A stretch of 64,000 bases of DNA. It comes from Candidatus Gastranaerophilales bacterium (GTDB taxonomy: Bacteria > Cyanobacteriota > Vampirovibrionia > Gastranaerophilales > CAJFVJ01). The position numbers and the translations under genes were made by a program. Positions 1 to 64,000 of the stretch are shown piece by piece. Every line of letters begins with the position of its first letter. Within the stretch, counting starts at the first letter, position 1. The notes beneath the pieces were generated by a model, which saw only the letters and a program-made list of their open reading frames with translations, was not told where the DNA came from and made no database searches. The stretch spans positions 254,437 through 318,436 of the forward strand of contig CALUSR010000001.1 in assembly GCA_944323485.1 (NCBI GenBank), read 5' to 3'.

Positions 1-18
1 AAAAACAGATATGGTCAT

Positions 19-2409
19 GTGAGTCAAACAACATACCCGAGCGGGTTTCACTCGACAAACCACAGAATAAGACTACAACAAAATCCCTTAAAACAAGGTG
101 CATCTGCACAAATAAGTTTTAAGGGATTTTTTAATCCGAAACATTATCAGATTACTCCAAAACTATATGAAAAAACCGTAGAAATTCTCGAAACAATCTC
201 TGATGATCAGGCAAAGATGCTGAAAAAAGCCGTCAAAGACTTTGCAGAAGAGGTAAAAAACAACCCGAACTTCAGAAAAAGATTATACTATGACGAAAAC
301 GACGTAAAAAAACTCTCAGAAGGCATCCTGCTTTCTCTTCCGCAAAAAAGCCTTCCTCACAAACTTCTTACGGCAATAGTCGAACCTTTTTCAAAATTTG
401 CAAAAAAATTCACTCAATCCGATGACATAAGAAGACAAAGAGAAATTCTCGACAACTACACTGAAGTCAACGGTTTATTCCATTCAATAAACAAATGGGA
501 AAATCAGTACAGAAGAAGATACGGAGTAGCTGATATAAAAGACGGTGAAGACTTCCTTATCCCTGCAAATCTCCTGAAAGGCAACATTCACAGACGTCAA
601 TTCGAAGTCTTAGACCCCACAAAAGGTCAATACAGCGCAAAAACCCTCAGCGTAGGCAACAGAGTTGTTTCAGGGATAATCGGATCAACTATGTATGGAA
701 TTGACGCCTATAATACAACAATGCGTTTATCAAACAATGACAAAGAATCAAACAAAGAAGGCAAAACAAAATTTATACAACAAATTATAAGAATCTCCCT
801 TGCTGCTTACTTTACAGGAATTGCCCTCGGCGTATTCCAAAATAAAACAAACCGCTCCATCAAAAATGCCCTTGGCGTATCAATCAGCATGGCTCTTCTA
901 TCTGAAATTCTCGGAAGAAAAATCGTTGGCAAACCAATTCTTCCGACAACAAAAGAAAAAATGGAAGAAATGGAAAAGAAAAACGAAAATTCAAAAAATC
1001 CCTTCCTGAAGCTGGAAAAAGCCATGAAAGAAAAAAATAAAAAACAAAACTCATCAACATCACTAACAAACCAACAGCAAACACAAATAAAATACTACTC
1101 ATCAAACATACCCAAATTATCTTTCAGCGCAAATACCCAAAACAACCAAAACACACAAAATATATCCTTCGGCAAAAAACTTCCGAAGATGTTCTCTTCA
1201 TCAACCCTGAAAAACCTCCTTGATATAGTAGAAGAAATCAACCCGGAACAAGAAAAATATTTTGAAAGAACAATAAAAAAAGGACTAACCAAATTTAAAG
1301 AGTTTGACACTCAAAAAACTCTAAGAGAACTGCTTGACGCTCACAGCGAAATCCCCATAGGCGAATATACCCCCATGACTTCAAAAGCCAGAGATGCCTT
1401 TTTGCTTCCGGTAAAATCCATCCAAAATATTTTCAAATCAATCAAAAGAAAGCTCACCCCCGATAATATCGAAACAAATACAAAAATACTAAAAGATAAC
1501 GGACTCTGGGAGAAATATGAGAGAAAACTCGCAAGAATGCAGCAATCAGAAATATGGCAACGACCTTCTTCCATGACAGAAGCAGAAAAACAAAATGCTC
1601 TTATGAAAGAAATAATACACCTCAACCTTGATGCATCAAAAACGGAACTCTCAGGAGTACAAAATACATTACTCTGGATAGAAAGAGAACTCCTTCAAAA
1701 CAGAAAAAATCTAAATCAGGAACAAACAGATAACATATTGAAAGAAATTCTCCAAAACAAAGACCAACAGGAATACGCAGAACAACTCGCAGGCATAAAA
1801 AATAAACTGAATGCGAAGTCTCTCGAAGCATGCGCTAGAGATAAAGCTGACTACGATACATCCCTTTATTCAACCGCAAACATGTTTCTTGGGAGATTAA
1901 TCAGCACCTCTTTCCTGGTTGCTGACACCTTCAACCTGACAATGCTTCACAGCAACAACAACAAACGTAAATCAAAAGAAAACGGCGCCGAATACGCTGC
2001 CCAGGAAATAAGCAGGACTTTCTTCTCAACATACCTCATAGGAATCACAAACACGCTCTTCAAAAAATTCCACAACGCATCAATCTGGGGCGCTCTTACA
2101 CTGACAGCATTGACAACATCAATCGTACAGTTCCTCTCCCGCTACTCAATCGGAAAACCCGTAACACCAAAAACTCAAGAAGAATTGATAAAAATGGAAA
2201 ACGATACAAAAAGACAAAACAACCCCATACTCAAACTCATAGCAAAAGCCTTCGGTAAAAATACAAAAAAAATAGACTACGGTGAAAAACAAAATTCAAA
2301 CAGCTCTTTAATCAACAATCCGTCGCTTCAAAATCATATAGCGTTTACAAATCTTAATACTTACAAAGACTTCTTACCCAACAAATACGTGATGAACAAA
2401 ACTTTGTAA
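19..2409 (+). CDS. Large internally duplicated protein with hydrophobic segments, function unknown
   Basis: I do not recognise this 796-residue protein. It holds two related halves. Each begins after a polar linker with a short ISF motif (ISFKG near residue 31, ISFGKK near 381). Each then has a charged helical region, three hydrophobic stretches (about 208-232, 252-274, 284-299 and 620-644, 668-682, 690-709), a GKPxxPxT motif (about 303 and 711) and a lysine-rich tail with NPxLKL. The linker between halves is Asn/Gln/Ser-rich. No signal peptide is visible. The frame is open to the window edge, so the gene could begin further left. However, the GTG at 19 overlaps a TGA at 20-22 that closes another frame (GTGA), typical of coupling to an upstream gene. 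Membrane association is inferred. Confidence 0.75.
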   Translation: MSQTTYPSGFHSTNHRIRLQQNPLKQGASAQISFKGFFNPKHYQITPKLYEKTVEILETISDDQAKMLKKAVKDFAEEVKNNPNFRKRLYYDENDVKKLSEGILLSLPQKSLPHKLLTAIVEPFSKFAKKFTQSDDIRRQREILDNYTEVNGLFHSINKWENQYRRRYGVADIKDGEDFLIPANLLKGNIHRRQFEVLDPTKGQYSAKTLSVGNRVVSGIIGSTMYGIDAYNTTMRLSNNDKESNKEGKTKFIQQIIRISLAAYFTGIALGVFQNKTNRSIKNALGVSISMALLSEILGRKIVGKPILPTTKEKMEEMEKKNENSKNPFLKLEKAMKEKNKKQNSSTSLTNQQQTQIKYYSSNIPKLSFSANTQNNQNTQNISFGKKLPKMFSSSTLKNLLDIVEEINPEQEKYFERTIKKGLTKFKEFDTQKTLRELLDAHSEIPIGEYTPMTSKARDAFLLPVKSIQNIFKSIKRKLTPDNIETNTKILKDNGLWEKYERKLARMQQSEIWQRPSSMTEAEKQNALMKEIIHLNLDASKTELSGVQNTLLWIERELLQNRKNLNQEQTDNILKEILQNKDQQEYAEQLAGIKNKLNAKSLEACARDKADYDTSLYSTANMFLGRLISTSFLVADTFNLTMLHSNNNKRKSKENGAEYAAQEISRTFFSTYLIGITNTLFKKFHNASIWGALTLTALTTSIVQFLSRYSIGKPVTPKTQEELIKMENDTKRQNNPILKLIAKAFGKNTKKIDYGEKQNSNSSLINNPSLQNHIAFTNLNTYKDFLPNKYVMNKTL

Positions 2410-2436
2410 CAAATTTGTAAAATAGAAAGGCTAATT

Positions 2437-2465
2437 TTGCCATCATATGCGAAACAAGTTATAAT
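2437..2465 (+). promoter_or_regulatory. Sigma-70 type promoter for the MerR-like gene
   Basis: TTGCCA (2437-2442) and a perfect TATAAT (2460-2465) are separated by 17 bases, the ideal spacing. The site lies between the stop at 2409 and the TTG start at 2507, so it should give this gene its own transcript. Confidence 0.7.
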
Positions 2466-2506
2466 ACAGTTGAATAATATACTATTGAACAATAGGGGAT
2501 ACCACT

Positions 2507-3163
2507 TTGGATACGGGATTAGAAGAAAAGGGAACTGAATTAAAAAGGATCTCACGCGACAATACATTTTCAACAGAAGATGTTAAAAAAATATTGAATA
2601 CTGATACAAGTGAAATCAAAAAATTGTGCAAACAGGGTCAAATTTCACTCAAACGTGATGTAAACACCGATGCAACTTTCTTTTTGAAAGATGATGTAGA
2701 GATGCTGAAAAGAATTAAAGCTCTGCATGAAAAAGGAAAAGAAATCGCAAGCAAAAAGAACATCCAAACAACAACAAGACCCTCTACTGCCTTAAGCTCG
2801 CCAATTAAAAAATTATCGCAAACCCTGAAAGACGAAGCTTACGCTCAGGCAAAGGCTCAAGTTCAATCACAGAACAATGCTTCATCAGCAGCACTTCAAA
2901 AAGAAATCAAAAATCTTGTTCAAAATCTGATTTCATCTCAAGATAATGTCGTCAAGAAAATCACAAAAGTTATCGACGAAAAACTCGACGGCATGGATGA
3001 AATTGTTGTGGAACTCATCAGATGCAAAACAGAAAACGAAAAACTCAGACAAAAAGTCGACGATTTAACAAAAGAAAACTACAGAATTAAAGCAACAGCA
3101 TCAACATATCGTCCGATTGCTTTTGGTTTATATGTCAAAGACAGAGACGAAAGACTGTTCTAA
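2507..3163 (+). CDS. MerR-like helix-turn-helix protein with coiled-coil tail
   Basis: Residues about 18-75 resemble a MerR-type winged helix: a helix-turn-helix (FSTEDVKKILNTDTSEIKKL) followed by a wing and an FLKDDVEMLKRI segment. Residues about 95-200 are helical and charged, with a probable coiled coil (ENEKLRQKVDDLTKENYRI). It is probably a dimeric DNA-binding regulator or a chromosome/cell-pole organising protein; the target is unknown. The start is TTG, chosen because AGGGGA lies about eight bases upstream and no ATG precedes the HTH. It has its own promoter and is followed by a strong terminator, so it is monocistronic. Confidence 0.75.
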   Translation: MDTGLEEKGTELKRISRDNTFSTEDVKKILNTDTSEIKKLCKQGQISLKRDVNTDATFFLKDDVEMLKRIKALHEKGKEIASKKNIQTTTRPSTALSSPIKKLSQTLKDEAYAQAKAQVQSQNNASSAALQKEIKNLVQNLISSQDNVVKKITKVIDEKLDGMDEIVVELIRCKTENEKLRQKVDDLTKENYRIKATASTYRPIAFGLYVKDRDERLF

Positions 3164-3190
3164 CTGTTCTAGGTTCTGAAAAATTCTCGA

Positions 3191-3227
3191 AAAATATCCG
3201 GGCAAAAACAGTCCGGATATTTTTTTA
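3191..3227 (+). terminator. Rho-independent terminator
   Basis: A 9-bp stem, AATATCCGG / CCGGATATT (3193-3201 and 3213-3221), is followed by a T run. It lies 30 bases after the stop of the MerR-like gene. Confidence 0.85.
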
Positions 3228-3303
3228 TAAAAAAATTTTAATAATCACTTAAAAAGTTTCTTCTAAACACCTATAATATAATAAGTATTATATGGTAATC
3301 TAA

Positions 3304-5631
3304 ATGAAAAAATTTCTGATAATATTTTCACTTCTTATATTCTTATTTATCGTTGATATTCAGAGATCTTTGGCAGAAATTAATATAGATTATTCGAATA
3401 TATCCGAAATAACATACAAAATTTCTACAAAAGATATCAACGACAATATCTTCATAGAAAACAACAAACAGACAAACACCCTGACAAAAAACGGTATTGT
3501 CTATATCAAAGTGTATTCTGAAAATACGGAAGACAAAACTTTTACCTACCCCCTTAAAAAGAACAAATTCAAAAAAAATCTTAAATCAAATAAATACATC
3601 GACAAAAACGACCCTAGAATAAAAACAAGCTCAGGAGAAATATCAAAAGACTGCAAAGATATACTATGCGTGGTCAAAAACGCACAAAACTGGACTGAGT
3701 TGAATCTTCAAAACTCTGACTCAACAACAATCAGAACAACAAAAGAAATTCTCGACTCAAAAAACGCAAACAGCACGGAAAAACTCCTCATAATCTCCTC
3801 TCTGCTTAAAGCATCAAATATCCCGAATAAAATAGTAATAGGAATCAACTATAATATTGAAGACGGTTCAATGAAACCAAATAATTGGTTATCTGTCTAC
3901 ACAGGCGACTGGGTCGATATCGATCCAAACTCAAATAACCTCAACCTCTTCACTGCAAACAACATAAGAGTATATGAAACTTTCCTCGATAACGATACAG
4001 ACCTCGCATATTTCGACAACATAAACAAACTCATACCCAATATGACTGTTTCTGTCCTGAATACAAAATCAAATCTGCAAATATCAATAGATCAGCTCAA
4101 CAACCCCATAACATCAGACGTAAGCGAAATTAACCTTCTCAAATATATAAGAGGAGACAGCACCTCACAACTTGGGGAAATAAACGTAGAAATAGACAAC
4201 TCAGGTAATTTTATAAACATAAAAACACGCAATGACCTGCGTCAGGAAGAAATTATCAAAGAAGGATTCAGAGCCTTTGTCGCAGGTGATGTAGACAAAG
4301 CATCAAAAGACTTCGAAAACGCATCAACTCAATTTCCGATAAACAACGACTACCTGAACGTAGACTACTCAATAATCCTTGCCAAAATAGGAATGTTTGA
4401 ACTCTCTCAACAAAGATTGTCAAATATCAGCGACTATCAAATCTGGGGCAAAAGAATTGAAAAAATCTATCTCACCTATTATCCAAAAACAGTTCCTTCA
4501 AAAGATCAGGAAATTAACTTCTCAAAAGCAATAAGCCTCACAAATTTTCCAAAAAACTATTCATCAAACATAACCATAGAAAGCATACTCCCGTACAAAG
4601 AAAATAAATCCTACGACTATGCAAACTATCTGTATGCAAAATACTACTACAAAAAAAATGACCCCAAACAAGCCTACAAATACATACAAAAAGCTCTGAG
4701 AATATACCCGAAAAACTATGAATATCAACTGCTCAAAGCCCAAATCCAAAACTCAAAAGCAAAATACTCTCAAGCAGCCAAAATAGCAGACAAACTCTCT
4801 CAAGAAAATCTCCATGACAAAAAGTTGGAAGAAACTGTCAAACTTCTCAAATATAAAGCACTCGCAAATAAATCAAAAAAAACAAATGAAAGAAACTTCT
4901 ACCTTGCAAACTATTACTTCGAAAAATCAGACATGCAAAAAGCTAAAGAACTGCTAGAAAAAAACATAACCTCATACCCTAAAGACTCTGAAAACTATCT
5001 GCTCCTGAGCAGAATAAATATTCTTCAATCAGACTACAAAAAAGCGGAAGAAAATATCAAAACAGCACTGAAATTGAATCCTAACGATGAAACAACTTTA
5101 CTTGCTTACGGAGATATCAATCTTCTTCTGAAAAACAGACAAGAGGCTTATGACTCCTACACAAAAGTTCTCAAAAAAAATAAAAAATCAAAAGCAGCCC
5201 TCAAAAGAATAGCAGCCTACTACGAATTTCTATCAAACCAAAATTGCATAAACTACTACAAACAAGTCCTTGAATATTATCCCGATGACGTAAAATCATT
5301 GACAAAACTTGCTTATAGTTACTATCTCAACGGAAACACCGATAAAGCATCAAATCTCTATAAACAAGCTCTGTCCTATAACCAGAACTATCTGCCCGCC
5401 TGGTTTGGCTTGAGCAAGATAGCTATTGACTCAAAAAACTCATACATTGCCAGGGAATATCTCATTCCTGTGTACTATATAAACAGACTTAATCCTGAAT
5501 ATTATTACTATTCAGGACTAATTGACAACATCGATAAAAATACCGTATCGGCAAAAGAAAATTTCAAAAAAGCTCTTGAACTCGATCCTTCAAACATAAG
5601 AGCATTGCTCGAACTCAAAAAACTGAATTAA
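3304..5631 (+). CDS. Secreted protein: degenerate transglutaminase-like domain plus TPR repeats
   Basis: Residues 1-25 are a signal peptide (KK, then a hydrophobic core ending near SLAE). Residues about 110-240 look like a transglutaminase-core fold: a KLLIISSLLKASNIP helix precedes an NNWLSVYTGDWVDIDP strand pair. The usual catalytic Cys (here in NSTEKLL) and His (here NNW in place of HAW) are missing, so it is probably non-enzymatic. From about residue 315 to the C terminus there are many tetratricopeptide repeats (for example YYKKNDPKQAYKYIQKALRI and the closing SAKENFKKALELDPSNIRAL). A periplasmic or surface scaffold is inferred. A possible -10 (TATAAT, 3272-3277) lies upstream, and its stop overlaps the convergent aldolase stop. 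Confidence 0.75.
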   Translation: MKKFLIIFSLLIFLFIVDIQRSLAEINIDYSNISEITYKISTKDINDNIFIENNKQTNTLTKNGIVYIKVYSENTEDKTFTYPLKKNKFKKNLKSNKYIDKNDPRIKTSSGEISKDCKDILCVVKNAQNWTELNLQNSDSTTIRTTKEILDSKNANSTEKLLIISSLLKASNIPNKIVIGINYNIEDGSMKPNNWLSVYTGDWVDIDPNSNNLNLFTANNIRVYETFLDNDTDLAYFDNINKLIPNMTVSVLNTKSNLQISIDQLNNPITSDVSEINLLKYIRGDSTSQLGEINVEIDNSGNFINIKTRNDLRQEEIIKEGFRAFVAGDVDKASKDFENASTQFPINNDYLNVDYSIILAKIGMFELSQQRLSNISDYQIWGKRIEKIYLTYYPKTVPSKDQEINFSKAISLTNFPKNYSSNITIESILPYKENKSYDYANYLYAKYYYKKNDPKQAYKYIQKALRIYPKNYEYQLLKAQIQNSKAKYSQAAKIADKLSQENLHDKKLEETVKLLKYKALANKSKKTNERNFYLANYYFEKSDMQKAKELLEKNITSYPKDSENYLLLSRINILQSDYKKAEENIKTALKLNPNDETTLLAYGDINLLLKNRQEAYDSYTKVLKKNKKSKAALKRIAAYYEFLSNQNCINYYKQVLEYYPDDVKSLTKLAYSYYLNGNTDKASNLYKQALSYNQNYLPAWFGLSKIAIDSKNSYIAREYLIPVYYINRLNPEYYYYSGLIDNIDKNTVSAKENFKKALELDPSNIRALLELKKLN

Positions 5632-6251
5632 TGTCTTTTCCTTAGCTCGATAATCTCTCTCTTCTGCTCATCACTCAACTCGCATGGTTTGCCCGTAAGA
5701 TTTGCAAGAATGCACACCTCTGCATAATACTCAACCGTATCCATCTTGTAAAAAGCTGTCCTTAAATCTTTCCCGCCTACTATCACCCCATGGTTCTGCA
5801 TAAGCACACAATCATGAACATCAAAGAAAGAACTTACCTCTGCAGCAAGCTCATCTGAAGACGGAAGAAAATACTTAGCAACAGGAATATCTCCCAATGT
5901 AAATATATTCTCTGCAAGAATAGGCTGGATAAGAGGAACTCCGTTCACAGCAAACACCGACGCCTTAGGTGAATGACAGTGTATCAACGCATTCAAATCA
6001 GATCTTTTTTTATAAATAAGAGCATGCATCTTACTCTCGGATGACGGTTTTTTATCACCCTCTATCATATTAAAATCAAAATCCAAAACAACAATATCAT
6101 CAGCCTCAAGTTCGCCGAGGGAATAACCTGAGGGCGTAACAAGTATCTTATCCCCAAATCTTACACTTATATTGCCTGAAAATCCAGGAGATAAACCCTT
6201 ATCTGCAAGTTTTTTCCCAATATCAGCTATCTGTTTTTTCAAATTGTACAT
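5628..6251 (-). CDS. Class II aldolase / FucA-AraD family protein
   Basis: This family holds zinc-dependent sugar-phosphate aldolases and epimerases, plus the related methylthioribulose-phosphate dehydratase. The protein has the N-terminal GLSPGFSGNISVR motif, the SSESKMHALIY segment with the usual catalytic acid region, the zinc ligands HCH in ALIHCHSPKA, and the third histidine in LMQNHGVIV. The length of 207 residues is normal. The start is ATG at 6251: the upstream in-frame ATG at 6272 would bury the AGGAG ribosome-binding site that sits seven to eight bases before 6251. It is a lone gene, convergent with the TPR gene. The substrate cannot be told from sequence; L-fuculose-1-phosphate is one option. 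Confidence 0.85.
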   Translation of the reverse strand: MYNLKKQIADIGKKLADKGLSPGFSGNISVRFGDKILVTPSGYSLGELEADDIVVLDFDFNMIEGDKKPSSESKMHALIYKKRSDLNALIHCHSPKASVFAVNGVPLIQPILAENIFTLGDIPVAKYFLPSSDELAAEVSSFFDVHDCVLMQNHGVIVGGKDLRTAFYKMDTVEYYAEVCILANLTGKPCELSDEQKREIIELRKRH

Positions 6252-6294
6252 AATATCAACTCCTGTCACCATTTTAACCGATTTTTAAAAAAAT

Positions 6295-6325
6295 TTGCAA
6301 CAAACTGAATTTTCTACACTATAAT
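6295..6325 (+). promoter_or_regulatory. Promoter placing transcription start near the ATG of the HEAT-repeat gene
   Basis: TTGCAA (6295-6300) and TATAAT (6320-6325) are separated by 19 bases. Transcription would begin about six to seven bases after the -10, which is at the ATG at 6332. No Shine-Dalgarno sequence precedes that ATG, which fits a leaderless mRNA. Confidence 0.5.
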
Positions 6326-6331
6326 GTTTAT

Positions 6332-7024
6332 ATGAATGTAACAAATACAATACATATAGGTAAAAAAACTCAAATCATAAACGGTAGAGAAGTCGAAGTC
6401 TACATCGTTCCGGCGCTGTCATTTCAAAGAAAAGACAACCCTAACCCCAAAAAAATTCCACATCCGCTTGGAAAAGACTTTCTTATCTTTGAATCGGTCG
6501 AAGAAGCTCAGCAGGCAATAGAACACTCAGGATTTACCTGCGCAGTGCCTCATTCAAACAAAAGACCCGTAGAAAAACAAACCTACCACACATCATATGA
6601 TGATTTGATTCTGGATTCTCTTGCAAAACTTGCACAGGATATCAGCCCGAATGTCGCTGCCTCTGCAATATTTGCCCTTGGTGAAATAGCACACCCTCAA
6701 ACAATTGATTTGTTAATCCAAAAAATGGGTGAAGATAATGAAATAATAAGAACAAATGCAACAGACGCAGTTGCAAAATGCGGCATGGCAGCATTTGACA
6801 AACTTCTGCAAGCCCTTAACGACGAAAACTGGGTGAAAAGAAACTCAGCAGTAATATGCCTCGGGAAACTCTCAGACAACCCTGAAATAGATATACAAAA
6901 AATGATTATCCCTCTCTCAAAAAGGCTTGATGATAAAAATTCTATAGTTAAAAGCTCGGCAGCTCTAACTCTCGGAAAAATATACAAAAACCTGAAAGAA
7001 CAACAAAATCGTCGCAAACATTAA
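6332..7024 (+). CDS. HEAT-repeat protein
   Basis: Residues about 85-230 form HEAT-type helical repeats (VAASAIFALGEIAHPQTIDL, then IIRTNATDAVAKCG, VKRNSAVICLGKLSD and IVKSSAALTLGKIYKNL), a protein-protein interaction scaffold. The N-terminal 80 residues have a beta-type segment with IINGREVEVYIVPALSF and are not recognised. It has no signal peptide, so it is probably cytoplasmic. In cyanobacteria some HEAT-repeat proteins are phycobilin lyases; nothing here supports that role, and a scaffold or adaptor is the safer call. The mRNA may be leaderless, as the TATAAT ends only six bases before the ATG. Confidence 0.8.
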   Translation: MNVTNTIHIGKKTQIINGREVEVYIVPALSFQRKDNPNPKKIPHPLGKDFLIFESVEEAQQAIEHSGFTCAVPHSNKRPVEKQTYHTSYDDLILDSLAKLAQDISPNVAASAIFALGEIAHPQTIDLLIQKMGEDNEIIRTNATDAVAKCGMAAFDKLLQALNDENWVKRNSAVICLGKLSDNPEIDIQKMIIPLSKRLDDKNSIVKSSAALTLGKIYKNLKEQQNRRKH

Positions 7025-7056
7025 TAATTCTTTCAAAATCAATAATTATACAATCC

Positions 7057-7085
7057 TTGAATTTTATTTTTCAGCGTGCTATAAA
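7057..7085 (+). promoter_or_regulatory. Promoter of ispH-rpsA
   Basis: TTGAAT (7057-7062) and TATAAA (7080-7085) have a 17-base spacer. Predicted transcription start is about 7091-7093, directly at a perfect inverted repeat (see 7093-7111). Confidence 0.6.
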
Positions 7086-7092
7086 GCATGAA

Positions 7093-7111
7093 AGAACAGT
7101 ATATCTGTTCT
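7093..7111 (+). promoter_or_regulatory. Perfect 19-bp operator-like palindrome at the ispH transcription start
   Basis: AGAACAG-TATAT-CTGTTCT is a 7/5/7 perfect inverted repeat lying at the predicted +1 of the ispH-rpsA promoter. That position suits a repressor operator. The alternative is a short 5'-UTR hairpin. The binding protein is unknown. Confidence 0.45.
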
Positions 7112-7139
7112 CAAATCTAAAAAAGGCAGGTAAACTAAT

Positions 7140-8021
7140 CTGAATACAGATAAAACCATCATAAAAGCAAAACTCGCAGGATTTTGCTACGGGGTTAAAA
7201 GAGCCGTCGACTTATCAATAAAAACAAAAGAGCAAAATCCCGATAAAAACGTTTATATACTTGGACAGCTAATTCATAACAATCAGGTAATTGATCACCT
7301 GAGCCAGCTTGGAATACATACAATCAACGAAATCTCTGAAATAAAAGACTCCATATGTATCATCAGAACGCATGGAACTTCTCCTCAGATTATTGAACAG
7401 CTGAAAAAACAAAATAATGAAATAATAGATGCCACATGCCCGGACGTAAAACTTGTTCAGGATAAAGCAAAAAAACTTATCAATAAAGGTTACAAACTCA
7501 TTATCATAGGCAAACCGGAACACCCTGAAGTAATAGGAATAAAAGCTCACGCCGACTACGAAGCAGGAGCTCCGTCAGCCGTTGTCATCTCATCACCTGA
7601 TGAAGCAATGAAACTAAAAGAATTTACCAAAAACGCAAAAATCGGTGTTGTAACTCAAACAACCCAAAAAACAGAAAACCTCAAAAATATCCTCCCGATT
7701 CTTATCGAAAATGCAAAAGAATTGAGATGCTACAACACAATCTGCCATACAACAAGAAATCGTCAAAAAGAGGCAGAAGACCTCGCCCGTCAGGCAGACT
7801 TGATGATTGTCGTCGGAGGAAGAACAAGCGCAAATACAACACACCTTGCAGAAATCCTTAAAAATATCACCAAAACCGCACACATCGAAACAGAACAGGA
7901 ATTGGATAACATACAAAACTTAATCAAAGAAAGCTCCACAATAGGAGTAACAGCAGGGGCATCAACTCCTCAGGATGTAATTGATAATGTCATAAAAAAG
8001 ATAGGAGAATATAAAAAATGA
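7140..8021 (+). CDS. ispH: 4-hydroxy-3-methylbut-2-enyl diphosphate reductase, apparent CTG start
   Basis: IspH (LytB) makes IPP and DMAPP from HMBPP in the last step of the MEP isoprenoid pathway, using a [4Fe-4S] cluster. The conserved AGFCYGVKRAV is at the N terminus, and the three cluster cysteines are C16, C100 (DATCPDV) and C202 (NTICHTT). IRTHGTSP and the C-terminal TAGASTPQDVI are also present. The frame is intact for 293 residues, the normal length. There is no ATG, GTG or TTG between the in-frame TAA at 7131 and the conserved cysteine; the first in-frame ATG is at 7608. CTG at 7140 has AAGGCAGG upstream (nine-base gap) and gives the expected N terminus. It overlaps rpsA by four bases (ATGA). 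Confidence 0.9.
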   Translation: MNTDKTIIKAKLAGFCYGVKRAVDLSIKTKEQNPDKNVYILGQLIHNNQVIDHLSQLGIHTINEISEIKDSICIIRTHGTSPQIIEQLKKQNNEIIDATCPDVKLVQDKAKKLINKGYKLIIIGKPEHPEVIGIKAHADYEAGAPSAVVISSPDEAMKLKEFTKNAKIGVVTQTTQKTENLKNILPILIENAKELRCYNTICHTTRNRQKEAEDLARQADLMIVVGGRTSANTTHLAEILKNITKTAHIETEQELDNIQNLIKESSTIGVTAGASTPQDVIDNVIKKIGEYKK

Positions 8022-9091
8022 CAAAATTAATGGAAAAAACAAATCAGGACAGCGAATTTGCAAAACTGTTCGAAAACTATGACTACAACTTCAAAGTTGC
8101 TGATGTCGTAAAAGGAACTATCGTTAAAAAAGAAAATAACGGCTTCCTCGTAGATATCGGCGCTAAATCAGAAGGTTTGGTAACATTCAAAGAACTCTCA
8201 AACGTTCCGTTCAATGAACCTGAAGATATCGTAAAAATCGGCGATACAAGAGATTTTTACATTCTCAAAGAAGAAGATGAAAACAACCAGATTCTTCTTT
8301 CACTCAAAAGAGTTGCTCTTGCTCAAAACTGGGCTAAGATGGAACAAATCAAAAAGAACGATGAATGCGTCACTGCAAAAATCGTATCACTTGTTAAAGG
8401 CGGCGTAGTAGTAGAAGTTATGGATCTCAGAGGTTTCATTCCTTCAAGCCAGCTTAGAACAGGTATTCCTTATGACGGTTTGATTGATCAGGAAATCGAA
8501 GTAAAAATCCTAGAAACAGATGCCAAGAAAAATAAACTTATCCTGAGCCAAAGACAAGCACTTGCAGAACAAAGAGAACAAATTGTCGGCAATATTATCG
8601 ACCAGCTTGAAATTGATCAGGTTGTTACCGGTGAAGTAGTCAGAATAGCTGACTTCGGTGCATTCATAGACATCAACGGCGTAGATGGTCTGCTTCCTAT
8701 CTCAGAAATTTCATGGCAGCGCATCAAACACCCGTCAGATGTTCTGCAACTCGGACAAAAAATTGATGTCAAAATCCTCAAGATTGATAACGAACTCAAA
8801 AGAATCAGCTTGAGCTTGAAACGTATGGGTGAAAATCCTTGGGATAAAGTTGAAGGAAAATTCGAAGAAGGTCAGGTTATTAAAGGAACCGTAAATAAAA
8901 TCACTTCATTCGGCGCATTCATCAATATATTCCCTGGTGTAGAAGCACTTCTTCCGGCAGCTGAAATGTCAGAAGAACAAATCAACCCATTCGATATTCT
9001 TTCAGTAGGTGATGAAATTGATGTATTAATCAAAAAATTCACTCCTCAAGAACATAGAATCGGCTTGAGCATCAAAGATATCAAAAAATAA
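8018..9091 (+). CDS. rpsA: 30S ribosomal protein S1 (four S1 domains)
   Basis: Four S1 RNA-binding domains are visible at about residues 28-97, 112-178, 199-268 and 285-355, with typical segments such as VVRIADFGAFIDINGVDGLL and NKITSFGAFINIFPGVEALL. At 357 residues it matches the shorter S1 of Gram-positive and cyanobacterial type, not the six-domain E. coli form. S1 binds mRNA at the 30S subunit and aids initiation. Its ATG overlaps the ispH stop, so the two are translationally coupled. IspH-S1 pairing, even as fusions, is known in Clostridia. A strong terminator follows at 9108. Confidence 0.92.
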   Translation: MTKLMEKTNQDSEFAKLFENYDYNFKVADVVKGTIVKKENNGFLVDIGAKSEGLVTFKELSNVPFNEPEDIVKIGDTRDFYILKEEDENNQILLSLKRVALAQNWAKMEQIKKNDECVTAKIVSLVKGGVVVEVMDLRGFIPSSQLRTGIPYDGLIDQEIEVKILETDAKKNKLILSQRQALAEQREQIVGNIIDQLEIDQVVTGEVVRIADFGAFIDINGVDGLLPISEISWQRIKHPSDVLQLGQKIDVKILKIDNELKRISLSLKRMGENPWDKVEGKFEEGQVIKGTVNKITSFGAFINIFPGVEALLPAAEMSEEQINPFDILSVGDEIDVLIKKFTPQEHRIGLSIKDIKK

Positions 9092-9107
9092 TTAAAATGA
9101 AAAACAC

Positions 9108-9142
9108 AAAAAAGCGGCCGGATAAAATCCGACCGCTTTTTT
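9108..9142. terminator. Bidirectional terminator between rpsA and trxA
   Basis: AAAAAGCGG-c-CGGAT, a three-base loop, then ATCCG-a-CCGCTTTTT form a long stem with one C/A mismatch. A run on the left and T run on the right let it serve both convergent genes. Confidence 0.88.
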
Positions 9143-9154
9143 AATAATAAAAAA

Positions 9155-9481
9155 TTAAAGATGTTTCTCAATATTCGATACAATAGCCGACTTCTGCATC
9201 AAACCGACCAAACGTTCAACAGCTTCACCGTTTTTAAAAATTAAAATACTGGGTATACCGCTGATGCTGTACTCTTGAGCAAGTTTAAGATTATTATCTA
9301 TGTTAACTTTTGTTATTTTCACTTTGCCTTCAAATTCATCCGCTATCTCATCAACAATAGGACTGATTTTGCGGCATGGCCCGCACCAAGGAGCCCAAAA
9401 ATCCACCAAAACAACCGATTCCGAAGCATTCTTCACTTCTTCATCAAAATTCATATCCGTTATCTCTACTGCTCTTGACAT
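9155..9481 (-). CDS. trxA: Thioredoxin
   Basis: This is a 108-residue classical thioredoxin, a cytoplasmic disulfide reductase fed by thioredoxin reductase. The active site WCGPC is at residues 32-36, in the normal VLVDFWAPWCGPC context. The cis-proline motif SISGIPSILIFKNGE and the conserved VNIDNN strand are present. AGGAGA lies about ten bases before the ATG. The gene stands alone, convergent with rpsA and divergent from the lptF/G-type gene. Confidence 0.95.
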   Translation of the reverse strand: MSRAVEITDMNFDEEVKNASESVVLVDFWAPWCGPCRKISPIVDEIADEFEGKVKITKVNIDNNLKLAQEYSISGIPSILIFKNGEAVERLVGLMQKSAIVSNIEKHL

Positions 9482-9561
9482 AAATAATCAATCTCCTGTG
9501 TGTACAAAATTCTTTTTTGATTTTATCATATAAACATAAGAAATGAAATAAAGGAACATAT

Positions 9562-10671
9562 ATGAAAGCTGTAAAAACACTGGATAAATATATCTCAAAA
9601 CAACTCCTCGAAGTGTTTTTGATGGGTATCGTGATTTTTACATCAATCGTATTTGCTTCTGATACTTTCACTTCTTTAATCAAACAAATTTCAATGTATG
9701 GAATACCTTTCAATATTGCAATACTCATCGTTGTTTTGAAATTGCCCTCCATTCTTGTTCTTTCTATCCCGATGGGGGTATTATTTTCGATAGTTATGAC
9801 AATTAACAAACTGAGCCTTAACTCGGAAATTACAGTCATGCGCTCATGTGCTATAGGACTATCAAGAATAGCAAAACCTGCATTCGCTTTTGCTATCTCA
9901 GGCATGTTTGTCTGCTTTTTCATAAACGAATTTATCGCGCCATTTGCAAACGCACAGGCAAAAAAACTTACAATCTGGGCTATACAACAACAAAATGTGC
10001 CTGATGGCAAAGTGAATTTTACTATAAAACAAACAGGTGAGCATAATGTTCTAAAAAAACTGCTCTATGTTGAAAAAAGCGAAAAAAAATCCCTGAATAA
10101 CCTGACAGTACTGGATGTGTCAAAGAAAAATACCATACAAATAGTGCAAGCAAACAAAGGTTCTGCAAACGCAGAAGCCTGGGAGTTCAAAAACGGAGTT
10201 ATCTACACAATCAATGACACAGGGAAAAAAATCCTGAACTCAACCGTATTTGATAACCTTACCCTGTATAACACTACCTCGGGGCTTAAAGACAAACTAT
10301 TGAAAGAATCAGCGGAAGAAATGAGCTTCTTCCAGCTCTTGAGATACATAAAAAAACACCCGAATCTTGAAAAACAATATTTGAATGAACTAAAAGTAAG
10401 CCTCTATGACAAACTGGCACTGCCAACCATGTCTGTTGTCTTTGCACTGCTCGGGGTACCGCTTGCAATGACACCTCCGAGAGCACGTTTTAACAGAGGT
10501 TTCCTCTTCAGCATACTGCTGATATTTTTGTATTATCTCGTTCGTGCACTCTGCCTCTCTCTTGGGGAAACAGGCACGCTGCCGGCAATTATTGCCGCCT
10601 GGCTTCCAAATATTGTCCTGTTCAGCGCAGGCGCCTATATGTACCATAAAAAAGCATTTAAAATTTCTTAG
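9562..10671 (+). CDS. LptF/LptG family LPS export permease
   Basis: This YjgP/YjgQ family inner-membrane protein, with LptB2, drives lipopolysaccharide from the inner membrane to the LptC/A/D bridge. Hydrophobic helices occupy about residues 12-115, then a periplasmic beta-jellyroll region (about 120-265), then three helices at the C terminus (VVFALLGVPLAMTPPRARF onward). RGFLFSILLIFLYYL is the typical C-terminal core. Length (369) is normal. The start has AAAGGAA eight bases upstream. LptF and LptG cannot be told apart by eye and no second copy lies in the window. Its presence supports an outer membrane with LPS. It overlaps the convergent rseP by 14 bases. Confidence 0.9.
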   Translation: MKAVKTLDKYISKQLLEVFLMGIVIFTSIVFASDTFTSLIKQISMYGIPFNIAILIVVLKLPSILVLSIPMGVLFSIVMTINKLSLNSEITVMRSCAIGLSRIAKPAFAFAISGMFVCFFINEFIAPFANAQAKKLTIWAIQQQNVPDGKVNFTIKQTGEHNVLKKLLYVEKSEKKSLNNLTVLDVSKKNTIQIVQANKGSANAEAWEFKNGVIYTINDTGKKILNSTVFDNLTLYNTTSGLKDKLLKESAEEMSFFQLLRYIKKHPNLEKQYLNELKVSLYDKLALPTMSVVFALLGVPLAMTPPRARFNRGFLFSILLIFLYYLVRALCLSLGETGTLPAIIAAWLPNIVLFSAGAYMYHKKAFKIS

Positions 10672-12025
10672 TCACAAGCGCAAATATATCATTGCATATG
10701 ACAAATACCATAAGCAGTATCAGAAAGCTGAATCCATAGCGGACAAATGTTTCCTGCATATCAGTGCTAAATCTCTTGCCGAAAATTTTCTCAATTGCCA
10801 GAAACAAAATATGACCGCCGTCTAAAGCAGGAATAGGAAGTAAATTCAGTATAGCAAGGTTCATACTGATAATCGCCGTCAGCAGAAAACCTTTCCAAAT
10901 TCCCTGATACTGTATCACATCACCGCCGACTTTAGCAATTGCAATAATCCCATGCAGCTCGCCCATCGGAATCTTGCCTGTGAATAACTTTACAAGGCCG
11001 TCAATCATCATTGTTGTATTTATCCACAAATAAGTCCAAGAATTCTTAACAGCACTTAAAAGCCCTGTTGTCTTCTGGCTTATCTCTTCAAAAGACAGCT
11101 TTATTCCTATCACACCTTTCTCATTCGGGATAACATTCTCAAAGCTGACCTCCTTGCCATCACGCAAAACAACAATTGTCAGCGGATGCTCCGTATCAGA
11201 TATTGCCATTGCTAAATCATCAAGAGTAATATCCTGCTCAGCCTTAAATTTCGAAGAATTTTTTGTCTTATCTCTCAAAGATTTCTGTAAATCATTCAGC
11301 TCAATAATCTTCTTATTTTCATAATCTTCCCCCGGATTGATTTTCTTCAAAATAGGTTCAATCATAGGGTTCTCAGGAGTTCTCTCAGGCAAAATAACCT
11401 CGGTACCTGCAGATATATCTTCGCCCAAAGACGGATTGAGCTCTCTTATACGTGCAGCAACTGCTTCAACCTTTTCCTCATAAACTTTTGAATTATACGT
11501 GGCGTTCTCGTTCAAAAGAGCCAAAAATACGGCAGGATTGTTTATCTCAGCCTTATCAAGCTTGATAATTTTATCCTTAGCGGCAAACCCTGCCTCTTGA
11601 GCAACTGTAGTACTCTTCGGATATAAATCATCAACATAAACATTGTACTTCCCGACAGGCAAACCTCCAGACCCTAAAGCAACAATCAACACAAGTACAT
11701 AAGCAAGAACGGCATTTGCAAATACCCCTGCCGATACAATCAAAAAACGCTGCCATATTGGCCTGTTCATAATCCTGTTCTCATCATCCTCAGGCAGAGG
11801 AGAATCAGGGTCATCATCAGCAAATGATACATACCCACCGAGCAAAAAAGCATGAACACAAACAACTGTATCACCCCACTTCTTCTCATAAAGAGTAGGT
11901 CCAAACGGCAAACCGAAGCCGAATTTCTCAGGTTTCAACCCGACAGCACGCGCAACAAGAAAATGCCCGAGCTCATGGACAAGTATCAAAACACTTATTA
12001 ATAAAATCATTATGATTAACGACAT
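10658..12025 (-). CDS. rseP: RseP-type site-2 intramembrane metalloprotease (M50) with PDZ domain
   Basis: Site-2 proteases cut membrane-bound substrates such as anti-sigma factors or leftover signal peptides. The zinc motif HELGH (residues 17-21) sits in the first transmembrane helix, and the third ligand lies in NLLPIPALDGGHILF near the C terminus. A transmembrane helix follows at about 108-128. The soluble middle (about 135-330) is PDZ-like but larger than usual, with a charged insertion around residues 175-270. ATG at 12025 is preferred over the TTG at 12052 because GAGGG lies seven bases before it. The stop end overlaps the convergent lptF/G gene. Confidence 0.9.
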   Translation of the reverse strand: MSLIIMILLISVLILVHELGHFLVARAVGLKPEKFGFGLPFGPTLYEKKWGDTVVCVHAFLLGGYVSFADDDPDSPLPEDDENRIMNRPIWQRFLIVSAGVFANAVLAYVLVLIVALGSGGLPVGKYNVYVDDLYPKSTTVAQEAGFAAKDKIIKLDKAEINNPAVFLALLNENATYNSKVYEEKVEAVAARIRELNPSLGEDISAGTEVILPERTPENPMIEPILKKINPGEDYENKKIIELNDLQKSLRDKTKNSSKFKAEQDITLDDLAMAISDTEHPLTIVVLRDGKEVSFENVIPNEKGVIGIKLSFEEISQKTTGLLSAVKNSWTYLWINTTMMIDGLVKLFTGKIPMGELHGIIAIAKVGGDVIQYQGIWKGFLLTAIISMNLAILNLLPIPALDGGHILFLAIEKIFGKRFSTDMQETFVRYGFSFLILLMVFVICNDIFALVTKKF

Positions 12026-12109
12026 CAAAATTCCCTCTGTATTTTTCCTCAATATAATAATACCCCAAACACGGTAGAAAATAATCTCGAAATCAGATAA
12101 AATAGAATA

Positions 12110-12793
12110 ATGCTAAAAATCTTATCACAACTGCTTGACTGGCTTTTTCCAAGGAGATGTTACTGCTGCAGAAAAACATCCCAAACATCAATATGCAAAA
12201 ACTGCCTTTCCTCAATAAAAATTCTCGAACCAATACCGATTAAAATAATAAATAATACCAAAATCTATTCATCAACAGTCTACGGAGGAATAACAAAAAA
12301 ACTAATCCGTGCGATTAAATACCACCAAAAACAAGAGTTTGACACGGAACTCGCAGCTCTTATGTTCAAATTCTGGCAAACACTCAACGAAAAAGAACTC
12401 TCTTATGAAATAATCCCGACTCCGACTTTCGCCTCCCGCCTCAAACAAAGAAAGTATGACCACATCAAACTCATCTGCAATAAATTTGCCCAAATGACAA
12501 ACTCAAAAGTCAACACAGAATTGTTGAAGAGAACCAAAGACACAAAACCTCAATATAAACTTACCCTCAAACAACGTGAAGAAAATCTCAAAAACGCCTT
12601 CTCCTGCGATAAAGCAGCCTACAAAGGCGGGCATATTCTTCTTGTGGATGATATATGCACAACAGGCGCAACTCTCTCTGAGATGATTAGAACCCTGCAT
12701 TCTTCAGGCATAACGGATATCACTGCCCTGTGCTGCTCCTGCAATGAGTCATACATAACCGCTACATCATATCATTCTTCATCGTCATTCTGA
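12110..12793 (+). CDS. ComF/GntX family phosphoribosyltransferase-like protein
   Basis: The N terminus has a zinc-ribbon-like cluster (CYCC and CKNC, residues about 17-33). The C-terminal half is a type I phosphoribosyltransferase fold with the PRPP loop ILLVDDICTTGAT at about residues 180-192. RTKDTKPQYKLTLKQREENL is the usual ComF linker. ComF acts in DNA uptake in naturally competent bacteria; in others the role is unclear. The last 15 residues (serine-rich, ending SSSSF) are not typical of the family and lie over a TCATTCTGA-type repeat fragment. No clear Shine-Dalgarno precedes the ATG, and an AT-rich -10-like sequence lies just upstream. Confidence 0.85.
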   Translation: MLKILSQLLDWLFPRRCYCCRKTSQTSICKNCLSSIKILEPIPIKIINNTKIYSSTVYGGITKKLIRAIKYHQKQEFDTELAALMFKFWQTLNEKELSYEIIPTPTFASRLKQRKYDHIKLICNKFAQMTNSKVNTELLKRTKDTKPQYKLTLKQREENLKNAFSCDKAAYKGGHILLVDDICTTGATLSEMIRTLHSSGITDITALCCSCNESYITATSYHSSSSF

Positions 12794-12819
12794 ACATAGC
12801 GTGCCTTTCAGCTCAATTC

Positions 12820-13050
12820 TTATTCATCAGGGGTGTATACAAGCAAATCATTTGGAGTACACTCAAGTGCGTTACATAGTTTATTCAATGTTTCAAATTC
12901 TATTCTTGTAATTTTTTCATGATAAAGACCAAAAACAGTTCCATATCCGACACCGCTAATTCTAGACAGTTCTGTCATTCTTATTTTTCTTATTGCTAAC
13001 AATACTCTTAAATTATTTTTTATCATGTTTAGTATTGTAATATTTTTCAT
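12820..13050 (-). CDS. Small XRE/Cro-type HTH regulator
   Basis: This 76-residue protein is almost entirely one Cro/C1-type helix-turn-helix domain: IRKIRMTELSRISGVGYGTVF forms the HTH and TLNKLCNALECTPNDLLVYTP is the classic closing segment of the fold. It is probably a homodimeric repressor that controls itself or the divergent small gene at 13144, as they share a 93-base AT-rich promoter region. No toxin partner is recognised next to it. An internal ATG a few codons in could also be the start. Confidence 0.8.
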   Translation of the reverse strand: MKNITILNMIKNNLRVLLAIRKIRMTELSRISGVGYGTVFGLYHEKITRIEFETLNKLCNALECTPNDLLVYTPDE

Positions 13051-13143
13051 AAATATCTGTTGATTTTATATGCGTAAAATAATAAAATATAGTTTTATAA
13101 ATATATTTTTTTTAACATTCTTAACATAAGGAGAGCAAAACTC

Positions 13144-13362
13144 ATGACAAAAAAAGAAAAACGGCAGCTCAAAAAAGAACTCTACGCCATCATGCACAAA
13201 TGGTCACTCAACAACTCTCTTTCAAAAATCCTCACCCACCACATCCTCTTAGGCGGCGACCTCGACAAACGCTGCATCTCTGAACTGGCTATCGTCCTCC
13301 AGGAGAGAATGGAAGATATGAAAAAGAACATCATAAAAACTCACCTGATTATGAAGCTCTAA
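13144..13362 (+). CDS. Small basic protein of unknown function
   Basis: I do not recognise this 72-residue protein. It is basic at the N terminus (MTKKEKRQLKKEL), predicted all-helical, and has no signal peptide or membrane segment. A strong AAGGAGA ribosome-binding site lies about nine bases before the ATG, which supports a real gene. It is divergent from the XRE regulator and 67 bases upstream of tsaD, possibly in the same transcript. Confidence 0.6.
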   Translation: MTKKEKRQLKKELYAIMHKWSLNNSLSKILTHHILLGGDLDKRCISELAIVLQERMEDMKKNIIKTHLIMKL

Positions 13363-13429
13363 CCCCAAAATCTTTGCAAAGTTTTCTTGAGCATTCTAAA
13401 CTAAAAAGAAAACAAAACGGGTAAGAAAA

Positions 13430-14386
13430 ATGCAAAAAGACACTTACATATTCGCTCTTGAATCAAGCTGTGATGAAACAGCAGCAGCAGTTGTCAAAAA
13501 CGGAAGAGAAGTCATCTCAAACGTCGTCGCAACACAAATCGAAATTCACCGTCAATACGGAGGCGTAGTTCCCGAGGTAGCTGCAAGAAAGCACCTCGAA
13601 TCAATCAACCTCGTTGTTGACGAAGCCATCTCACAGGCAAACATGAAATTTGAAGATATGGATGCAATCGCTGCAACAGAAAAACCTGGGCTGGTAGGCT
13701 GCCTGCTTGTCGGAGTGAACGCAGCAAAAACCCTCAGCCTTGTCTACAACAAGCCCTTCATACCCGTAAATCACCTGAAAGCGCACGTATGCGCAAACTA
13801 CATAGATACAGACCTAAAACCTCCGTTTCTATGCCTTCTCGTAAGCGGAGGACATACCCAGCTGATTAAAGTCAGCGACTATGGCCAAGAAGAAATTATC
13901 GGCGAAACAATGGATGACTCGGTCGGTGAAGCCTATGATAAAGTTGCAAGACTGATGGGATTGCCGTACCCAGGCGGAATAGAAGTCGATAAACTTGCAA
14001 AATCAGGCATCGGCGACAAACACCGCTTCAAACTTCCGAAAGCCCGTACATCAGGCGAATTTGATTTCAGCTTCAGCGGATTGAAAACAGCAATGCTAAG
14101 ACTCATTCAAGGACTTGAAAAAGAAGGAGAAGAACTTCCCGTTCATGACCTCTGCGCAAGCTTTCAGGAAACAGTGAGCGCTACACTGTTTGAAAAAGCG
14201 CTCTCAGCAGCAAAAGCTTATGACATAAAACAAATTGCTCTCGCTGGTGGTGTTGCTGCGAACTCGGAGATAAGACGAAAATTTTTTGACCTGGAAAATC
14301 AAGGGTTCAAAATTTATGCCCCGAAGATGAAATACTGCACCGATAACGCATCGATGGTAGGCGCAGCAGCTTATTTTCTACATTAA
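13430..14386 (+). CDS. tsaD: tRNA N6-threonylcarbamoyladenosine transferase
   Basis: TsaD (Gcp/YgjD) transfers threonylcarbamoyl to A37 of ANN-decoding tRNAs with TsaB and TsaE. The ASKHA-fold motifs are present: ALESSCDETAAAVV at the N terminus, the metal-binding NHLKAHVCAN (two histidines), CLLVSGGHTQLI, the DSVGEAYDKVAR motif and the C-terminal ALAGGVAANSEIR with YCTDNASMVG. Length (318) is slightly shorter than the usual 330-340. No strong Shine-Dalgarno precedes the ATG (GGGTAAG only). Confidence 0.95.
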   Translation: MQKDTYIFALESSCDETAAAVVKNGREVISNVVATQIEIHRQYGGVVPEVAARKHLESINLVVDEAISQANMKFEDMDAIAATEKPGLVGCLLVGVNAAKTLSLVYNKPFIPVNHLKAHVCANYIDTDLKPPFLCLLVSGGHTQLIKVSDYGQEEIIGETMDDSVGEAYDKVARLMGLPYPGGIEVDKLAKSGIGDKHRFKLPKARTSGEFDFSFSGLKTAMLRLIQGLEKEGEELPVHDLCASFQETVSATLFEKALSAAKAYDIKQIALAGGVAANSEIRRKFFDLENQGFKIYAPKMKYCTDNASMVGAAAYFLH

Positions 14387-14444
14387 AAGTTGTATTTTTA
14401 TTTACATTTTTTAACATTTCAAGGTTTATATTTGAGTTTAAATA

Positions 14445-14476
14445 TCCGGCAAAAGTCTTGCCGGACAAGGTTTTTT
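14445..14476 (+). terminator. Terminator-like hairpin after tsaD
   Basis: TCCGGCAA (14445-14452) pairs with TTGCCGGA (14458-14465) across a five-base loop, and a T6 run starts six bases later. The gap between stem and T run makes it weaker than the other terminators. Confidence 0.55.
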
Positions 14477-14482
14477 ATTAAC

Positions 14483-14494
14483 AGACCTAGGTCT
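14483..14494 (+). promoter_or_regulatory. 12-bp palindrome upstream of the hup promoter
   Basis: AGACCTAGGTCT is a perfect palindrome about 30 bases before the hup -35 box. It may be a protein-binding site; no known factor is assigned. Confidence 0.3.
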
Positions 14495-14525
14495 TGTGGA
14501 GAATTTTTTATCAAAATAAAAAAAC

Positions 14526-14553
14526 TTGTCATATCCGAAAATGTATATATAAT
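14526..14553 (+). promoter_or_regulatory. Sigma-70 type promoter of hup
   Basis: TTGTCA (14526-14531) and TATAAT (14548-14553) are 16 bases apart, close to consensus, as expected for an abundant nucleoid protein. Confidence 0.75.
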
Positions 14554-14586
14554 GGAACTTGTAAGATTTATAGGGAGTTAAACTCA

Positions 14587-14862
14587 ATGAACAAAGAAGA
14601 ATTAGTAAAAGAAGTAGCTAAAAAAGCTAAAGTTTCACAAAAACAAGCTGCTGATGTTTTGGCATCATTGTTGGAAACAGTAGAAAAAACAGTTTCTAAA
14701 GGTAAAAAAGTTACTTTAGTTGGCTTTGGTACTTTCGAAGCTCGCAAAAGAGCTGCTAGAAAAGGTCGTAACCCTCAAACTGGAAAAGAAATCAAAATCG
14801 CTGCTAAAACAGTTCCTGTTTTCTCAGCCGGTAAAAAATTCAAAGAGTTGGTTAACGCTTAA
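14587..14862 (+). CDS. hup: HU-family nucleoid DNA-binding protein
   Basis: This 91-residue protein has the whole HU fold: an N-terminal helical pair (NKEELVKEVAKKAKVSQKQA), then VTLVGFGTF, the basic arm RKGRNPQTGKEI and the closing VPVFSAGKKFKELV. HU bends and compacts DNA as a dimer. The longer in-frame start at 14494 is rejected because GGGAG sits nine bases before ATG 14587 and the promoter lies between. Codon use is A/T-rich with few rare codons, fitting high expression. Confidence 0.95.
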   Translation: MNKEELVKEVAKKAKVSQKQAADVLASLLETVEKTVSKGKKVTLVGFGTFEARKRAARKGRNPQTGKEIKIAAKTVPVFSAGKKFKELVNA

Positions 14863-14878
14863 TTCTTTTCAAACTTTG

Positions 14879-14916
14879 AAAGAAGCTTTTTCTTTAAAGA
14901 AAAAGCTTCTTTTGTT
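14879..14916 (+). terminator. Rho-independent terminator of hup
   Basis: A perfect 17-bp inverted repeat (14879-14895 and 14896-14912) with AAGAAGCTTTTTC / GAAAAAGCTTCTT arms is followed by T-rich sequence. In RNA a few central bases must form the loop. Confidence 0.85.
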
Positions 14917-14971
14917 TTATTTAATTATGATAAAATAATTTGTAAGTAGAATAATTATTAAGGAAAATACA

Positions 14972-15316
14972 ATGAACAAAGGTCGTCGCTGGTATGATAA
15001 TGATCCAACTTTGAAAGAAGCTCTTGAGCTGTTGAGCATCTCATCTGACAAAACCAAAAACCTTGCGGCTGATTTTATATTGGAGTTGCAGGAACAAGTT
15101 GCTCAGGATGTCATAGATCATATCTATGAAACAATGAAAAAATACGGTGATGGAAAAGGAAACCGCTGGTATGACAGCGACCCTGTTATGATGAAAGCCA
15201 TAGAACTCTTGAGGGTAGCACCACCGCATGTTCAAATGCCTGCAGCAAAAAAACTCCTTGAAGCTTTGTCAAAAAACGATTTTGACACCGTAGATTTAAA
15301 CACCATAGAAGATTAA
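14972..15316 (+). CDS. Small protein with two RWYDxDP repeats, function unknown
   Basis: The 114 residues hold two copies of one unit: GRRWYDNDPTLKEALELL (residues about 4-21) and GNRWYDSDPVMMKAIELL (about 63-80), each followed by a short helical segment (NLAADFILELQEQ and MPAAKKLLEALSK). All-helical, soluble and no signal peptide. AAGGAAAA lies before the ATG. It stands one base before folE2 and so is co-transcribed with folE2-pepP. I do not recognise the family; a small adaptor is possible but unproven. Confidence 0.7.
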   Translation: MNKGRRWYDNDPTLKEALELLSISSDKTKNLAADFILELQEQVAQDVIDHIYETMKKYGDGKGNRWYDSDPVMMKAIELLRVAPPHVQMPAAKKLLEALSKNDFDTVDLNTIED

Positions 15317-15317
15317 T

Positions 15318-16115
15318 ATGACAACAAAATTGAAAGATATACAGAATTCAGCTGACTTAAGAGGAATTGACATTCAAAAAGTCGGTGTGAAAGATGTTGA
15401 AATACCGCTGATTATTCAGAGGAAAAACGAGTCAAACCAGACTGTTTATGCAAAAGCCCGTATGAGCGTTTCTTTACCAAAGCACTACAAAGGAACCCAT
15501 ATGTCACGTTTTATGGAAGTGCTCAATGAATGGCGTGAAAAAAATCTGCTTGGTGTCGATATCGAAGGCTGTCTTAAAGATATTATGAACAGGCTCGATG
15601 CCAACAGTGCAGAGTTGGAATTTTCCTTTAAATATTTTCTCAACAAAACAGCTCCTATCAGCAAAAATATCTGTACTATGAGTTATGACTGCTCTTTTGA
15701 AGGTGAAATTGATAAAAACGGCAAATATACTTTTATCCTCGGTGCAAAAGTTCCAGTCACAACTCTTTGCCCTTGCAGCAAGGAAATTTCTGACTTCGGC
15801 GCACACAACCAGCGAGCAATCATAAAAATCAAAGTCAGTTATGACAACGACAAAATGATATGGCTCGAAGACTTAATCGCTCTTGCTGAGCAATGCTGTA
15901 GTGCTCAGGTTTATCCTCTGCTGAAAAGAGAAGACGAAAAATTCGTTACGGAACAAGCTTACCAAAATCCGAAATTTGTAGAAGATGTTCTTAGAGATGT
16001 AGTGACACGCCTCAGAAACCACCCTGATGTGAACTGGTTCAAAGTTGAATGTGAAGCATTTGAGAGTATACACAACCACAGTGCATGGGCCTTCCAGCAA
16101 GAAGGAGTTCTGTAA
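15318..16115 (+). CDS. folE2: GTP cyclohydrolase IB
   Basis: FolE2 converts GTP to 7,8-dihydroneopterin triphosphate, the first step of folate and queuosine-type pathways, with a metal site that works under zinc shortage. The family signature PVTTLCPCSKEISDFGAHNQ (residues about 147-166) holds the metal-binding cysteine, and the C-terminal VECEAFESIHNHSAW is conserved. Length 265 is normal. The stop overlaps the ATG of pepP (TAATG), so the genes are coupled. No Zur site was seen upstream. Confidence 0.93.
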   Translation: MTTKLKDIQNSADLRGIDIQKVGVKDVEIPLIIQRKNESNQTVYAKARMSVSLPKHYKGTHMSRFMEVLNEWREKNLLGVDIEGCLKDIMNRLDANSAELEFSFKYFLNKTAPISKNICTMSYDCSFEGEIDKNGKYTFILGAKVPVTTLCPCSKEISDFGAHNQRAIIKIKVSYDNDKMIWLEDLIALAEQCCSAQVYPLLKREDEKFVTEQAYQNPKFVEDVLRDVVTRLRNHPDVNWFKVECEAFESIHNHSAWAFQQEGVL

Positions 16116-17761
16116 TGTTTCAAAAAAATATCTCCATATTGAGGGAATTCTTGAAAAAAAACAATCTCGATTATTTCCTGATTTGTGCAACTGATGAATA
16201 TCTCAACGAGTATATCCCGAAAGATGAAAACCCGAGATACCTCCTGAGTGCGTTCTCTGGCTCCACGGGAGATATGTTGATAGGACACAATGAAGCTTTC
16301 TTATTCGTAGACGGGCGTTACCACAAACAAGCGGACGAGCAGGTTGACCACAAAATGGTAAAAGTCGTCAAACTTATGCTAAACAATACCCAGAAGCAGG
16401 CAATTGAAGATATTCTCAAAGATAAAAAGAATTTAAGAATTGGTATTCCATCATCAAAAATGCGTTATATGACTTTTTGCAATCTTCAAAAAGATTTGCC
16501 TGACGTTGAATTTGTCGAGTTTGACAAAAAACCTGATTTAGCAGGATTCAAAAACTGTTCGTCAAACGCAGAAATAAGAACCGTTCCTATATCAATTGTC
16601 AAATACAGTGCAGATGAAAAGGTTGAGAAATTAGGGGAAGAACTCGGGGATAAAACTCTCATTATCACAAAACTTGATGAGATTGCTTATCTGACAAACT
16701 TGAGAAGTTCTCAAATTCCATACTTCTCTGCATTTAAAGCAAAATCTCTTCTAAAAAAAGATAAATGCTATTTATTCACTGATGCTAAAGAACTAAAAAT
16801 AGGCGGTAAATTTGAAGTTCTTCCGGAAAAAGAATTCTTTGAATATCTCAAAAAAGAAAACAATTTTATGGCTGTAAAATCAAGCATAAACCTCATGACT
16901 TACCGCATGGTCGAAAATAAAAATATCGAATTTATTGACCGGAGCCCTATTGCTCTGATGAAAGCCGTCAAAAACGAATGTGAAATAGCACATATGAAAG
17001 ACTGCTTCGAACGTGCAGACAAAGTAATGATTGAAATATCTCAGTGGCTCAATGACTCAGAAAATATATCCGAACTTGATTTTTCAAATAAGGTTGAAGA
17101 ATTATTCCTAAAATACGGAGCAAACTCTTTGAGTTTCAGTACAATCGCCTCATTTGGAAATAATACCGCATCAATTCACTACTCAACGCCATCAGCAGAT
17201 GTAAAACTTAAAGAAAATGATATTATATTGCTGGATTGCGGAGGGTACTACGAAGGGGGATATTCAACAGATGCAACAAGAGTTTTCTTCAAAGGGGATA
17301 ATCCTTCTAAAGAACAGAAAGAAGTCTATACTACCGTTCTAAGAGCATTTCTAAACGGGCTATATTACCCTCTCCAAAAGGGTTCTACAGGTTTTGACAT
17401 AGACAAAAAAGTAAGAGATATTACTGAACAGTGTTCACTAAAAACATTTCATTTTATGCACTCAACAGGACATGGCGTCGGCATCTCTGTCCATGAAGCG
17501 CCGCCGTTCCTGGGTCCTTCAGAGAGTGCCAAAAAACAACTTTTGCCAGGCATGTGTTTCAGCATAGAACCCGGATTATATGACAGCGAAAAATTCGGTG
17601 TCAGGATAGAAAACACTGTTTATACTGATGATACTGACGGGAAGCTTCAAATAAAATCATTCTCAAAAGCTCCGTTTGAAAAAAAACTCATAGATTACTC
17701 TCTCTTATCCGAACAGGAAAAAATCTGGCTTGAGGACTACGAAGCCCAATGCAAAAAATAA
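16115..17761 (+). CDS. pepP: Xaa-Pro aminopeptidase (M24, three-domain APP type)
   Basis: This enzyme removes N-terminal residues preceding proline. At 548 residues it resembles the long three-domain eukaryotic/bacterial aminopeptidase P: two creatinase-like N-terminal domains (SAFSGSTGDMLIGHNEAFLF and TKLDEIAYLTNLR), then the pita-bread domain. Metal ligands are seen in LLDCGGYYEGGYSTDATR (two Asp), HSTGHGVGISVHEAPP (His), SIEPGLY and VRIENTVY (Glu). A C-terminal M24-C extension follows. The start is ATG 16115 with AAGGAG upstream inside folE2; the frame's earlier ATG at 16085 lies within folE2 and lacks such a site. Confidence 0.93.
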   Translation: MFQKNISILREFLKKNNLDYFLICATDEYLNEYIPKDENPRYLLSAFSGSTGDMLIGHNEAFLFVDGRYHKQADEQVDHKMVKVVKLMLNNTQKQAIEDILKDKKNLRIGIPSSKMRYMTFCNLQKDLPDVEFVEFDKKPDLAGFKNCSSNAEIRTVPISIVKYSADEKVEKLGEELGDKTLIITKLDEIAYLTNLRSSQIPYFSAFKAKSLLKKDKCYLFTDAKELKIGGKFEVLPEKEFFEYLKKENNFMAVKSSINLMTYRMVENKNIEFIDRSPIALMKAVKNECEIAHMKDCFERADKVMIEISQWLNDSENISELDFSNKVEELFLKYGANSLSFSTIASFGNNTASIHYSTPSADVKLKENDIILLDCGGYYEGGYSTDATRVFFKGDNPSKEQKEVYTTVLRAFLNGLYYPLQKGSTGFDIDKKVRDITEQCSLKTFHFMHSTGHGVGISVHEAPPFLGPSESAKKQLLPGMCFSIEPGLYDSEKFGVRIENTVYTDDTDGKLQIKSFSKAPFEKKLIDYSLLSEQEKIWLEDYEAQCKK

Positions 17762-18513
17762 CGTCGATAAATAACAAGCTCATATCAGATACAAAACTCC
17801 TGCACCAGAAAAAGTACAGGGATAGAAGCGGGCTGTTTCTTGCAGAGGGAGAAAAAGTTTTGCAGGAAGCAATCAGCGCACGCCTCAGAATAAAAGCAAT
17901 TTTCTCAAATAATGAAACAATCTGCCAAAAATATCCGAAAGAAAACACCTTTCTTGTAACAGAGCAAATCATTAAAAAACTCTCAACAACGGATACCCCG
18001 CCTGAAGTCATAGCTGCCATAGAAAAACCGTCATTTGACACAAAAAATATTGATACAGGAATTATAGTGCTGCTTGATGGGATTCAAGACCCCGGGAACC
18101 TTGGAACAATAATCAGAGCTGCATCTGCCTTCGATGTTAAAGCCATTTTGCTCTCAGGAGAAACGGTTGATGTTTATAACCCGAAAGTTGTACGTTCAAC
18201 TGTCGGAAACCTCTGGAAACTGCCCGTCCTAAAAATCAGCAAAGGCAATATAAAACAACAATTCCCAAAACACAAACTCATCGCTACAACCCTCGATAAA
18301 ACAAGAAAGCCAAAGGCTTTCTATGAAATTAAAGAAGCGGAGAATCTTCTAATTATGTTTGGTTCAGAAGCCTCAGGGCTGAGTGAAGAAGTAATAAACC
18401 AAGCTGATATGTTTGTTGATATTCCCATGAAAAAAAACGTTGAATCACTCAATCTCAGCGTATCAGCGGGAATAATTATGCAGTATTTTTATATGAAAAG
18501 AGCTCTTGAATAA
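17749..18513 (+). CDS. SpoU/TrmH-family RNA 2'-O-methyltransferase
   Basis: A 254-residue SPOUT methyltransferase with an N-terminal substrate-binding region (LLHQKKYRDRSGLFLAEGEKVLQEA, an L30e-like domain) and the catalytic knot: VLLDGIQDPGNLGTIIRAA (motif 1), LIMFGSEASGLSEEV (motif 2) and VDIPMKKNVESLNLSVSAGI (motif 3). It probably methylates a 23S rRNA ribose (RlmB/TsnR-like); the exact base is unknown. The ATG overlaps pepP by 13 bases. The stop lies in the loop of a strong terminator. Confidence 0.9.
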   Translation: MQKITSINNKLISDTKLLHQKKYRDRSGLFLAEGEKVLQEAISARLRIKAIFSNNETICQKYPKENTFLVTEQIIKKLSTTDTPPEVIAAIEKPSFDTKNIDTGIIVLLDGIQDPGNLGTIIRAASAFDVKAILLSGETVDVYNPKVVRSTVGNLWKLPVLKISKGNIKQQFPKHKLIATTLDKTRKPKAFYEIKEAENLLIMFGSEASGLSEEVINQADMFVDIPMKKNVESLNLSVSAGIIMQYFYMKRALE

Positions 18514-18533
18514 ATTCAAGAGCTCTTTTAAAG
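18496..18533. terminator. Bidirectional terminator spanning the methyltransferase stop codon
   Basis: AAAAGAGCTCTTGAA (18496-18510) pairs perfectly with TTCAAGAGCTCTTTT (18515-18529) across a four-base loop that carries the TAA stop. It serves both this operon and the convergent malQ. Confidence 0.9.
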
Positions 18534-18552
18534 TATTAAATAATTTATAATT

Positions 18553-20493
18553 TTAGTGTTTCAGCGCTTCAGCAGCCTCAGCAAGCTGCTGAATAAGCTC
18601 TGCATGTTTATGTACAAAAGCTTCTCCCTTTGTTTCAATTGCAAGTTTCAAAATTTCAGGAAGGTTTATTCCCTGATTTTTCTTCAACTGTTCAAAATAG
18701 AATTCTTCAAAATTATCAGGAACTCTCAATGACCAGTTCTGGTCGCCTGACGTTCCGGGTTTGTTGTAGACATCATAAATTCCAAAGAAATCGCTGAAGA
18801 AAATTTGAACATTTTCTGCCTTGCTTGCAAACATCTCAACAAGTTTTGTCTGAATCAGAAAATCACGGTCACTTGTCAATCTGCAAATCACATCATCTGT
18901 TTGAGATGCTCTTTCTTTAGGAAGCAAGTCTGCAACAAGATTTTTTGCATGCAAGTAAGCTTCATGAGTGTTCACAAGCTTATCAGCCCACATTGCAATC
19001 GGCTCATTATCATGTGTTCCCACCATAACCCAGCTGTTTGCAACGATATTGCAGCATCTGTAAGGATGTTTCGGTTTTTCTGGAACAACAAACTGCGTCA
19101 ATCTCATCCCTTTGAGTTCATATTCTTTCATAACACACTCAACAGGATAAGTCAGCGTGCCCAAATCTTCACAGATAATATTATCCTTGCTCTGCCCTTC
19201 TTCTTCAGCAGCCGCAATAACCACTTTTGAAATTAAAGCACCGTATTTTTTAATCTGTTCTTTTGTCAGAGTTTTTACACGATGTTCTTTATCGGCTTCA
19301 AGAGTCAAATCCAAATCATCCATAGTTGCAATTGCATATTTGCTCAACTCGGGATGCTCCGGTGAAGAATAAAGTCTGCCGGCACCTTCTTCAATCTTAG
19401 GCTTTGCTCCTGATTTGTAAACCCACGGGTCAATAAGTCCGACCAGATGGTCAATTCTTACCCCGCCTGGATTTTCTCTGAACATTTTTCGATACAAAGC
19501 CTTCATAAGCTTGCCGCCTTCGCCCAAAGAACCTGTTTTTGTAAACATCTTCTCTGGATCAACAACAGGGAATCCCCATGCCTGCCCGTCTTCTGAAAAA
19601 TAATCAGGAGGACAACCAAGGTTCCAACCTTCCAAGAACAATGACTGATAAGCCCAGTAGTCACGATCGGAGAAAGCTACCTGCCTGTCTGCAATCAATT
19701 TAACTTTTTCTTTTTTGGCAAATTTCAAAAATTCAGATCTTTGTTTATCTGCAACAAACTGACAGAAACTGTAGTAGTCAATAACATCTGAATACTTTTT
19801 CTTTATTTCTTTTATTCTCTGTTTGCAGGCTTTCTTTTCATCCTCAGTTTTAGGATTGAAAAGATTTTTATCCGTTTCATCAGTCCAAGAAGGCCAGTAA
19901 TCATTCCCGTTTTTTTCTGTCAAAGCTTCGTACAATGCATCTTTTTCAAGCCAGCCTTTATTATCTTCTTTGTAATTTTCAAAATCTTTTGCCAGCTTTT
20001 TAAGCTCTTTTGAAGCCTTTACTTTGAAATTATTATAAGCTTCCTTTAATGCCTCATCCTGCTGCTTAAAGATATAAGAATACGCTGTTTTATTTGTTCC
20101 CCTGCCCGGATTATTACTTACAATATTTTGATAAGTTTGCTCGGAGAGAATATTCCCCCACTCTTTTTCCGTAAGAGGTTTCAAATCAATAAACAAAGGA
20201 TTACTTGAAAAAATTGTACCCGTATAAGGTGAAGAATCTATCCCTTTTGTCTTTCCTGCAGGTCCGAGTTGAATACTGCCGAATATACCGCTCACAAAGT
20301 TAACAAGCTTTCTAGCTCCTGCGGAATTCGGTGAGCCAAATCCTGTGTCTTCCTCTGGAAGTGATGGAAAGCTTGAACCATGAACAATCAGTGATAAATT
20401 TTTCTTTTTCAAAACTTTTAACGCCTGCTTGATAGTTGATTTGTAATTTTCCAGCTTATTTGCAGTCGAATTTTCCATAACAGCATCTTTCAT
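18553..20493 (-). CDS. malQ: 4-alpha-glucanotransferase (amylomaltase, GH77)
   Basis: MalQ moves alpha-1,4-glucan segments between maltodextrins, in glycogen or maltose metabolism. GH77 residues are visible: the nucleophile Asp in GVRIDHLVGL, the acid/base Glu in IICEDLGTL and the third Asp in VGTHDNEP. NLGCPPDYFSEDGQAWGFP is the usual acceptor-binding segment. At 646 residues it is over 100 longer than the usual 500, with an extra lysine-rich helical insertion around 150-250 and a C-terminal extension. It is monocistronic and convergent with the methyltransferase operon. No other glycogen gene is near. Confidence 0.9.
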   Translation of the reverse strand: MKDAVMENSTANKLENYKSTIKQALKVLKKKNLSLIVHGSSFPSLPEEDTGFGSPNSAGARKLVNFVSGIFGSIQLGPAGKTKGIDSSPYTGTIFSSNPLFIDLKPLTEKEWGNILSEQTYQNIVSNNPGRGTNKTAYSYIFKQQDEALKEAYNNFKVKASKELKKLAKDFENYKEDNKGWLEKDALYEALTEKNGNDYWPSWTDETDKNLFNPKTEDEKKACKQRIKEIKKKYSDVIDYYSFCQFVADKQRSEFLKFAKKEKVKLIADRQVAFSDRDYWAYQSLFLEGWNLGCPPDYFSEDGQAWGFPVVDPEKMFTKTGSLGEGGKLMKALYRKMFRENPGGVRIDHLVGLIDPWVYKSGAKPKIEEGAGRLYSSPEHPELSKYAIATMDDLDLTLEADKEHRVKTLTKEQIKKYGALISKVVIAAAEEEGQSKDNIICEDLGTLTYPVECVMKEYELKGMRLTQFVVPEKPKHPYRCCNIVANSWVMVGTHDNEPIAMWADKLVNTHEAYLHAKNLVADLLPKERASQTDDVICRLTSDRDFLIQTKLVEMFASKAENVQIFFSDFFGIYDVYNKPGTSGDQNWSLRVPDNFEEFYFEQLKKNQGINLPEILKLAIETKGEAFVHKHAELIQQLAEAAEALKH

Positions 20494-20836
20494 AATTTCT
20501 TTAGAACTCTCTTTTATACATATGACTAACTTATGACAATTCTATCATCTATTGTTTTTTTTTGAAACTGTTTTTTAACGGGATTTATATAGCAAATTCC
20601 GTCAAAAATTTCCAAAACAACGTCATACTGAGCGTTAGCGAAGTATCCAAACAAAAAAGATTCTTCGGGGTAAAGCCCTCAGAATTACGGACTTTTAGTA
20701 GTATCTGTGGAATTTGCTATATAAATTCCTTTTTAACACTTAAATTTAGAAACTCTATTAACAATTCTTCTGATGAAAAAAAAGAAAAATAAATATATAT
20801 TGGTAGTAGTATTTTAGATTTTAATGTCGGTAAAAA
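20494..20836. other. Intergenic region carrying a MITE-like element
   Basis: This 343-base gap between divergent genes holds the element at 20580-20729 with its flanking 8-bp direct repeat (separate entry). The rest is AT-rich leader sequence for malQ (left) and the small gene at 20837 (right). Confidence 0.7.
20572..20737. mobile_element. MITE-like element with terminal inverted repeats and 8-bp target duplication
   Basis: Two 21-base ends, 20580-20600 and 20709-20729, are inverted repeats with 20 of 21 matches (core ATTTATATAGCAAATTCC). The 150-bp unit is flanked by identical direct repeats TTTTTAAC (20572-20579 and 20730-20737), which look like a target-site duplication. The interior has no plausible gene. 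It holds CGTCATACTGAGCGTTAGCG (20620-20639), like the TCATTCTGAGCG-AGCGAAG repeats scattered in many bacterial genomes. It is non-autonomous; no transposase lies in the window. Confidence 0.75.
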
Positions 20837-21010
20837 ATGTTGGAATCCTTATTTTTCAAAAACAAAGATAAAGATCTCATAATCAAATCTCTCAACAACT
20901 ACATGGAACAACTAAAACTGCATTTTGACCTGAGTGAAGAAGAGATAGATTTGATTATCAAAATCGTGTCAAAAAAAAGAAACAACAAAAAATGGTGGCA
21001 ATTTTGGTAA
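20837..21010 (+). CDS. 57-residue protein with aromatic C-terminal tail, unknown
   Basis: The frame encodes a 57-residue, highly charged helical peptide (LFFKNKDKDLIIKSLNNYM at the N-terminal part, DLSEEEIDLIIKIVSKK in the middle) ending in KKWWQFW. The aromatic, basic tail could anchor to a membrane surface. There is no good Shine-Dalgarno sequence, which lowers confidence. It lies upstream of a promoter for the next gene. I do not recognise a family. Confidence 0.45.
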   Translation: MLESLFFKNKDKDLIIKSLNNYMEQLKLHFDLSEEEIDLIIKIVSKKRNNKKWWQFW

Positions 21011-21038
21011 ATATGGTTGATATTTTGATTAAATACTT

Positions 21039-21066
21039 TTGCCTAAAACAACATTAATGATATAAT
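21039..21066 (+). promoter_or_regulatory. Promoter of the secreted coiled-coil gene
   Basis: TTGCCT (21039-21044) and TATAAT (21061-21066) with a 16-base spacer, 55 bases before the ATG at 21121. Confidence 0.65.
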
Positions 21067-21120
21067 CAACATATAGTTTAGTATGAATTAATCGCTAAGG
21101 GAATAAAAGGAGGATTATAG

Positions 21121-21534
21121 ATGAAAAGATTTTTAGCAGCTTTGGTACTTTGTGCAACTGTTTCCTGCGGATCCGCATTTGCAGATGCATTCACTCTTGA
21201 AGAAGTAGAAATACAACCAGCTACAACCACAACGACACAACAGGATGCAGCAAAAATAAACATCAAAGACAGAGCAGAACAATATTCAAAACAAAATGTT
21301 AAACTCCAGGATGCAGTGTTAAAAATTGAAAGCGCACAAACTGATGTAAAAACTCAACTGGCTGAATATGAAGCAAAGTTAACAGAAATTAAAACAAGAC
21401 AAAAAGCTGTCAAAGAAGAACGCAGAAGCATGGAACAAAACATCAGAGACGTCAAAAAAAGAATGAGAAGCCTTGACTCTGCAATGAAAAAAATAAACAG
21501 CAACATGAGCACTGTTGAAACAGAAAGTTTATAA
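21121..21534 (+). CDS. Secreted coiled-coil protein, function unknown
   Basis: Residues 1-22 are a signal peptide (KRFLAALVLCATVSCGSAFA, cleavage after AFA). A Thr-rich linker (ATTTTTQQ) follows, then residues about 45-130 form a long coiled coil rich in Lys, Glu and Gln. The Cys in VSCGS lies in the hydrophobic part and could be read as a lipobox, though an AFA-DA signal peptidase I site fits better. A strong AAAGGAGG site precedes the ATG, with its own promoter and terminator, so it is probably well expressed. A periplasmic or cell-wall-linked structural role is inferred. Confidence 0.75.
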   Translation: MKRFLAALVLCATVSCGSAFADAFTLEEVEIQPATTTTTQQDAAKINIKDRAEQYSKQNVKLQDAVLKIESAQTDVKTQLAEYEAKLTEIKTRQKAVKEERRSMEQNIRDVKKRMRSLDSAMKKINSNMSTVETESL

Positions 21535-21552
21535 GGCAAAAATCTTAAACAT

Positions 21553-21590
21553 AAAAAAGGAGGCGCCTGCGTCTCCTTTTTTGTTTTATT
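21553..21590. terminator. Bidirectional terminator between coiled-coil gene and recJ
   Basis: AAAAAAGGAG (21553-21562) pairs with CTCCTTTTTT (21573-21582), with A and T runs on either side. Confidence 0.8.
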
Positions 21591-23960
21591 TTATACAAGT
21601 TCAAAATTATTTCGAAAATCATTTATCTCTTCGACAGCTTTTGAAAACTCTTCATATTCCTCGCAAGCCTTAAGAGAGTTTATATCCTTCGGCTGGATAA
21701 ACCTGATTTTCATCGAAGGCATATCTTCATCCAGAATTTCTATTATCCCGGAAGATTGAAATAACCTTACCGCTGCTTCAAATGCCTGAGAAGATATACA
21801 CAGCTTTGAAGCAAGAAGAGAAACATCAATCATCCCGTCCAGTTTTGAATCGGCATATTTTAACATACCCGATAATGTTTTCAGAACTTCGACAGGAGCA
21901 AGCCCGAGAGAATTTTGTTTTAAGCAATGGACAACCTTCGCATGAGATTTTTCAATCAGTTCCTCAACTACCTCACGGGTCGGTGGAATGTCAAAAAATA
22001 CAAGCTGGCTGACAGGAAGAACATCAAGGCGGTTTATTACATTCGCATTGCACAAATTCTGAGAAGCCAGATATTCACATGTGTCTTTATTTTCTGCAAA
22101 AATGGAGATAGTTGTTTTTGTTGTCTTTAAATAATTAAAAAATATCTTCTCAATCCCTGGTTTCATACGATGGTCAATATATTTAACATTATTTGAAGAC
22201 GGTTGGTTTAATTTTTCGCTTTTTATATCTTGAATTTCGAGTTGAACACTGTAATTATTGTTGAAGAAATTCAGCTTGGTCAAAAAAGCAACATCAATCC
22301 TGTCTTCCTCTTTTAACCCTAAATCAGCCGTGTTCCAGCATAAAGCCTCAAAGACCTTGTCATCTTTTTTCAATGTAAGTTTAAGATGATTTTTATTATT
22401 TCCGATAGCACGCTGTTGAACAACCTCAAAATCTTTTATGCAAAAAACGGGCTGAGAATTTTTTTCACCAAAAGGAGCAAGTTTATCAACTGTTCTCGCA
22501 AATTCTATATCAATATCACCGGCATCAAGCTCGCATTCAATTTCAACAGAGGGAATAAGGTCTTCATCACTCAAATTTTCATTCACAAATTCATGTATTT
22601 TCTTTGAAATTATTTCTAACTTTTCTTTCGCAGCACTGAAACCGGCAGCTTTTGCGTGTCCTCCGAAAACTTCAAGGTCATCCCTTATCTCATACAAAAC
22701 ATCATATAGATTCAGCCCGTTAACACCTCTTGATGAACATCTCAAGTATTGCTCATCAGATGTAATCAAAAAGACAGGACGGTTGAAGGTTTCGCACAAC
22801 TTCGAAGCAACAATCCCGATGATGCCCGCATTCCAGCTCTCATCATAGAGAATAATCGCCTTATTCTTTTTCATATCCTCTTTTGATAACAATGAAAGAG
22901 CCTGCTCATAAGTATCATGGCAGTAAGTCTGGCGCAGAATATTCAAACTCTGCAATTTCTCGGCATTGAGTGAAATAATCTCATCATTATCTGATATCAA
23001 AAGCTCTATAGCACAATGAGCGGTCTCAAGACGCCCTGCCGCATTAATTCTCGGAACAAGCCCGAAGGCAAAACCATCAGCACTCAAATTTTCTGCATCA
23101 AGCCCGCTTATTTCAACAAGCTTTAGAATCCCTTTCGGGTGAACTTCCGAGATACATTCAATGCCTTTTTTCACCAAAAGACGATTTTCATACAACAAAG
23201 GAACAACATCGCCTATTGTGCCTAAAGCAACAAGAGGAAGAATTTCTTTGAGAAAATCAAGTTTCTCAAATTTTTCCAAAAGAGCATACGCAAGTTTGTA
23301 AGCTACCCCTACACCTGCCAAATAGTTCAATGATACTATTTCATGCGCCTCAAGAGATGGTTCAAGGGAGTTTTGAGCCTTAGGATTGATTATTGCATAA
23401 GCCTCAGGAAGTGTATCAGGCGCCTCATGATGGTCTGTTACAATAACATCACACCCGAAAGTTTTTGCTATATTAATCTCTTTCAGATTGCTAACGCCGC
23501 AGTCAACGGTAATAATCAACCTCGTCTTCGCCGCACTGATAAGACGACATATTGCAGCATTATTCAGCCCGTGCCCTTCCCTTTTTCGGTCAGGGACATA
23601 AAAATCAACATCAGCCCCAAGCTTGCGGAGAGTTTTTACCATCAAAGAAGTACTTGTCACACCATCGCAGTCAAAATCTCCAAAGATAATTATCTTTTCT
23701 TTTTTCTCAATACTCTTCAATATTCTGTCGACAGCTTTCCGCATATCACAAAAGGCATAAGGCGAAATCTCTCTCCCTCTCTCTGGATAAAGAAATTCCT
23801 CGGCATCAGACACTGTTTGTATGCCTCTTGATACAAGCAACTCAGCCAGAATGTTACTTTTTGTAAAGTTAATTAACTCCTCAGAAGGTTCACCTATTTT
23901 TTTATAAATCCATTTTTTATTCACTGCAAACTCCCTAGAATCAAGTGTTAAATTAATCAT
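21591..23960 (-). CDS. recJ: Single-strand DNA exonuclease RecJ
   Basis: RecJ degrades single strands 5' to 3' in recombination and mismatch repair. DHH-family motifs are clear: IIFGDFDCDGVTSTSLM (motif I), DVDFYVPDRKREGHGLN, VDCGVSN, VTDHHEAP (DHH), and LGTIGDVVPL. The DHHA1 motif GGHAKAAGFS follows near residue 435, then an OB-like region. At 789 residues it is longer than E. coli RecJ (577), with a C-terminal helical extension like that of Firmicute RecJ. The Shine-Dalgarno before the ATG is weak. It is separated from the upstream minus-strand operon by a 176-base gap. Confidence 0.93.
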   Translation of the reverse strand: MINLTLDSREFAVNKKWIYKKIGEPSEELINFTKSNILAELLVSRGIQTVSDAEEFLYPERGREISPYAFCDMRKAVDRILKSIEKKEKIIIFGDFDCDGVTSTSLMVKTLRKLGADVDFYVPDRKREGHGLNNAAICRLISAAKTRLIITVDCGVSNLKEINIAKTFGCDVIVTDHHEAPDTLPEAYAIINPKAQNSLEPSLEAHEIVSLNYLAGVGVAYKLAYALLEKFEKLDFLKEILPLVALGTIGDVVPLLYENRLLVKKGIECISEVHPKGILKLVEISGLDAENLSADGFAFGLVPRINAAGRLETAHCAIELLISDNDEIISLNAEKLQSLNILRQTYCHDTYEQALSLLSKEDMKKNKAIILYDESWNAGIIGIVASKLCETFNRPVFLITSDEQYLRCSSRGVNGLNLYDVLYEIRDDLEVFGGHAKAAGFSAAKEKLEIISKKIHEFVNENLSDEDLIPSVEIECELDAGDIDIEFARTVDKLAPFGEKNSQPVFCIKDFEVVQQRAIGNNKNHLKLTLKKDDKVFEALCWNTADLGLKEEDRIDVAFLTKLNFFNNNYSVQLEIQDIKSEKLNQPSSNNVKYIDHRMKPGIEKIFFNYLKTTKTTISIFAENKDTCEYLASQNLCNANVINRLDVLPVSQLVFFDIPPTREVVEELIEKSHAKVVHCLKQNSLGLAPVEVLKTLSGMLKYADSKLDGMIDVSLLASKLCISSQAFEAAVRLFQSSGIIEILDEDMPSMKIRFIQPKDINSLKACEEYEEFSKAVEEINDFRNNFELV

Positions 23961-24095
23961 AACCCCAAAACACCCAAAAGGGAAATCAGTAAAATTTTAG
24001 AGATATTGTAAAAATTATGTTAAATATTGCAATACTAAATTATTTGTGTAATAATCAATATTGTTAATAGTCTAACCATTCCTTTCTTGACTGAT

Positions 24096-24127
24096 GCGAC
24101 CGTATTACGTGTCGCATTTATTTTTTG
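24096..24127 (+). terminator. Plus-strand terminator-like hairpin without an upstream plus gene
   Basis: ATGCGAC and GTCGCAT arms with an inner CGT/ACG pairing are followed by TTTATTTTTT in the plus direction. The nearest upstream plus-strand gene ends at 21534, so it could end a small RNA made from 23961-24095 or be incidental. Confidence 0.4.
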
Positions 24128-24136
24128 CAAAATTTT

Positions 24137-25162
24137 CTACATAAACGACATAATAAATCTATTTAAAAACCTTAACAACGGCAATAAATCAATATGATAA
24201 ACTTCTTTCAAAAAAATTAGACCAACACCTATAAATATAGCTACAATCGTACCTATAATTCCTATTTTCGGTGAGGTATCAACTACATTCGGAATTTTAG
24301 CTTTCTGCATATACTTTTTTCTATCAATCTGTATATGTGATTTTACAGGCTGTTTTCCTGCTGACAGCTGCGGTTTATCAAGTGTGTTATCAGATATATC
24401 CAGACTTTTTTCATATTGTTCAATCTGCTCTCTCACATTTTCAGGAACCAACGCCCCATAAATTATAGAAACTTTCTTCACCTTGTTTTTCAGGTTTATA
24501 AATTTATAAATATCGTTAACATCTTTTCGCAGTGTTAACAAACGATGTTCGGAATCATAACCAGGATAGTCAACTGAATTCCAAAAAGATACCGTTTCTT
24601 CTATTTTTTGTTTAAGCATTAATCTTTTGCTGTCAATATTTGATTTAACGTCTATACCAATACCAATATAGTCAAATTGTACAATATTTTTATCAGTTAC
24701 AATATGACCATTTATCATTCTCTTAGTTTCTGAATAAGACAACTCTACAATAAAATTCTCAATCTCATCATAAAGAAACTGCAGAACTTCAGTCTTACCG
24801 GCTTTTTCACACACAAGCTTGACGGAGTTGTGGTCTGCTATAAAATACTTCAGATTAAGTTTGTTATAAAGATTTATAAAATAATAAACCATCGACCACA
24901 CTGGAAAAATCAAACAAAACGCAAAAAATCCGGTGGTCAATTTCCAGTATCTTACGGTTTCACGGTATTCATTATAAAGATTGTTATAATCAAAGTTAGC
25001 TTGAATTTTCGATATAAAATCAAATATACTTTCTGCTTGCAACTCTTTATAAAAAAAGGAACATGCAAAAATATACCCCGCTATAAACAGGGTCAATAAG
25101 GCTATCATGACATAAAACTCAACAGCCATCTTTATCCTTGGTTTTTCTATTTCAATCTTCAT
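24137..25162 (-). CDS. Membrane protein of unknown function
   Basis: 341 residues with three hydrophobic helices: about 16-36, about 73-95 (LTTGFFAFCLIFPVWSMVYYF) and about 300-318 (IGIIGTIVAIFIGVGLIFL). The middle (about 100-290) is a charged soluble domain with beta-like stretches (NGHIVTDKNIVQFDYIGIGI). A short cytoplasmic N terminus is basic. Its ATG overlaps the ROK kinase stop (ATGA), so it ends the smc-scpAB-nanE operon. I do not recognise the family. Confidence 0.75.
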   Translation of the reverse strand: MKIEIEKPRIKMAVEFYVMIALLTLFIAGYIFACSFFYKELQAESIFDFISKIQANFDYNNLYNEYRETVRYWKLTTGFFAFCLIFPVWSMVYYFINLYNKLNLKYFIADHNSVKLVCEKAGKTEVLQFLYDEIENFIVELSYSETKRMINGHIVTDKNIVQFDYIGIGIDVKSNIDSKRLMLKQKIEETVSFWNSVDYPGYDSEHRLLTLRKDVNDIYKFINLKNKVKKVSIIYGALVPENVREQIEQYEKSLDISDNTLDKPQLSAGKQPVKSHIQIDRKKYMQKAKIPNVVDTSPKIGIIGTIVAIFIGVGLIFLKEVYHIDLLPLLRFLNRFIMSFM

Positions 25163-26106
25163 AAAAAACGTTCCTCAGCAAGCAGAGCAGCTCCCAGCAT
25201 GCCTGCATAATTACCGGCCTGTGCCCTGAGAATTTTCACATTCGGTACAACAAGGCTTTCATCCATAATTCTCTGTACCTTTTCAAAATTAACAAAATCC
25301 GCCATACCACCGCTTAGAACAATGCTATCAGGGTCAAAAACATTAGCCAGCGAAATCAATCCTTTTACAACCATTGTTTCCCATCTCTCATGAATCTTTT
25401 TAGAAAGTTCATCATTCTGTCTGACTCCCTCCAAAACATCATAAGAAGTAATCTCTTCAGCAGGTTTCAAATGAAGATAAGTTTTTTTATCTTGAGGGTA
25501 ATTCACTAACTCTTCTCTTGCAATCCTCGCATAACCAGTACCTGAAGCATAAGCTTCCCAACAGTCATAATGTCCGCAGGTACAATAAAATCTCTTTTCT
25601 TCTCTCATACGTAAATGACCGACTTCACCGGCTGCTCCTGATTTACCTCGCAGCAAACGACCGTTAACAACTATTCCGCCGCCGACACCTGTCCCTAAAG
25701 TTACGGTAATTGTATTTTCATGCCCCTTTGCTGCACCGATTTTATATTCGGCATATGCGGCAGCATTGGCATCATTCTCAACAAACACCCCTAAAGAAAA
25801 TCTGTTCTTTATCGCTTCTGCAAAATCCAAATCAGTGTACCCTCCAGGCAAATTACCGGTAGAACCCGTAACACGTGTATTATCAATATTAACTGCTCCT
25901 GCAGTTGCAAAAGCAACCGCAGCAATTTCTCCCTCTTTATAATTTTTGAGAATTTTATCGATATTATCTAAAATATTGTCAAAAATAGCCTGGGCAGTTT
26001 TTGGAGTAGAAAATTTTGTCACTTCCGAAACAAATTTACCGCCGGAAACAACAGCCAGGCTGATTTTTGTGCCGCCTATATCAATAGCTATCACTTTTCT
26101 ATCCAT
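25159..26106 (-). CDS. ROK-family sugar kinase, probable N-acetylmannosamine kinase
   Basis: ROK fold: the ATP-binding AIDIGGTKISLAVV at the N terminus, VENDANAAAYAEY with the catalytic Asp, TLGTGVGGGIVVNG, and the zinc motif with GEVGH then CTCGHYDCWEAYASG (residues about 160-190). Members phosphorylate glucose, ManNAc or GlcNAc. Its place 12 bases after nanE makes ManNAc kinase (NanK), giving ManNAc-6-phosphate for NanE, the best guess, but glucokinase cannot be excluded. AGGAG precedes the ATG. Length 315 is normal. Confidence 0.85.
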   Translation of the reverse strand: MDRKVIAIDIGGTKISLAVVSGGKFVSEVTKFSTPKTAQAIFDNILDNIDKILKNYKEGEIAAVAFATAGAVNIDNTRVTGSTGNLPGGYTDLDFAEAIKNRFSLGVFVENDANAAAYAEYKIGAAKGHENTITVTLGTGVGGGIVVNGRLLRGKSGAAGEVGHLRMREEKRFYCTCGHYDCWEAYASGTGYARIAREELVNYPQDKKTYLHLKPAEEITSYDVLEGVRQNDELSKKIHERWETMVVKGLISLANVFDPDSIVLSGGMADFVNFEKVQRIMDESLVVPNVKILRAQAGNYAGMLGAALLAEERFL

Positions 26107-26118
26107 TGGGAAACTCCT

Positions 26119-26802
26119 CTATGCTTCAATAAATCTTTTTGTAATAAGCTGGGGTCTGGTAACAGCAGATCCGACAACAACTGCATAAGCTCCCAACTCA
26201 AAAGCTCTGCGAACATCTTCAGGTGTCCATATTCTCCCTTCAAGAATTACAGGACATTTCAAACTTTTTGTAAGCTCTGATAGCAAAGTCCAATCAGGAG
26301 ATGACATATCAATATTTTGAGTTTCTTTTGTATAGCCCGCTAAAGTTGTTGATACGATATCAACTCCCAGTTTCTCACAGTTTATTGCTTCTTCTTTTGT
26401 TGAAATATCAGCCATCGCAATTTTTTGCTCTTTTCTGACAAACGCTATCAAATCTTCAAGAGTATCTGCACATTCACGATTTCTTGAGGTACCGTCAAAT
26501 GCCACAATATCAGCACCCGCATCAACAACTTTCTTTGCATCTTCTCTTGATGGAGTAATATAAACTCTCTCAATCCAGTTTTCAGGAAGTTTATCAGGCT
26601 TTGTAATCCCTATAATCGGCAAATCCGTCATCTTTCTTGCATTTTTGATATCTCGTTCCCCTGCAAGACGAAGTCCGCCTGCTCCGCCATTCAGGACGGA
26701 TTTTATCATAGCCTTCATGGCATTCTCTTCATAAAGAGGTTCACCTGGCATTGCCTGTGATGAAATTATCACCTTATTTTTTATTTTTTCTAACACATCC
26801 AT
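26119..26802 (-). CDS. nanE: N-acetylmannosamine-6-phosphate 2-epimerase
   Basis: NanE converts ManNAc-6-P to GlcNAc-6-P in sialic-acid/ManNAc catabolism. The TIM-barrel family motifs are present: VIISSQAMPGEPLY at the N terminus, GGAGGLRLAG, PIIGITKPD, YITPSREDAKKVVDAGADIVAFDGT, MADIST with the catalytic region, and VILEGRIWTPEDVRRAFELG with VVVGSAVTRP. Length 227 is normal. It is followed by the ROK kinase and preceded by scpB by six bases. No nanA lyase or transporter lies in the window. Confidence 0.92.
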   Translation of the reverse strand: MDVLEKIKNKVIISSQAMPGEPLYEENAMKAMIKSVLNGGAGGLRLAGERDIKNARKMTDLPIIGITKPDKLPENWIERVYITPSREDAKKVVDAGADIVAFDGTSRNRECADTLEDLIAFVRKEQKIAMADISTKEEAINCEKLGVDIVSTTLAGYTKETQNIDMSSPDWTLLSELTKSLKCPVILEGRIWTPEDVRRAFELGAYAVVVGSAVTRPQLITKRFIEA

Positions 26803-26808
26803 AGCCGT

Positions 26809-27315
26809 TTAGTCACCAATTTTTCCCTGTTGTTCAATCATTTTGGCAAGAACATTTGTATCTCCTTTAATTTTGAAATATTCGGCAAACTTTGGAGTTG
26901 TTCTTATAATGAATGAACGTCCGTTTTTTTTATCACGTTTTCTCGAAATCATTCCTTTTTCTTCAAGCTCCTGCACATGCTCATAAGCATTAGCCCCCCT
27001 CAATTCTTTAAGGTGAGCCTGCCTTATCGGCTCTTTGATTGCAATGACGGATAAAGTTTTCAAGACAGCCTGAGAAAACTCTACAGGTACCATTTTTTCT
27101 ACAATATCCATATATTCTTCACGAACTTGAATTATGTATCCGTCTTCATCATCAACTTCAAGTGCTCCATCCCTTGAAGAATAGTCCATAATAAGTTCCA
27201 AAAGCTGCATTTCAATATCTTCAGCCGGTTCCCCGAGAACATCGGCAATTTCATCAACACTCAACGCTTTACCGCTGATAAACAAAACAGCTTCTATTCT
27301 AGACTTCAGCGACAT
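26809..27315 (-). CDS. scpB: Segregation and condensation protein B
   Basis: ScpB is the winged-helix subunit of the SMC-ScpA-ScpB condensin. SLKSRIEAVLFISGKALSVDEIA at the N terminus, VLKTLSVIAIKEPIRQAHLKELRG in the middle and LEEKGMISRKRDKKNGRSFI are typical. The ATG at 27315 is chosen over the GTG at 27330 because GAGGAAAG lies just before it; it overlaps the end of scpA by 17 bases. At 168 residues it is slightly short but complete. Confidence 0.93.
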   Translation of the reverse strand: MSLKSRIEAVLFISGKALSVDEIADVLGEPAEDIEMQLLELIMDYSSRDGALEVDDEDGYIIQVREEYMDIVEKMVPVEFSQAVLKTLSVIAIKEPIRQAHLKELRGANAYEHVQELEEKGMISRKRDKKNGRSFIIRTTPKFAEYFKIKGDTNVLAKMIEQQGKIGD

Positions 27316-28087
27316 TTGGACTTTCCTCACCCATCGTCACATACAAATCGGAATAAAACTCATCCTGAACAAGATTTATGTTTTCTTTTGCAGACAAAAA
27401 CAAAAGAGCAATATATGCGGTAATTTTGTTCATTCCTGTTTCCTGCAGCTCTGACAGTTCAACTTTTTCTTCTTTTTCAAATAATCTGAAAAGAACGTTG
27501 TGGATACGATTTACGCCATCTTCAATAAATTCTTCATGCGCAAGGTTGATAATATCATCAGGAGTAAGATTTGCATAAGAACGGACTCTCCTTTTGGCAC
27601 GTTCATGCGCATTTTTTAAAGAACGTTTTCTATCTAATTCTTCATAGAATTTCAGCTGTTTAATCAAATCTTTCAGTGTAACAACTCTTTTACGATTCAA
27701 CTTAACGCTTGTTCTGCGCTCAAGTGCGTTATCAAGAGAGATTACATTCTTTGCATTGAGCAAATCTTCCTCATAATAATCAGGGTTATCATAATCTCCA
27801 TCAAATTCCTGCATCAGCTCATCTTCATTTTCCATCGAGTCGATTCCCTCAAGGATATCAGATTTTAAACGAAGGAGAAATGCAGCAAAAAACAATGTTC
27901 TTCCGGTTAGACGCAGGTTATTCTGTTTCATCTCAACTATTTGCTGAAGGTACTTATCCGTAAGTTGTACAATATCAATATTCCACGGATCGATTTCCTG
28001 CTTTTTCGCCATATTAACGATAATTTCAATACCGTCAGCAGTTCCGTTTGAGGGTTGGTTATAGAGTTCAAAGATATTATCAATCAC
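27299..28087 (-). CDS. scpA: Segregation and condensation protein A (kleisin)
   Basis: ScpA bridges the SMC heads. NMAKKQEIDPWNIDIVQLTDKY is the kleisin N-terminal signature, followed by LRLTGRTLFFAAFLLRLKSDIL. An acidic linker (about 90-120) follows, then a C-terminal winged helix (TAYIALLFLSAKENINLVQDEFYSDLYV). The start is GTG with a GGGGG tract nine bases upstream. It overlaps smc by eight bases and scpB by 17, so all three are coupled. Confidence 0.93.
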   Translation of the reverse strand: MIDNIFELYNQPSNGTADGIEIIVNMAKKQEIDPWNIDIVQLTDKYLQQIVEMKQNNLRLTGRTLFFAAFLLRLKSDILEGIDSMENEDELMQEFDGDYDNPDYYEEDLLNAKNVISLDNALERRTSVKLNRKRVVTLKDLIKQLKFYEELDRKRSLKNAHERAKRRVRSYANLTPDDIINLAHEEFIEDGVNRIHNVLFRLFEKEEKVELSELQETGMNKITAYIALLFLSAKENINLVQDEFYSDLYVTMGEESPNVAEV

Positions 28088-31000
28088 TTAACTTTACCCC
28101 CGTAACTTTTGTAATACCCTGATCTTTCTGGGTGACACCTACCGTTTGATTAGCTGATTCTATCATAGGTTTTCTGTGGCTAACAACTATAAATTGCGTA
28201 TTTTCTGATTGCTTACGGACAATATTCGCAAGCTTCTCAACATTGATACCGTCCAAACTCTGATCAACTTCATCAAATGCATAAAACGGAGCCGGCATGT
28301 ATTTTTGAATTGCAAATACAAATGCAAGAGCTGTAAGAGATTTTTCACCGCCGCTCATGGCTTCAAGACGCTGCATTTTCTTATCACGGGGCTGTGCCTC
28401 AATTGTCAAACCGCCGCCGAGAGGATCATCAGGGTTTTCAAGTATAAGCTGACCTTCACCTTCCGAAAGTTCAGCAAATATTTCTTTGAAGTTTTCGTTT
28501 ACATGGGTGAAAGTTTTCATAAACGACTCTCTTTTAAGAGTTTCATAACCATGCATACGCTCTGTTATCTGAATTTTTTCGTTGCTCAGAGTTTCGAGTT
28601 TCGTCCTCAGTTCATCCTGACGGGATTTTACATCTTCGTATTCGGTGATGGCTCTCATATTGACAGCCCCCATCTCATCCATACGCTTTTGAAGACGATT
28701 TATGTTTCGCATAACCTCTTCTGTCGAAATTTCAAGAGGCTTAAGCTGGGCTATCTCATATCCTGCCGCTATCAGTTCTTCTCTGATTTCAACCAGCTGA
28801 GGTTCGAGTTCTTTTCTTCTTGTTTTGAACGCTTCAATCTGCTCCGTAATACGCTCTATTTTTGTTTCCAAAACGCTTATTTTCTTCTCATTTTCAATAA
28901 GCTCAGATTGTACTCCATCTCTCTCCTTTTGCAGCTCGACAAGTTTTTGACCTATTTCTGCAATCTTGGCATCAAGCTCTTTGAGCTGTACTTCGACTTC
29001 CGCAATCTCAGAGGCATAGCGTTCTTTGTCCCTAGCAAGCGTAACATTGCTCTCTTCAAGTTTTTTGATTGTATCTTCATGATTTTTGATTGACTCTTTC
29101 TGGAAGTCAATCTCCATCTCAAAACCCTTTATTGCATTGTTACAGTTCAAAATTTTTGATTCATTCTGTTTGATTTCAAATTCTATATTTTCTGTAAGTT
29201 CTCGAAGTTTTGAGAGTTCATCCTGAGGCATTTGTCTTTCAACGTCTTCAATCTGGTCATGCAGCTGGGTAATGCGTTCAGTAAGTTTTATATGTTCCTG
29301 TTCGAGTTTATCAAGCTCTTTTGAGAGTGCACTAATCTGCGGAGCATTTTCTTCTATAACTTTCTTACGCTGCTCTATGGATAATTTTGTGGTTTCGAGG
29401 TTTCTTACAACGTTGTCATATTCGATTTTTTTCTTATTAAGCTCGTTCATTGCAGAAGAATAATCCTGACGTGTCTTCTCCTGTTTTTTATCAAGCTCGG
29501 TTCTTTTTGCTTCAAGACTTTTGTGATTTGTTTCCATATCAGCCAGACGTTTTTTGTAAAGTGCAAGCTCTTCATCTTCGTTCTGACTGAATTTCAATGT
29601 ATTTTGTCTGACAGAGCCGCCTGTAATAAGCCCTGATTTTTCGAACAAACTGCCGTCAAGAGTAACCATACGATACTTTCCGAACAGTCTGCGTGCAGTT
29701 CCGATATCTTCAACAACAAGAGTTTCGCCAAGTGCATGATAAAAAGCATCTTCATAAATATCATCGAAATCAATCAAATTGAAAGCATAATCAACAATAC
29801 CTTCTCCTTTTGGCGGGTTCATATTATAAGGTGCACGCTTGAGCTTATTCAACGGTAAAAATCCGGCACGACCGGCTTTTGAAGTTTTAAGAATTTCAAT
29901 TGCATGAGCGGCTACTTCATCATCATCAACAACGATATGCAGCATTCTTCCGCCCATTGCTATCTCCAGAGCGGTTGAATATTCTTTATCAACCTGCCCG
30001 AGTTTTGCAAGCGGAGCATGAACTCCTTCGAGCCCTGAGTTCAACACGGTATCGATTGCACGTCCGAAGTTCGCATCCTCGACAGCTCGTTTTTGAGCTT
30101 CTAAAGAAGCTATTTTGCGAACGGCAAGATTCATGTTGTAGTTTGAATCATTTATCTCATTTTTGACTTTATCAAGCTCATACATTGTGTTCTTCTGAAC
30201 AAGCTCATAGTCTTTAAGCTCTTTTGACAGCTCTTCTATTTGAGCCTGCAGCATGTTCTGGTTGTTTGAATAAACTTCCTTTGACTCTTCAAACTGCTCA
30301 AGCATATCTTTTGAGTCATCTATTTCTTTTTTGAGCCTTGAAAGTTTCTCTTCTGTCGGTAATTTTTGTTTTATCAGCGCATTTTCAGAGTCCTGAACAT
30401 TTTCGAGTAATTTTCGGAGGTTATTCCTCTTCTGGACATGCTCGTCAGCAGCCTGATTTATACCTGCAACCTCTGAAAGAACTTTGTTCAGCTCTTCTTT
30501 TTCCTGAGAAATATTTTCTTCTATAATTTTGATTTCGTCTTTTTTTGCTTCTATTTTAAGAAGTGTATCCTCAATCTTTTCCTTGAGAGTTTCAATATTT
30601 TCACGTGTGTTTTCTACCGTTTTTTTATTGTCTTCTATTTGTTTATCAGCATAAATAATTGCATCTTTCTTACGCGAAATTGAACCTTTCAGGCTCTCTG
30701 CATGTTTTTTAATTTCAATCTGCTCAGCTTCACCTTTTATATTTACATTTTGCTGAATTTCTCTGAGTTTTTCAGAAGTTTCTTCAAGCTGTTGTTTGAG
30801 CTTCTTCAGCTCCTGTTCACCCTGTTTTTTTGATTTGTCGGCATCAAGAATGCTCTCATGCAAGCGTTCAAGAGATGCCTTCATATCAAAATATTTTACG
30901 GCAGATAACTTGCTTTCATACTCCTGCTTTTCTTCCTTTAACTGCTGGTATTTGAGAGCCTGTTTTCTCTCTTCCTCAAGCTGGGCAAAACGAACATCTA

Positions 31001-31574
31001 TCTCTGCCAGAATAATATTTGATTTTTCAACCCGTTCTTCTACCGTTTCAAGCTCTTTTTCCGCCTGCTCAATACGTCTGTCAAAGTCGGCAACTCCCGC
31101 TATCTCATCAAGAATACGACGTCTTTCAAGAGGAGAAGTGTTGGTAATAGCCATTACATCCCCTTGCATTATAACATTGTAGCTGTTTGGTGAAATGTTG
31201 TATACTGCAAGTTTTTCATGTATCTCGCTCAAAGTAGCGATTTTACCGTTCAGATAATAAATGCTGTTAAAACCCTGTGATGATTTCTTTATCTTACGCA
31301 TAATCACCAGCGGTTCCTCATCAGCAGATGTTTCAAAAGTAATTTTAACCGTAGCCTCATTCTTTTTTGTAAGAGTACAAATTAAATGAAACAACTTCTC
31401 AGCTCTCAAGGCACGGGAAGAAGACAACCCGAGAGCAAACAAAATACTGTCTATAATATTGCTCTTCCCTGAACCGTTTGGCCCGGAAATCGTAGTAAAC
31501 CCTTCCAAAAAAGGTATGTTAACCTTTTGGGCAAAGGATTTAAAATTATCTATTTCAATTTCTTTAATGCGCAT
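28080..31574 (-). CDS. smc: Chromosome segregation ATPase SMC
   Basis: SMC forms the core of the condensin that compacts and separates chromosomes. Walker A GPNGSGKSN lies near residue 32. Long coiled coils (about 165-500 and 660-1000) flank the hinge (about 505-660, with LGQVDKEYSTALEIAMGGRM). The signature LEAMSGGEKSLTALAFVF and Walker B PFYAFDEVDQSLDG close the C-terminal head. The usual DEVDAALD is DEVDQSLD here, a tolerated change. Length 1164 is normal. ATG 31574 gives the standard MRIKEIEIDNFKSF start; the TTG at 31595 would add seven residues. Confidence 0.95.
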   Translation of the reverse strand: MRIKEIEIDNFKSFAQKVNIPFLEGFTTISGPNGSGKSNIIDSILFALGLSSSRALRAEKLFHLICTLTKKNEATVKITFETSADEEPLVIMRKIKKSSQGFNSIYYLNGKIATLSEIHEKLAVYNISPNSYNVIMQGDVMAITNTSPLERRRILDEIAGVADFDRRIEQAEKELETVEERVEKSNIILAEIDVRFAQLEEERKQALKYQQLKEEKQEYESKLSAVKYFDMKASLERLHESILDADKSKKQGEQELKKLKQQLEETSEKLREIQQNVNIKGEAEQIEIKKHAESLKGSISRKKDAIIYADKQIEDNKKTVENTRENIETLKEKIEDTLLKIEAKKDEIKIIEENISQEKEELNKVLSEVAGINQAADEHVQKRNNLRKLLENVQDSENALIKQKLPTEEKLSRLKKEIDDSKDMLEQFEESKEVYSNNQNMLQAQIEELSKELKDYELVQKNTMYELDKVKNEINDSNYNMNLAVRKIASLEAQKRAVEDANFGRAIDTVLNSGLEGVHAPLAKLGQVDKEYSTALEIAMGGRMLHIVVDDDEVAAHAIEILKTSKAGRAGFLPLNKLKRAPYNMNPPKGEGIVDYAFNLIDFDDIYEDAFYHALGETLVVEDIGTARRLFGKYRMVTLDGSLFEKSGLITGGSVRQNTLKFSQNEDEELALYKKRLADMETNHKSLEAKRTELDKKQEKTRQDYSSAMNELNKKKIEYDNVVRNLETTKLSIEQRKKVIEENAPQISALSKELDKLEQEHIKLTERITQLHDQIEDVERQMPQDELSKLRELTENIEFEIKQNESKILNCNNAIKGFEMEIDFQKESIKNHEDTIKKLEESNVTLARDKERYASEIAEVEVQLKELDAKIAEIGQKLVELQKERDGVQSELIENEKKISVLETKIERITEQIEAFKTRRKELEPQLVEIREELIAAGYEIAQLKPLEISTEEVMRNINRLQKRMDEMGAVNMRAITEYEDVKSRQDELRTKLETLSNEKIQITERMHGYETLKRESFMKTFTHVNENFKEIFAELSEGEGQLILENPDDPLGGGLTIEAQPRDKKMQRLEAMSGGEKSLTALAFVFAIQKYMPAPFYAFDEVDQSLDGINVEKLANIVRKQSENTQFIVVSHRKPMIESANQTVGVTQKDQGITKVTGVKLSD

Positions 31575-31677
31575 TTTTACAACCAAACAGCTCAACGGAT
31601 ATGTTATTAGTAAACATACATATTAATTACACTATATGTTGATGTTTACTGTCAATAGTTTAATAAAAATATAGGTT

Positions 31678-32511
31678 TTACGTATTATATGAGCATTTAG
31701 CGGAAATTATTCTGTCTGTTTTTGACAAATCTTTAACAATTTTGATATCTGAAAATCCTCTGTTTTCAAACAAACTTTTAACAGGCATGCTCTGGTTTAT
31801 CCCGAGTTCAAAAAATAAACATCCGCCATCTTCAAGAAAAGACATAGCCTGAGAGATAATTTTATCATAAAATTCAATACCATCGGCATCTTCCGTAAAT
31901 AACGCCCCTGAAGGCTCTCTCAACACCTCGGCAGAAAGATTTTCTTTTTCTCTCTGAGGTATATAAGGCGGGTTTGAAACAATAATATCAAACTTTCCGG
32001 ATATCTCCTCAAACAAATTGGAACAAACAAATTCAACATCTGCTCCGAGTTTTTTCGCATTCGCTTTTGCTGTCTCAAGAGCAGGCAGAGAAATATCAGA
32101 GCCAACAACACTGCAATCAGTCAACTTCTTCAACATAATCGCAATAGCTCCAGAACCTGTACCAATATCAAGAATTTTTGGAGAAGACATATTCTTTGCC
32201 GATTTAATAACTTCTTCAACAAGCAGCTCTGTTTCAGGACGTGGAATGAGAACATGAGGGTTAACATCAAACATCTCCCCCATAAAACACGCCTCTCCGA
32301 TAATATACTGAACAGGAAGCCTTTCGTCCAAACGCTTTTCCAACAAACTATCCAATTTATCCTGCTGTTCTTTGTTCAATGTCAAATCAGGATGCAGTAT
32401 AAAATCCTTTTTCTTATATCCGCTGATAAACTCCACCAAAAGCTCTGCTTCCAAAACAGCCTGCGATAATGGAACAATCGATGATAAATTTTTGACAAGA
32501 TTTTTCAGCAT
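31678..32511 (-). CDS. prmC: Protein-(glutamine-N5) methyltransferase, release-factor specific
   Basis: PrmC (HemK) methylates the GGQ glutamine of RF1 and RF2. An N-terminal helical domain precedes the SAM-binding ILDIGTGSGAIAIML (about residues 113-127), then the catalytic IVSNPPYIP and the FELGINQ segment. Length 277 is normal. It follows the small gene at 32550 by 38 bases. The gap to smc (103 bases) suggests a separate transcript. Confidence 0.93.
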   Translation of the reverse strand: MLKNLVKNLSSIVPLSQAVLEAELLVEFISGYKKKDFILHPDLTLNKEQQDKLDSLLEKRLDERLPVQYIIGEACFMGEMFDVNPHVLIPRPETELLVEEVIKSAKNMSSPKILDIGTGSGAIAIMLKKLTDCSVVGSDISLPALETAKANAKKLGADVEFVCSNLFEEISGKFDIIVSNPPYIPQREKENLSAEVLREPSGALFTEDADGIEFYDKIISQAMSFLEDGGCLFFELGINQSMPVKSLFENRGFSDIKIVKDLSKTDRIISAKCSYNT

Positions 32512-32549
32512 TGTTCAATAATAGCTGAAAAAAACAATATTTAAAACTT

Positions 32550-32735
32550 TTATCTCAAATCATCAGGTTTGAAATCAGAAAAAGACTTATACTCCGCTTT
32601 TCCGTTAATCAAGTCAACATGCATCAGCTTCAGCACCTTTTTCATAACAACAGGAGTAGAAGCTGAAAAACTTTTTTGTGTCTTCTGCTCTTTTTTGTTT
32701 TCAATCAGTACAAGTTTTTTATCGTCCTTTTCCAT
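32550..32735 (-). CDS. Small charged protein, function unknown
   Basis: A 61-residue charged protein (MEKDDKKLVLIENKKEQKTQ at the start) with no signal peptide or recognised motif. The middle FSASTPVVMKKVLKLMHVDL could be a short helix. The ribosome-binding site is weak. Position 38 bases upstream of prmC in the same direction suggests co-transcription. It may be real but small, so I rate it modestly. Confidence 0.5.
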   Translation of the reverse strand: MEKDDKKLVLIENKKEQKTQKSFSASTPVVMKKVLKLMHVDLINGKAEYKSFSDFKPDDLR

Positions 32736-33068
32736 ATCTATATTTTAACCTTTTTCACGGATATTTCAATGTATTATATATACTATATATATAAAAACAA
32801 ACTCTTCAAAAAAATTGCCCAAACAAAAAAATTACAACTTTAGTTCGACAAAATGCAAACCGGGGTTGAATTTTCTTTTGATTTCAAAATGGTAAATTAG
32901 TAATGTAAGCAAAAAAATTCCCTAAATCCCTTGAGATACAAAGTTTTTCAACATGAGTAAAATCATTTTTACTCCTAAATTTAATATGAATACTTCCATC
33001 TCAATTAAAAATGAGCTTACACAAGTAGGTTAGTAGTAATTTTTACAAGGAAGTAAAGGAGATTTCCC
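32736..33068. other. 333-base divergent intergenic region upstream of flagellin
   Basis: Very AT-rich. It includes a TATA-rich tract (about 32770-32795), a hairpin GAGTAAAA-TCAT-TTTTACTC (32955-32974) and, before the flagellin ATG, ACAAGGAAGTAAAGGAGA with a strong ribosome-binding site. A degenerate sigma-28-like site (TAAA at 32976, then a 16-base spacer) is only a weak match to the modules at 57586 and 59302. I see no gene here. Confidence 0.5.
32955..32974 (+). promoter_or_regulatory. Hairpin in the flagellin upstream region
   Basis: Perfect 8-bp inverted repeat GAGTAAAA / TTTTACTC with a TCAT loop, 95 bases before the flagellin ATG. It lacks a T run and so is more likely an operator or leader structure than a terminator. 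Confidence 0.35.
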
Positions 33069-33908
33069 ATGAGCATTACTGTAAACACAAACACAACTTC
33101 ATTGATGGTACAAAGAAACTTGGAAAGTGCCACTTCATCACTCGCAAAATCAATGCAAAGATTATCAACAGGTATGAGAATTAACGACGCCGGCGATGAC
33201 GCTGCAGGTTTGTCTTTGTCAGAAAAAATTATGAGCCAGGTTAGTTCTGCTGATGTTACCAAAAACAACGCTCAAACAGGTCTGAACATGTTACAGATTG
33301 CAGACGGTGACTTGAGTATTATCGCAGAAAACCTGCAAAGAATTAAAGACCTCGCAGTTCAATCAGCAAACGGTGTATACGCTACATCAGAAAGAGAATC
33401 AATAGACCAGGAAGTTCAACTCCGTCTTCAAGAAATTGACAGAATAGCAACAAGTTCTTCATTCTCTGAATTGAAGCTTCTCGATGGTTCTCTTTCAGGC
33501 ACAGGAAAATGTACTCTTCAAATCGGTGCAGGAAGCGACATTGACGAAAACACAATTGATATATCTGACGCTTTCGGTAAAGCAGACTGCGCATCATTAG
33601 GTCTTGACGGACAAAACGTAACAACAGTAGATGATTCAAGAGCTATGATTGACGCAATTGATGCCGCTATCACCGGAGTTACCGACAGAAGAGGTGTAAT
33701 CGGTGCTTCTATGAACCGTCTGAATTCAACAATGGACAGAATAGACATAAGAAAAGAAAACCTGCAATCTTCTTACTCAATCATCAGAGATACGGATATT
33801 GCAAAAGAATCTACAGAGTTAACAAAACAACAGGTTCTTCAACAATCATCTGCTACATTGTTGCAGCAAGCAAACCAGACACCGACAATAGCATTAACAT
33901 TAGTATAG
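33069..33908 (+). CDS. fliC: Flagellin
   Basis: This is the flagellar filament subunit. Conserved N-terminal D0/D1 segments are present (MSITVNTNTTSLMVQRNL, then SMQRLSTGMRINDAGDDAAG and LQRIKDLAVQSANG), and so is the C-terminal D1/D0 (MNRLNSTMDRIDIRKENLQ, TDIAKESTELTKQQVLQQ, ALTLV). The variable centre (about 145-210) is short, giving 279 residues, a minimal flagellin. Two cysteines (GKCTLQIG and ADCASLG) are unusual for a secreted filament protein. AAAGGAG precedes the ATG. No other flagellar structural gene lies nearby. Export is by the flagellar type III system, so no signal peptide is expected. Confidence 0.95.
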   Translation: MSITVNTNTTSLMVQRNLESATSSLAKSMQRLSTGMRINDAGDDAAGLSLSEKIMSQVSSADVTKNNAQTGLNMLQIADGDLSIIAENLQRIKDLAVQSANGVYATSERESIDQEVQLRLQEIDRIATSSSFSELKLLDGSLSGTGKCTLQIGAGSDIDENTIDISDAFGKADCASLGLDGQNVTTVDDSRAMIDAIDAAITGVTDRRGVIGASMNRLNSTMDRIDIRKENLQSSYSIIRDTDIAKESTELTKQQVLQQSSATLLQQANQTPTIALTLV

Positions 33909-33934
33909 TTTTAGCTCAAGGGAAAACATCAATA

Positions 33935-33966
33935 CCTCCTGTTTCGGCAGGGGGTTTTCTTTTTTC
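33935..33966 (+). terminator. Terminator of flagellin
   Basis: CCTCCTG (33935-33941) pairs with CAGGGGG (33948-33954, one G-U) and flanking AAAAC/GTTTT extends the stem; a T-rich tract follows. Confidence 0.8.
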
Positions 33967-33994
33967 ATTCATTTTACATTTTAAGGGAATAAAA

Positions 33995-34023
33995 TTGTAT
34001 TTCTACCATGGCTTAAGTATAAT
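33995..34023 (+). promoter_or_regulatory. Sigma-70 type promoter of hisA-hisIE-hisD
   Basis: TTGTAT (33995-34000) and TATAAT (34018-34023) with a 17-base spacer, 36 bases before the ATG at 34059. Confidence 0.7.
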
Positions 34024-34058
34024 TAACTCAGCTGAAAGATAACAAAAAGAGGCAAACC

Positions 34059-35285
34059 ATGATTATTCCAAGTATTGATATAATGGACGGTAAAGCCGTC
34101 CAGCTCAAACAGGGCAAAGAAAAAGTTCTCGAAAGAGAAGATATATTCGAACTTGCAAAATATTTCTCACGCTTTGGAGAACTCGCCGTAATTGACCTTG
34201 ACGCCGCTATGGGCAAAGGGGATAACGAAGAACTCATCAAGAAAATATGCCGTATTGCCCCATGCCGTGTAGGAGGCGGGATTAGAGATGTTGAAAAAGC
34301 AAAAAGAATTATCGCTAACGGCGCCAAAAAAATTATAATCGGAACAGCAGCATCAGAAGAGTTACTCTCCCAGCTTCCGAAAGATAAAATCTTGGTGGCA
34401 ATTGACTCAAATAAAGGAAAAGTTGTCACAGAAGGCTGGACAAAAGATACAGGAATAACACCGGAAGATTATGTAAAAAGATTCGACGACCTCTGCCATG
34501 GCTATTTGTATACAATAGTCGAAAAAGAAGGAATGATGGGGGGCACTGACCTCGAAGCAATCAAAAAAATCAGAAAACTCACAAAAAAAGAACTCGTAGC
34601 AGCCGGAGGAATATCATCAATCGACGAAATAAAAGAACTTGAAAAAAATAATATAAGCTCGCAGCTCGGTATGTGCATTTATACAAACGCTGTCAAACTG
34701 GAAGACGCTTTTTGCGCTATGCTTGACTTTGAAAAACAAAACAACCTGATTCCGACAATTGTTCAGGATGCAAAATCAAAACAAGTTTTAATGCTTGCAT
34801 ATTCAAACAAAGACGCTGTAATGAAAACTCTTAAAGACGGGCTTGCAACTTATTTTTCACGTTCAAGAAACGAACTGTGGACAAAAGGTCTTACGTCTGG
34901 GAACACTCAAGAGCTTGTAAGCGCCCGCTACGACTGCGACAGAGATACTCTGCTCTACAAAGTTAACCAAAAAGGCGTTGCCTGCCACCTCGGCAGATAC
35001 TCATGTTTCGAAGATAAAGACTTTGACATACATGACTTGGTAGAAGTACTTGAGCAGAGAAAAAGAGATTTACCCGAAAAATCTTTCACAACAAAATTGT
35101 TCAAAAATGACTTTTATCTGAAAAGAAAAATTATGGAAGAAGCATTCGAAGTAGTAAACTTTGAAGAAGGCGACGGACTTGAATGGGAAGCTGCAGATCT
35201 CGCTTATTTCGTGTTGACTTTCATGGTAAAAAATAATATAAGCGTAGAAGACGTATTGAGTAATCTTGCATCAAGAAGAAAGTAA
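34059..35285 (+). CDS. hisA-hisIE: Trifunctional histidine biosynthesis fusion HisA-HisI-HisE
   Basis: Residues 1-230 are HisA (ProFAR isomerase), with the first catalytic Asp in IPSIDIMDGKAV, GGGIRDVEKAKRI, the second Asp in LVAIDSNKGK and the Thr in YLYTIVEKEG. Residues about 232-320 are HisI (PRA-CH), with YFSRSRNELWTKG, DCDRDTLLYKV and the metal-binding ACHLGRYSCF. Residues about 325-408 are HisE (PRA-PH), with MEEAFEVV and WEAADLAYFVLTFMV. Together these do three successive steps from PR-ATP to PRFAR. HisIE fusion is common; HisA joined to it in one chain is unusual. hisD follows by four bases. No internal stop or frameshift was seen. Confidence 0.93.
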   Translation: MIIPSIDIMDGKAVQLKQGKEKVLEREDIFELAKYFSRFGELAVIDLDAAMGKGDNEELIKKICRIAPCRVGGGIRDVEKAKRIIANGAKKIIIGTAASEELLSQLPKDKILVAIDSNKGKVVTEGWTKDTGITPEDYVKRFDDLCHGYLYTIVEKEGMMGGTDLEAIKKIRKLTKKELVAAGGISSIDEIKELEKNNISSQLGMCIYTNAVKLEDAFCAMLDFEKQNNLIPTIVQDAKSKQVLMLAYSNKDAVMKTLKDGLATYFSRSRNELWTKGLTSGNTQELVSARYDCDRDTLLYKVNQKGVACHLGRYSCFEDKDFDIHDLVEVLEQRKRDLPEKSFTTKLFKNDFYLKRKIMEEAFEVVNFEEGDGLEWEAADLAYFVLTFMVKNNISVEDVLSNLASRRK

Positions 35286-35289
35286 GCCA

Positions 35290-36540
35290 ATGCAGATAAT
35301 TAACTATAAAAACATACCTGATAAATTTTATGAAAGCATAGACTTTGAGAGTATTTCATCGGTGAATGAAATTATAAACGACGTAAAGCTGAGAGGCGAC
35401 GAAGCTGTCAGAGAATATGCAAAAAAATTTGGCGACGGCGACCTCGAACAATTTGAACTTACGGAAAAAGAAATCAAAAATGCCATAGCCTCGACTTCAA
35501 AAGAAATTGTAGAAGCTATTGAACAATCAATAGAAAATGTACATTCATTTGCCAAAGTTCAATTAGGAGCCATTAAAAACCTCCAAACTGAACAAAACGG
35601 AATAACTCTCGGACATACCATATTTCCTATTGAACGAACTGGAGCTTATGTCCCCGGTGGCAACTACCCTCTTCCTTCATCGGCTATTATGTCATGCGTA
35701 CCTGCAAAAACAGCAGGAGTAAAAGAAATTATTGTCTGCTCACCAAAAATAAAACCTGCAACAATAACTGCAGCAAAAATGGCAGGTGCAGACAGAATTT
35801 TCAGAGTAGGGGGAGTTCAGGCCATTGCTGCTATGGCCTATGGAACTGAAACAATCCCTCAGGTAAGCAAAATCACAGGTCCCGGGAATAAATATGTAAC
35901 AGCCGCTAAAAAAGCTGTCTACGGCGTATGCGACATCGATTTTCTTGCAGGTCCGAGCGAAGTAATGATTATAGCTGATGAAAGTGCAAATATCAAATTT
36001 ATTGCAGCTGATTTGCTTGCTCAGGCAGAGCATGACCCTGATGCCAGAGCATTCCTGATTACAGACTCGGAAAAATTAGCGCAAGAAGTTGACAAACAGG
36101 TAAAAGAATTTTTGCAAACATTAAAAACAGCAAATATTGCATCTCAATCAATTGAAAAATCTTTTATTATAGTTGTTGATAATATAGAACAGTCAATTGA
36201 TATTGCAAACAAAAAAGCGCCGGAACACTTAGAAGTTTGCATAAATCAAGAAGACTTAATCCTTCCTCATTTGAAAAATTACGGCTCGCTGTTCATCGGC
36301 AATTATTCTGCCGAAGTACTCGGGGATTACTGCAGCGGGACAAATCATGTCCTCCCGACAAACAGCATATCAAAATATACAGGAGGTTTGAGCGTGTTTG
36401 ATTTTATCAAAATTCAAACTTATCAAAAAGTATCTCAAAAGGCAGCAAAAGAAATCTTATGCCCCGTTGCTTCAAAAATGGCAGAAGCAGAAGGGCTATA
36501 CGCTCATAAGCTCTCTGCTGATGTGAGAATGGAACTTTAG
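35290..36540 (+). CDS. hisD: Histidinol dehydrogenase
   Basis: HisD makes histidine from histidinol in two NAD-dependent oxidations. Signatures: ERTGAYVPGGNYPLPSS, ITGPGNKYVTAAKKAV, DFLAGPSEVMIIAD, DLLAQAEHDPDARAFL (zinc/catalytic region) and APEHLEVCI with GDYCSGTNHVLPT. The start is ATG 35290, four bases after the hisA-hisIE stop; the longer frame from TTG 35266 lies within hisE. Length 416 is slightly short (usual about 430). hisG, hisB, hisC, hisF and hisH are not in the window. Confidence 0.95.
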   Translation: MQIINYKNIPDKFYESIDFESISSVNEIINDVKLRGDEAVREYAKKFGDGDLEQFELTEKEIKNAIASTSKEIVEAIEQSIENVHSFAKVQLGAIKNLQTEQNGITLGHTIFPIERTGAYVPGGNYPLPSSAIMSCVPAKTAGVKEIIVCSPKIKPATITAAKMAGADRIFRVGGVQAIAAMAYGTETIPQVSKITGPGNKYVTAAKKAVYGVCDIDFLAGPSEVMIIADESANIKFIAADLLAQAEHDPDARAFLITDSEKLAQEVDKQVKEFLQTLKTANIASQSIEKSFIIVVDNIEQSIDIANKKAPEHLEVCINQEDLILPHLKNYGSLFIGNYSAEVLGDYCSGTNHVLPTNSISKYTGGLSVFDFIKIQTYQKVSQKAAKEILCPVASKMAEAEGLYAHKLSADVRMEL

Positions 36541-36633
36541 TTGTCCAAATATTAAGCAAAAACAAACTTTTTGAAATTTTCAGTATTTTTGAATATAATT
36601 TAATTAAATCTTTTGATGACGAAGGAGAAAAGA

Positions 36634-37227
36634 GTGGAAACAAAAAAATATAAGCTTCCTGAAGGGGTAGGGAAAAAAATAGTAGATGCTCTGCAAAAAC
36701 AAAACGGAAATCCTATTTTAAATGAGAATGCAAACAATGATGCATCTTTGGCTTATTCACCGTTGAATTTCAGCAGCGAAATAAATAATATTTCACTCGA
36801 TGAAAGCTTTGATGAAGAAGAAAATTTACTCAGCTCCGTATCAGAAAAAATAAACAACCTTCCATCAGATATCTCAGCAAAACAATCATCTGCAAAAGTT
36901 TTTGAAAACGGATTGAAAGAAGATGAGCTTCCAAAAAATGTAAAAATGCTTCTGAAACTCGTTTCACAACTTCCGCCGAATGTTACAAAACAAACCGGCG
37001 CACTGATAATAAGACAAACTATCGAAGCTATGGGCATACCAATCAAAACAGTCCTCACGGAAGCGCAGCAAATACAGGAAAATCTCGGTTTTACAGTCCG
37101 TGAATATATGAACAACATAGAAGAATACAGAACCAACATCAAAATGATGGAAGAACAAATTCAGGTCTGCAAAAAACAATCAAGACAGCTTGCTGACCTC
37201 ATCAACCTCTTTATTCTTTCAGATTAA
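36634..37227 (+). CDS. Unknown protein with C-terminal coiled coil
   Basis: I do not recognise this 197-residue protein. The N-terminal 100 residues are polar and partly disordered (runs of Asn, Glu and Ser). The C-terminal part from LPKNVKMLLKLVSQLPPNV is helical, with a likely coiled coil around residues 150-190 (NIEEYRTNIKMMEEQIQVCK). No signal peptide. The GTG at 36634 is preferred over TTG/ATG at 36613-36616 because AAGGAG lies six bases before it. Its stop overlaps the convergent hemW by four bases. Confidence 0.65.
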   Translation: METKKYKLPEGVGKKIVDALQKQNGNPILNENANNDASLAYSPLNFSSEINNISLDESFDEEENLLSSVSEKINNLPSDISAKQSSAKVFENGLKEDELPKNVKMLLKLVSQLPPNVTKQTGALIIRQTIEAMGIPIKTVLTEAQQIQENLGFTVREYMNNIEEYRTNIKMMEEQIQVCKKQSRQLADLINLFILSD

Positions 37228-38318
37228 TTTCCCAAAAATTCGGATAATATAAAATTACTCACAAGAAAACCTTCTGCAGTAAGGCTTACTTTGTTTGAGG
37301 AAATTTTAAAGAACTCTGCGTATTTGTCGAGAACAGACTTATATTCTTTCAAAAAATCAACCTGATACTGTTCTTTGAAATTATCCAAATCTACACCGTC
37401 CTTTGTTCTCAAATTTAAAATAACTTCATCCTCCTGACGTTCTTTAAAATCTACAAATTTTTTGTTTACCGGAAAAGGATTTTTGATATAATTATCAAGC
37501 GAAACTTCATGGGAATATCTGTTCTGTAGAAAATACCCGTGAGAAGCGAGCCCAAATCCGATATATTCCCGGTTTTTCCAATAATTCATATTGTGTCTGG
37601 AAAATTTTTGAGGCTTTGCAAAATTGCTTATTTCATACTGTTCAAAACCATTCTGCCCAAGCTTATCAACTATCTCAAGATACATATCAGCGCACTCATC
37701 ATCAGAAGGCAAATCTTTTGGCCGCTTTTTGAAAAATTCGCACCCCTCTTCTATCTTCAACCCGTAAATGGAAATGTGCTCAGGGTTCAATAATATAGCT
37801 GCTTCCAAAGACTTATTCAGAATTTCAATCGTCTGTGCTGGCAAACCATATATCAAATCAATACTTATATTCTCAAAACCGCATCTTCTTGCGGACTCAA
37901 AACAAGAAATTGCATCAGCAGACGAATGTTGTCTGTTTATAATCTTCAGCAAATTATCATCAAAACTCTGTATTCCTATGCTGAGACGATTAACCCTCAA
38001 CTCTTTTAAACTTTTTAAATAAACATCATCAACAGTCTTCGGATTAATCTCAAATGTAAACTCATATTCATCCTCAAACTCAAAAAGTTCAAGACAGTTT
38101 TTGTAATACTCCACAGGAAGCACAGACGGAGTGCCTCCTCCTATATAGAGTGTTTTCAGCTTTTGATGAGGATTATTTTTAAAAAAAGTTTCTATTTCTG
38201 TATATAAAACATCAAAATACTTACGCCCACAATCTCCCATTCCGGCAAACGATACAAAAGAACAGTAGCTGCACTTACTTAAACAAAAAGGTATATGAAT
38301 ATAAACATAATAACTCAT
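37224..38318 (-). CDS. hemW: HemW-like radical SAM protein (coproporphyrinogen III oxidase family)
   Basis: The radical SAM CX3CX2C motif is in HIPFCLSKCSYCSFVSF at the N terminus, followed by LYIGGGTPSVLP, FEINPKTV, RLSIGIQSF and SIDLIYGLP. The HemN C-terminal domain is present. The cluster motif CX3CX2C without an added CXC fits HemW, a heme chaperone, more than HemN, the oxidase; 364 residues also matches HemW. The small gene at 38341 lies upstream on the same strand. Confidence 0.88.
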   Translation of the reverse strand: MSYYVYIHIPFCLSKCSYCSFVSFAGMGDCGRKYFDVLYTEIETFFKNNPHQKLKTLYIGGGTPSVLPVEYYKNCLELFEFEDEYEFTFEINPKTVDDVYLKSLKELRVNRLSIGIQSFDDNLLKIINRQHSSADAISCFESARRCGFENISIDLIYGLPAQTIEILNKSLEAAILLNPEHISIYGLKIEEGCEFFKKRPKDLPSDDECADMYLEIVDKLGQNGFEQYEISNFAKPQKFSRHNMNYWKNREYIGFGLASHGYFLQNRYSHEVSLDNYIKNPFPVNKKFVDFKERQEDEVILNLRTKDGVDLDNFKEQYQVDFLKEYKSVLDKYAEFFKISSNKVSLTAEGFLVSNFILSEFLGN

Positions 38319-38340
38319 ACACCAATCATATAATAAAATT

Positions 38341-38511
38341 TTAAATTTCTTTCAAAATAGAACAAAGATACAACTCTTTATCAATATTCTTGTATCCTTC
38401 AAGCATTTCAACAACACTTTTTGTAACAACAAGCGGAGGAGTCTTCGTGCTCTCAACAGCTGCATTGTGTATAAACTCCAAAAGTCTTGTTTTGGTACTA
38501 CAAGCGCCCAT
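38341..38511 (-). CDS. 56-residue protein upstream of hemW
   Basis: The frame from ATG 38511 encodes 56 residues starting MGACSTKTRLLEFIH, mostly helical, with two cysteines (positions 4 and 50). AGAGGA lies about seven bases before the ATG, a clear ribosome-binding site. It precedes hemW by 22 bases and so probably shares its transcript. The N-terminal MGAC is not a lipobox. I do not recognise a family. Confidence 0.6.
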   Translation of the reverse strand: MGACSTKTRLLEFIHNAAVESTKTPPLVVTKSVVEMLEGYKNIDKELYLCSILKEI

Positions 38512-38899
38512 TTTTATGTCCTCTTCTTAATCACCGTAAAAATACAATTTGATAAATATATTAAAACAATATTTTTATACAAATTCCGAAAAATTGATAA
38601 TTTGTTATTTTTATTTACACAAATTATTTCTTATACACAAAAACTCTTACAGGTTGATAAGCAAACTTTCTATTATACATAAACAACATAAATATACTGA
38701 CACATTCTTCTACAATATTTCTAACCATAAATTCTCCACTTACCTTTTCTTTGCATACCCTATATGTTAATAAAAAACTCTTCCTCAAATAAATTGCTAA
38801 TAAATTAAGAAATATAACGAAACAAAAAATTCAGCATATCGTCTAATTATCTAAGGGTAATAAAAATAAAATTAATAAGACTTAGGGGTAATACAAAAT
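38512..38899. other. 388-base AT-rich divergent intergenic region
   Basis: It lies between the hemW-side minus genes and the sigma factor. I see no gene. Near the sigma-factor ATG there are two similar pieces, AAGGGTAATA (about 38851) and AGGGGTAATA (about 38884); the second is probably its ribosome-binding site. No confident promoter could be picked in sequence this AT-rich. Confidence 0.5.
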
Positions 38900-39895
38900 A
38901 TGACTATAAATGCAAAATTTATAAACCAACCTGAGGATTACAACGAAAAAGACTTTTTCAATAAACTGAACTCCGAAAACATCTACACACAAAACCCTCA
39001 GGAAGAAACTGAACATGAACAATTTTCCTACCTCAGCCGTTTTGGAACACACAATATCTCTGAAGATATCCTCCAAATTTATCTTAAAGATATAGGCAAA
39101 ACAAAACTCCTCAAACCTCAAGAAGAACTTGCTCTCGGAAAAATAATCCGTGAAGGATCAAAAAAAGAAGCCCAAATAGCAAGAAATAAACTCATTAAAA
39201 GCAATCTGAGGCTTGTTGTAAGTATCGCAAAAAAATATATAGGACAAGGTGTTCTGTTTCTCGATTTGGTACAGGAAGGAAGCTTCGGTCTGATCAAAGC
39301 AGCAGAAAGATTTGACTACAGAAAAGGATTTAAATTCAGTACTTATGCCACCTGGTGGATTAGACAAACCATAATCAGAGCCATCGCAAATTCATCAAAA
39401 ATTATCAGAATTCCGGTGCATATGGTTGATAAAATAAGAATTATGAAAAAAACTATCACAAACCTCTCTCTCGAACTAGGAAGAGAACCAACTGATGAAG
39501 AACTAGCAAAAGCCATGAAAATATCAAAAACAAAAGTCATGAATATCAGAAAGGCTATGGATAAAGAACCTATGAGCCTCGATACACCCATCGGCGAAGA
39601 TCTTTGTCTCGAAGATTATGTCCCTGATTCATCACATAAAAATCCCTATCAAACAACATCAGATATTATGCTTCTCAGAAACATGGAAGATTTGCTGAAC
39701 AACCTCACAGACAGAGAAAAAAACATCATCATAGAACGCTTCGGTATCTATGGAACAAAACAAAAAACTCTCGAAGAACTCGGAAAAAAACTCGGATTTT
39801 CAAAAGAGAGAATAAGACAAATTGAAGATGGAGCGCTCAAAAAACTCCGCACAAAACAAGAAGTTCAGCACATGAAAGACTATCTCAACGATTAA
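38900..39895 (+). CDS. RNA polymerase sigma-70 family factor (group 1/2)
   Basis: 331 residues with region 1.2 ([18 protein letters not shown]), region 2 ([20 protein letters not shown], then [20 protein letters not shown]), region 3 ([14 protein letters not shown] and [16 protein letters not shown]) and region 4.2 ([20 protein letters not shown]). Region 1.1 is absent, replaced by a short acidic N terminus. This matches cyanobacterial-type primary (SigA) or group 2 factors; the two cannot be told apart here. It reads the TTGACA/TATAAT-type promoters seen in this window if primary. The stop is followed by a hairpin at 39929. Confidence 0.92.
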
Positions 39896-39928
39896 TTTTT
39901 GTAAAAAATACACTTAAAACTTATCAAA

Positions 39929-39990
39929 AAAAAATCTTCACCATTTTAAAATAAAGAAAACCACAAAGAAGAGAAAGGTGAAGATTTTTT
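39929..39990 (+). promoter_or_regulatory. 14-bp hairpin ending at the start codon of the next gene
   Basis: AAAAAATCTTCACC (39929-39942) pairs perfectly with GGTGAAGATTTTTT (39977-39990) around a 34-base loop, and the ATG is at 39991. The AAAGGTG that must serve as ribosome-binding site lies at the base of the 3' arm. It could end sigma-factor transcription (stem plus T6) or hide the start of the next gene. Confidence 0.6.
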
Positions 39991-40548
39991 ATGCGTGTAG
40001 GTATGATTAATATTATAAATGCTTATAATACAACAAACGTAAAACCTAAATATAACAAAGTAGTACAAATTCACCAACATAATACAAATCCTCAAAATGC
40101 AATCTCTTTTGATAAAATAAACTTTGGTAAAAAAGAGAACAAATTCCCTGAACTTGAAATTCCGGGCAAACGTCCGACAGAATTGAAATGGTTTGGTTTT
40201 GTTGAAAGACCAAAATCGTACAACGACAAAGATTTGTCAGGACAAACAATTAATGCGGATGTCAGCTTCATTGACTTCAGTGCGGCAAATCTCTCAAATA
40301 CAAAATGGGGGAATAAAACTAAAATGGCTTATGTAATGCTGCATCAAGCAGACTTAAGCGGAGCAGACCTCTCTGAAGTGCCTGCCGAAGAACTCAGAAA
40401 AGCACGCCTCAGAGAAACCCTCTACAACGATGAAACTATCTTTCCAAAAGGCTACAATCCTGAAACAGAAACTGAATTTATATCAAAAACTTCTTATCAG
40501 AAAAACGGACAAACCATATATCTGCCTCATTGGATTAAAAAGAATTAA
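39991..40548 (+). CDS. Pentapeptide-repeat-like protein with ISF/INF motifs
   Basis: 185 residues. The N-terminal 45 are Asn/Gln-rich and end in AISFDKINFGKK, like the ISFGKK in the large protein at 19-2409. Residues about 85-130 contain degenerate pentapeptide repeats (DLSGQTINADVSFIDFSAANLSNTKW and HQADLSGADLSEV, shown here only as motif regions) that would form a short right-handed beta-helix. Some pentapeptide proteins mimic DNA or bind gyrase; no such role is supported. There is no signal peptide. An alternative start is ATG 40003. Confidence 0.65.
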   Translation: MRVGMINIINAYNTTNVKPKYNKVVQIHQHNTNPQNAISFDKINFGKKENKFPELEIPGKRPTELKWFGFVERPKSYNDKDLSGQTINADVSFIDFSAANLSNTKWGNKTKMAYVMLHQADLSGADLSEVPAEELRKARLRETLYNDETIFPKGYNPETETEFISKTSYQKNGQTIYLPHWIKKN

Positions 40549-40577
40549 TAAACAAAATTACATGCTTTTTTATGATA

Positions 40578-40610
40578 AAATTACCTCAGGATACAGTTCT
40601 GAGGTAATTT
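40578..40610 (+). promoter_or_regulatory. 12-bp hairpin covering the leuA ribosome-binding site
   Basis: AAATTACCTCAG (40578-40589) pairs perfectly with CTGAGGTAATTT (40599-40610), nine-base loop. The only Shine-Dalgarno candidate for leuA (GAGG at 40601-40604) lies in the 3' arm and the ATG is at 40614. The T-rich end could also make it a terminator of the preceding gene. Confidence 0.65.
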
Positions 40611-40613
40611 ATT

Positions 40614-42152
40614 ATGGAAAATGAAAAACAACCGTTTTTTTATGACATAACCTTGAGAGACGGAAATCAGGCGCTTACAAAACCCTGGAATACTCAAGAG
40701 AAAGCCGTAATATTCAAATACCTCCTAAAACTTGGCGTGCAGGCAATTGAAATAGGATTCCCGGGCTCAAGCGAGATGGACTTTGAAGCATGCCAGTATT
40801 TAGCATCAATTACTCCTGAAAACGTTGTAGCAGCAGGACTGGCAAGAACAGTTCAAAAAGATATAGACAAAGCGGCAGAAGCCATCAAAACAGCAGCAAA
40901 ACCGCGTATTCATACATTCCTCGCTCTTAGCGACTTTCACATGAAATATGTCCTCCAAAAAGATCCTCAAGATCTCAGGAAAATGGCCATCGACGCAGTA
41001 AAACATGCAAAATCGCTGATGAATGACAAAGGCGACGTTCAGTTCTCAGTCGAACACTTTGGCGACTGCAAAGATAATATAGGTTTCGTTATAGACACTC
41101 TGCAAGAAATAGTAGAAGCAGGCGCAACAACAATCAATCTTCCGAATACCGTCGAAAGAACAAGACCCTTTGAGTTCACATCTCTCGTTCGTCAGGTCTA
41201 TGAAGCCCTTCCAAAACATGTTACAATCGCCGTACACTGCCATGACGACCTTGGCATGGCAACGGCAACAACAGTTGAAAGTTATTTCGCAGGGGCAAGA
41301 CAGCTTGAATGCAGCCTCAACGGACTGGGAGAAAGAGCAGGCAACACAAATCTCTACGAAGCAGCAGTTGCACTGTACAACAACGGGGTAAATGTTCCCT
41401 TGAACCTCCACAAAATCTATGAAACAGCAATGATTGTTTCTGAAATGTCCCATATACCTATTCCCATTCAAGCACCGCTGATAGGTCCTGACGCACTCGC
41501 TCACAGAAGCGGGATACATCAGGACGGCGCTGCAAAAACAAAAGGAATGAAAAAAGGTGCATACCGCCCGATACAACCATCTCTTATCGGACGTGACGAC
41601 GATGAAAAACTAGCTTTCACAAGCCAGTCAGGAAAAACAGCCGTCTACGAAATAATCTCAAAAGCAGGATATCCTATATCTATGCAGGAAGCTATCAGGA
41701 TTACGCCCAAAATCAAAGAAATAGCAGAACAGGTAGGAGAGCTGCCGACAAGAAATATCATAGACATCTACTTCAAAGAAATATTCAAAGTCAAAGGAGC
41801 CTTCAACCTAATCGAATTTGTAAAAGTCAGAGACTCAAGATACAGGCTCAAATTTAGTTATCATTCAAAAGAATACAACATCGAAGTAGCCGCTGACGGT
41901 CCTCTTGAAGCTTGCTTGAGCGCCCTCAAAAAAGCAGGATTTGAACAAAAACTTCTGCACTATGAACAAAAAGCTATCGATGAACAAATAAAAGGCGTAA
42001 GCGCTGATGCTATGACAGTAATCCATCTTATGGCTCCAAACGGTGAAAATATTATATGCAGAGGAATTGACCAGAGCACGGCAAAAGCAAACGTCAAAGC
42101 TATATTCAACGGGCTTAACCTGATTGAAGAACTGAAAAACAAAGGAAAATAA
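40614..42152 (+). CDS. leuA: 2-isopropylmalate synthase (LeuA-type)
   Basis: It condenses acetyl-CoA with 2-oxoisovalerate, the first step to leucine. TIM-barrel motifs are present: FYDITLRDGNQAL (metal Asp and catalytic Arg), EIGFPGSSEMDFEA, TIAVHCHDDLGMATATT (metal His), and SLNGLGERAGNTNL. HRSGIHQDG follows. The C-terminal 120 residues fit the LeuA allosteric domain that binds leucine. 512 residues is normal for LeuA. Citramalate or homocitrate synthase is possible from the fold alone, but leuC lies in the same window. purB follows by one base. Confidence 0.88.
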   Translation: MENEKQPFFYDITLRDGNQALTKPWNTQEKAVIFKYLLKLGVQAIEIGFPGSSEMDFEACQYLASITPENVVAAGLARTVQKDIDKAAEAIKTAAKPRIHTFLALSDFHMKYVLQKDPQDLRKMAIDAVKHAKSLMNDKGDVQFSVEHFGDCKDNIGFVIDTLQEIVEAGATTINLPNTVERTRPFEFTSLVRQVYEALPKHVTIAVHCHDDLGMATATTVESYFAGARQLECSLNGLGERAGNTNLYEAAVALYNNGVNVPLNLHKIYETAMIVSEMSHIPIPIQAPLIGPDALAHRSGIHQDGAAKTKGMKKGAYRPIQPSLIGRDDDEKLAFTSQSGKTAVYEIISKAGYPISMQEAIRITPKIKEIAEQVGELPTRNIIDIYFKEIFKVKGAFNLIEFVKVRDSRYRLKFSYHSKEYNIEVAADGPLEACLSALKKAGFEQKLLHYEQKAIDEQIKGVSADAMTVIHLMAPNGENIICRGIDQSTAKANVKAIFNGLNLIEELKNKGK

Positions 42153-42153
42153 A

Positions 42154-43449
42154 ATGATACCGAGATATTCACGCAAACCCATGAGCGATATATGGGAGCT
42201 AAACTCGAAATATCAAACCTATCTGGACGTCGAACTTGCAATCTGCAAAGCCTACAACCAAATCGGAAAAATACCTGATGAAGCGCTCAAAGAAATTCAA
42301 CAAAAAGCCGCCTTCTCTGTAGAAAGAATTGATGAAATAGAAGCCGAAGTAAAACATGACGTCATAGCATTCCTCACCTGCGTGAACGAAAATATAGGAC
42401 CCGCATCAAAATACATGCACATGGGAGTAACAAGCTCTGACATCATCGATACCGCTATGGCAATCCAAATCCAAAAAGCAAGCGACATAATCGAAGCTGA
42501 CCTGAACGAAGTAATATTTACTCTGAAAAATAAAGCAAAAGAACATAAAAATACCATCTGCATAGGTCGCTCCCATGGCATCCATGCAGAACCTATGACA
42601 TTCGGTGTCAAACTGTGCTACTGGATTGATTTGTTTGAACGAGCCCTCGAACGCTTTAAAACAGCAAGAGAAGATATCAGAACAGGTCAAATCAGCGGCC
42701 CTGTCGGAACATACAGCAATATACCAACGGAAATTGAACAAATTGTTTGTAAAGAACTTAATCTAAAACCGGCAAAAATATCTACACAGGTAATATCAAG
42801 AGATCACCATGCCTACTATATGCAGTCGCTTGCATTAATCGGAACTTCAATTGAACAATGCGTAACAGAAATAAGACATCTCCAGAAAACTGAAGTGTTG
42901 GAAGTAGAAGAAGGCTTCTCAAAAGGACAAAAAGGCTCATCTGCCATGCCTCACAAGAAAAACCCCATAAGCTCAGAAAACCTTACGGGTCTTGCACGCC
43001 TTCTAAAATCAAACTCAATTGCCGCTCTTGATAACATAGTTCTCTGGCATGAAAGAGACATCAGCCACAGCTCGGTAGAAAGAGTCATATTCCCTGATTC
43101 AACAATCCTCGCAGATTATATGCTGAACAGATTCAAAAACACCGTTGAGAATCTTGTTGTACACAAAGATAATATGCTGAAAAACACCTCTCTATACGGC
43201 GGTGTAATCTTTTCGCAAAGAATATTGTTAAAACTGACAGAAAAAGGGCTAACACGTGAGCAGGCTTATACAATGACACAACGTAATGCCCTTGCTGCAT
43301 GGAATAAGCCCGGTGGCGACTTCAAATCTAATCTGCTTAATGATAATGAAATAAGAAAGTACTTATCCGAACTGGAAATTGATGAGTGTTTCAATCTACA
43401 ATATTACTTGAGAAACATAAACAAAATTTACGAGCGATTTGGCATATAA
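42154..43449 (+). CDS. purB: Adenylosuccinate lyase
   Basis: PurB removes fumarate from SAICAR and adenylosuccinate in purine synthesis. Family motifs are HMGVTSSDIIDTA, GRSHGIHAEPMTFG with the catalytic His, and the signature SSAMPHKKNPISSENLTGL (about residues 262-280). Length 431 is normal. It follows leuA by one base, with AAAGGAAAA as ribosome-binding site within leuA's end, so the two are co-transcribed. Confidence 0.95.
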   Translation: MIPRYSRKPMSDIWELNSKYQTYLDVELAICKAYNQIGKIPDEALKEIQQKAAFSVERIDEIEAEVKHDVIAFLTCVNENIGPASKYMHMGVTSSDIIDTAMAIQIQKASDIIEADLNEVIFTLKNKAKEHKNTICIGRSHGIHAEPMTFGVKLCYWIDLFERALERFKTAREDIRTGQISGPVGTYSNIPTEIEQIVCKELNLKPAKISTQVISRDHHAYYMQSLALIGTSIEQCVTEIRHLQKTEVLEVEEGFSKGQKGSSAMPHKKNPISSENLTGLARLLKSNSIAALDNIVLWHERDISHSSVERVIFPDSTILADYMLNRFKNTVENLVVHKDNMLKNTSLYGGVIFSQRILLKLTEKGLTREQAYTMTQRNALAAWNKPGGDFKSNLLNDNEIRKYLSELEIDECFNLQYYLRNINKIYERFGI

Positions 43450-43458
43450 AGGAGATTA

Positions 43459-46029
43459 ATGTTGAAAAGATTTTTGATAATTGCTGCCTCATGGTTTTTA
43501 CTTTGTCTGAACTCTCTCGCAGCACAACCTCAACTGTTTAAATTAAATAACGGACACACTGTTATTATAAAAGAAATCCCGCAAAGCGAAATAGTTACTG
43601 TTGATACTTGGGTAAAAACAGGCTCGCTTAACGAAAATGACAAAAACAACGGTGTTTCTCACTTCCTTGAACACCTTATGTTCAAAGGAACAAAAAACCA
43701 TAAAGCAGGCGAATTTGAAAAAATCCTAGACAACAAAGGAGCAATCTACAACGCCGCAACAAGCAAAGATTTCACCCACTACTACATCACATCCTCAAAA
43801 GATAATCTAAAAGAAACAATAAATTTACACTTTGATATGCTGCTTAACCCGGTATTTCCTCAGGACGAAATAGACAAAGAACGCAAAGTCGTAATTGAAG
43901 AAATCTCACGCTCAAATGATAATCCAACACGTGCCCTCTACAAAAATTTTACCTCCATGATGTACAAACAACACCCTTATCGCTACGAAACAATCGGCAC
44001 AAAAGAAATTATCTCTACAATTCCGAGAAATGAAATTGTCGGATATTACAACAAATTCTACACCCCTGACAACTTCACCACGGTTATAGCAGGAAACGTT
44101 AACTCTAAAAACGTCCTTGATATTATAAATGAGGAATTTAAAAACAAACAGTTCCAATCAACAAAACCAATTCAACACAAAAAAGAAATCCCTCAAAACA
44201 AACCCCAGGAAAAAATAACCTATGGAAACTACAACACGGGATATATGATGTTAGGCTATCATGGAGTTGATTTTCAAAACCAAAAAGAAAATCTTGCCCT
44301 CGATATCGCAAGCATAGTCCTCGGTGACGGAAGAAGTTCAAGACTGTATCAAAACATAAAAGAAAAACAACACCTTGCAAACTCTATCTCAAGCTCCCAT
44401 TCATCAAGCAAAGATGACAGCATATTCTATGTAAGCGCAAACTTCAAACCTCAAGACTACGAAAAGCTAAAAAAAGCTGTCTTGTGCGAAATAGAAAAAC
44501 TCAGAACAACAAATATAACAGATGAAGAATTCCAAAAAGCAATCAATATGGTTGAACGTGATTTTATTTATTCAAATGAGTCAACTGATGATATTGCCTC
44601 TTCTATCGGCTATATAATGACTATAGGAAACAAACTTGAGTATTATACAAACTATGTCAACGAACTCAAAAAAATTACTCCTGATGACGTAAGAAAAGCG
44701 GCCTGCAAATATTTAGATCCGAATAAAGTCGTTATATCAGCCTTAATGCCTGATAAAAACGAAAAGCCGGCGGCAAATATCACTCCATGCAATCAAAAAG
44801 TTTGCAAACAAATTCTCTCAAACGGAGCTGTTTTTATAAGCGAAAACTCTGATGCAAATGAAGTTATATCAATGAGCATACTCATCAAAGGCGGCAAATG
44901 GGTAGAAGCAAAACCGGGGTTAACTCCGCTTCTCGTAAGCACGATGATGAAAGGAACAAAAAACCGCTCCTCTCTAGAACTTGCCCAAGAGATGGAAAAC
45001 TACGGCATAATCATCGCCCCCTCAGTAAACAACGACTATCTTGAAATAAGCGTAAAATCAACAACAAAAGACTTTGACAGAGCAATGTCAATCCTCGAAG
45101 ACGTTTTGAACAACGCCTCTTTTGATATAACTGAAATAGAAAAAACAAAAAAAGATATGCTCGAACAAATCAAAAAAGCTGAAGATTTTCCGAAGACAAA
45201 ACTGTTCGATAATCTTATATCAAACATCTTCCCGCAAGGACCATACAGCCAGACAGGAGATATCCTAAAAAAAAGTATACCGACTGTAACAAAAGCAGAT
45301 ATAGAAAATTATTATCAAACAATTTTTATCCCGCAAAACATGGTTATATCTGTCACAGGAAATCTGAAAAATACTGATATATGTTCAAAACTTGAAAATA
45401 TTATCTCAAGAAAATCAGGAAAAATTGTCGATAACAAAAAATTTATAACCCCGTATAAACCTCTGCAGCAAAATAAAATTGTAAAATATGCAATGGAAAA
45501 TAATCAGGCAAACTGGATTGCGCTCGGGTACAAAACAGGGGGGATATCAGACTTCAACGAATATACAACTCTCAAAGTCATAAGCTCCATCCTCGGCAGC
45601 GGAATGTCTTCAAGATTGTTTGTGGATCTCAGAGAAAAGAAAGGGCTTGCTTACGAAGTCAGCAGCTACTATCCGACTCTTTTGAATAACTCCTATTTTG
45701 TTATGTATATAGGTACAAACCCCAAAAACAGCGAAGAAGCAAAAAAAGAATTCTTCAAACAGATTGAACGGCTCAAAAATGAACCTCTCAGCGAGCAGGA
45801 GTTATCAAACATCAAAAGTAATATGAAAGGTCTGCTTGCTTTAATGCAGGAAACTAATGCACAACGTTCAGAAATTCGTGCCAGATTCGAACTTTTGCGC
45901 AATGACTACGATTTTATTAACAACTACTCCAAAACTATTGATAAGGTAACATCAGGTGATATAATGAGAGTTGCGCGGAAGTATTTTTCGCATCCTTATG
46001 TACTATCAGAAATAGAGACGAAGAAATAA
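43459..46029 (+). CDS. Secreted M16-family zinc protease, double module
   Basis: A signal peptide (residues 1-21, ending SLAA) precedes two M16 modules of about 420 residues. The first has the inverted zinc motif HFLEHLMFKGTKN (HXXEH, residues about 68-72) and the distal Glu in ERKVVIEEISR, so it is catalytic. The second (from about residue 440) keeps the fold, with PLLVSTMMKGTKN in the matching place, but has no HXXEH and is inactive, as in paired PqqL/mitochondrial-processing-type enzymes where active and inactive halves are separate chains. It sits in the leuA-purB-thrB operon; the AAAGGAGA site is just before the ATG. Confidence 0.92.
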   Translation: MLKRFLIIAASWFLLCLNSLAAQPQLFKLNNGHTVIIKEIPQSEIVTVDTWVKTGSLNENDKNNGVSHFLEHLMFKGTKNHKAGEFEKILDNKGAIYNAATSKDFTHYYITSSKDNLKETINLHFDMLLNPVFPQDEIDKERKVVIEEISRSNDNPTRALYKNFTSMMYKQHPYRYETIGTKEIISTIPRNEIVGYYNKFYTPDNFTTVIAGNVNSKNVLDIINEEFKNKQFQSTKPIQHKKEIPQNKPQEKITYGNYNTGYMMLGYHGVDFQNQKENLALDIASIVLGDGRSSRLYQNIKEKQHLANSISSSHSSSKDDSIFYVSANFKPQDYEKLKKAVLCEIEKLRTTNITDEEFQKAINMVERDFIYSNESTDDIASSIGYIMTIGNKLEYYTNYVNELKKITPDDVRKAACKYLDPNKVVISALMPDKNEKPAANITPCNQKVCKQILSNGAVFISENSDANEVISMSILIKGGKWVEAKPGLTPLLVSTMMKGTKNRSSLELAQEMENYGIIIAPSVNNDYLEISVKSTTKDFDRAMSILEDVLNNASFDITEIEKTKKDMLEQIKKAEDFPKTKLFDNLISNIFPQGPYSQTGDILKKSIPTVTKADIENYYQTIFIPQNMVISVTGNLKNTDICSKLENIISRKSGKIVDNKKFITPYKPLQQNKIVKYAMENNQANWIALGYKTGGISDFNEYTTLKVISSILGSGMSSRLFVDLREKKGLAYEVSSYYPTLLNNSYFVMYIGTNPKNSEEAKKEFFKQIERLKNEPLSEQELSNIKSNMKGLLALMQETNAQRSEIRARFELLRNDYDFINNYSKTIDKVTSGDIMRVARKYFSHPYVLSEIETKK

Positions 46030-46958
46030 TGAAAGTAAGTGTAAGAGTACCTGCAACAACAGCAAATCTGGGCCCCGGATTTGATTGTTTCGGGTTGGCT
46101 CTCCAAATCTACAATACCATAACAATAGAAGAAACTATCATGCCTAAAGAAGATATAGAAATTATCATCATTACGCATGAAGACAAAGAAATTAATGAAA
46201 TGCACCTGCCAACGGATAATTCAAATGTCATTTACAGGGCAATTGAACTTCTCTACGGTTACGTCGGGCAAATCCCTTCTGCAATGAAAATTACAATAGA
46301 CACAGAAATTCCAATCGCAAAAGGGTTAGGTAGCAGTGCTTCTGTTATTGTCGGAAGCCTGATGGCCGCCAACAAACTGCTAGGTTCGCCTGCTGATTTG
46401 GATGCTCTTTTATCAATTGCTACAGAAGTTGAAGGACATCCTGACAATATCACATCAGCAATCCTTGGCTCATTTGTTTTATCTTCTCTTGAAGACGACG
46501 GAAGCATAATTTATCAAAAAATAGACTGGCCTCAGGATTGGAAGTTAACTCTGTGTATTCCTGATTATGAACTGGCAACAAACATCTCCCGCTCAGTATT
46601 ACCGGAAGAAGTAAAAATGCAGGATGCCGTATTTAATGCAAGAAGATGCGCTATGTTTATACAAGCACTCCAAACAAAAAATTCCGAATTAATGAAAATA
46701 GCCATGCAGGATAAACTCCACCAACCCTATCGTATCAGACTTGTTCCGGGGCTTGATGAAATAATCGACAACCTGAAAAATGTTGACGAAGTCTTGGGAA
46801 CAGCGCTCAGCGGTGCCGGTCCGAGCATTCTTGTCATCTCAAAAGGCAACAACATCGAAACAATTAAAAGCATAATCAAAAGTACATGGGAAAAATACAG
46901 CGTTAAAGCTGACATAAGAACCATCGGCGTAGACCTCGACGGAGCAAAAATTATTTAA
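46029..46958 (+). CDS. thrB: Homoserine kinase
   Basis: ThrB phosphorylates homoserine on the way to threonine. GHMP-kinase motifs are VRVPATTANLGPGFDCFGLA at the N terminus, the ATP-binding PIAKGLGSSASVIVG (residues about 95-109) and GTALSGAGPSILVIS at the C terminus. Length 309 is normal. The ATG shares one base with the stop of the M16 gene. The 3' end overlaps the convergent yibE/F-like gene by eight bases. thrA and thrC are not in the window. Confidence 0.95.
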   Translation: MKVSVRVPATTANLGPGFDCFGLALQIYNTITIEETIMPKEDIEIIIITHEDKEINEMHLPTDNSNVIYRAIELLYGYVGQIPSAMKITIDTEIPIAKGLGSSASVIVGSLMAANKLLGSPADLDALLSIATEVEGHPDNITSAILGSFVLSSLEDDGSIIYQKIDWPQDWKLTLCIPDYELATNISRSVLPEEVKMQDAVFNARRCAMFIQALQTKNSELMKIAMQDKLHQPYRIRLVPGLDEIIDNLKNVDEVLGTALSGAGPSILVISKGNNIETIKSIIKSTWEKYSVKADIRTIGVDLDGAKII

Positions 46959-48081
46959 GAAAACTCGGATATTTGAGCTTATTCTTGCTGAAACTGTCGA
47001 CAACCCACGAGCTGACCAACGCTGAAATCGGTATGCCTACAACAAGGTTTATACTTGCTATGCAGGTTGTGATTACAACAATCACAACACTGTTTAAATT
47101 AATAAACTTCAAAAACGGTATTTCACATAACATCAAAAACATAAAAATCATCAATCCGACATACGCATAAAGAAAAGATGTCGATACAGTCATAATAGTT
47201 TCCCGTCCCTGCGCCATGCCTGCTTTAAACAAAGAAACAAAATTATTCTTCACATCACTGCTTTTCAACTCAAAAATCCTGTTTGATATGCACGAACAAA
47301 TATGTAAAAGTACACCGAACACAGCAATCATGACAGAAGACATGAGTATCTCTCTGTTGTCCAGAAAAGGCTTGAGTGAATGCAAAATAACGGCTTCCTC
47401 ACAATGGAACCCATCTAAATCCGAAATATTTATAAATATTATTGACAGCAAACAACCGGCGGATAAACTCGCTGATGTGGACAAAGCAGACGATATAGTC
47501 CGAACATTTATCCCGTTTAAAATAAACCTCAACACAAAAGCCGACGTCATAAGCATAATAAATGTAATAAACACGGGTCTTAACCCGTTGAGAATTAATA
47601 AAAACAAAATTACTAATAAAAAAAACGATGACAAAACGGACAAAATTATCTTCAACCCCGCTCTGCCCCCTATAACCAGCAAAAGAAGAAAAAATAAAGA
47701 AACAAGAAACATAAGCACCGCACTGCGGTCTTTTGCGGCAACATAGACTTCGTACTCTTTGAAAAAACGCTCAACACTCAAGAGCACTCTATCGCCCTTC
47801 TTCACATTAATATCAAAAGCAGGATTTGACGTAAGCTGGTTTTCAACGGTAATTTCCTGATTTTTCAAATCACCTGAAAGAATTTTAACACGCAAAATCT
47901 GACCTATTTGATCTAAGTTGAACAACTTTGACAGTTCTTCATTGTTTTTTTCGGATAAAACTTCCACAACAACACCGTTTTCATAGTTGCTGTGTATTCT
48001 CTCAGGCAAATCAGACCCGGCAAAACAAGGAATAACACCGAGCATAATAAACAAAAACAAAAGTATAATTCTATTCATCAA
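46951..48081 (-). CDS. YibE/F-family membrane protein
   Basis: A signal-like N terminus (residues 1-21) is followed by a periplasmic beta-type domain (about 30-115: GQILRVKILSGDLKNQEITV, GDRVLLSVERFF) and about seven transmembrane helices from residue 122 on. FLLLLVIGGRAGLKIILSVL and GLRPVFITFIMLM match the YibE/F family, whose function is unknown. Length 376 is normal. The start overlaps the end of ruvB by 11 bases, so the two are co-transcribed. Confidence 0.85.
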   Translation of the reverse strand: MMNRIILLFLFIMLGVIPCFAGSDLPERIHSNYENGVVVEVLSEKNNEELSKLFNLDQIGQILRVKILSGDLKNQEITVENQLTSNPAFDINVKKGDRVLLSVERFFKEYEVYVAAKDRSAVLMFLVSLFFLLLLVIGGRAGLKIILSVLSSFFLLVILFLLILNGLRPVFITFIMLMTSAFVLRFILNGINVRTISSALSTSASLSAGCLLSIIFINISDLDGFHCEEAVILHSLKPFLDNREILMSSVMIAVFGVLLHICSCISNRIFELKSSDVKNNFVSLFKAGMAQGRETIMTVSTSFLYAYVGLMIFMFLMLCEIPFLKFINLNSVVIVVITTCIASINLVVGIPISALVSSWVVDSFSKNKLKYPSFLK

Positions 48082-49132
48082 AAAGACCTACTTGCTGGGA
48101 CGGTAATTTGTACTTGAGATGTCGGTAAGCTTCAGCTGAAGCCTTACGTCCCCGTGGTGTCCTCAAAATTAAACCTGCCTGTATCAAAAAAGGTTCATAA
48201 ACATCTTCAATAGTTTTTATATCCTCTCCTAATGCAGCAGATAAAGTTTCAATACCTACGGGTCCTCCGTTATATTTTTCTATAATTAATCTCAGAAGCG
48301 CAATATCCGTTGTATCAAGTCCAAGTGGGTCAATTTTTAATAAATCAAGTGAACTCTTTGCCGTTTTCTCATCAATAACACCGTCAGATTTAACTATGGC
48401 ATAATCTCTTACTCTCTTTACCAGTCTGTTTGCAATCCTCGGGGTGCCACGTGAGCGCAAGGCTATTGTTTTCGCCCCGTCTTCAGTAATTTTGACATCA
48501 AGAATACCTGCCGTACGTGAGATTACAGCCTCAAGCTCTTCCATTGTGTAAAATTCAAGACGGTGGACTATTCCAAAACGGTCACGAAGAGGACCTGACA
48601 GTGCACCTGCTTTTGTCGTAGCACCTATAAGCGTAAATTTTGCCGTAGGAATTCTGATAGACTTTGATGTCTGAGTTTTACCTGTAGTCATATCAATGAA
48701 GAAATCTTCCATAGCGGAGTATAAAATCTCTTCCGCTATCTTATTCAAACGATGAATTTCATCAATGAACAGAACATCGCCGTCTTTCAATGACATAAGT
48801 ATGCCTATAATATCTCTCGGTCTTTCAAGCGCAGGTGCAGACGTGATTTTTATATTAGATTTCATCTCATTTGCAATAACACTCGCAAGAGTAGTTTTCC
48901 CAAGCCCCGGCGGTCCGTAAAAAAGCAGGTGATCAAGCGGCTGCTCTCTTTTTTTTGCAGCAAGAATAGTTATCTTGAGAGTTTCTTTCAGATGAGTCTG
49001 ACCGATATATTCATCAAACGTTTTCGGTCTGATATTATTCTCAAATCCGCGGTCATATTCTGTCTGTTTTGACACCGCATTGGTGTTTTTGCGAGACGGT
49101 TTTTTTTCTTCATCGTTTGAGATAATTGCCAA
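48071..49132 (-). CDS. ruvB: Holliday junction branch migration helicase RuvB
   Basis: RuvB is the AAA+ motor that drives Holliday junctions with RuvA. Walker A FYGPPGLGKTTLA, Walker B DVLFIDEIHRL, sensor 1 LIGATTKAGALSGPLRDRFG, and the C-terminal winged helix EPFLIQAGLILRTPRGRKA are all present. Length 353 is normal. The start is TTG at 49132; the in-frame upstream ATG in the leader runs into TAA within three codons and no later ATG comes before the conserved N terminus. ruvA is not in the window. Confidence 0.95.
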   Translation of the reverse strand: MAIISNDEEKKPSRKNTNAVSKQTEYDRGFENNIRPKTFDEYIGQTHLKETLKITILAAKKREQPLDHLLFYGPPGLGKTTLASVIANEMKSNIKITSAPALERPRDIIGILMSLKDGDVLFIDEIHRLNKIAEEILYSAMEDFFIDMTTGKTQTSKSIRIPTAKFTLIGATTKAGALSGPLRDRFGIVHRLEFYTMEELEAVISRTAGILDVKITEDGAKTIALRSRGTPRIANRLVKRVRDYAIVKSDGVIDEKTAKSSLDLLKIDPLGLDTTDIALLRLIIEKYNGGPVGIETLSAALGEDIKTIEDVYEPFLIQAGLILRTPRGRKASAEAYRHLKYKLPSQQVGLFDE

Positions 49133-49206
49133 CTCTTTACTCGTCCATATATATAACTCTATTAAAATTATACATTAAAACAAGCTTTGTATATCAAAAG
49201 ATAAAT

Positions 49207-49752
49207 CTATGATTCTTCTTCATCGTCATCAACATCTGACGAACTGCTTGCGCTAATGCTGTCAGAGTAGAAGATAGACATATTTTTTGTTCTGCGGTTT
49301 GTAACAAGCTCTTCTTTTTTCTCTTCCATTTCTTCAGTTGTATTATAAGAGTTTATCTCAGCCATGCTGACTTTGCCGTCGGAATTTTTATCTATTTTCT
49401 GGAAGTTTGCAAGAACCTCTGATAACTCTGATGTATCAACACCTGTCATCATTCCGCCAGAAGAACAGAGCTGCATAAGCTGAGAATAAGTCAAACCGTT
49501 TGTCTGGAATTGGTTCAAAAGCTGCTGCATCTCTGTTGCCGTAACGCTGCCATCCTGATCGGTATCAAGAGAACTAAAGTTATTTTGCAAATAACTCAAA
49601 AACGGCATATTGTAATAATTCACATTTGTAAAATCCTGTAAATCAGAAAACGAAACTTTTCCGTTGTTCTGCATAGCAAGCTGGTTGTATGTGCTGTTAA
49701 TCCCATACATGGCATTCATAATCAATGAATTTGCGTTAAGTGTTTCACTCAT
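49207..49752 (-). CDS. EF-hand calcium-binding protein
   Basis: 181 residues with two full EF-hand loops (DTDQDGSVTATE near residue 75 and DKNSDGKVSMAE near 140) and a degenerate one (NNGKVSFSDLQDF near 32). The loops have acids at the 1, 3, 5 and 12 positions needed for calcium. The C terminus is Ser/Asp-rich. There is no signal peptide, so it acts inside the cell or is exported by another route. The start is ATG 49752, where GGAG lies eight bases upstream; the ATG at 49773 is less likely. EF-hand proteins of this size are less common in bacteria. Confidence 0.85.
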   Translation of the reverse strand: MSETLNANSLIMNAMYGINSTYNQLAMQNNGKVSFSDLQDFTNVNYYNMPFLSYLQNNFSSLDTDQDGSVTATEMQQLLNQFQTNGLTYSQLMQLCSSGGMMTGVDTSELSEVLANFQKIDKNSDGKVSMAEINSYNTTEEMEEKKEELVTNRRTKNMSIFYSDSISASSSSDVDDDEEES

Positions 49753-49867
49753 GTTAATATCTCCACCATTCACTTTTCTTTATTTTAATGATTATTAAAA
49801 AAAAAGAAACCATATATTTGAATTAGTTTGGAAATTTATTTAAAAATTCAAAAAATTGCCAGGAATT

Positions 49868-50707
49868 TTAATCCGCTATCCCGAACAAATTCTTCGCATT
49901 TGAATAAAAAACTTTCTCAAGAATCTCTTCCGCTCTGTCTGCAAAGCTTGCAAGAATTGCCCTCTCAACAGCATCCGCAAAATGTGCATAGTGCTGCGCA
50001 TCCCCGAAAATTCCAAGAGGCGCATCTGTAGCAAACATAATCCTGTCTTCCCCGACTTTTGCAACAGCCTTCACAACAGACTCCATATCACACCATGAGA
50101 TATCGGCATAAAGATTTGCTTCACCGCTCTCTTTTGCCCTTCTCATAATCTTTATGGTTTCCTTCTTCGAACTAAGACCTCCCGTAGACAGGTGTCCGAG
50201 TATAACAGGAACATCCTTATATCTCTTTGCCAGTTCATAAATCAATCTGGGACTGGAATACTCGCAATCAATATGACCTGAATGAAAAAGACATGGGAGA
50301 CTATACTCCTGTGCAACCTCCATATAAGGATTATACAACTCAGAATCAGCTGGAATACAATGACAAAGAGGATGCAGCTTTAGAGCGCAGAATTTTTTGG
50401 GGAAATCTTCCAACAATTTTCTTATATTTCTTGCGCTTCCGTTATTAGGCTCGCATACACAGACAAATTGTGCCTCAGGGATATCGCCAAACATCTCAAG
50501 CAAATCTCTGTTTCCTTCAATTTCTGTCTTCGGCGTAAGTTTTGTCTGAAGATTCATATCAATGCAATCAAGCGTAGATATACAAAAATGTGATACACCG
50601 TTTTTTCTCATCACATCAAGAAGTAAATTTTTTGAAAAAACAGTTCCCTCAGGACTCCAACTTCCGACATGAACATGCATGTCTATATATTTCTTAACAA
50701 TCTTCAC
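49868..50707 (-). CDS. Amidohydrolase-2 family protein
   Basis: A TIM-barrel metal-dependent hydrolase of 279 residues: the N-terminal YIDMHVHVGSW gives the HXH metal ligands, FHSGHIDCEY and VILGHLSTGG supply further histidines, and IMFATDAPLG the catalytic Asp. The closing segment ILEKVFYSNAKNLFGI is typical of the family. Substrate unknown; decarboxylases and lactonases are relatives. It follows the carbonic anhydrase gene by three bases, so they form one operon. Confidence 0.85.
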   Translation of the reverse strand: MKIVKKYIDMHVHVGSWSPEGTVFSKNLLLDVMRKNGVSHFCISTLDCIDMNLQTKLTPKTEIEGNRDLLEMFGDIPEAQFVCVCEPNNGSARNIRKLLEDFPKKFCALKLHPLCHCIPADSELYNPYMEVAQEYSLPCLFHSGHIDCEYSSPRLIYELAKRYKDVPVILGHLSTGGLSSKKETIKIMRRAKESGEANLYADISWCDMESVVKAVAKVGEDRIMFATDAPLGIFGDAQHYAHFADAVERAILASFADRAEEILEKVFYSNAKNLFGIAD

Positions 50708-50710
50708 TTA

Positions 50711-51379
50711 TTACTCCGAAACAATTTCCACTTCGCCTGTTTCTGAATGATATATAGCCCCGACTACTTTAATTTCACCTTTATTAATTTGTTTTTTGAT
50801 AAGAGGTTTTGATTTCTTCAAATCTTTAACAACATTTATTACATTATTTTTGATTGTATTTTCAAGCAAATCACCCTCTTGCCCTTTTGACTCTTCAATA
50901 ACTGCCTCAAGTTCGTCAAAAAGATGCAAAACATGATCAAGATCTTTGTCTTCTGTTATCGCTGTTTTGATAGAATCACAATTTGTATGCCCCAAAACAA
51001 CAACCAGAGGAACCTGCAGATGTTCGGTAGCATACTCAACACCGGTCAGAACATTTGAATCAACAACATTCCCTATATTTCTGATAACAAACAGCTCGCC
51101 AAGTTTCTGATCAAAAATAAACTCGGGGGCAATCTTCAAATCATTGCACGAGATAACAACAGCTATAGGATGCAAACCTTTTTCCAGAGAAGATTCTCTT
51201 TTTTCACTTTTTTCAGTTTTATCTTTTCTTTGCTCCTGAACAAAATTGGCATTCCCCATCATAAGCTCTCTTAGAACTTCATCCGCCGTAAAAGCAGGTT
51301 TGCTGTTTTCTTGAGCAAAACATGTTAATGTATAAGCACTGATAAATGTTACAAGTAAAAATTTGATTATTCTCTTCAT
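50711..51379 (-). CDS. Exported beta-class carbonic anhydrase-like protein
   Basis: It interconverts CO2 and bicarbonate if active. A signal peptide (about residues 1-22, MKRIIKFLLVTFISAYTLTC with a possible lipobox TCFAQ) precedes a beta-CA domain. The zinc ligands are Cys in VVISCNDLK and His/Cys in LGHTNCDSIK, and VIRNIGNVV is conserved. The Asp of the usual C-x-D-x-R dyad is kept, but the Arg is Lys (CNDLK). The start is ATG 51379 by its distance from AGGGG; GTG 51388 and ATG 51382 are alternatives. It is co-transcribed with the amidohydrolase. Confidence 0.87.
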   Translation of the reverse strand: MKRIIKFLLVTFISAYTLTCFAQENSKPAFTADEVLRELMMGNANFVQEQRKDKTEKSEKRESSLEKGLHPIAVVISCNDLKIAPEFIFDQKLGELFVIRNIGNVVDSNVLTGVEYATEHLQVPLVVVLGHTNCDSIKTAITEDKDLDHVLHLFDELEAVIEESKGQEGDLLENTIKNNVINVVKDLKKSKPLIKKQINKGEIKVVGAIYHSETGEVEIVSE

Positions 51380-51506
51380 CATCCACACCCCTTTATTCTC
51401 TTATCCAATTGTAGAATATATTTCGTCGAAAAACAAGAAAACAATTTCTTAAATTCTTAAATCTTATACAATTTTACAGAAATAAATTTTGCATTTGACA
51501 ATAATT

Positions 51507-51515
51507 TGCTATAAT
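51507..51515 (+). promoter_or_regulatory. Extended -10 promoter of the lemA-like operon
   Basis: TGCTATAAT is a TGnTATAAT extended -10, 33 bases before the ATG at 51548. A weak -35 (TTTGCA, 51488-51493) lies 16 bases upstream of the TATAAT. Confidence 0.55.
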
Positions 51516-51547
51516 TCTATAGAAGTTATTTATCAACTGGGAAAAAT

Positions 51548-52096
51548 ATGGCTGTTCTAATTTTTATAACCCTTATCCTTTTACTCATAATCCCAATCTG
51601 CATAATATACAATCAAATGTCATGCCAGCGGAATATGCTCAGAGAATATTTCAGCAAAATGGATATCCACTTTCAGTACCGCCAAAATTTCCTGCCTCTT
51701 TTTCTCTCAACCGTTCAATCTTACATAAAAACAGAAGACGAGCTGATTGAAAAAATAAATAATCAGATTAATGATTGCAGAAATGCGTATTACCTGAAAG
51801 AAAAAGTTGAAGCTGAAAATATTCTGACAAATTCGCTTAACGTGCTTATATTGATAATACAAAACTATCCAAAACTAAAATCAGATGAAACTTTTATTAA
51901 TTTAAAAAGAACAATGATACAGATAGAAGAAAAAATTCAAACAGCAAAAAAACAATACAACTCAACAGTGAGAATGTACAACGACCTGATTAACGTCATC
52001 CCTCACAAATTTTTTGCAAAAATTCTTGGGTTCAAAGACGCCAGCTTCTTTGAAATTGAAGCACTGATTGACCCTGATGAAAATTCCAAAAAGTAA
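51548..52096 (+). CDS. LemA-family protein
   Basis: An N-terminal membrane anchor (residues about 2-20, very hydrophobic) is followed by the LemA four-helix bundle: YNQMSCQRNMLREYFSKMDI, RQNFLPLFLSTVQSYI, a YPKLKSDETFINLKRTMIQI segment and the C-terminal AKKQYNSTVRMYNDLINVIP. LemA proteins are cell-surface or inner-membrane helical proteins with unclear function. Length 182 is normal. It partly overlaps in another frame with a longer version of the GNAT gene that follows. Confidence 0.85.
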   Translation: MAVLIFITLILLLIIPICIIYNQMSCQRNMLREYFSKMDIHFQYRQNFLPLFLSTVQSYIKTEDELIEKINNQINDCRNAYYLKEKVEAENILTNSLNVLILIIQNYPKLKSDETFINLKRTMIQIEEKIQTAKKQYNSTVRMYNDLINVIPHKFFAKILGFKDASFFEIEALIDPDENSKK

Positions 52097-52118
52097 AACA
52101 AAACACAGGTATAAAAAA

Positions 52119-52622
52119 ATGCACATAAGAGAAGCAAAATATTCAGATATCCAACAAGTTGCAGACCTGGCGCAGCTTTCAATACAAAGCGCCTGTGAAA
52201 GCAGCTACTCTTTTGACCAGATAAAAATCTGGCTTGATATGTTCTCTGAAGATATAATCGAAGAAATATTCGAAGATGAAAATAACCTCATTCTCGTTGC
52301 CGTTAATCAGGACAACGGCGGAGATGATGAAGCTGACAGCGACGATGAAATCTTGAGCTTCGGATATCTAAATCTTGAAACAGCTGAAATAAAAGGTTTG
52401 TACACTCATCCTGACTACACAAACCAAGGCTGCGGAGCGACACTGCTTGAATTCCTCGAAACACGTGCAACTGATAACGGCATTCTGGAATTATTTCTCG
52501 ACTCTTCTTTGAACGCCGTAGATTTCTACAAAAACTTCGGATACAAAGAAATATCATCAAGCGAATTTGTTATGCCAAACGGACAGTCTATTCCATCAGT
52601 AAGAATGAGCAAAAGACTCTAA
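52119..52622 (+). CDS. GNAT-family N-acetyltransferase
   Basis: A 167-residue GNAT fold: MHIREAKYSDIQQVADLAQ (beta1-alpha1), FGYLNLETAEIKGLYTHPDY (beta4) and the acetyl-CoA loop GCGATLLEFLE, then LDSSLNAVDFYKNFGYKEI. An acidic insertion DNGGDDEADSDDE (about 66-78) is unusual. The start at ATG 52119 is preferred because the earlier ATG at 52068 lies inside the lemA-like gene and the family N terminus begins at MHIREA. Substrate unknown. Confidence 0.87.
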   Translation: MHIREAKYSDIQQVADLAQLSIQSACESSYSFDQIKIWLDMFSEDIIEEIFEDENNLILVAVNQDNGGDDEADSDDEILSFGYLNLETAEIKGLYTHPDYTNQGCGATLLEFLETRATDNGILELFLDSSLNAVDFYKNFGYKEISSSEFVMPNGQSIPSVRMSKRL

Positions 52623-52745
52623 ACCATATACAAAAGACAAATACTTTTTGTAAACAATAAGTAATATTTTTTTTAAAAATAGCAATTTTTTGCATACTTC
52701 TTTTTTATAAAAAAATATCAGGTAAAAAAGTAAAGTCAGGTAGAA

Positions 52746-53891
52746 ATGGTACAGGGTATAAATCCAATCGGGACAAATTCAACAGCAACAACGCAGGTTA
52801 CACCACCATCAGCGTCATCATCAACGGCGAAAGAAGACAAATCAACATCTCAGCAGATGACTATGATGCCGTCAATACCTATGCCTGCTGATATGATAAA
52901 CACATCATTGCAAACACCTTCTGAGATAAAAAACTCTCAAAATTCACAGGTTGACACAACAGGCGGTGCTCCCGCCACACCTGCTTCAACAACAGCTCCG
53001 GCAGGAGCACAAAATTTGACAACTCCAGCATCAACAAACGGAGTTGGCGTTCTCAATCCTCCGAATGTATCTACGAACCCTCTGCAGGATAGATACGGTT
53101 TTATAAAAGATGACCCATACGGGCTGAATAACCCTCAAAATCAGGATACCCAGCTTATAGCTTCTCAGGGGCTAAATTTATTCCCAGAAGCAAGTTCTTA
53201 TTATAATCCTGATAAACCATCTTCTCAAAGCCCTCTTGCAGCTTTCGGAATAGGAGGAACCAACGGCACAACCAAACAATCGGGTGGTCTTGGAAGTATT
53301 CTTAAAACAGCCGTTTTTGCTGTTGCCGGTTTAGTGTTGTTTAAATCAATACGAGGAAGAAAAGCTAAAGTTATCTCTGATGCTCTCGGCGGTGCAAAAA
53401 ATACCGTATCACAGAGAATTGTTAAAGAATTTGATGAATTCAAAGATTTCTTTACTGACACAATGGATAACCTGGCTGATTTGACACCCAAAACAGCTGA
53501 CAACATCAAAATGAATTTATCAGGAAGAACACTTGATGAAACAAAAGATATAATAGACAAAACAAGAAGACTTGCAACGGAATATTCAAGACTGCCAGGG
53601 ATGAGACCCAAATATGTTGTCTACCTGAAAGAAGGTATGGAGCCTTCCCAGGATGCATTGATTGATGCTCTCAAAAGAAATGACTTGAGCGGAATATCAG
53701 ATGACATACTCAGAGGAATAGAAGAAATAGACCTCATCGCAGAAAAAATTGCCCCAAGCACGGAACTTCAAAGCAACATTTTGTTCAATCCGGTTGTAAG
53801 AGAAAACTTCAGCACTCATAATAACACTGAAATGTTCGGACTTGCCGGAAAAAACTTGAGAACAAGAATATCAAATTTCCTTGCAAAATAG
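52746..53891 (+). CDS. Unknown protein with Ser/Thr/Pro-rich N terminus and one hydrophobic segment
   Basis: 381 residues. The first 170 are low-complexity (Ser, Thr, Pro, Asn, Gln), probably disordered. A hydrophobic stretch GSILKTAVFAVAGLVLFK (about residues 181-198) may cross the membrane. The C-terminal 180 residues are helical and charged. No signal peptide is seen. GTCAGGTAG before the ATG is a weak ribosome-binding site. It ends at a palindromic terminator. I do not recognise it. Confidence 0.65.
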   Translation: MVQGINPIGTNSTATTQVTPPSASSSTAKEDKSTSQQMTMMPSIPMPADMINTSLQTPSEIKNSQNSQVDTTGGAPATPASTTAPAGAQNLTTPASTNGVGVLNPPNVSTNPLQDRYGFIKDDPYGLNNPQNQDTQLIASQGLNLFPEASSYYNPDKPSSQSPLAAFGIGGTNGTTKQSGGLGSILKTAVFAVAGLVLFKSIRGRKAKVISDALGGAKNTVSQRIVKEFDEFKDFFTDTMDNLADLTPKTADNIKMNLSGRTLDETKDIIDKTRRLATEYSRLPGMRPKYVVYLKEGMEPSQDALIDALKRNDLSGISDDILRGIEEIDLIAEKIAPSTELQSNILFNPVVRENFSTHNNTEMFGLAGKNLRTRISNFLAK

Positions 53892-53913
53892 ACCATATGG
53901 TCTATCTTTTTTT
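53888..53913 (+). terminator. Palindromic terminator
   Basis: ATAGACCATATGGTCTAT (53888-53905) is a perfect palindrome followed by C and a run of eight T. It overlaps the stop region of the preceding gene. Confidence 0.8.
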
Positions 53914-53999
53914 TGTACACCTCATGGTCGATGATTGCTCTTTCAGAAACGTGTATTCTAGAAATACATGATATAGAGAACAATTTAGGGGAGTATAAA

Positions 54000-55079
54000 G
54001 TGAGGATGGGAAAAACTTATTTAAAAGGTATGGTTAAATTTGCATTTATGCTGACAGCCTTCTTAAGCATAATATGTCAAACACAGGCTTTTGCAGCAGA
54101 AAACGCTGTTTTATCAGGATTAGAAATTAAACCTGATAACAGAGGGTCTTATGATATTTTGCTGAAAACAGACAAAACCGTTCCGATAAAAACAAAAGCA
54201 AACTCGTCAAACAAGCTTGAAATTGACCTTAAAGGAGTCAAACCATCTGACTCTTTAAGCACTACTTACGGTAATGTTGCAAACATCGATCTGGTTCTTG
54301 TCAAACCTCAAAATGACAACATAAAAATATTTATCGAAGGGAAAGATGTTTCATCAAGCAATATAACATTCTCCTCAGCAGCTCAAAATGTTCCCGACTT
54401 GAACGAAATCGAATTGAACAACCCTATTGATACCTACACTCCCGTTGTTGATTTGAGCGACGATGAAGAAAATTCATCTTTTTATGAAAGTCTTTCATCT
54501 CTTGGAATAACATCTTTCATAAAAAATGCCCTCGGTAAATCAAACTTTGGATGGCTGTTATGTATCGCTATGGCAATCATTATTGTTTATACAAAACTGA
54601 GAAGAAACAACAAAGATGAAGAAGAAATAAACATCCCTCTTTCTCTTAACAGAAATATGAATAAGGATTTGAAAGACAGAGATCTCGAACTATATAACAA
54701 TCTGTCAAAAGCATCTTCACTCATCGAAGAAAGAGCAAAAGCAAGAAGAAATCAAGCCTACGGACTGAAAGAATATCAAAATTCCCAAATAAATCCGAAT
54801 GCAAGATTCAACAAAGCAACACCGGTAAAACCAAGTTTTACATCAACAAAATCAGCATTGACTCCAGGATTGAACGCTACCAAAACACGCTCATCTCAAG
54901 CATCAACAATATCAAAACTCAATCAAAACGACACAAGGCAAGCTGAGTTGAACATGAATAACATAAAATTTCTCGAAGCAATGACACAAATATACGAAAA
55001 AAGCGGGCGGGTTGACCTTGCAAACAATCTTCAAAACCAGCTGTCTCAAAAAAAAATGAGCATGAAAAAATATAAATAA
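54000..55079 (+). CDS. Envelope protein with AMIN-like domain and one transmembrane helix
   Basis: The start is GTG at 54000 with GGGGAG six bases upstream; ATG 54006 is an alternative and the ATG at 53913 is too far out. Residues about 12-36 form a signal peptide ending in AFAAENA. Residues about 37-125 resemble an AMIN domain (SGLEIKPDNRGSYDILLKTD, then KLEIDLKGVKPSDS), a peptidoglycan- or envelope-binding fold found in AmiC and PilQ. A transmembrane helix follows at about 181-197 (FGWLLCIAMAIIIVYTK). The C-terminal half is disordered and basic. An envelope role is inferred; a terminator lies at 55108. Confidence 0.7.
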   Translation: MRMGKTYLKGMVKFAFMLTAFLSIICQTQAFAAENAVLSGLEIKPDNRGSYDILLKTDKTVPIKTKANSSNKLEIDLKGVKPSDSLSTTYGNVANIDLVLVKPQNDNIKIFIEGKDVSSSNITFSSAAQNVPDLNEIELNNPIDTYTPVVDLSDDEENSSFYESLSSLGITSFIKNALGKSNFGWLLCIAMAIIIVYTKLRRNNKDEEEINIPLSLNRNMNKDLKDRDLELYNNLSKASSLIEERAKARRNQAYGLKEYQNSQINPNARFNKATPVKPSFTSTKSALTPGLNATKTRSSQASTISKLNQNDTRQAELNMNNIKFLEAMTQIYEKSGRVDLANNLQNQLSQKKMSMKKYK

Positions 55080-55107
55080 GAAAAAATATTCAGAGAGAGA
55101 AAAAGAA

Positions 55108-55137
55108 AAAACGGGATAAATCAAAATCCCGTTTTTT
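55108..55137. terminator. Bidirectional terminator
   Basis: AAAACGGGAT pairs with ATCCCGTTTT across an eight-base loop, with A and T runs either side, between the AMIN-like gene and convergent leuC. Confidence 0.87.
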
Positions 55138-55161
55138 ATTATTTTATGTTTAGCGAAAATT

Positions 55162-56427
55162 TTACAGCTCGTCAGGAGAACCTATTCTTCCAAGCACTGC
55201 ACTTGCTGCCGCAATTGCCGGATTTGAGAGATAAACCTCACTCTCTGTATGTCCCATTCTTCCGACAAAATTTCTGTTTGTTGTTGAAATAGCTCTTTCA
55301 CCTGCAGCAAGAATACCTGCATGTCCTCCGAGACAAGGTCCGCAAGTCGGAGTAGAAACAGCACCGCCTGCTTTTACTATATCCTGAACATATCCTGCTT
55401 CGATAGCTCTCAGATAAATATCCTGTGTACCGGGGAAGACTATCAATCTTACATCTTTATGAATTTTTCTCCCTCTGAGAATTTCAGCAGCTACTTTCAA
55501 ATCAGATAATCTGCCGTTTGTACAGCTTCCGATAACCGCCTGATCTATCTTGATATTTCCTACCTGTGAAATAGGTTTTGTATTCTCCGGAAGATGAGGG
55601 AACGCAACTGTCGGTTCTATTTTTGTTACATCATATTTTATTACTCTTTCATAAACAGCGTTCTCATCACTTGTATAGAATTTATAAGGTCTTTGAGCTC
55701 TGCCTTTGACAAATTCTTCGGTAATTTCATCAGGGATAATTATACCGTTTTTTGCACCTGCTTCAATAGCCATATTGCAGAAAGTAAATCTTCCGTCCAT
55801 AGGCATATTTCTTATTGTGCTTCCGCCTACTTCCAATGATTTATAAAGAGCACCGTCTACGCCTATATCACCGATAAGATGCAGCACCAAATCTTTTCCT
55901 GAAACCCATTTGTTCAATTCGCCGTCAAAATCAACTTTGATAGTTGATGGAACTTTGAACCATGTTTCCCCTGATGCCATAGCACAAGCAAGGTCGGTTG
56001 AGCCTACACCTGTTGAAAAAGCTCCCAGCGCACCATAAGTACATGTGTGCGAATCAGCACCGATAACCAAATCCCCGGGACCGACTATCCCTAAATCAGG
56101 AAGAAGAGTGTGTTCTATACCCATTCTGCCTACATCAAAATAGTTTTTCAAATCCTGTTCACGGGCAAAGTCTCTTATGAGTTTTGCCTGTTCCGCTGAT
56201 TTTATATCTTTGTTCGGAACAAAGTGATCAGGAACAAAAACGACTCTTTCTTTATCAAAAACTTTATCTACACCTATTTTGCGAAATTCTTTAATCGCAA
56301 CAGGTCCCGTAATATCATTTGCCAGTGTAATATCAACTTTAGCGGTTATTAAATCACCCGGTTCAACACTTTCCAAACCGGCATGGGCTGCTAAAATTTT
56401 TTCACTGATTGTCATTGGTCTTGGCAT
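55162..56427 (-). CDS. leuC: 3-isopropylmalate dehydratase large subunit
   Basis: LeuC, with LeuD, isomerises 2- to 3-isopropylmalate via a [4Fe-4S] cluster. The aconitase-type motifs are present: [20 protein letters not shown] with one cluster cysteine, [13 protein letters not shown], and [16 protein letters not shown] with the other two. At 421 residues it belongs to the shorter thermophilic/archaeal-type LeuC. The start is ATG 56427, as GAGGA sits eight bases before it; TTG 56442 is only an extended frame. leuD and leuB are not in the window. Confidence 0.92.
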
Positions 56428-56516
56428 AATTCTCTTCCTCAAAATTCTGAGCTTTCAAAGAAAATCATAGTATAAACATCCTCTGACAGTCAATTTTTGA
56501 GAAAAATTTATTCACC

Positions 56517-56544
56517 AAAAAGACCTCATTATGGAGGTCTTTTT
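56517..56544. terminator. Terminator of the first paralogue gene (minus strand), bidirectional in form
   Basis: AAAAAGACCTC pairs with GAGGTCTTTTT across a six-base loop. It lies 23 bases after the end of the minus-strand gene at 56567 and before leuC. Confidence 0.88.
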
Positions 56545-56566
56545 GCAAAAATTATGTTAAATAAAT

Positions 56567-57397
56567 TTAGTATCTTTCACTGTCTCTTGAATGCTTACGC
56601 CGTCTTTCTTCGTTCTGGTATTCTGTGTTGTAACCCGGATATAAAAGAGAAAAATCACGCAGTTTTTCTTTAAATTCAGGATTTTCAGTTATCCTGCCTG
56701 TCTTTTCATCTTTTTCATATCGTTGTATAGCATTACCTTCTTCATCATAAAAGGTATAGTTATCAGGTATCAAACCATCAGTCCAGCCTATATCTTCTAT
56801 ATATCTCTGATCATTCTTATTTTCTATCACTGTTTCCACAGAACCGTCGTCATTATAATAGAATGTTGTAGTATCTCTTGTATCATCATGTTGAGGATTT
56901 GATGGATCACCGGAATATTTATCCTCTATACTTTTTACAAGTTTATCACCTTCATAAATATTTGTTATAACCGTTCCGTCGTCATATTCTATTGTTTCTC
57001 GATACATCGGGTCGGTTTTATAATATTCTCCTGTTTCAGGGTTAATCATGGGAGGAAATTTTACTTCTTCTGAGCCTTCTATATATTCTTTTTTATAATA
57101 TTCGGCTCCATCAAGAGATTTTTTGGACACACCGTTTTCAGGAGGAACAGGTATACTTTCGGGCATATCCGTTATAGGGTCATGGTTTTTTGAGGATTTT
57201 GTATCGTATCCCTCAACTTCTATTTTAACTCTATCTTCATTTGACTGGCTTGCTGATGATGAAACGCTCTGTTTCCCGGTATTTTGTTCACTTTTCTGGA
57301 GCGGTTTTATAATATTAAAACTTGCATTATTAACAGCATTATTAAAATATTTTTCTCCGCCGAAATCATCACCTATACCTGTAAATTTAATACCCAT
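56567..57397 (-). CDS. DxDG-repeat paralogue 1, function unknown
   Basis: One of three related proteins in this cluster (see 57641 and 58471). It has 276 residues and no signal peptide. A short N-terminal GIKFTGIGDDF segment is followed by a polar linker, then DRVKIEVEGYDTKSS (about 57-71), DMPESIPVPPENGVSKKSLD, and repeated beta-type units around YDDGTVITNIYEGDKLVKSI, YYNDDGSVETVIEN and YDEEGNAIQRYEK. These resemble MORN-like/YwqK-type repeats. GGAGAA precedes the ATG and the 46-residue companion lies just upstream in the same transcript, which starts at the sigma-28-like promoter at 57586. Confidence 0.8.
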   Translation of the reverse strand: MGIKFTGIGDDFGGEKYFNNAVNNASFNIIKPLQKSEQNTGKQSVSSSASQSNEDRVKIEVEGYDTKSSKNHDPITDMPESIPVPPENGVSKKSLDGAEYYKKEYIEGSEEVKFPPMINPETGEYYKTDPMYRETIEYDDGTVITNIYEGDKLVKSIEDKYSGDPSNPQHDDTRDTTTFYYNDDGSVETVIENKNDQRYIEDIGWTDGLIPDNYTFYDEEGNAIQRYEKDEKTGRITENPEFKEKLRDFSLLYPGYNTEYQNEERRRKHSRDSERY

Positions 57398-57411
57398 TTT
57401 TATTCTCCTTT

Positions 57412-57552
57412 TTAGGTATTTTGTTGTTTTTCTTCATCAACACGCTCTGTTTCTTCTTTCGGAACAGAGGCATCTAATATCTTTCCAAGGCTGAAACTTC
57501 TTTTTCCGAGAACTGCAAAATCATTGAAATATTCTTCTGTGTATATATTCAT
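57412..57552 (-). CDS. 46-residue companion of paralogue 1
   Basis: The frame encodes 46 residues starting MNIYTEEYFNDFAVLGKRSF, acidic at the C terminus, with no motif I know. GAGG lies ten bases before the ATG. It is the first gene after the sigma-28-like promoter (start 33 bases after the -10-like element) and is followed after 14 bases by paralogue 1, whose ribosome-binding site lies between them. A secretion chaperone or a peptide tag are both possible; neither is supported by sequence. Confidence 0.6.
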   Translation of the reverse strand: MNIYTEEYFNDFAVLGKRSFSLGKILDASVPKEETERVDEEKQQNT

Positions 57553-57585
57553 AGTAGATTAACCTCAAAATTTATGACTTTTATC

Positions 57586-57613
57586 ATGTCGGCAAGAATT
57601 CATGTATTCTTTA
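57586..57613 (-). promoter_or_regulatory. Sigma-28-like promoter, copy B
   Basis: Reading the minus strand: TAAA (57613-57610), a 16-base spacer, then GCCGACAT (57593-57586), close to the flagellar sigma-28 consensus TAAA-N15-GCCGATAA. The spacer begins GAATA and ends CTT; TTGCCGACATG is shared with copy A. Both copies lie 33 bases before their start codon. Confidence 0.6.
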
Positions 57614-57640
57614 GTTTTTTTCAGTTTTTTTTAACAATAT

Positions 57641-58432
57641 TTAATAATCTATTAAACTCTGTTTTCTTATTTCTTGTGCAAGCCCGAACTCATTAACGGA
57701 CTTTATATATTCCCTGTATCTTTCTTGCCATCCTATATCACCTTTATATATAGGATTACCTTCTTCATCATAAAATATGTCATCTGCTATACTTCCAACC
57801 AGAAAATCTCCCCAACCTTCGCTTGTATATTCATATCTGTCGTTATGAACATGTGTCACATTACCATCTTCATCATAAAAGAACATTTTCTGTGATGATC
57901 TGTCTCCATAGTCAGGATTATCAGGGTCGATAGGATTACCTTCTTCATCCTCAAAATTTCTTTCTATACTCATAGACAATTTGTCACCCTGATATGTATT
58001 AACAATAATTGTTCCGTCATCATATTTTATTATTTCTTGATATGTAGGTCCTTCAGGATCATCTACCGTACTATCAACAACCACTTTTGTATAAGAAACC
58101 GCACCATCTAAAGATGTTTTTGATACACCGTTTTTAGGCGGAGTCGGAATGCTGTCAGGCATATCTGTTGTAACAGTAATTCCTTCAATTTTTGAGTCTT
58201 CCGATTTTGGTTCTTCTGTTTTTAATTTATTTGAAGACTTTTTATCAGAAGAAGCTTCTGTCTTAGAATTATATCCGTCAATTTCTACTCTAACATTATC
58301 TTCTGCTGCCGGTTCTTTTGATACTTTCTCTTTTTTTGAATTATCTTTCAAAATATTGTTATATCCAACTTGGCCGGTTAAATTACCCAAATTTACACCA
58401 GATAAACTAAACCCTAAAGTTTTAATATTCAT
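57641..58432 (-). CDS. DxDG-repeat paralogue 2, function unknown
   Basis: 263 residues, related to the proteins at 56567 and 58471. NVRVEIDGYNSKTE near residue 46 matches their VEVEGY/VEIRGY motif, followed by DMPDSIPTPPKNGVSKTSLD and repeats YDDGTIIVNTYQGDKLSMSI, FFYDEDGNVTHVHND and FYDEEGNPIYKGD. It is highly acidic with no signal peptide or membrane segment. AAAGGAGA precedes the ATG; it lies 38 bases after paralogue 3 with no room for its own promoter, so the two share a transcript. Confidence 0.8.
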   Translation of the reverse strand: MNIKTLGFSLSGVNLGNLTGQVGYNNILKDNSKKEKVSKEPAAEDNVRVEIDGYNSKTEASSDKKSSNKLKTEEPKSEDSKIEGITVTTDMPDSIPTPPKNGVSKTSLDGAVSYTKVVVDSTVDDPEGPTYQEIIKYDDGTIIVNTYQGDKLSMSIERNFEDEEGNPIDPDNPDYGDRSSQKMFFYDEDGNVTHVHNDRYEYTSEGWGDFLVGSIADDIFYDEEGNPIYKGDIGWQERYREYIKSVNEFGLAQEIRKQSLIDY

Positions 58433-58470
58433 TTTTTCTCCTTTTTTATAAAAAAACTTTTTTACATAAA

Positions 58471-59268
58471 TTAAGGAATATCAAAGAAGCCTTCAGAAGG
58501 AGGATAAATCATCATGCTTCCATTTTTTATTCTGTTATAATCGCTCGTTGGACCCATTTCATAAGGAACTCTGTTTCCGTCTTTGTCATACACTTCATAA
58601 TCAGAAAAACTTTTTACAAGACTATCATACCATCCTGGAGATATACCAGGTATTTCAGTCCAAATATTAGAATTATGAGCAATAACAGTACCTTCTTCAC
58701 TTTCATAAGTAGTTGTAGTACTTCTTATATCTCCTTCCTGCGGGTTGTTAGGGTCACCTGAATATCTTGTTTCCTGTGTTACATGAACACCGTTTTTTGA
58801 ATAATATTCTTTTACAACAGTTCCATCGACATATTTTGTAATTATTTCAGTACCATTTTGGTGTGTATTCTCTTCTCGTGAAACTATATTTTCATCTTTC
58901 AGCGGGGTATTTTTCCATGATGTATCTTTTGGAACATTTACACTATAACCACCTATAATATTAACTTCTGTATAGCCTTTTGAAGAATCAACTTTGTTTG
59001 AATAAGAAGTTGAAGTGTTGTTTTTTACATCCTGATTGTCAGAAGAAGCCTTTGAAGATTTATTATTTTTTCCCTTTTGTGTTCTAGAAGAATCATTATA
59101 CCCTCTGATTTCTACTCCTACTTTATCTTCTCTGTTTACAGAATTTTCTTGTCTATTAGAAGAATTATTATTGCGCAAATATTGATTGGCTATTTTTACC
59201 TCAGTGCCAACAAGTCCAAGATTGTTGAAAAAATCGTCACTTCCTAATCCTTCTATTCTAAAACCCAT
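58471..59268 (-). CDS. DxDG-repeat paralogue 3, function unknown
   Basis: 265 residues. MGFRIEGLGSDDFFNN at the N terminus matches paralogue 1 (GIKFTGIGDDF), then a Ser/Asn-rich linker and DKVGVEIRGYNDSSR. Repeats follow (YVDGTVVKEYYSKNGVHVTQ, TYESEEGTVIAHN, YEVYDKDGNRVPYE). No signal peptide. The start is ATG 59268 because AAGGAA lies eight bases before it; the ATG at 59292 would start at the promoter's own leader. First gene of a two-gene transcript with paralogue 2 from the promoter at 59302. Confidence 0.8.
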   Translation of the reverse strand: MGFRIEGLGSDDFFNNLGLVGTEVKIANQYLRNNNSSNRQENSVNREDKVGVEIRGYNDSSRTQKGKNNKSSKASSDNQDVKNNTSTSYSNKVDSSKGYTEVNIIGGYSVNVPKDTSWKNTPLKDENIVSREENTHQNGTEIITKYVDGTVVKEYYSKNGVHVTQETRYSGDPNNPQEGDIRSTTTTYESEEGTVIAHNSNIWTEIPGISPGWYDSLVKSFSDYEVYDKDGNRVPYEMGPTSDYNRIKNGSMMIYPPSEGFFDIP

Positions 59269-59301
59269 AAATATTTCCTTTTTTAAGTACACTTACCTTC
59301 C

Positions 59302-59329
59302 ATGTCGGCAAATTTTTATTTATTCTTTA
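59302..59329 (-). promoter_or_regulatory. Sigma-28-like promoter, copy A
   Basis: Minus strand: TAAA (59329-59326), a 16-base spacer starting GAATA, then GCCGACAT (59309-59302). The same module as at 57586-57613; a T-rich block with TTTAACAATATTTAA also recurs just upstream in both (about 57629-57643 and 59347-59361). Confidence 0.6.
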
Positions 59330-59429
59330 GATTTTTTCCTTTTTTTTTAACAATATTTAACAATAATCAATTCATTTATTTATGAAATAATAAGAATTAT
59401 TCTTCTAAATAAAACTCGGGGAAAGCAAA

Positions 59430-60461
59430 ATGAATTTTAAATCAAAAAAATTTTATATAGGACTGTTTTTCAGTGCTTTGCTTATTTATCTCATTATTCA
59501 CCAGCTCGATTTCTCAGAGATGGCAGCCACCTTCAAAAAATGTAACCCAAAAATGCTTCTCCTAGCTGTTCCTGTTTATTTTTTGAGTTACATCACAAGA
59601 GCAATCAGATGGAAATACCTCATGATGGGTAAAGAAAACTACAAAGTACCTACACTTATGGGAATTATTTTTATAGGATACATTCTGAATTCTTTTCTTC
59701 CCGCAAGAATCGGTGATTTTTACAGGGCTTACCTTGCAGGTGAAAAATTCGGAACAAGCAAAGTAACTGTCTTCAGCTCGATAGTTCTTGAAAGAATTTT
59801 GGACGGTATAGTTGTTTTATCTATGCTTCTTTTATCTATCCTCTTCTTCTTCCATCAACCATGGATGTACAAGCTTGCCTTTAGTGTTGCAGCTCTGTTC
59901 GGAGGTAGTTTTATTCTTGTATACTGTTTGTTCAAGTATTCAAATACCGATGTACTTGCTCAAAAACTGAAGAATTTCTGTCTGAAATATCCAAAAATAT
60001 TCAAAGACAAATTTATAAACTTCTTAGATAACATACACAAACACATAAAATCATTTATAACAGGATTTGAAGTTGTAAACAGTCCAAAAAATCTTTCAAT
60101 ATCCCTTCTTGCAACAGCATGCGGATGGACTATAGAAACTTTCTTTATATTAATAATAATCCATAGTTTTTCAGGCTTATCAATCGGTTTTCCAGCCGCA
60201 CTTCTTACCATGTGCCTCGGGGTATTCAGTGCTCTAATCCCATCCGTATCAGTACATGCAGGACCGTATCAATATGCTTTTATACTCGGTCTTGGAGCTT
60301 ACGGAGTATCAAAAGAAATAGCAATAACCATAGCTCTCACAACACAATTTTTGATGATATCATTCATCGTAATCTGCGGATTGATAGCCCTTGTAAGATA
60401 TCACATAGGATTTGACAACATCAAAGATGTTGGAACAAAACTTGATAAAAAAGAAAACTAA
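59430..60461 (+). CDS. Flippase-like/LPG_synthase_TM (UPF0104) membrane protein
   Basis: 343 residues with about eight transmembrane helices. Family motifs are YFLSYITRAIRWKYLM, GYILNSFLPARIGDFYRAYL (residues about 87-106) and SSIVLERILDGIVVL. This domain is the N-terminal half of MprF and occurs alone in AglD-type proteins; it is thought to move lipids or lipid-linked sugars. The cytosolic lysyl-transferase domain is absent. GGGGAAAG precedes the ATG. The 3' end overlaps the small minus-strand gene by four bases. Confidence 0.87.
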   Translation: MNFKSKKFYIGLFFSALLIYLIIHQLDFSEMAATFKKCNPKMLLLAVPVYFLSYITRAIRWKYLMMGKENYKVPTLMGIIFIGYILNSFLPARIGDFYRAYLAGEKFGTSKVTVFSSIVLERILDGIVVLSMLLLSILFFFHQPWMYKLAFSVAALFGGSFILVYCLFKYSNTDVLAQKLKNFCLKYPKIFKDKFINFLDNIHKHIKSFITGFEVVNSPKNLSISLLATACGWTIETFFILIIIHSFSGLSIGFPAALLTMCLGVFSALIPSVSVHAGPYQYAFILGLGAYGVSKEIAITIALTTQFLMISFIVICGLIALVRYHIGFDNIKDVGTKLDKKEN

Positions 60462-60595
60462 ACTTTAGCAGCTGTCTTAAGCTGACCGGAACCTTCCAAA
60501 ACAATCTTTTTTCCGTTTTGGAATTCTATTTCATATTTTTTCAGATTATTATCAACAACAAATTCTTTTATATTTTTAATCTCTTTATCAGCCAT
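60458..60595 (-). CDS. 45-residue protein, unknown
   Basis: Starting at ATG 60595 (GGAAGG seven bases upstream), it encodes 45 residues beginning MADKEIKNIKEFVVDNNLKK and continuing YEIEFQNGKKIVLEG. A beta-hairpin-like fold is plausible. The longer frame from 60661 would include the promoter and is rejected. Convergent with the flippase-like gene. Confidence 0.6.
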   Translation of the reverse strand: MADKEIKNIKEFVVDNNLKKYEIEFQNGKKIVLEGSGQLKTAAKV

Positions 60596-60631
60596 AGCAC
60601 ACCTTCCTGTGTTATTTAAAGGGCTCTTTCT

Positions 60632-60661
60632 ATAATATAACCTATTTTTGGCATTTTTCAA
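60632..60661 (-). promoter_or_regulatory. Promoter of the 45-residue gene
   Basis: Minus strand: TTGAAA (60661-60656), an 18-base spacer, TATTAT (60637-60632), about 37 bases before the ATG at 60595. Confidence 0.5.
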
Positions 60662-60716
60662 GTGCTGAATTGTATTTATATAAAGATTAAAAACAACTGA
60701 AAAAATTTTTTGACTA

Positions 60717-60995
60717 TTAAAGTTCTCCTCTGAAGAATTTTTTGATTATAGTTTTGAAAGGAGCATTATCAATTACATCAAAAGCAGCATAAATAGGGTC
60801 TTTATCAAACTGCATTCTCGGATCTTTTTGTGTCAAAAGGTATGAATAATCTGGAAGCTCTGATTCGGATTTTCTTACTCTTCTTCTTCTTGATCCCAAA
60901 TAACGACCATTTCCACCATCCTGCATATTTGTAGCTGTATTGATTGGTTGTTGTGTTCCAGGTCTTGCTGTTTGTGATAAGAAACTTGCTGTCAT
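60717..60995 (-). CDS. Unknown protein with basic arginine-rich segment
   Basis: 92 residues from ATG 60995 (AGAAAGG ten bases upstream). The N terminus is polar and Gln/Asn-rich, then GSRRRRVRKSESELPDYSYLL gives a strong basic patch (shown as a region; residues about 34-54), and the C terminus ends in FKTIIKKFFRGEL. No signal peptide. I do not recognise it. The longer frame from 61055 is less likely. Confidence 0.5.
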   Translation of the reverse strand: MTASFLSQTARPGTQQPINTATNMQDGGNGRYLGSRRRRVRKSESELPDYSYLLTQKDPRMQFDKDPIYAAFDVIDNAPFKTIIKKFFRGEL

Positions 60996-61197
60996 TTTAT
61001 TTATACCTTTCTTGTTATATACCGTTTTATATACTTTGTATATATATAAAGACATGTTTTCAAAAATTATTGCCTTTTTAGTTTTTATTTTCTTTTATTT
61101 TTGTAATATTTCTTAAAATATTTAAAATACTCTGAAACCATGTTGTTTGCTCAATTTCAGCAGAATATAATTATATCTGTATAAGGGATATTTATAT

Positions 61198-61842
61198 ATG
61201 AAATCTGATAATAAGAAAAAAGAAAAATTTTTGTTTCAAAAACTGAATCTTCTGAAAACAAAAGTGATAAGCATGCACTATACTAAATTTTCAGAAGATG
61301 AAATCAAAAAAATTCTTATACTTCCTTTTATGCAAATTACGGGATATGAAATATCCGACAAAAATATTTTTAAGATAAATACAAAAACAAACGAAAATTC
61401 AGCTGACTACATTATATTGAAAGAGTCAAAACCAATAATATTTGTAAAATATGTCAAAATAGACGATTCAATATTTGATTTCAAAAACAATGTTTATTTT
61501 GGCTGCAAGAAATTTTCTGACATTGCATCAAACCTGCTTCAAGAATCAAAAGAAGGTTGTGTTGTTTTGACTAACGGATTGATTTATCTTTTCTTTAATT
61601 CAAAAGATTTGGATGGCGAAATAGAATACAGGGATCAATGCTTCTTCTTCTTTAATTTGCTGAACATAGAAGAAGTAGAAACAGAAATAGAATTGCTCAA
61701 CTCTTTTTTTACAAAAGAGAGTGTTTTTAATTATCTTGAAGTGAAAAAAAATAAAAAAATAAAAATTATTCTGACTATATCAATATTAATCGCTGTTTTA
61801 GTTATAATATTTTTTGTTCTGACACTCCGTTCAATAATATAG
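61198..61842 (+). CDS. Membrane-anchored protein with degenerate HsdR_N-like nuclease fold
   Basis: 214 residues. Residues about 30-170 follow the pattern of the type I restriction HsdR N-terminal/COG4748-like domain: FSEDEIKKILILPFMQITGY, ADYIILKESKPIIFV, then FGCKKFSDIA, CVVLTNGLIYLFF, and FFFFNLLNIEEVETEIELLN. The catalytic Asp is kept in ADYII, but the usual E-x-K is replaced (FVKYVK), so nuclease activity is unlikely. A transmembrane helix (about 191-210) anchors the C terminus. 12 bases before proB, probably co-transcribed. The family link is from memory of the pattern. Confidence 0.6.
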   Translation: MKSDNKKKEKFLFQKLNLLKTKVISMHYTKFSEDEIKKILILPFMQITGYEISDKNIFKINTKTNENSADYIILKESKPIIFVKYVKIDDSIFDFKNNVYFGCKKFSDIASNLLQESKEGCVVLTNGLIYLFFNSKDLDGEIEYRDQCFFFFNLLNIEEVETEIELLNSFFTKESVFNYLEVKKNKKIKIILTISILIAVLVIIFFVLTLRSII

Positions 61843-61854
61843 GTACTAAAAATT

Positions 61855-62991
61855 ATGGACATAAAAGAAATACTCAATAAATCAAAAAGAATTGTATTCA
61901 AAATAGGAACAAACGTTCTGACATCAAACAGAGGAAACCTCTCTCTTTCAACAATATACGCTTTCATAGAAGACATAGCGGAGCTTCATGAACAGGGAAA
62001 AGAAATAATCATAGTAACATCAGGCTCTATAGGTATAGGAAAGAAAAAACTCAAGATGATTTCATCTCTTGATAATATTCCTCTTAAACAAGCCTGCGCT
62101 GCTGTCGGTCAAGGACAGCTTATGTATATATATGAAGAAGGATTTGAAAAATTTGATATTCTTACAGCACAGGTTTTGTTGACAGAAGACGATTTTTCTC
62201 AAAGACAAAAATATTTGAGTCTGAGAAATACTCTAAATGAGCTTCTGAAATACAATGTAATACCTATAATAAACCAGAATGATACGGTATCAACAAACTT
62301 CACTGACCCGAATATGATTGCAAGCTTTGGTGATAACGACAAATTATCTGCTCTTGTTGCAAGCAAGCTGGATGCTGATTTAATGGTTATACTATCAGAT
62401 ATAGACGGATTATTCGACAAAAATCCGAAAAAAAATACTGACGCAAAACTCATACCTCTTGTCGAAGAAATTACTCCGGAAATTGAATCCCTCGGATTCG
62501 AAGCATCAGAAAACGGTAGAGGGGGAATGAAAACAAAACTCGAAGCAGCAAAAGTAGTTACACACTCAGGTCATTATGCCATGATTATCAACGGCGATAA
62601 AAATCATATCGTAAGAGAAACATTCCATGGCAATTTTGTAGGTACTCTCTTTCTTCCTGTTGAAAATCTGTCAGGAAGAAAACGCTGGATAGCTTATGCA
62701 ACAAATATTACAGGAGGACTAAAAGTGAACAGCGGAGCAAAAAAAGCTCTCGTTGAAAAATTTTCAAGCCTTCTTCCTATCGGTGTAATATCTGTCATAA
62801 ACCGATTCCAATCAGGTGATGTTATCAGCATATTAGACGAAGATGAAAACGAATTTGCAAGAGGAATAGTCAACTTCTCTGATAAAGACTGTAAAAAAAT
62901 CATAGGCAAACATTCTGAAGAAATAGAGCATATACTCGGAACAACAAATTATGATACAGTAATATCAAGGGATAACATAGCAATACTTTAG
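61855..62991 (+). CDS. proB: Glutamate 5-kinase
   Basis: ProB phosphorylates glutamate, the first step to proline. The amino-acid-kinase domain (about residues 1-260) has RIVFKIGTNVLTSN, IIVTSGSIGIGKKKL, IPIINQNDTVST, FGDNDKLSALVASKLDADLMVILSDIDGLF (as a region) and GRGGMKTKLEAAKVV. A PUA domain follows (about 275-370). Length 378 is normal. AGGT lies ahead of the ATG. proA follows by 11 bases, so the two form one operon. Confidence 0.95.
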   Translation: MDIKEILNKSKRIVFKIGTNVLTSNRGNLSLSTIYAFIEDIAELHEQGKEIIIVTSGSIGIGKKKLKMISSLDNIPLKQACAAVGQGQLMYIYEEGFEKFDILTAQVLLTEDDFSQRQKYLSLRNTLNELLKYNVIPIINQNDTVSTNFTDPNMIASFGDNDKLSALVASKLDADLMVILSDIDGLFDKNPKKNTDAKLIPLVEEITPEIESLGFEASENGRGGMKTKLEAAKVVTHSGHYAMIINGDKNHIVRETFHGNFVGTLFLPVENLSGRKRWIAYATNITGGLKVNSGAKKALVEKFSSLLPIGVISVINRFQSGDVISILDEDENEFARGIVNFSDKDCKKIIGKHSEEIEHILGTTNYDTVISRDNIAIL

Positions 62992-63002
62992 AAGGGAAAA
63001 AA

Positions 63003-64000
63003 ATGAATCTTGAACTTATTGCAAAAAATGCAAAAGAAGCCTCCTACAAACTTGCTTCTTTATCAGAAGAAATAAAAAACAAAGCTCTTCAAGAAGTAAG
63101 CAAAAATATAGAAAAAAATAAATCACTGATACTTGAAGCAAACAAAAAAGACCTCGAAAAAGCTCGGCAGATGGTCGAAAAAAAAGAAATTACAAAAGCA
63201 GCCTACAACAGGCTGAAACTTGATGAAGAAAAAATAAATACAATTATTCAAGGTTTCAAAGATATAGAAAAACTTGAAGACCCCGTAAACAAAAAACTAT
63301 GGGCAATGGAAATTGATGAAGGACTTGAACTTTATAAAGTAAGCTGTCCGATAGGAGTTATCGGAGTAATATTCGAAGCACGTCCAGATGTTGTCCCTCA
63401 AATTGCTTCGCTTGCAATCAAATCAGCAAACGCAGTAATCCTAAAAGGAGGCAAAGAAGCGGAATACTCAAACGAAATTTTCTGCAAGGTTATATCGGAA
63501 GCTCTCGATAAGGTGAAAGAATTTCCGAAAAACTCAATCAATTTGATAAAAACTCGTGAAGAAGTCAAACAAATGCTTGACCTAGATGAATATATAGACT
63601 TGATAATACCGAGGGGAGGAAATTCTCTTGTTAAATACATCAAATCAAACACAAGAATTCCCGTTCTAGGACACGCAGACGGAATATGCCACATCTACAT
63701 AGATGAGTCAGCTGACAAACAAAAAGCAATTGATATCTGTGTTGATGCAAAAATCCAATACCCTTCAGCATGCAACGCTGTAGAAACCATTTTGATAAAC
63801 GAAAAATGTTTTGATAACATACTGAAACCTCTTGTTGATGAACTTGAAAAAAACGAAGTCAAAATAAAAGCAGACGAAAAAATAAGATACTTAATCCCTT
63901 CTCTTGAACCGGCAACAGAAGAAGACTGGTCAACAGAATACGGAGAAAAAACAGTATCAATCAAAACAGTTCAAAATATCGAAGAAGCTATAAACCACAT
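63003..64000 (+). CDS. proA: Gamma-glutamyl phosphate reductase (3' end beyond window)
   Basis: ProA reduces glutamyl-5-phosphate to the semialdehyde for proline. The first 332 codons are here, with no stop, so the gene runs off the right edge. MNLELIAKNAKEASYKLASL, CPIGVIGVIFEARPDVVPQI, NAVILKGGKEAEYSN and the catalytic Cys in YPSACNAVETIL are present. AAGGG lies before the ATG at 63003. It follows proB by 11 bases. Confidence 0.95.
   Translation, partial: MNLELIAKNAKEASYKLASLSEEIKNKALQEVSKNIEKNKSLILEANKKDLEKARQMVEKKEITKAAYNRLKLDEEKINTIIQGFKDIEKLEDPVNKKLWAMEIDEGLELYKVSCPIGVIGVIFEARPDVVPQIASLAIKSANAVILKGGKEAEYSNEIFCKVISEALDKVKEFPKNSINLIKTREEVKQMLDLDEYIDLIIPRGGNSLVKYIKSNTRIPVLGHADGICHIYIDESADKQKAIDICVDAKIQYPSACNAVETILINEKCFDNILKPLVDELEKNEVKIKADEKIRYLIPSLEPATEEDWSTEYGEKTVSIKTVQNIEEAINH

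What the first reader, a model, noticed from the sequence alone, without database searches (positions are those of the whole stretch)
57586..59329. Duplicated sigma-28-like promoter module drives both paralogue transcripts
Two sites, 57586-57613 and 59302-59329, read TAAA-GAATA-N11-GCCGACAT on the minus strand, with the same 16-base spacer and the same 33-base distance to the start codon. A TTTAACAATATTTAA block recurs upstream of each. The elements are close to the FliA consensus TAAA-N15-GCCGATAA. With a flagellin in the window, this suggests the unknown family belongs to the flagellar regulon, and that products without signal peptides might leave through the flagellar export system.
Basis: partly seen in the sequence, partly recalled or inferred. 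Interest (0 to 1): 0.7.

Follow-up and report, generated by a model that had tools for sequence, protein, structure and literature searches.

The report
Composite FliA-type promoters, orphan-protein regulon
The two promoters are real and belong to a set, conserved across a whole order of gut bacteria, that switches on proteins without export signals together with part of a second flagellum-like export machine, kept even in a relative with no detectable flagellum.

Summary
The promoters are FliA (sigma-28) type and the genome encodes a FliA above curated cut-offs. Sixteen exact matches to a tightened motif exist in 2.05 Mb (4.4 expected); 14 lie just upstream of a gene. The regulon tracks a second, filament-less flagellum-type apparatus, conserved order-wide. 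Family f2 genomes lack the canonical flagellar FlhA yet keep these promoters (42 matches, 1 control), and one f2 genome keeps FliA beside the second system's rod genes. Export of the products is inferred, not shown. Unknown: the repeat-binding activator, and whether FliA or a FliA-like sigma next to the second FlhB acts here.

The parts
59302..59329 (-). P1 core promoter: TAAA-N16-GCCGACAT (FliA-type -35/-10)
   Evidence: conserved in Ca. Adamsella avium
59348..59363 (-). P1 upstream direct repeat TTGTTAAATATTGTTA (TTGTWA-N4-TTGTWA), ending 18 bp before the -35; putative activator site
58471..59268 (-). Paralogue 1 (265 aa), no signal peptide, no Cys, first gene of the P1 unit
57641..58432 (-). 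Paralogue 2 (263 aa), second gene of the P1 unit; decayed in Ca. Adamsella avium
57586..57613 (-). P2 core promoter: TAAA-N16-GCCGACAT
57632..57647 (-). P2 upstream direct repeat TTATTAAATATTGTTA, ending 18 bp before the -35
57412..57552 (-). 46-aa ORF, first gene of the P2 unit; conserved in Ca. Adamsella avium
56567..57397 (-). Paralogue 3 (276 aa), second gene of the P2 unit
56516..56544 (-). Hairpin AGACCTC...GAGGTCT followed by T run: likely terminator of the whole cluster
   Evidence: read from the sequence; not tested with the terminator scan

Best explanation
Each site is a two-part promoter: a FliA-type core (TAAA-N15/16-GCCGAtaa) and, 18-19 bp upstream, a direct repeat with a 10-bp period (TTGTWA-N4-TTGTWA) where an unidentified activator probably binds. 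P1 drives paralogues 1 and 2, and P2 drives a 46-aa ORF and paralogue 3. They belong to an order-wide regulon of orphan, signal-less, cysteine-poor proteins, including the MGLAASQ family. The rod-gene operon of a second, filament-less flagellum-type export apparatus has similar cores in two families. The most likely function is to make substrates or surface parts for that apparatus when FliA (or the FliA-like sigma encoded beside its FlhB) is active. Shown by sequence: motif, spacing, conservation, co-occurrence, composition. Inferred: sigma usage, activator, export.
For: Exact sites and conservation. FliA above cut-off: TIGR02479 252 bits against 189.6, PRK06986 241 against 201. 16 exact TAAAG-N15/16-CCGAYAW in the genome, Markov expectation 4.4, 14 of 16 just upstream of a gene while ORFs cover 91% of sampled sequence. 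TAAA-N16/17-GCCGATAA: 77 matches against 12 reversed controls in 40 genomes. Repeat at 18/19 bp in 21 of 47 promoters, shuffled mean 0.11, maximum 2; the promoters were chosen by the core motif alone. Same architecture (repeat, 17 bp, TAAG-N16-GTCGATAG) before a 45%-identical homologue from another Gastranaerophilales genome. Second system: FlhA2, FliF2, FliE, FliH, FliI, FlgB/C and rod proteins; divergent FlhA in all 40 genomes, canonical FlhA absent from f2; f2 genome G017 keeps FliA (54% identity) about 4 kb from the rod operon. FliA-type cores before the rod operon in G000 and G008. Regulon Cys 0.10% against 1.13% background, 5 seen against 58 expected. One clear signal peptide among 15 products.
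Against: No transcript or secretion data. Cysteine poverty also occurs in some other orphans of the window. In this genome only a minority of the regulon promoters (about 7 of 21, both window sites included) carry the repeat at the fixed distance with 10 or more of 12 positions; the others match weakly or not. The -10 of the window sites (GCCGACAT) departs from GCCGATAA at the sixth and last bases. Two FliA-family sigmas are encoded, and which one acts is unknown. The window family itself is nearly genus-restricted.
Confidence: 0.68

Rival explanations
1. Ordinary flagellar late-gene regulation: FliA drives these genes as accessory products of the motility flagellum, exported through the canonical flagellum.
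For: The species has canonical flagellar genes and several flagellins; one flagellin has TAAAGAATGTAAACTTTGGTTCGATAA 86 nt upstream. Campylobacter is a known precedent for non-flagellar proteins leaving through the flagellar system (abstracts).
Against: Exact sites do not precede recognised flagellar genes. The motif is most enriched in family f2, which lacks canonical FlhA: 42 matches against 1 control in 18 genomes. In one f2 genome no canonical FliF, FliG, flagellin, FlgK or FlgI was found in about 1.54 Mb, while FliA and the promoters persist.
Confidence: 0.15
2. FliA-type core read by FliA, but the products stay inside or reach the envelope by another route; the regulon reflects a surface or host-contact state, not substrates of a flagellar-type exporter.
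For: No product has been shown to be exported; one target has an ordinary signal peptide; Cys-poor orphans also occur outside the regulon.
Against: Strong Cys depletion beyond background and even below axial flagellar proteins, lack of signal peptides, conserved N- and C-termini with variable middles in the MGLAASQ family, as in axial proteins, and a FliA-type core before system 2's rod operon.
Confidence: 0.13
3. Chance or mere duplication: a housekeeping promoter region copied along with the gene, with accidental FliA resemblance.
For: The two modules are similar copies; the loose motif is not enriched.
Against: Only the 60-bp promoter block is conserved between copies; the tightened motif is enriched, intergenic and spacing-specific; the repeat-to-core distance is fixed across genera; the distant homologue L107 has the same architecture.
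Confidence: 0.04

Closest known systems
FliA (sigma-28/sigma-D) promoters of E. coli and Bacillus (TAAA-N14-16-GCCGATAA/T; from general knowledge)
   Same: -35, -10 core and spacing; a FliA above curated cut-offs is encoded
   Different: Extra direct repeat at a fixed 18-19 bp; mostly orphan targets; window -10 reads GCCGACAT
Non-flagellar proteins exported by the flagellar system in Campylobacter jejuni (Cia and others; PMC2764114, PMC5223770 abstracts; Fed proteins of Barrero-Tobon and Hendrixson 2012, cited in PMC11187230)
   Same: Non-flagellar proteins that leave through a flagellar export system, in the Fed case co-expressed with flagella
   Different: Here the linked machine is a second, filament-less system; export not shown
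Filament-less flagellar basal bodies of Buchnera aphidicola (PMC8109811)
   Same: Basal body and export gate kept without a filament
   Different: Here it is a parallel system conserved across an order and has its own FliA-type regulon; canonical flagella coexist in some families
'Incomplete flagellar gene sets' of Gastranaerophilales (Di Rienzi 2013, PMC3787301; Soo 2014, PMC4040986)
   Same: Very likely the same genes: shared set flgG, flgG, flgC, fliF, fliH, flhA, fliI, flgE, flhB, fliPQR
   Different: Those papers read partial sets as genome reduction or loss; here they look like a conserved separate system
PhoB/OmpR-type activator sites (direct repeats of about 11 bp; from general knowledge)
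   Same: Direct repeat about one helical turn apart upstream of the -35
   Different: 10-bp period, TTGTWA half-sites, no regulator identified

Membership tests
FliA (sigma-28) dependent promoter | TAAA -35 and GCCGATAA-like -10, spacing 14-17 | tested here: met
   TAAA-N16-GCCGACAT at both sites, with departures from consensus at -10 positions 6 and 8
FliA (sigma-28) dependent promoter | A cognate FliA is encoded | tested here: met
   TIGR02479 252 bits over 189.6; PRK06986 241 over 201
FliA (sigma-28) dependent promoter | Transcription starts just downstream of the -10 and depends on FliA | not testable with these tools
   No expression data
Flagellar motility/chemotaxis late regulon | Motif upstream of flagellins and other late flagellar genes | tested here: not met
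   Of eight flagellin-type genes one has a close match; no exact site precedes a recognised flagellar gene
Flagellar motility/chemotaxis late regulon | Motif upstream of flgM, fliD, motA and che genes individually | not tested
   These genes were not located one by one
Flagellum-type export apparatus (second system) | FlhA, FlhB, FliI, FliH, FliF, FliE, rod proteins | tested here: met
Flagellum-type export apparatus (second system) | Independent of a filament: present where filament genes are absent | tested here: met
   G017: no flagellin, FlgK or FlgI hits in about 1.54 Mb; canonical FlhA absent from the f2 genomes searched whole
Substrate of a flagellar-type exporter | No Sec signal, cysteine-poor | tested here: met
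   not specific to the regulon
Substrate of a flagellar-type exporter | Secretion dependent on the export gate | not testable with these tools
   Needs an experiment
Known protein family for the window paralogues | Match above cut-off in Pfam, NCBIfam or PDB | tested here: not met
   fold model low confidence, no convincing fold match

The most novel reading that the evidence does not exclude
Gastranaerophilales carry a conserved, flagellum-derived but non-flagellar secretion system whose substrates (MGLAASQ family and many orphans, including the window paralogues) are switched on by FliA together with a dedicated activator bound to a 10-bp direct repeat. FliA has thus been taken over from motility to run a secretion regulon.
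Probability: 0.5. Interest if true: 0.87.

Novelty: new variant of a known kind. Interest (0 to 1): 0.74.

Why it matters
Non-photosynthetic relatives of cyanobacteria are common in animal guts and little is known of how they meet their host. If right, genes long read as decaying flagellar remnants form a working, order-wide export system, and the composite promoter gives a way to list its substrates from DNA alone.

Tried and rejected
(2) A first pattern with the spacing one base off gave no enrichment; corrected. (3) A FliA promoter at the window's own flagellin: none. (4) FliA absent from f2: looked so after about 1.2 Mb, then found; idea dropped. (5) The SigF-like sigma next to the prepilin peptidase as reader of the promoters in f2: classified as SigF-like, not FliA; not strictly excluded. 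(6) Known-family, solved-structure and fold searches for the window proteins: nothing useful. (7) Literature on FliA or type III secretion in Gastranaerophilales/Vampirovibrionia: nothing on point in the held library.

Full report
The window lies in a 2.05-Mb Gastranaerophilales genome (G000, contig C1). Its only same-genus neighbour among 60 relatives searched, G001, corresponds to Candidatus Adamsella avium.

Observation. Both sites are exactly as described, with spacer 16 and 33 bases from -10 to ATG. TAAAGNNTN10TTGCCGACAT occurs without mismatch only at these two places in the genome. In G001 both modules are conserved at the same places. The gene between them (paralogue 2) has decayed there to a short remnant, while the second promoter, the 46-aa ORF and paralogue 3 remain; paralogue 3 begins with TTG there. 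Aligning the four copies shows a shared block of about 60 bp from the upstream repeat to the -10, with unrelated flanks between the two promoters. Nothing recognisable as a terminator was seen by eye between paralogue 2 and P2, so P2 may also be an internal promoter; a hairpin with a T run follows paralogue 3 (read).

Sigma factor. The genome encodes a FliA at C2:161.3 kb scoring over two curated cut-offs. It also encodes a shorter FliA-like sigma (221 aa, 75 bits, below cut-off) directly downstream of a FlhB.

Is the motif a regulon? The loose motif is not enriched. The tightened TAAAG-N15/16-CCGAYAW is: 16 exact matches against 4.4 expected from an order-3 Markov model (Poisson P 1.6e-5). 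Fourteen of 16 lie just upstream of a gene in the right direction (one, C5:52330, was at first called inside an over-long ORF, but in G001 it is intergenic, 37 nt from the start). ORFs cover 91% of a sample of the genome. Most sites recur in G001. In one f2 genome, matches outside ORFs concentrate at spacers 15-17 (8 of 13, against 3 of 24 for other spacers, P 0.006). Over 40 genomes TAAA-N16/17-GCCGATAA gives 77 matches against 12 reversed controls.

The second element. It is a direct repeat TTGTWA-N4-TTGTWA. Among 47 promoters picked by the core motif only (P2 excluded as a duplicate), 21 have at least 10 of 12 matching positions with the repeat ending exactly 18 or 19 bp before TAAA; shuffled sequences give 0.11 on average, 2 at most. 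Fifteen of the 21 are from other genera. A composite scan ranks P1 second among the held stretches of G000, and most top hits in G017 (1.56 Mb scanned) precede MGLAASQ-type or other orphan genes. Of 1,776 ORF upstream regions 11 score 20 or more. The distant homologue L107 (45% identity, another Gastranaerophilales genome) scores 20, with the repeat 17 bp before TAAG-N16-GTCGATAG. So the promoter travels with the family.

What is regulated. Targets are mostly without Pfam or NCBIfam assignment. In many genera the site stands before MG[LM][AS]ASQ proteins, whose N- and C-termini are conserved around a variable middle, as in flagellar axial proteins; this is a likeness of layout, not shown homology. 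A gene beside cinA (G000 L183, G017 L205), apparently orthologous by position and sequence, keeps the site across families. One of 15 products has a clear signal peptide. Cysteine is 0.10% against 1.13% background, 5 residues where 58 are expected, and no length-matched draw in 5,000 was as low. Axial flagellar proteins have 0.30%. Some other orphans in the window are also cysteine-poor, so this is suggestive only.

The second export system. C1:568-580 kb holds FliI, FlhA, FliH, two FliG-like proteins, FliF, FliE, a transglycosylase, FlgC, FlgB and two FlgF/G-like rod proteins, apart from a canonical set on C4. The divergent FlhA occurs in all 40 genomes; the canonical one is missing from all 18 f2 genomes. 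Those 18 have 42 promoter matches against 1 control. In f2 genome G017 the second system is present, a FliA with 54% identity lies about 4 kb from its rod operon, and no flagellin, canonical FliF or FliG, FlgK or FlgI was found in about 1.54 Mb of roughly 1.77 Mb. Upstream of the rod operon, FliA-type cores are readable in G000 (TAAA-N15-GTCGACAA) and G008 (TCAA-N15-GTCGATAG); G017 has only a weaker GTCCGATT. The FlhB of this system is followed by the FliA-like sigma in both G000 and G017 (71% identity).

Literature. Di Rienzi et al. 2013 (PMC3787301) and Soo et al. 2014 (PMC4040986) noted partial flagellar sets in gut Melainabacteria and read them as loss. The shared genes the former lists match the second system. 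Nothing on a FliA regulon or non-flagellar secretion in this group was found. Related ideas exist elsewhere: flagellar secretion of non-flagellar proteins in Campylobacter (abstracts; Fed proteins cited) and filament-less basal bodies in Buchnera.

Interpretation. Best reading: P1 and P2 are composite FliA-type promoters of an order-wide regulon linked to the second export system. The promoter and regulon parts rest on sequence statistics and conservation. Sigma choice, activator and export are inferred.

Noticed in passing
G000:C1:506184-506849 (L180 1685-2350); G017 L299 6829-7491: A FliA-like 221-aa sigma factor encoded directly downstream of the second-system FlhB, conserved at 71% identity between families; a second candidate sigma for the regulon.
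   Followed up: partly
G000:C2:425134-425160 (L182); G017 L259 19630, L292 10516, L282 16462: Strong composite or core promoters with no ORF of 60 aa or more right downstream; possible small RNAs or very small proteins.
   Followed up: no
G000:C2:396801-401441 (L114 11801-16441): A 1546-aa protein with a flagellin N-terminal domain and no cysteine.
   Followed up: no
window 32800-33068; L098, L101: Several flagellin genes share ACAAACTTT..TTCGAYAA-like stretches upstream; perhaps a flagellin-specific variant promoter.
   Followed up: no
L112, L233, L312 upstream of the rod operon: A conserved CGGATGATTTTTAT-like element upstream of the second system's rod operon in three families.
   Followed up: no
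L059 4975-5040; L107 5300-5310: Paralogue 2 has decayed in Ca. Adamsella avium and the distant homologue is interrupted by a stop codon, suggesting fast turnover of this family.
   Followed up: partly
window 52746-53891, 39991-40548, 19-2409: Other orphan, cysteine-poor proteins in the window without this promoter.
   Followed up: no
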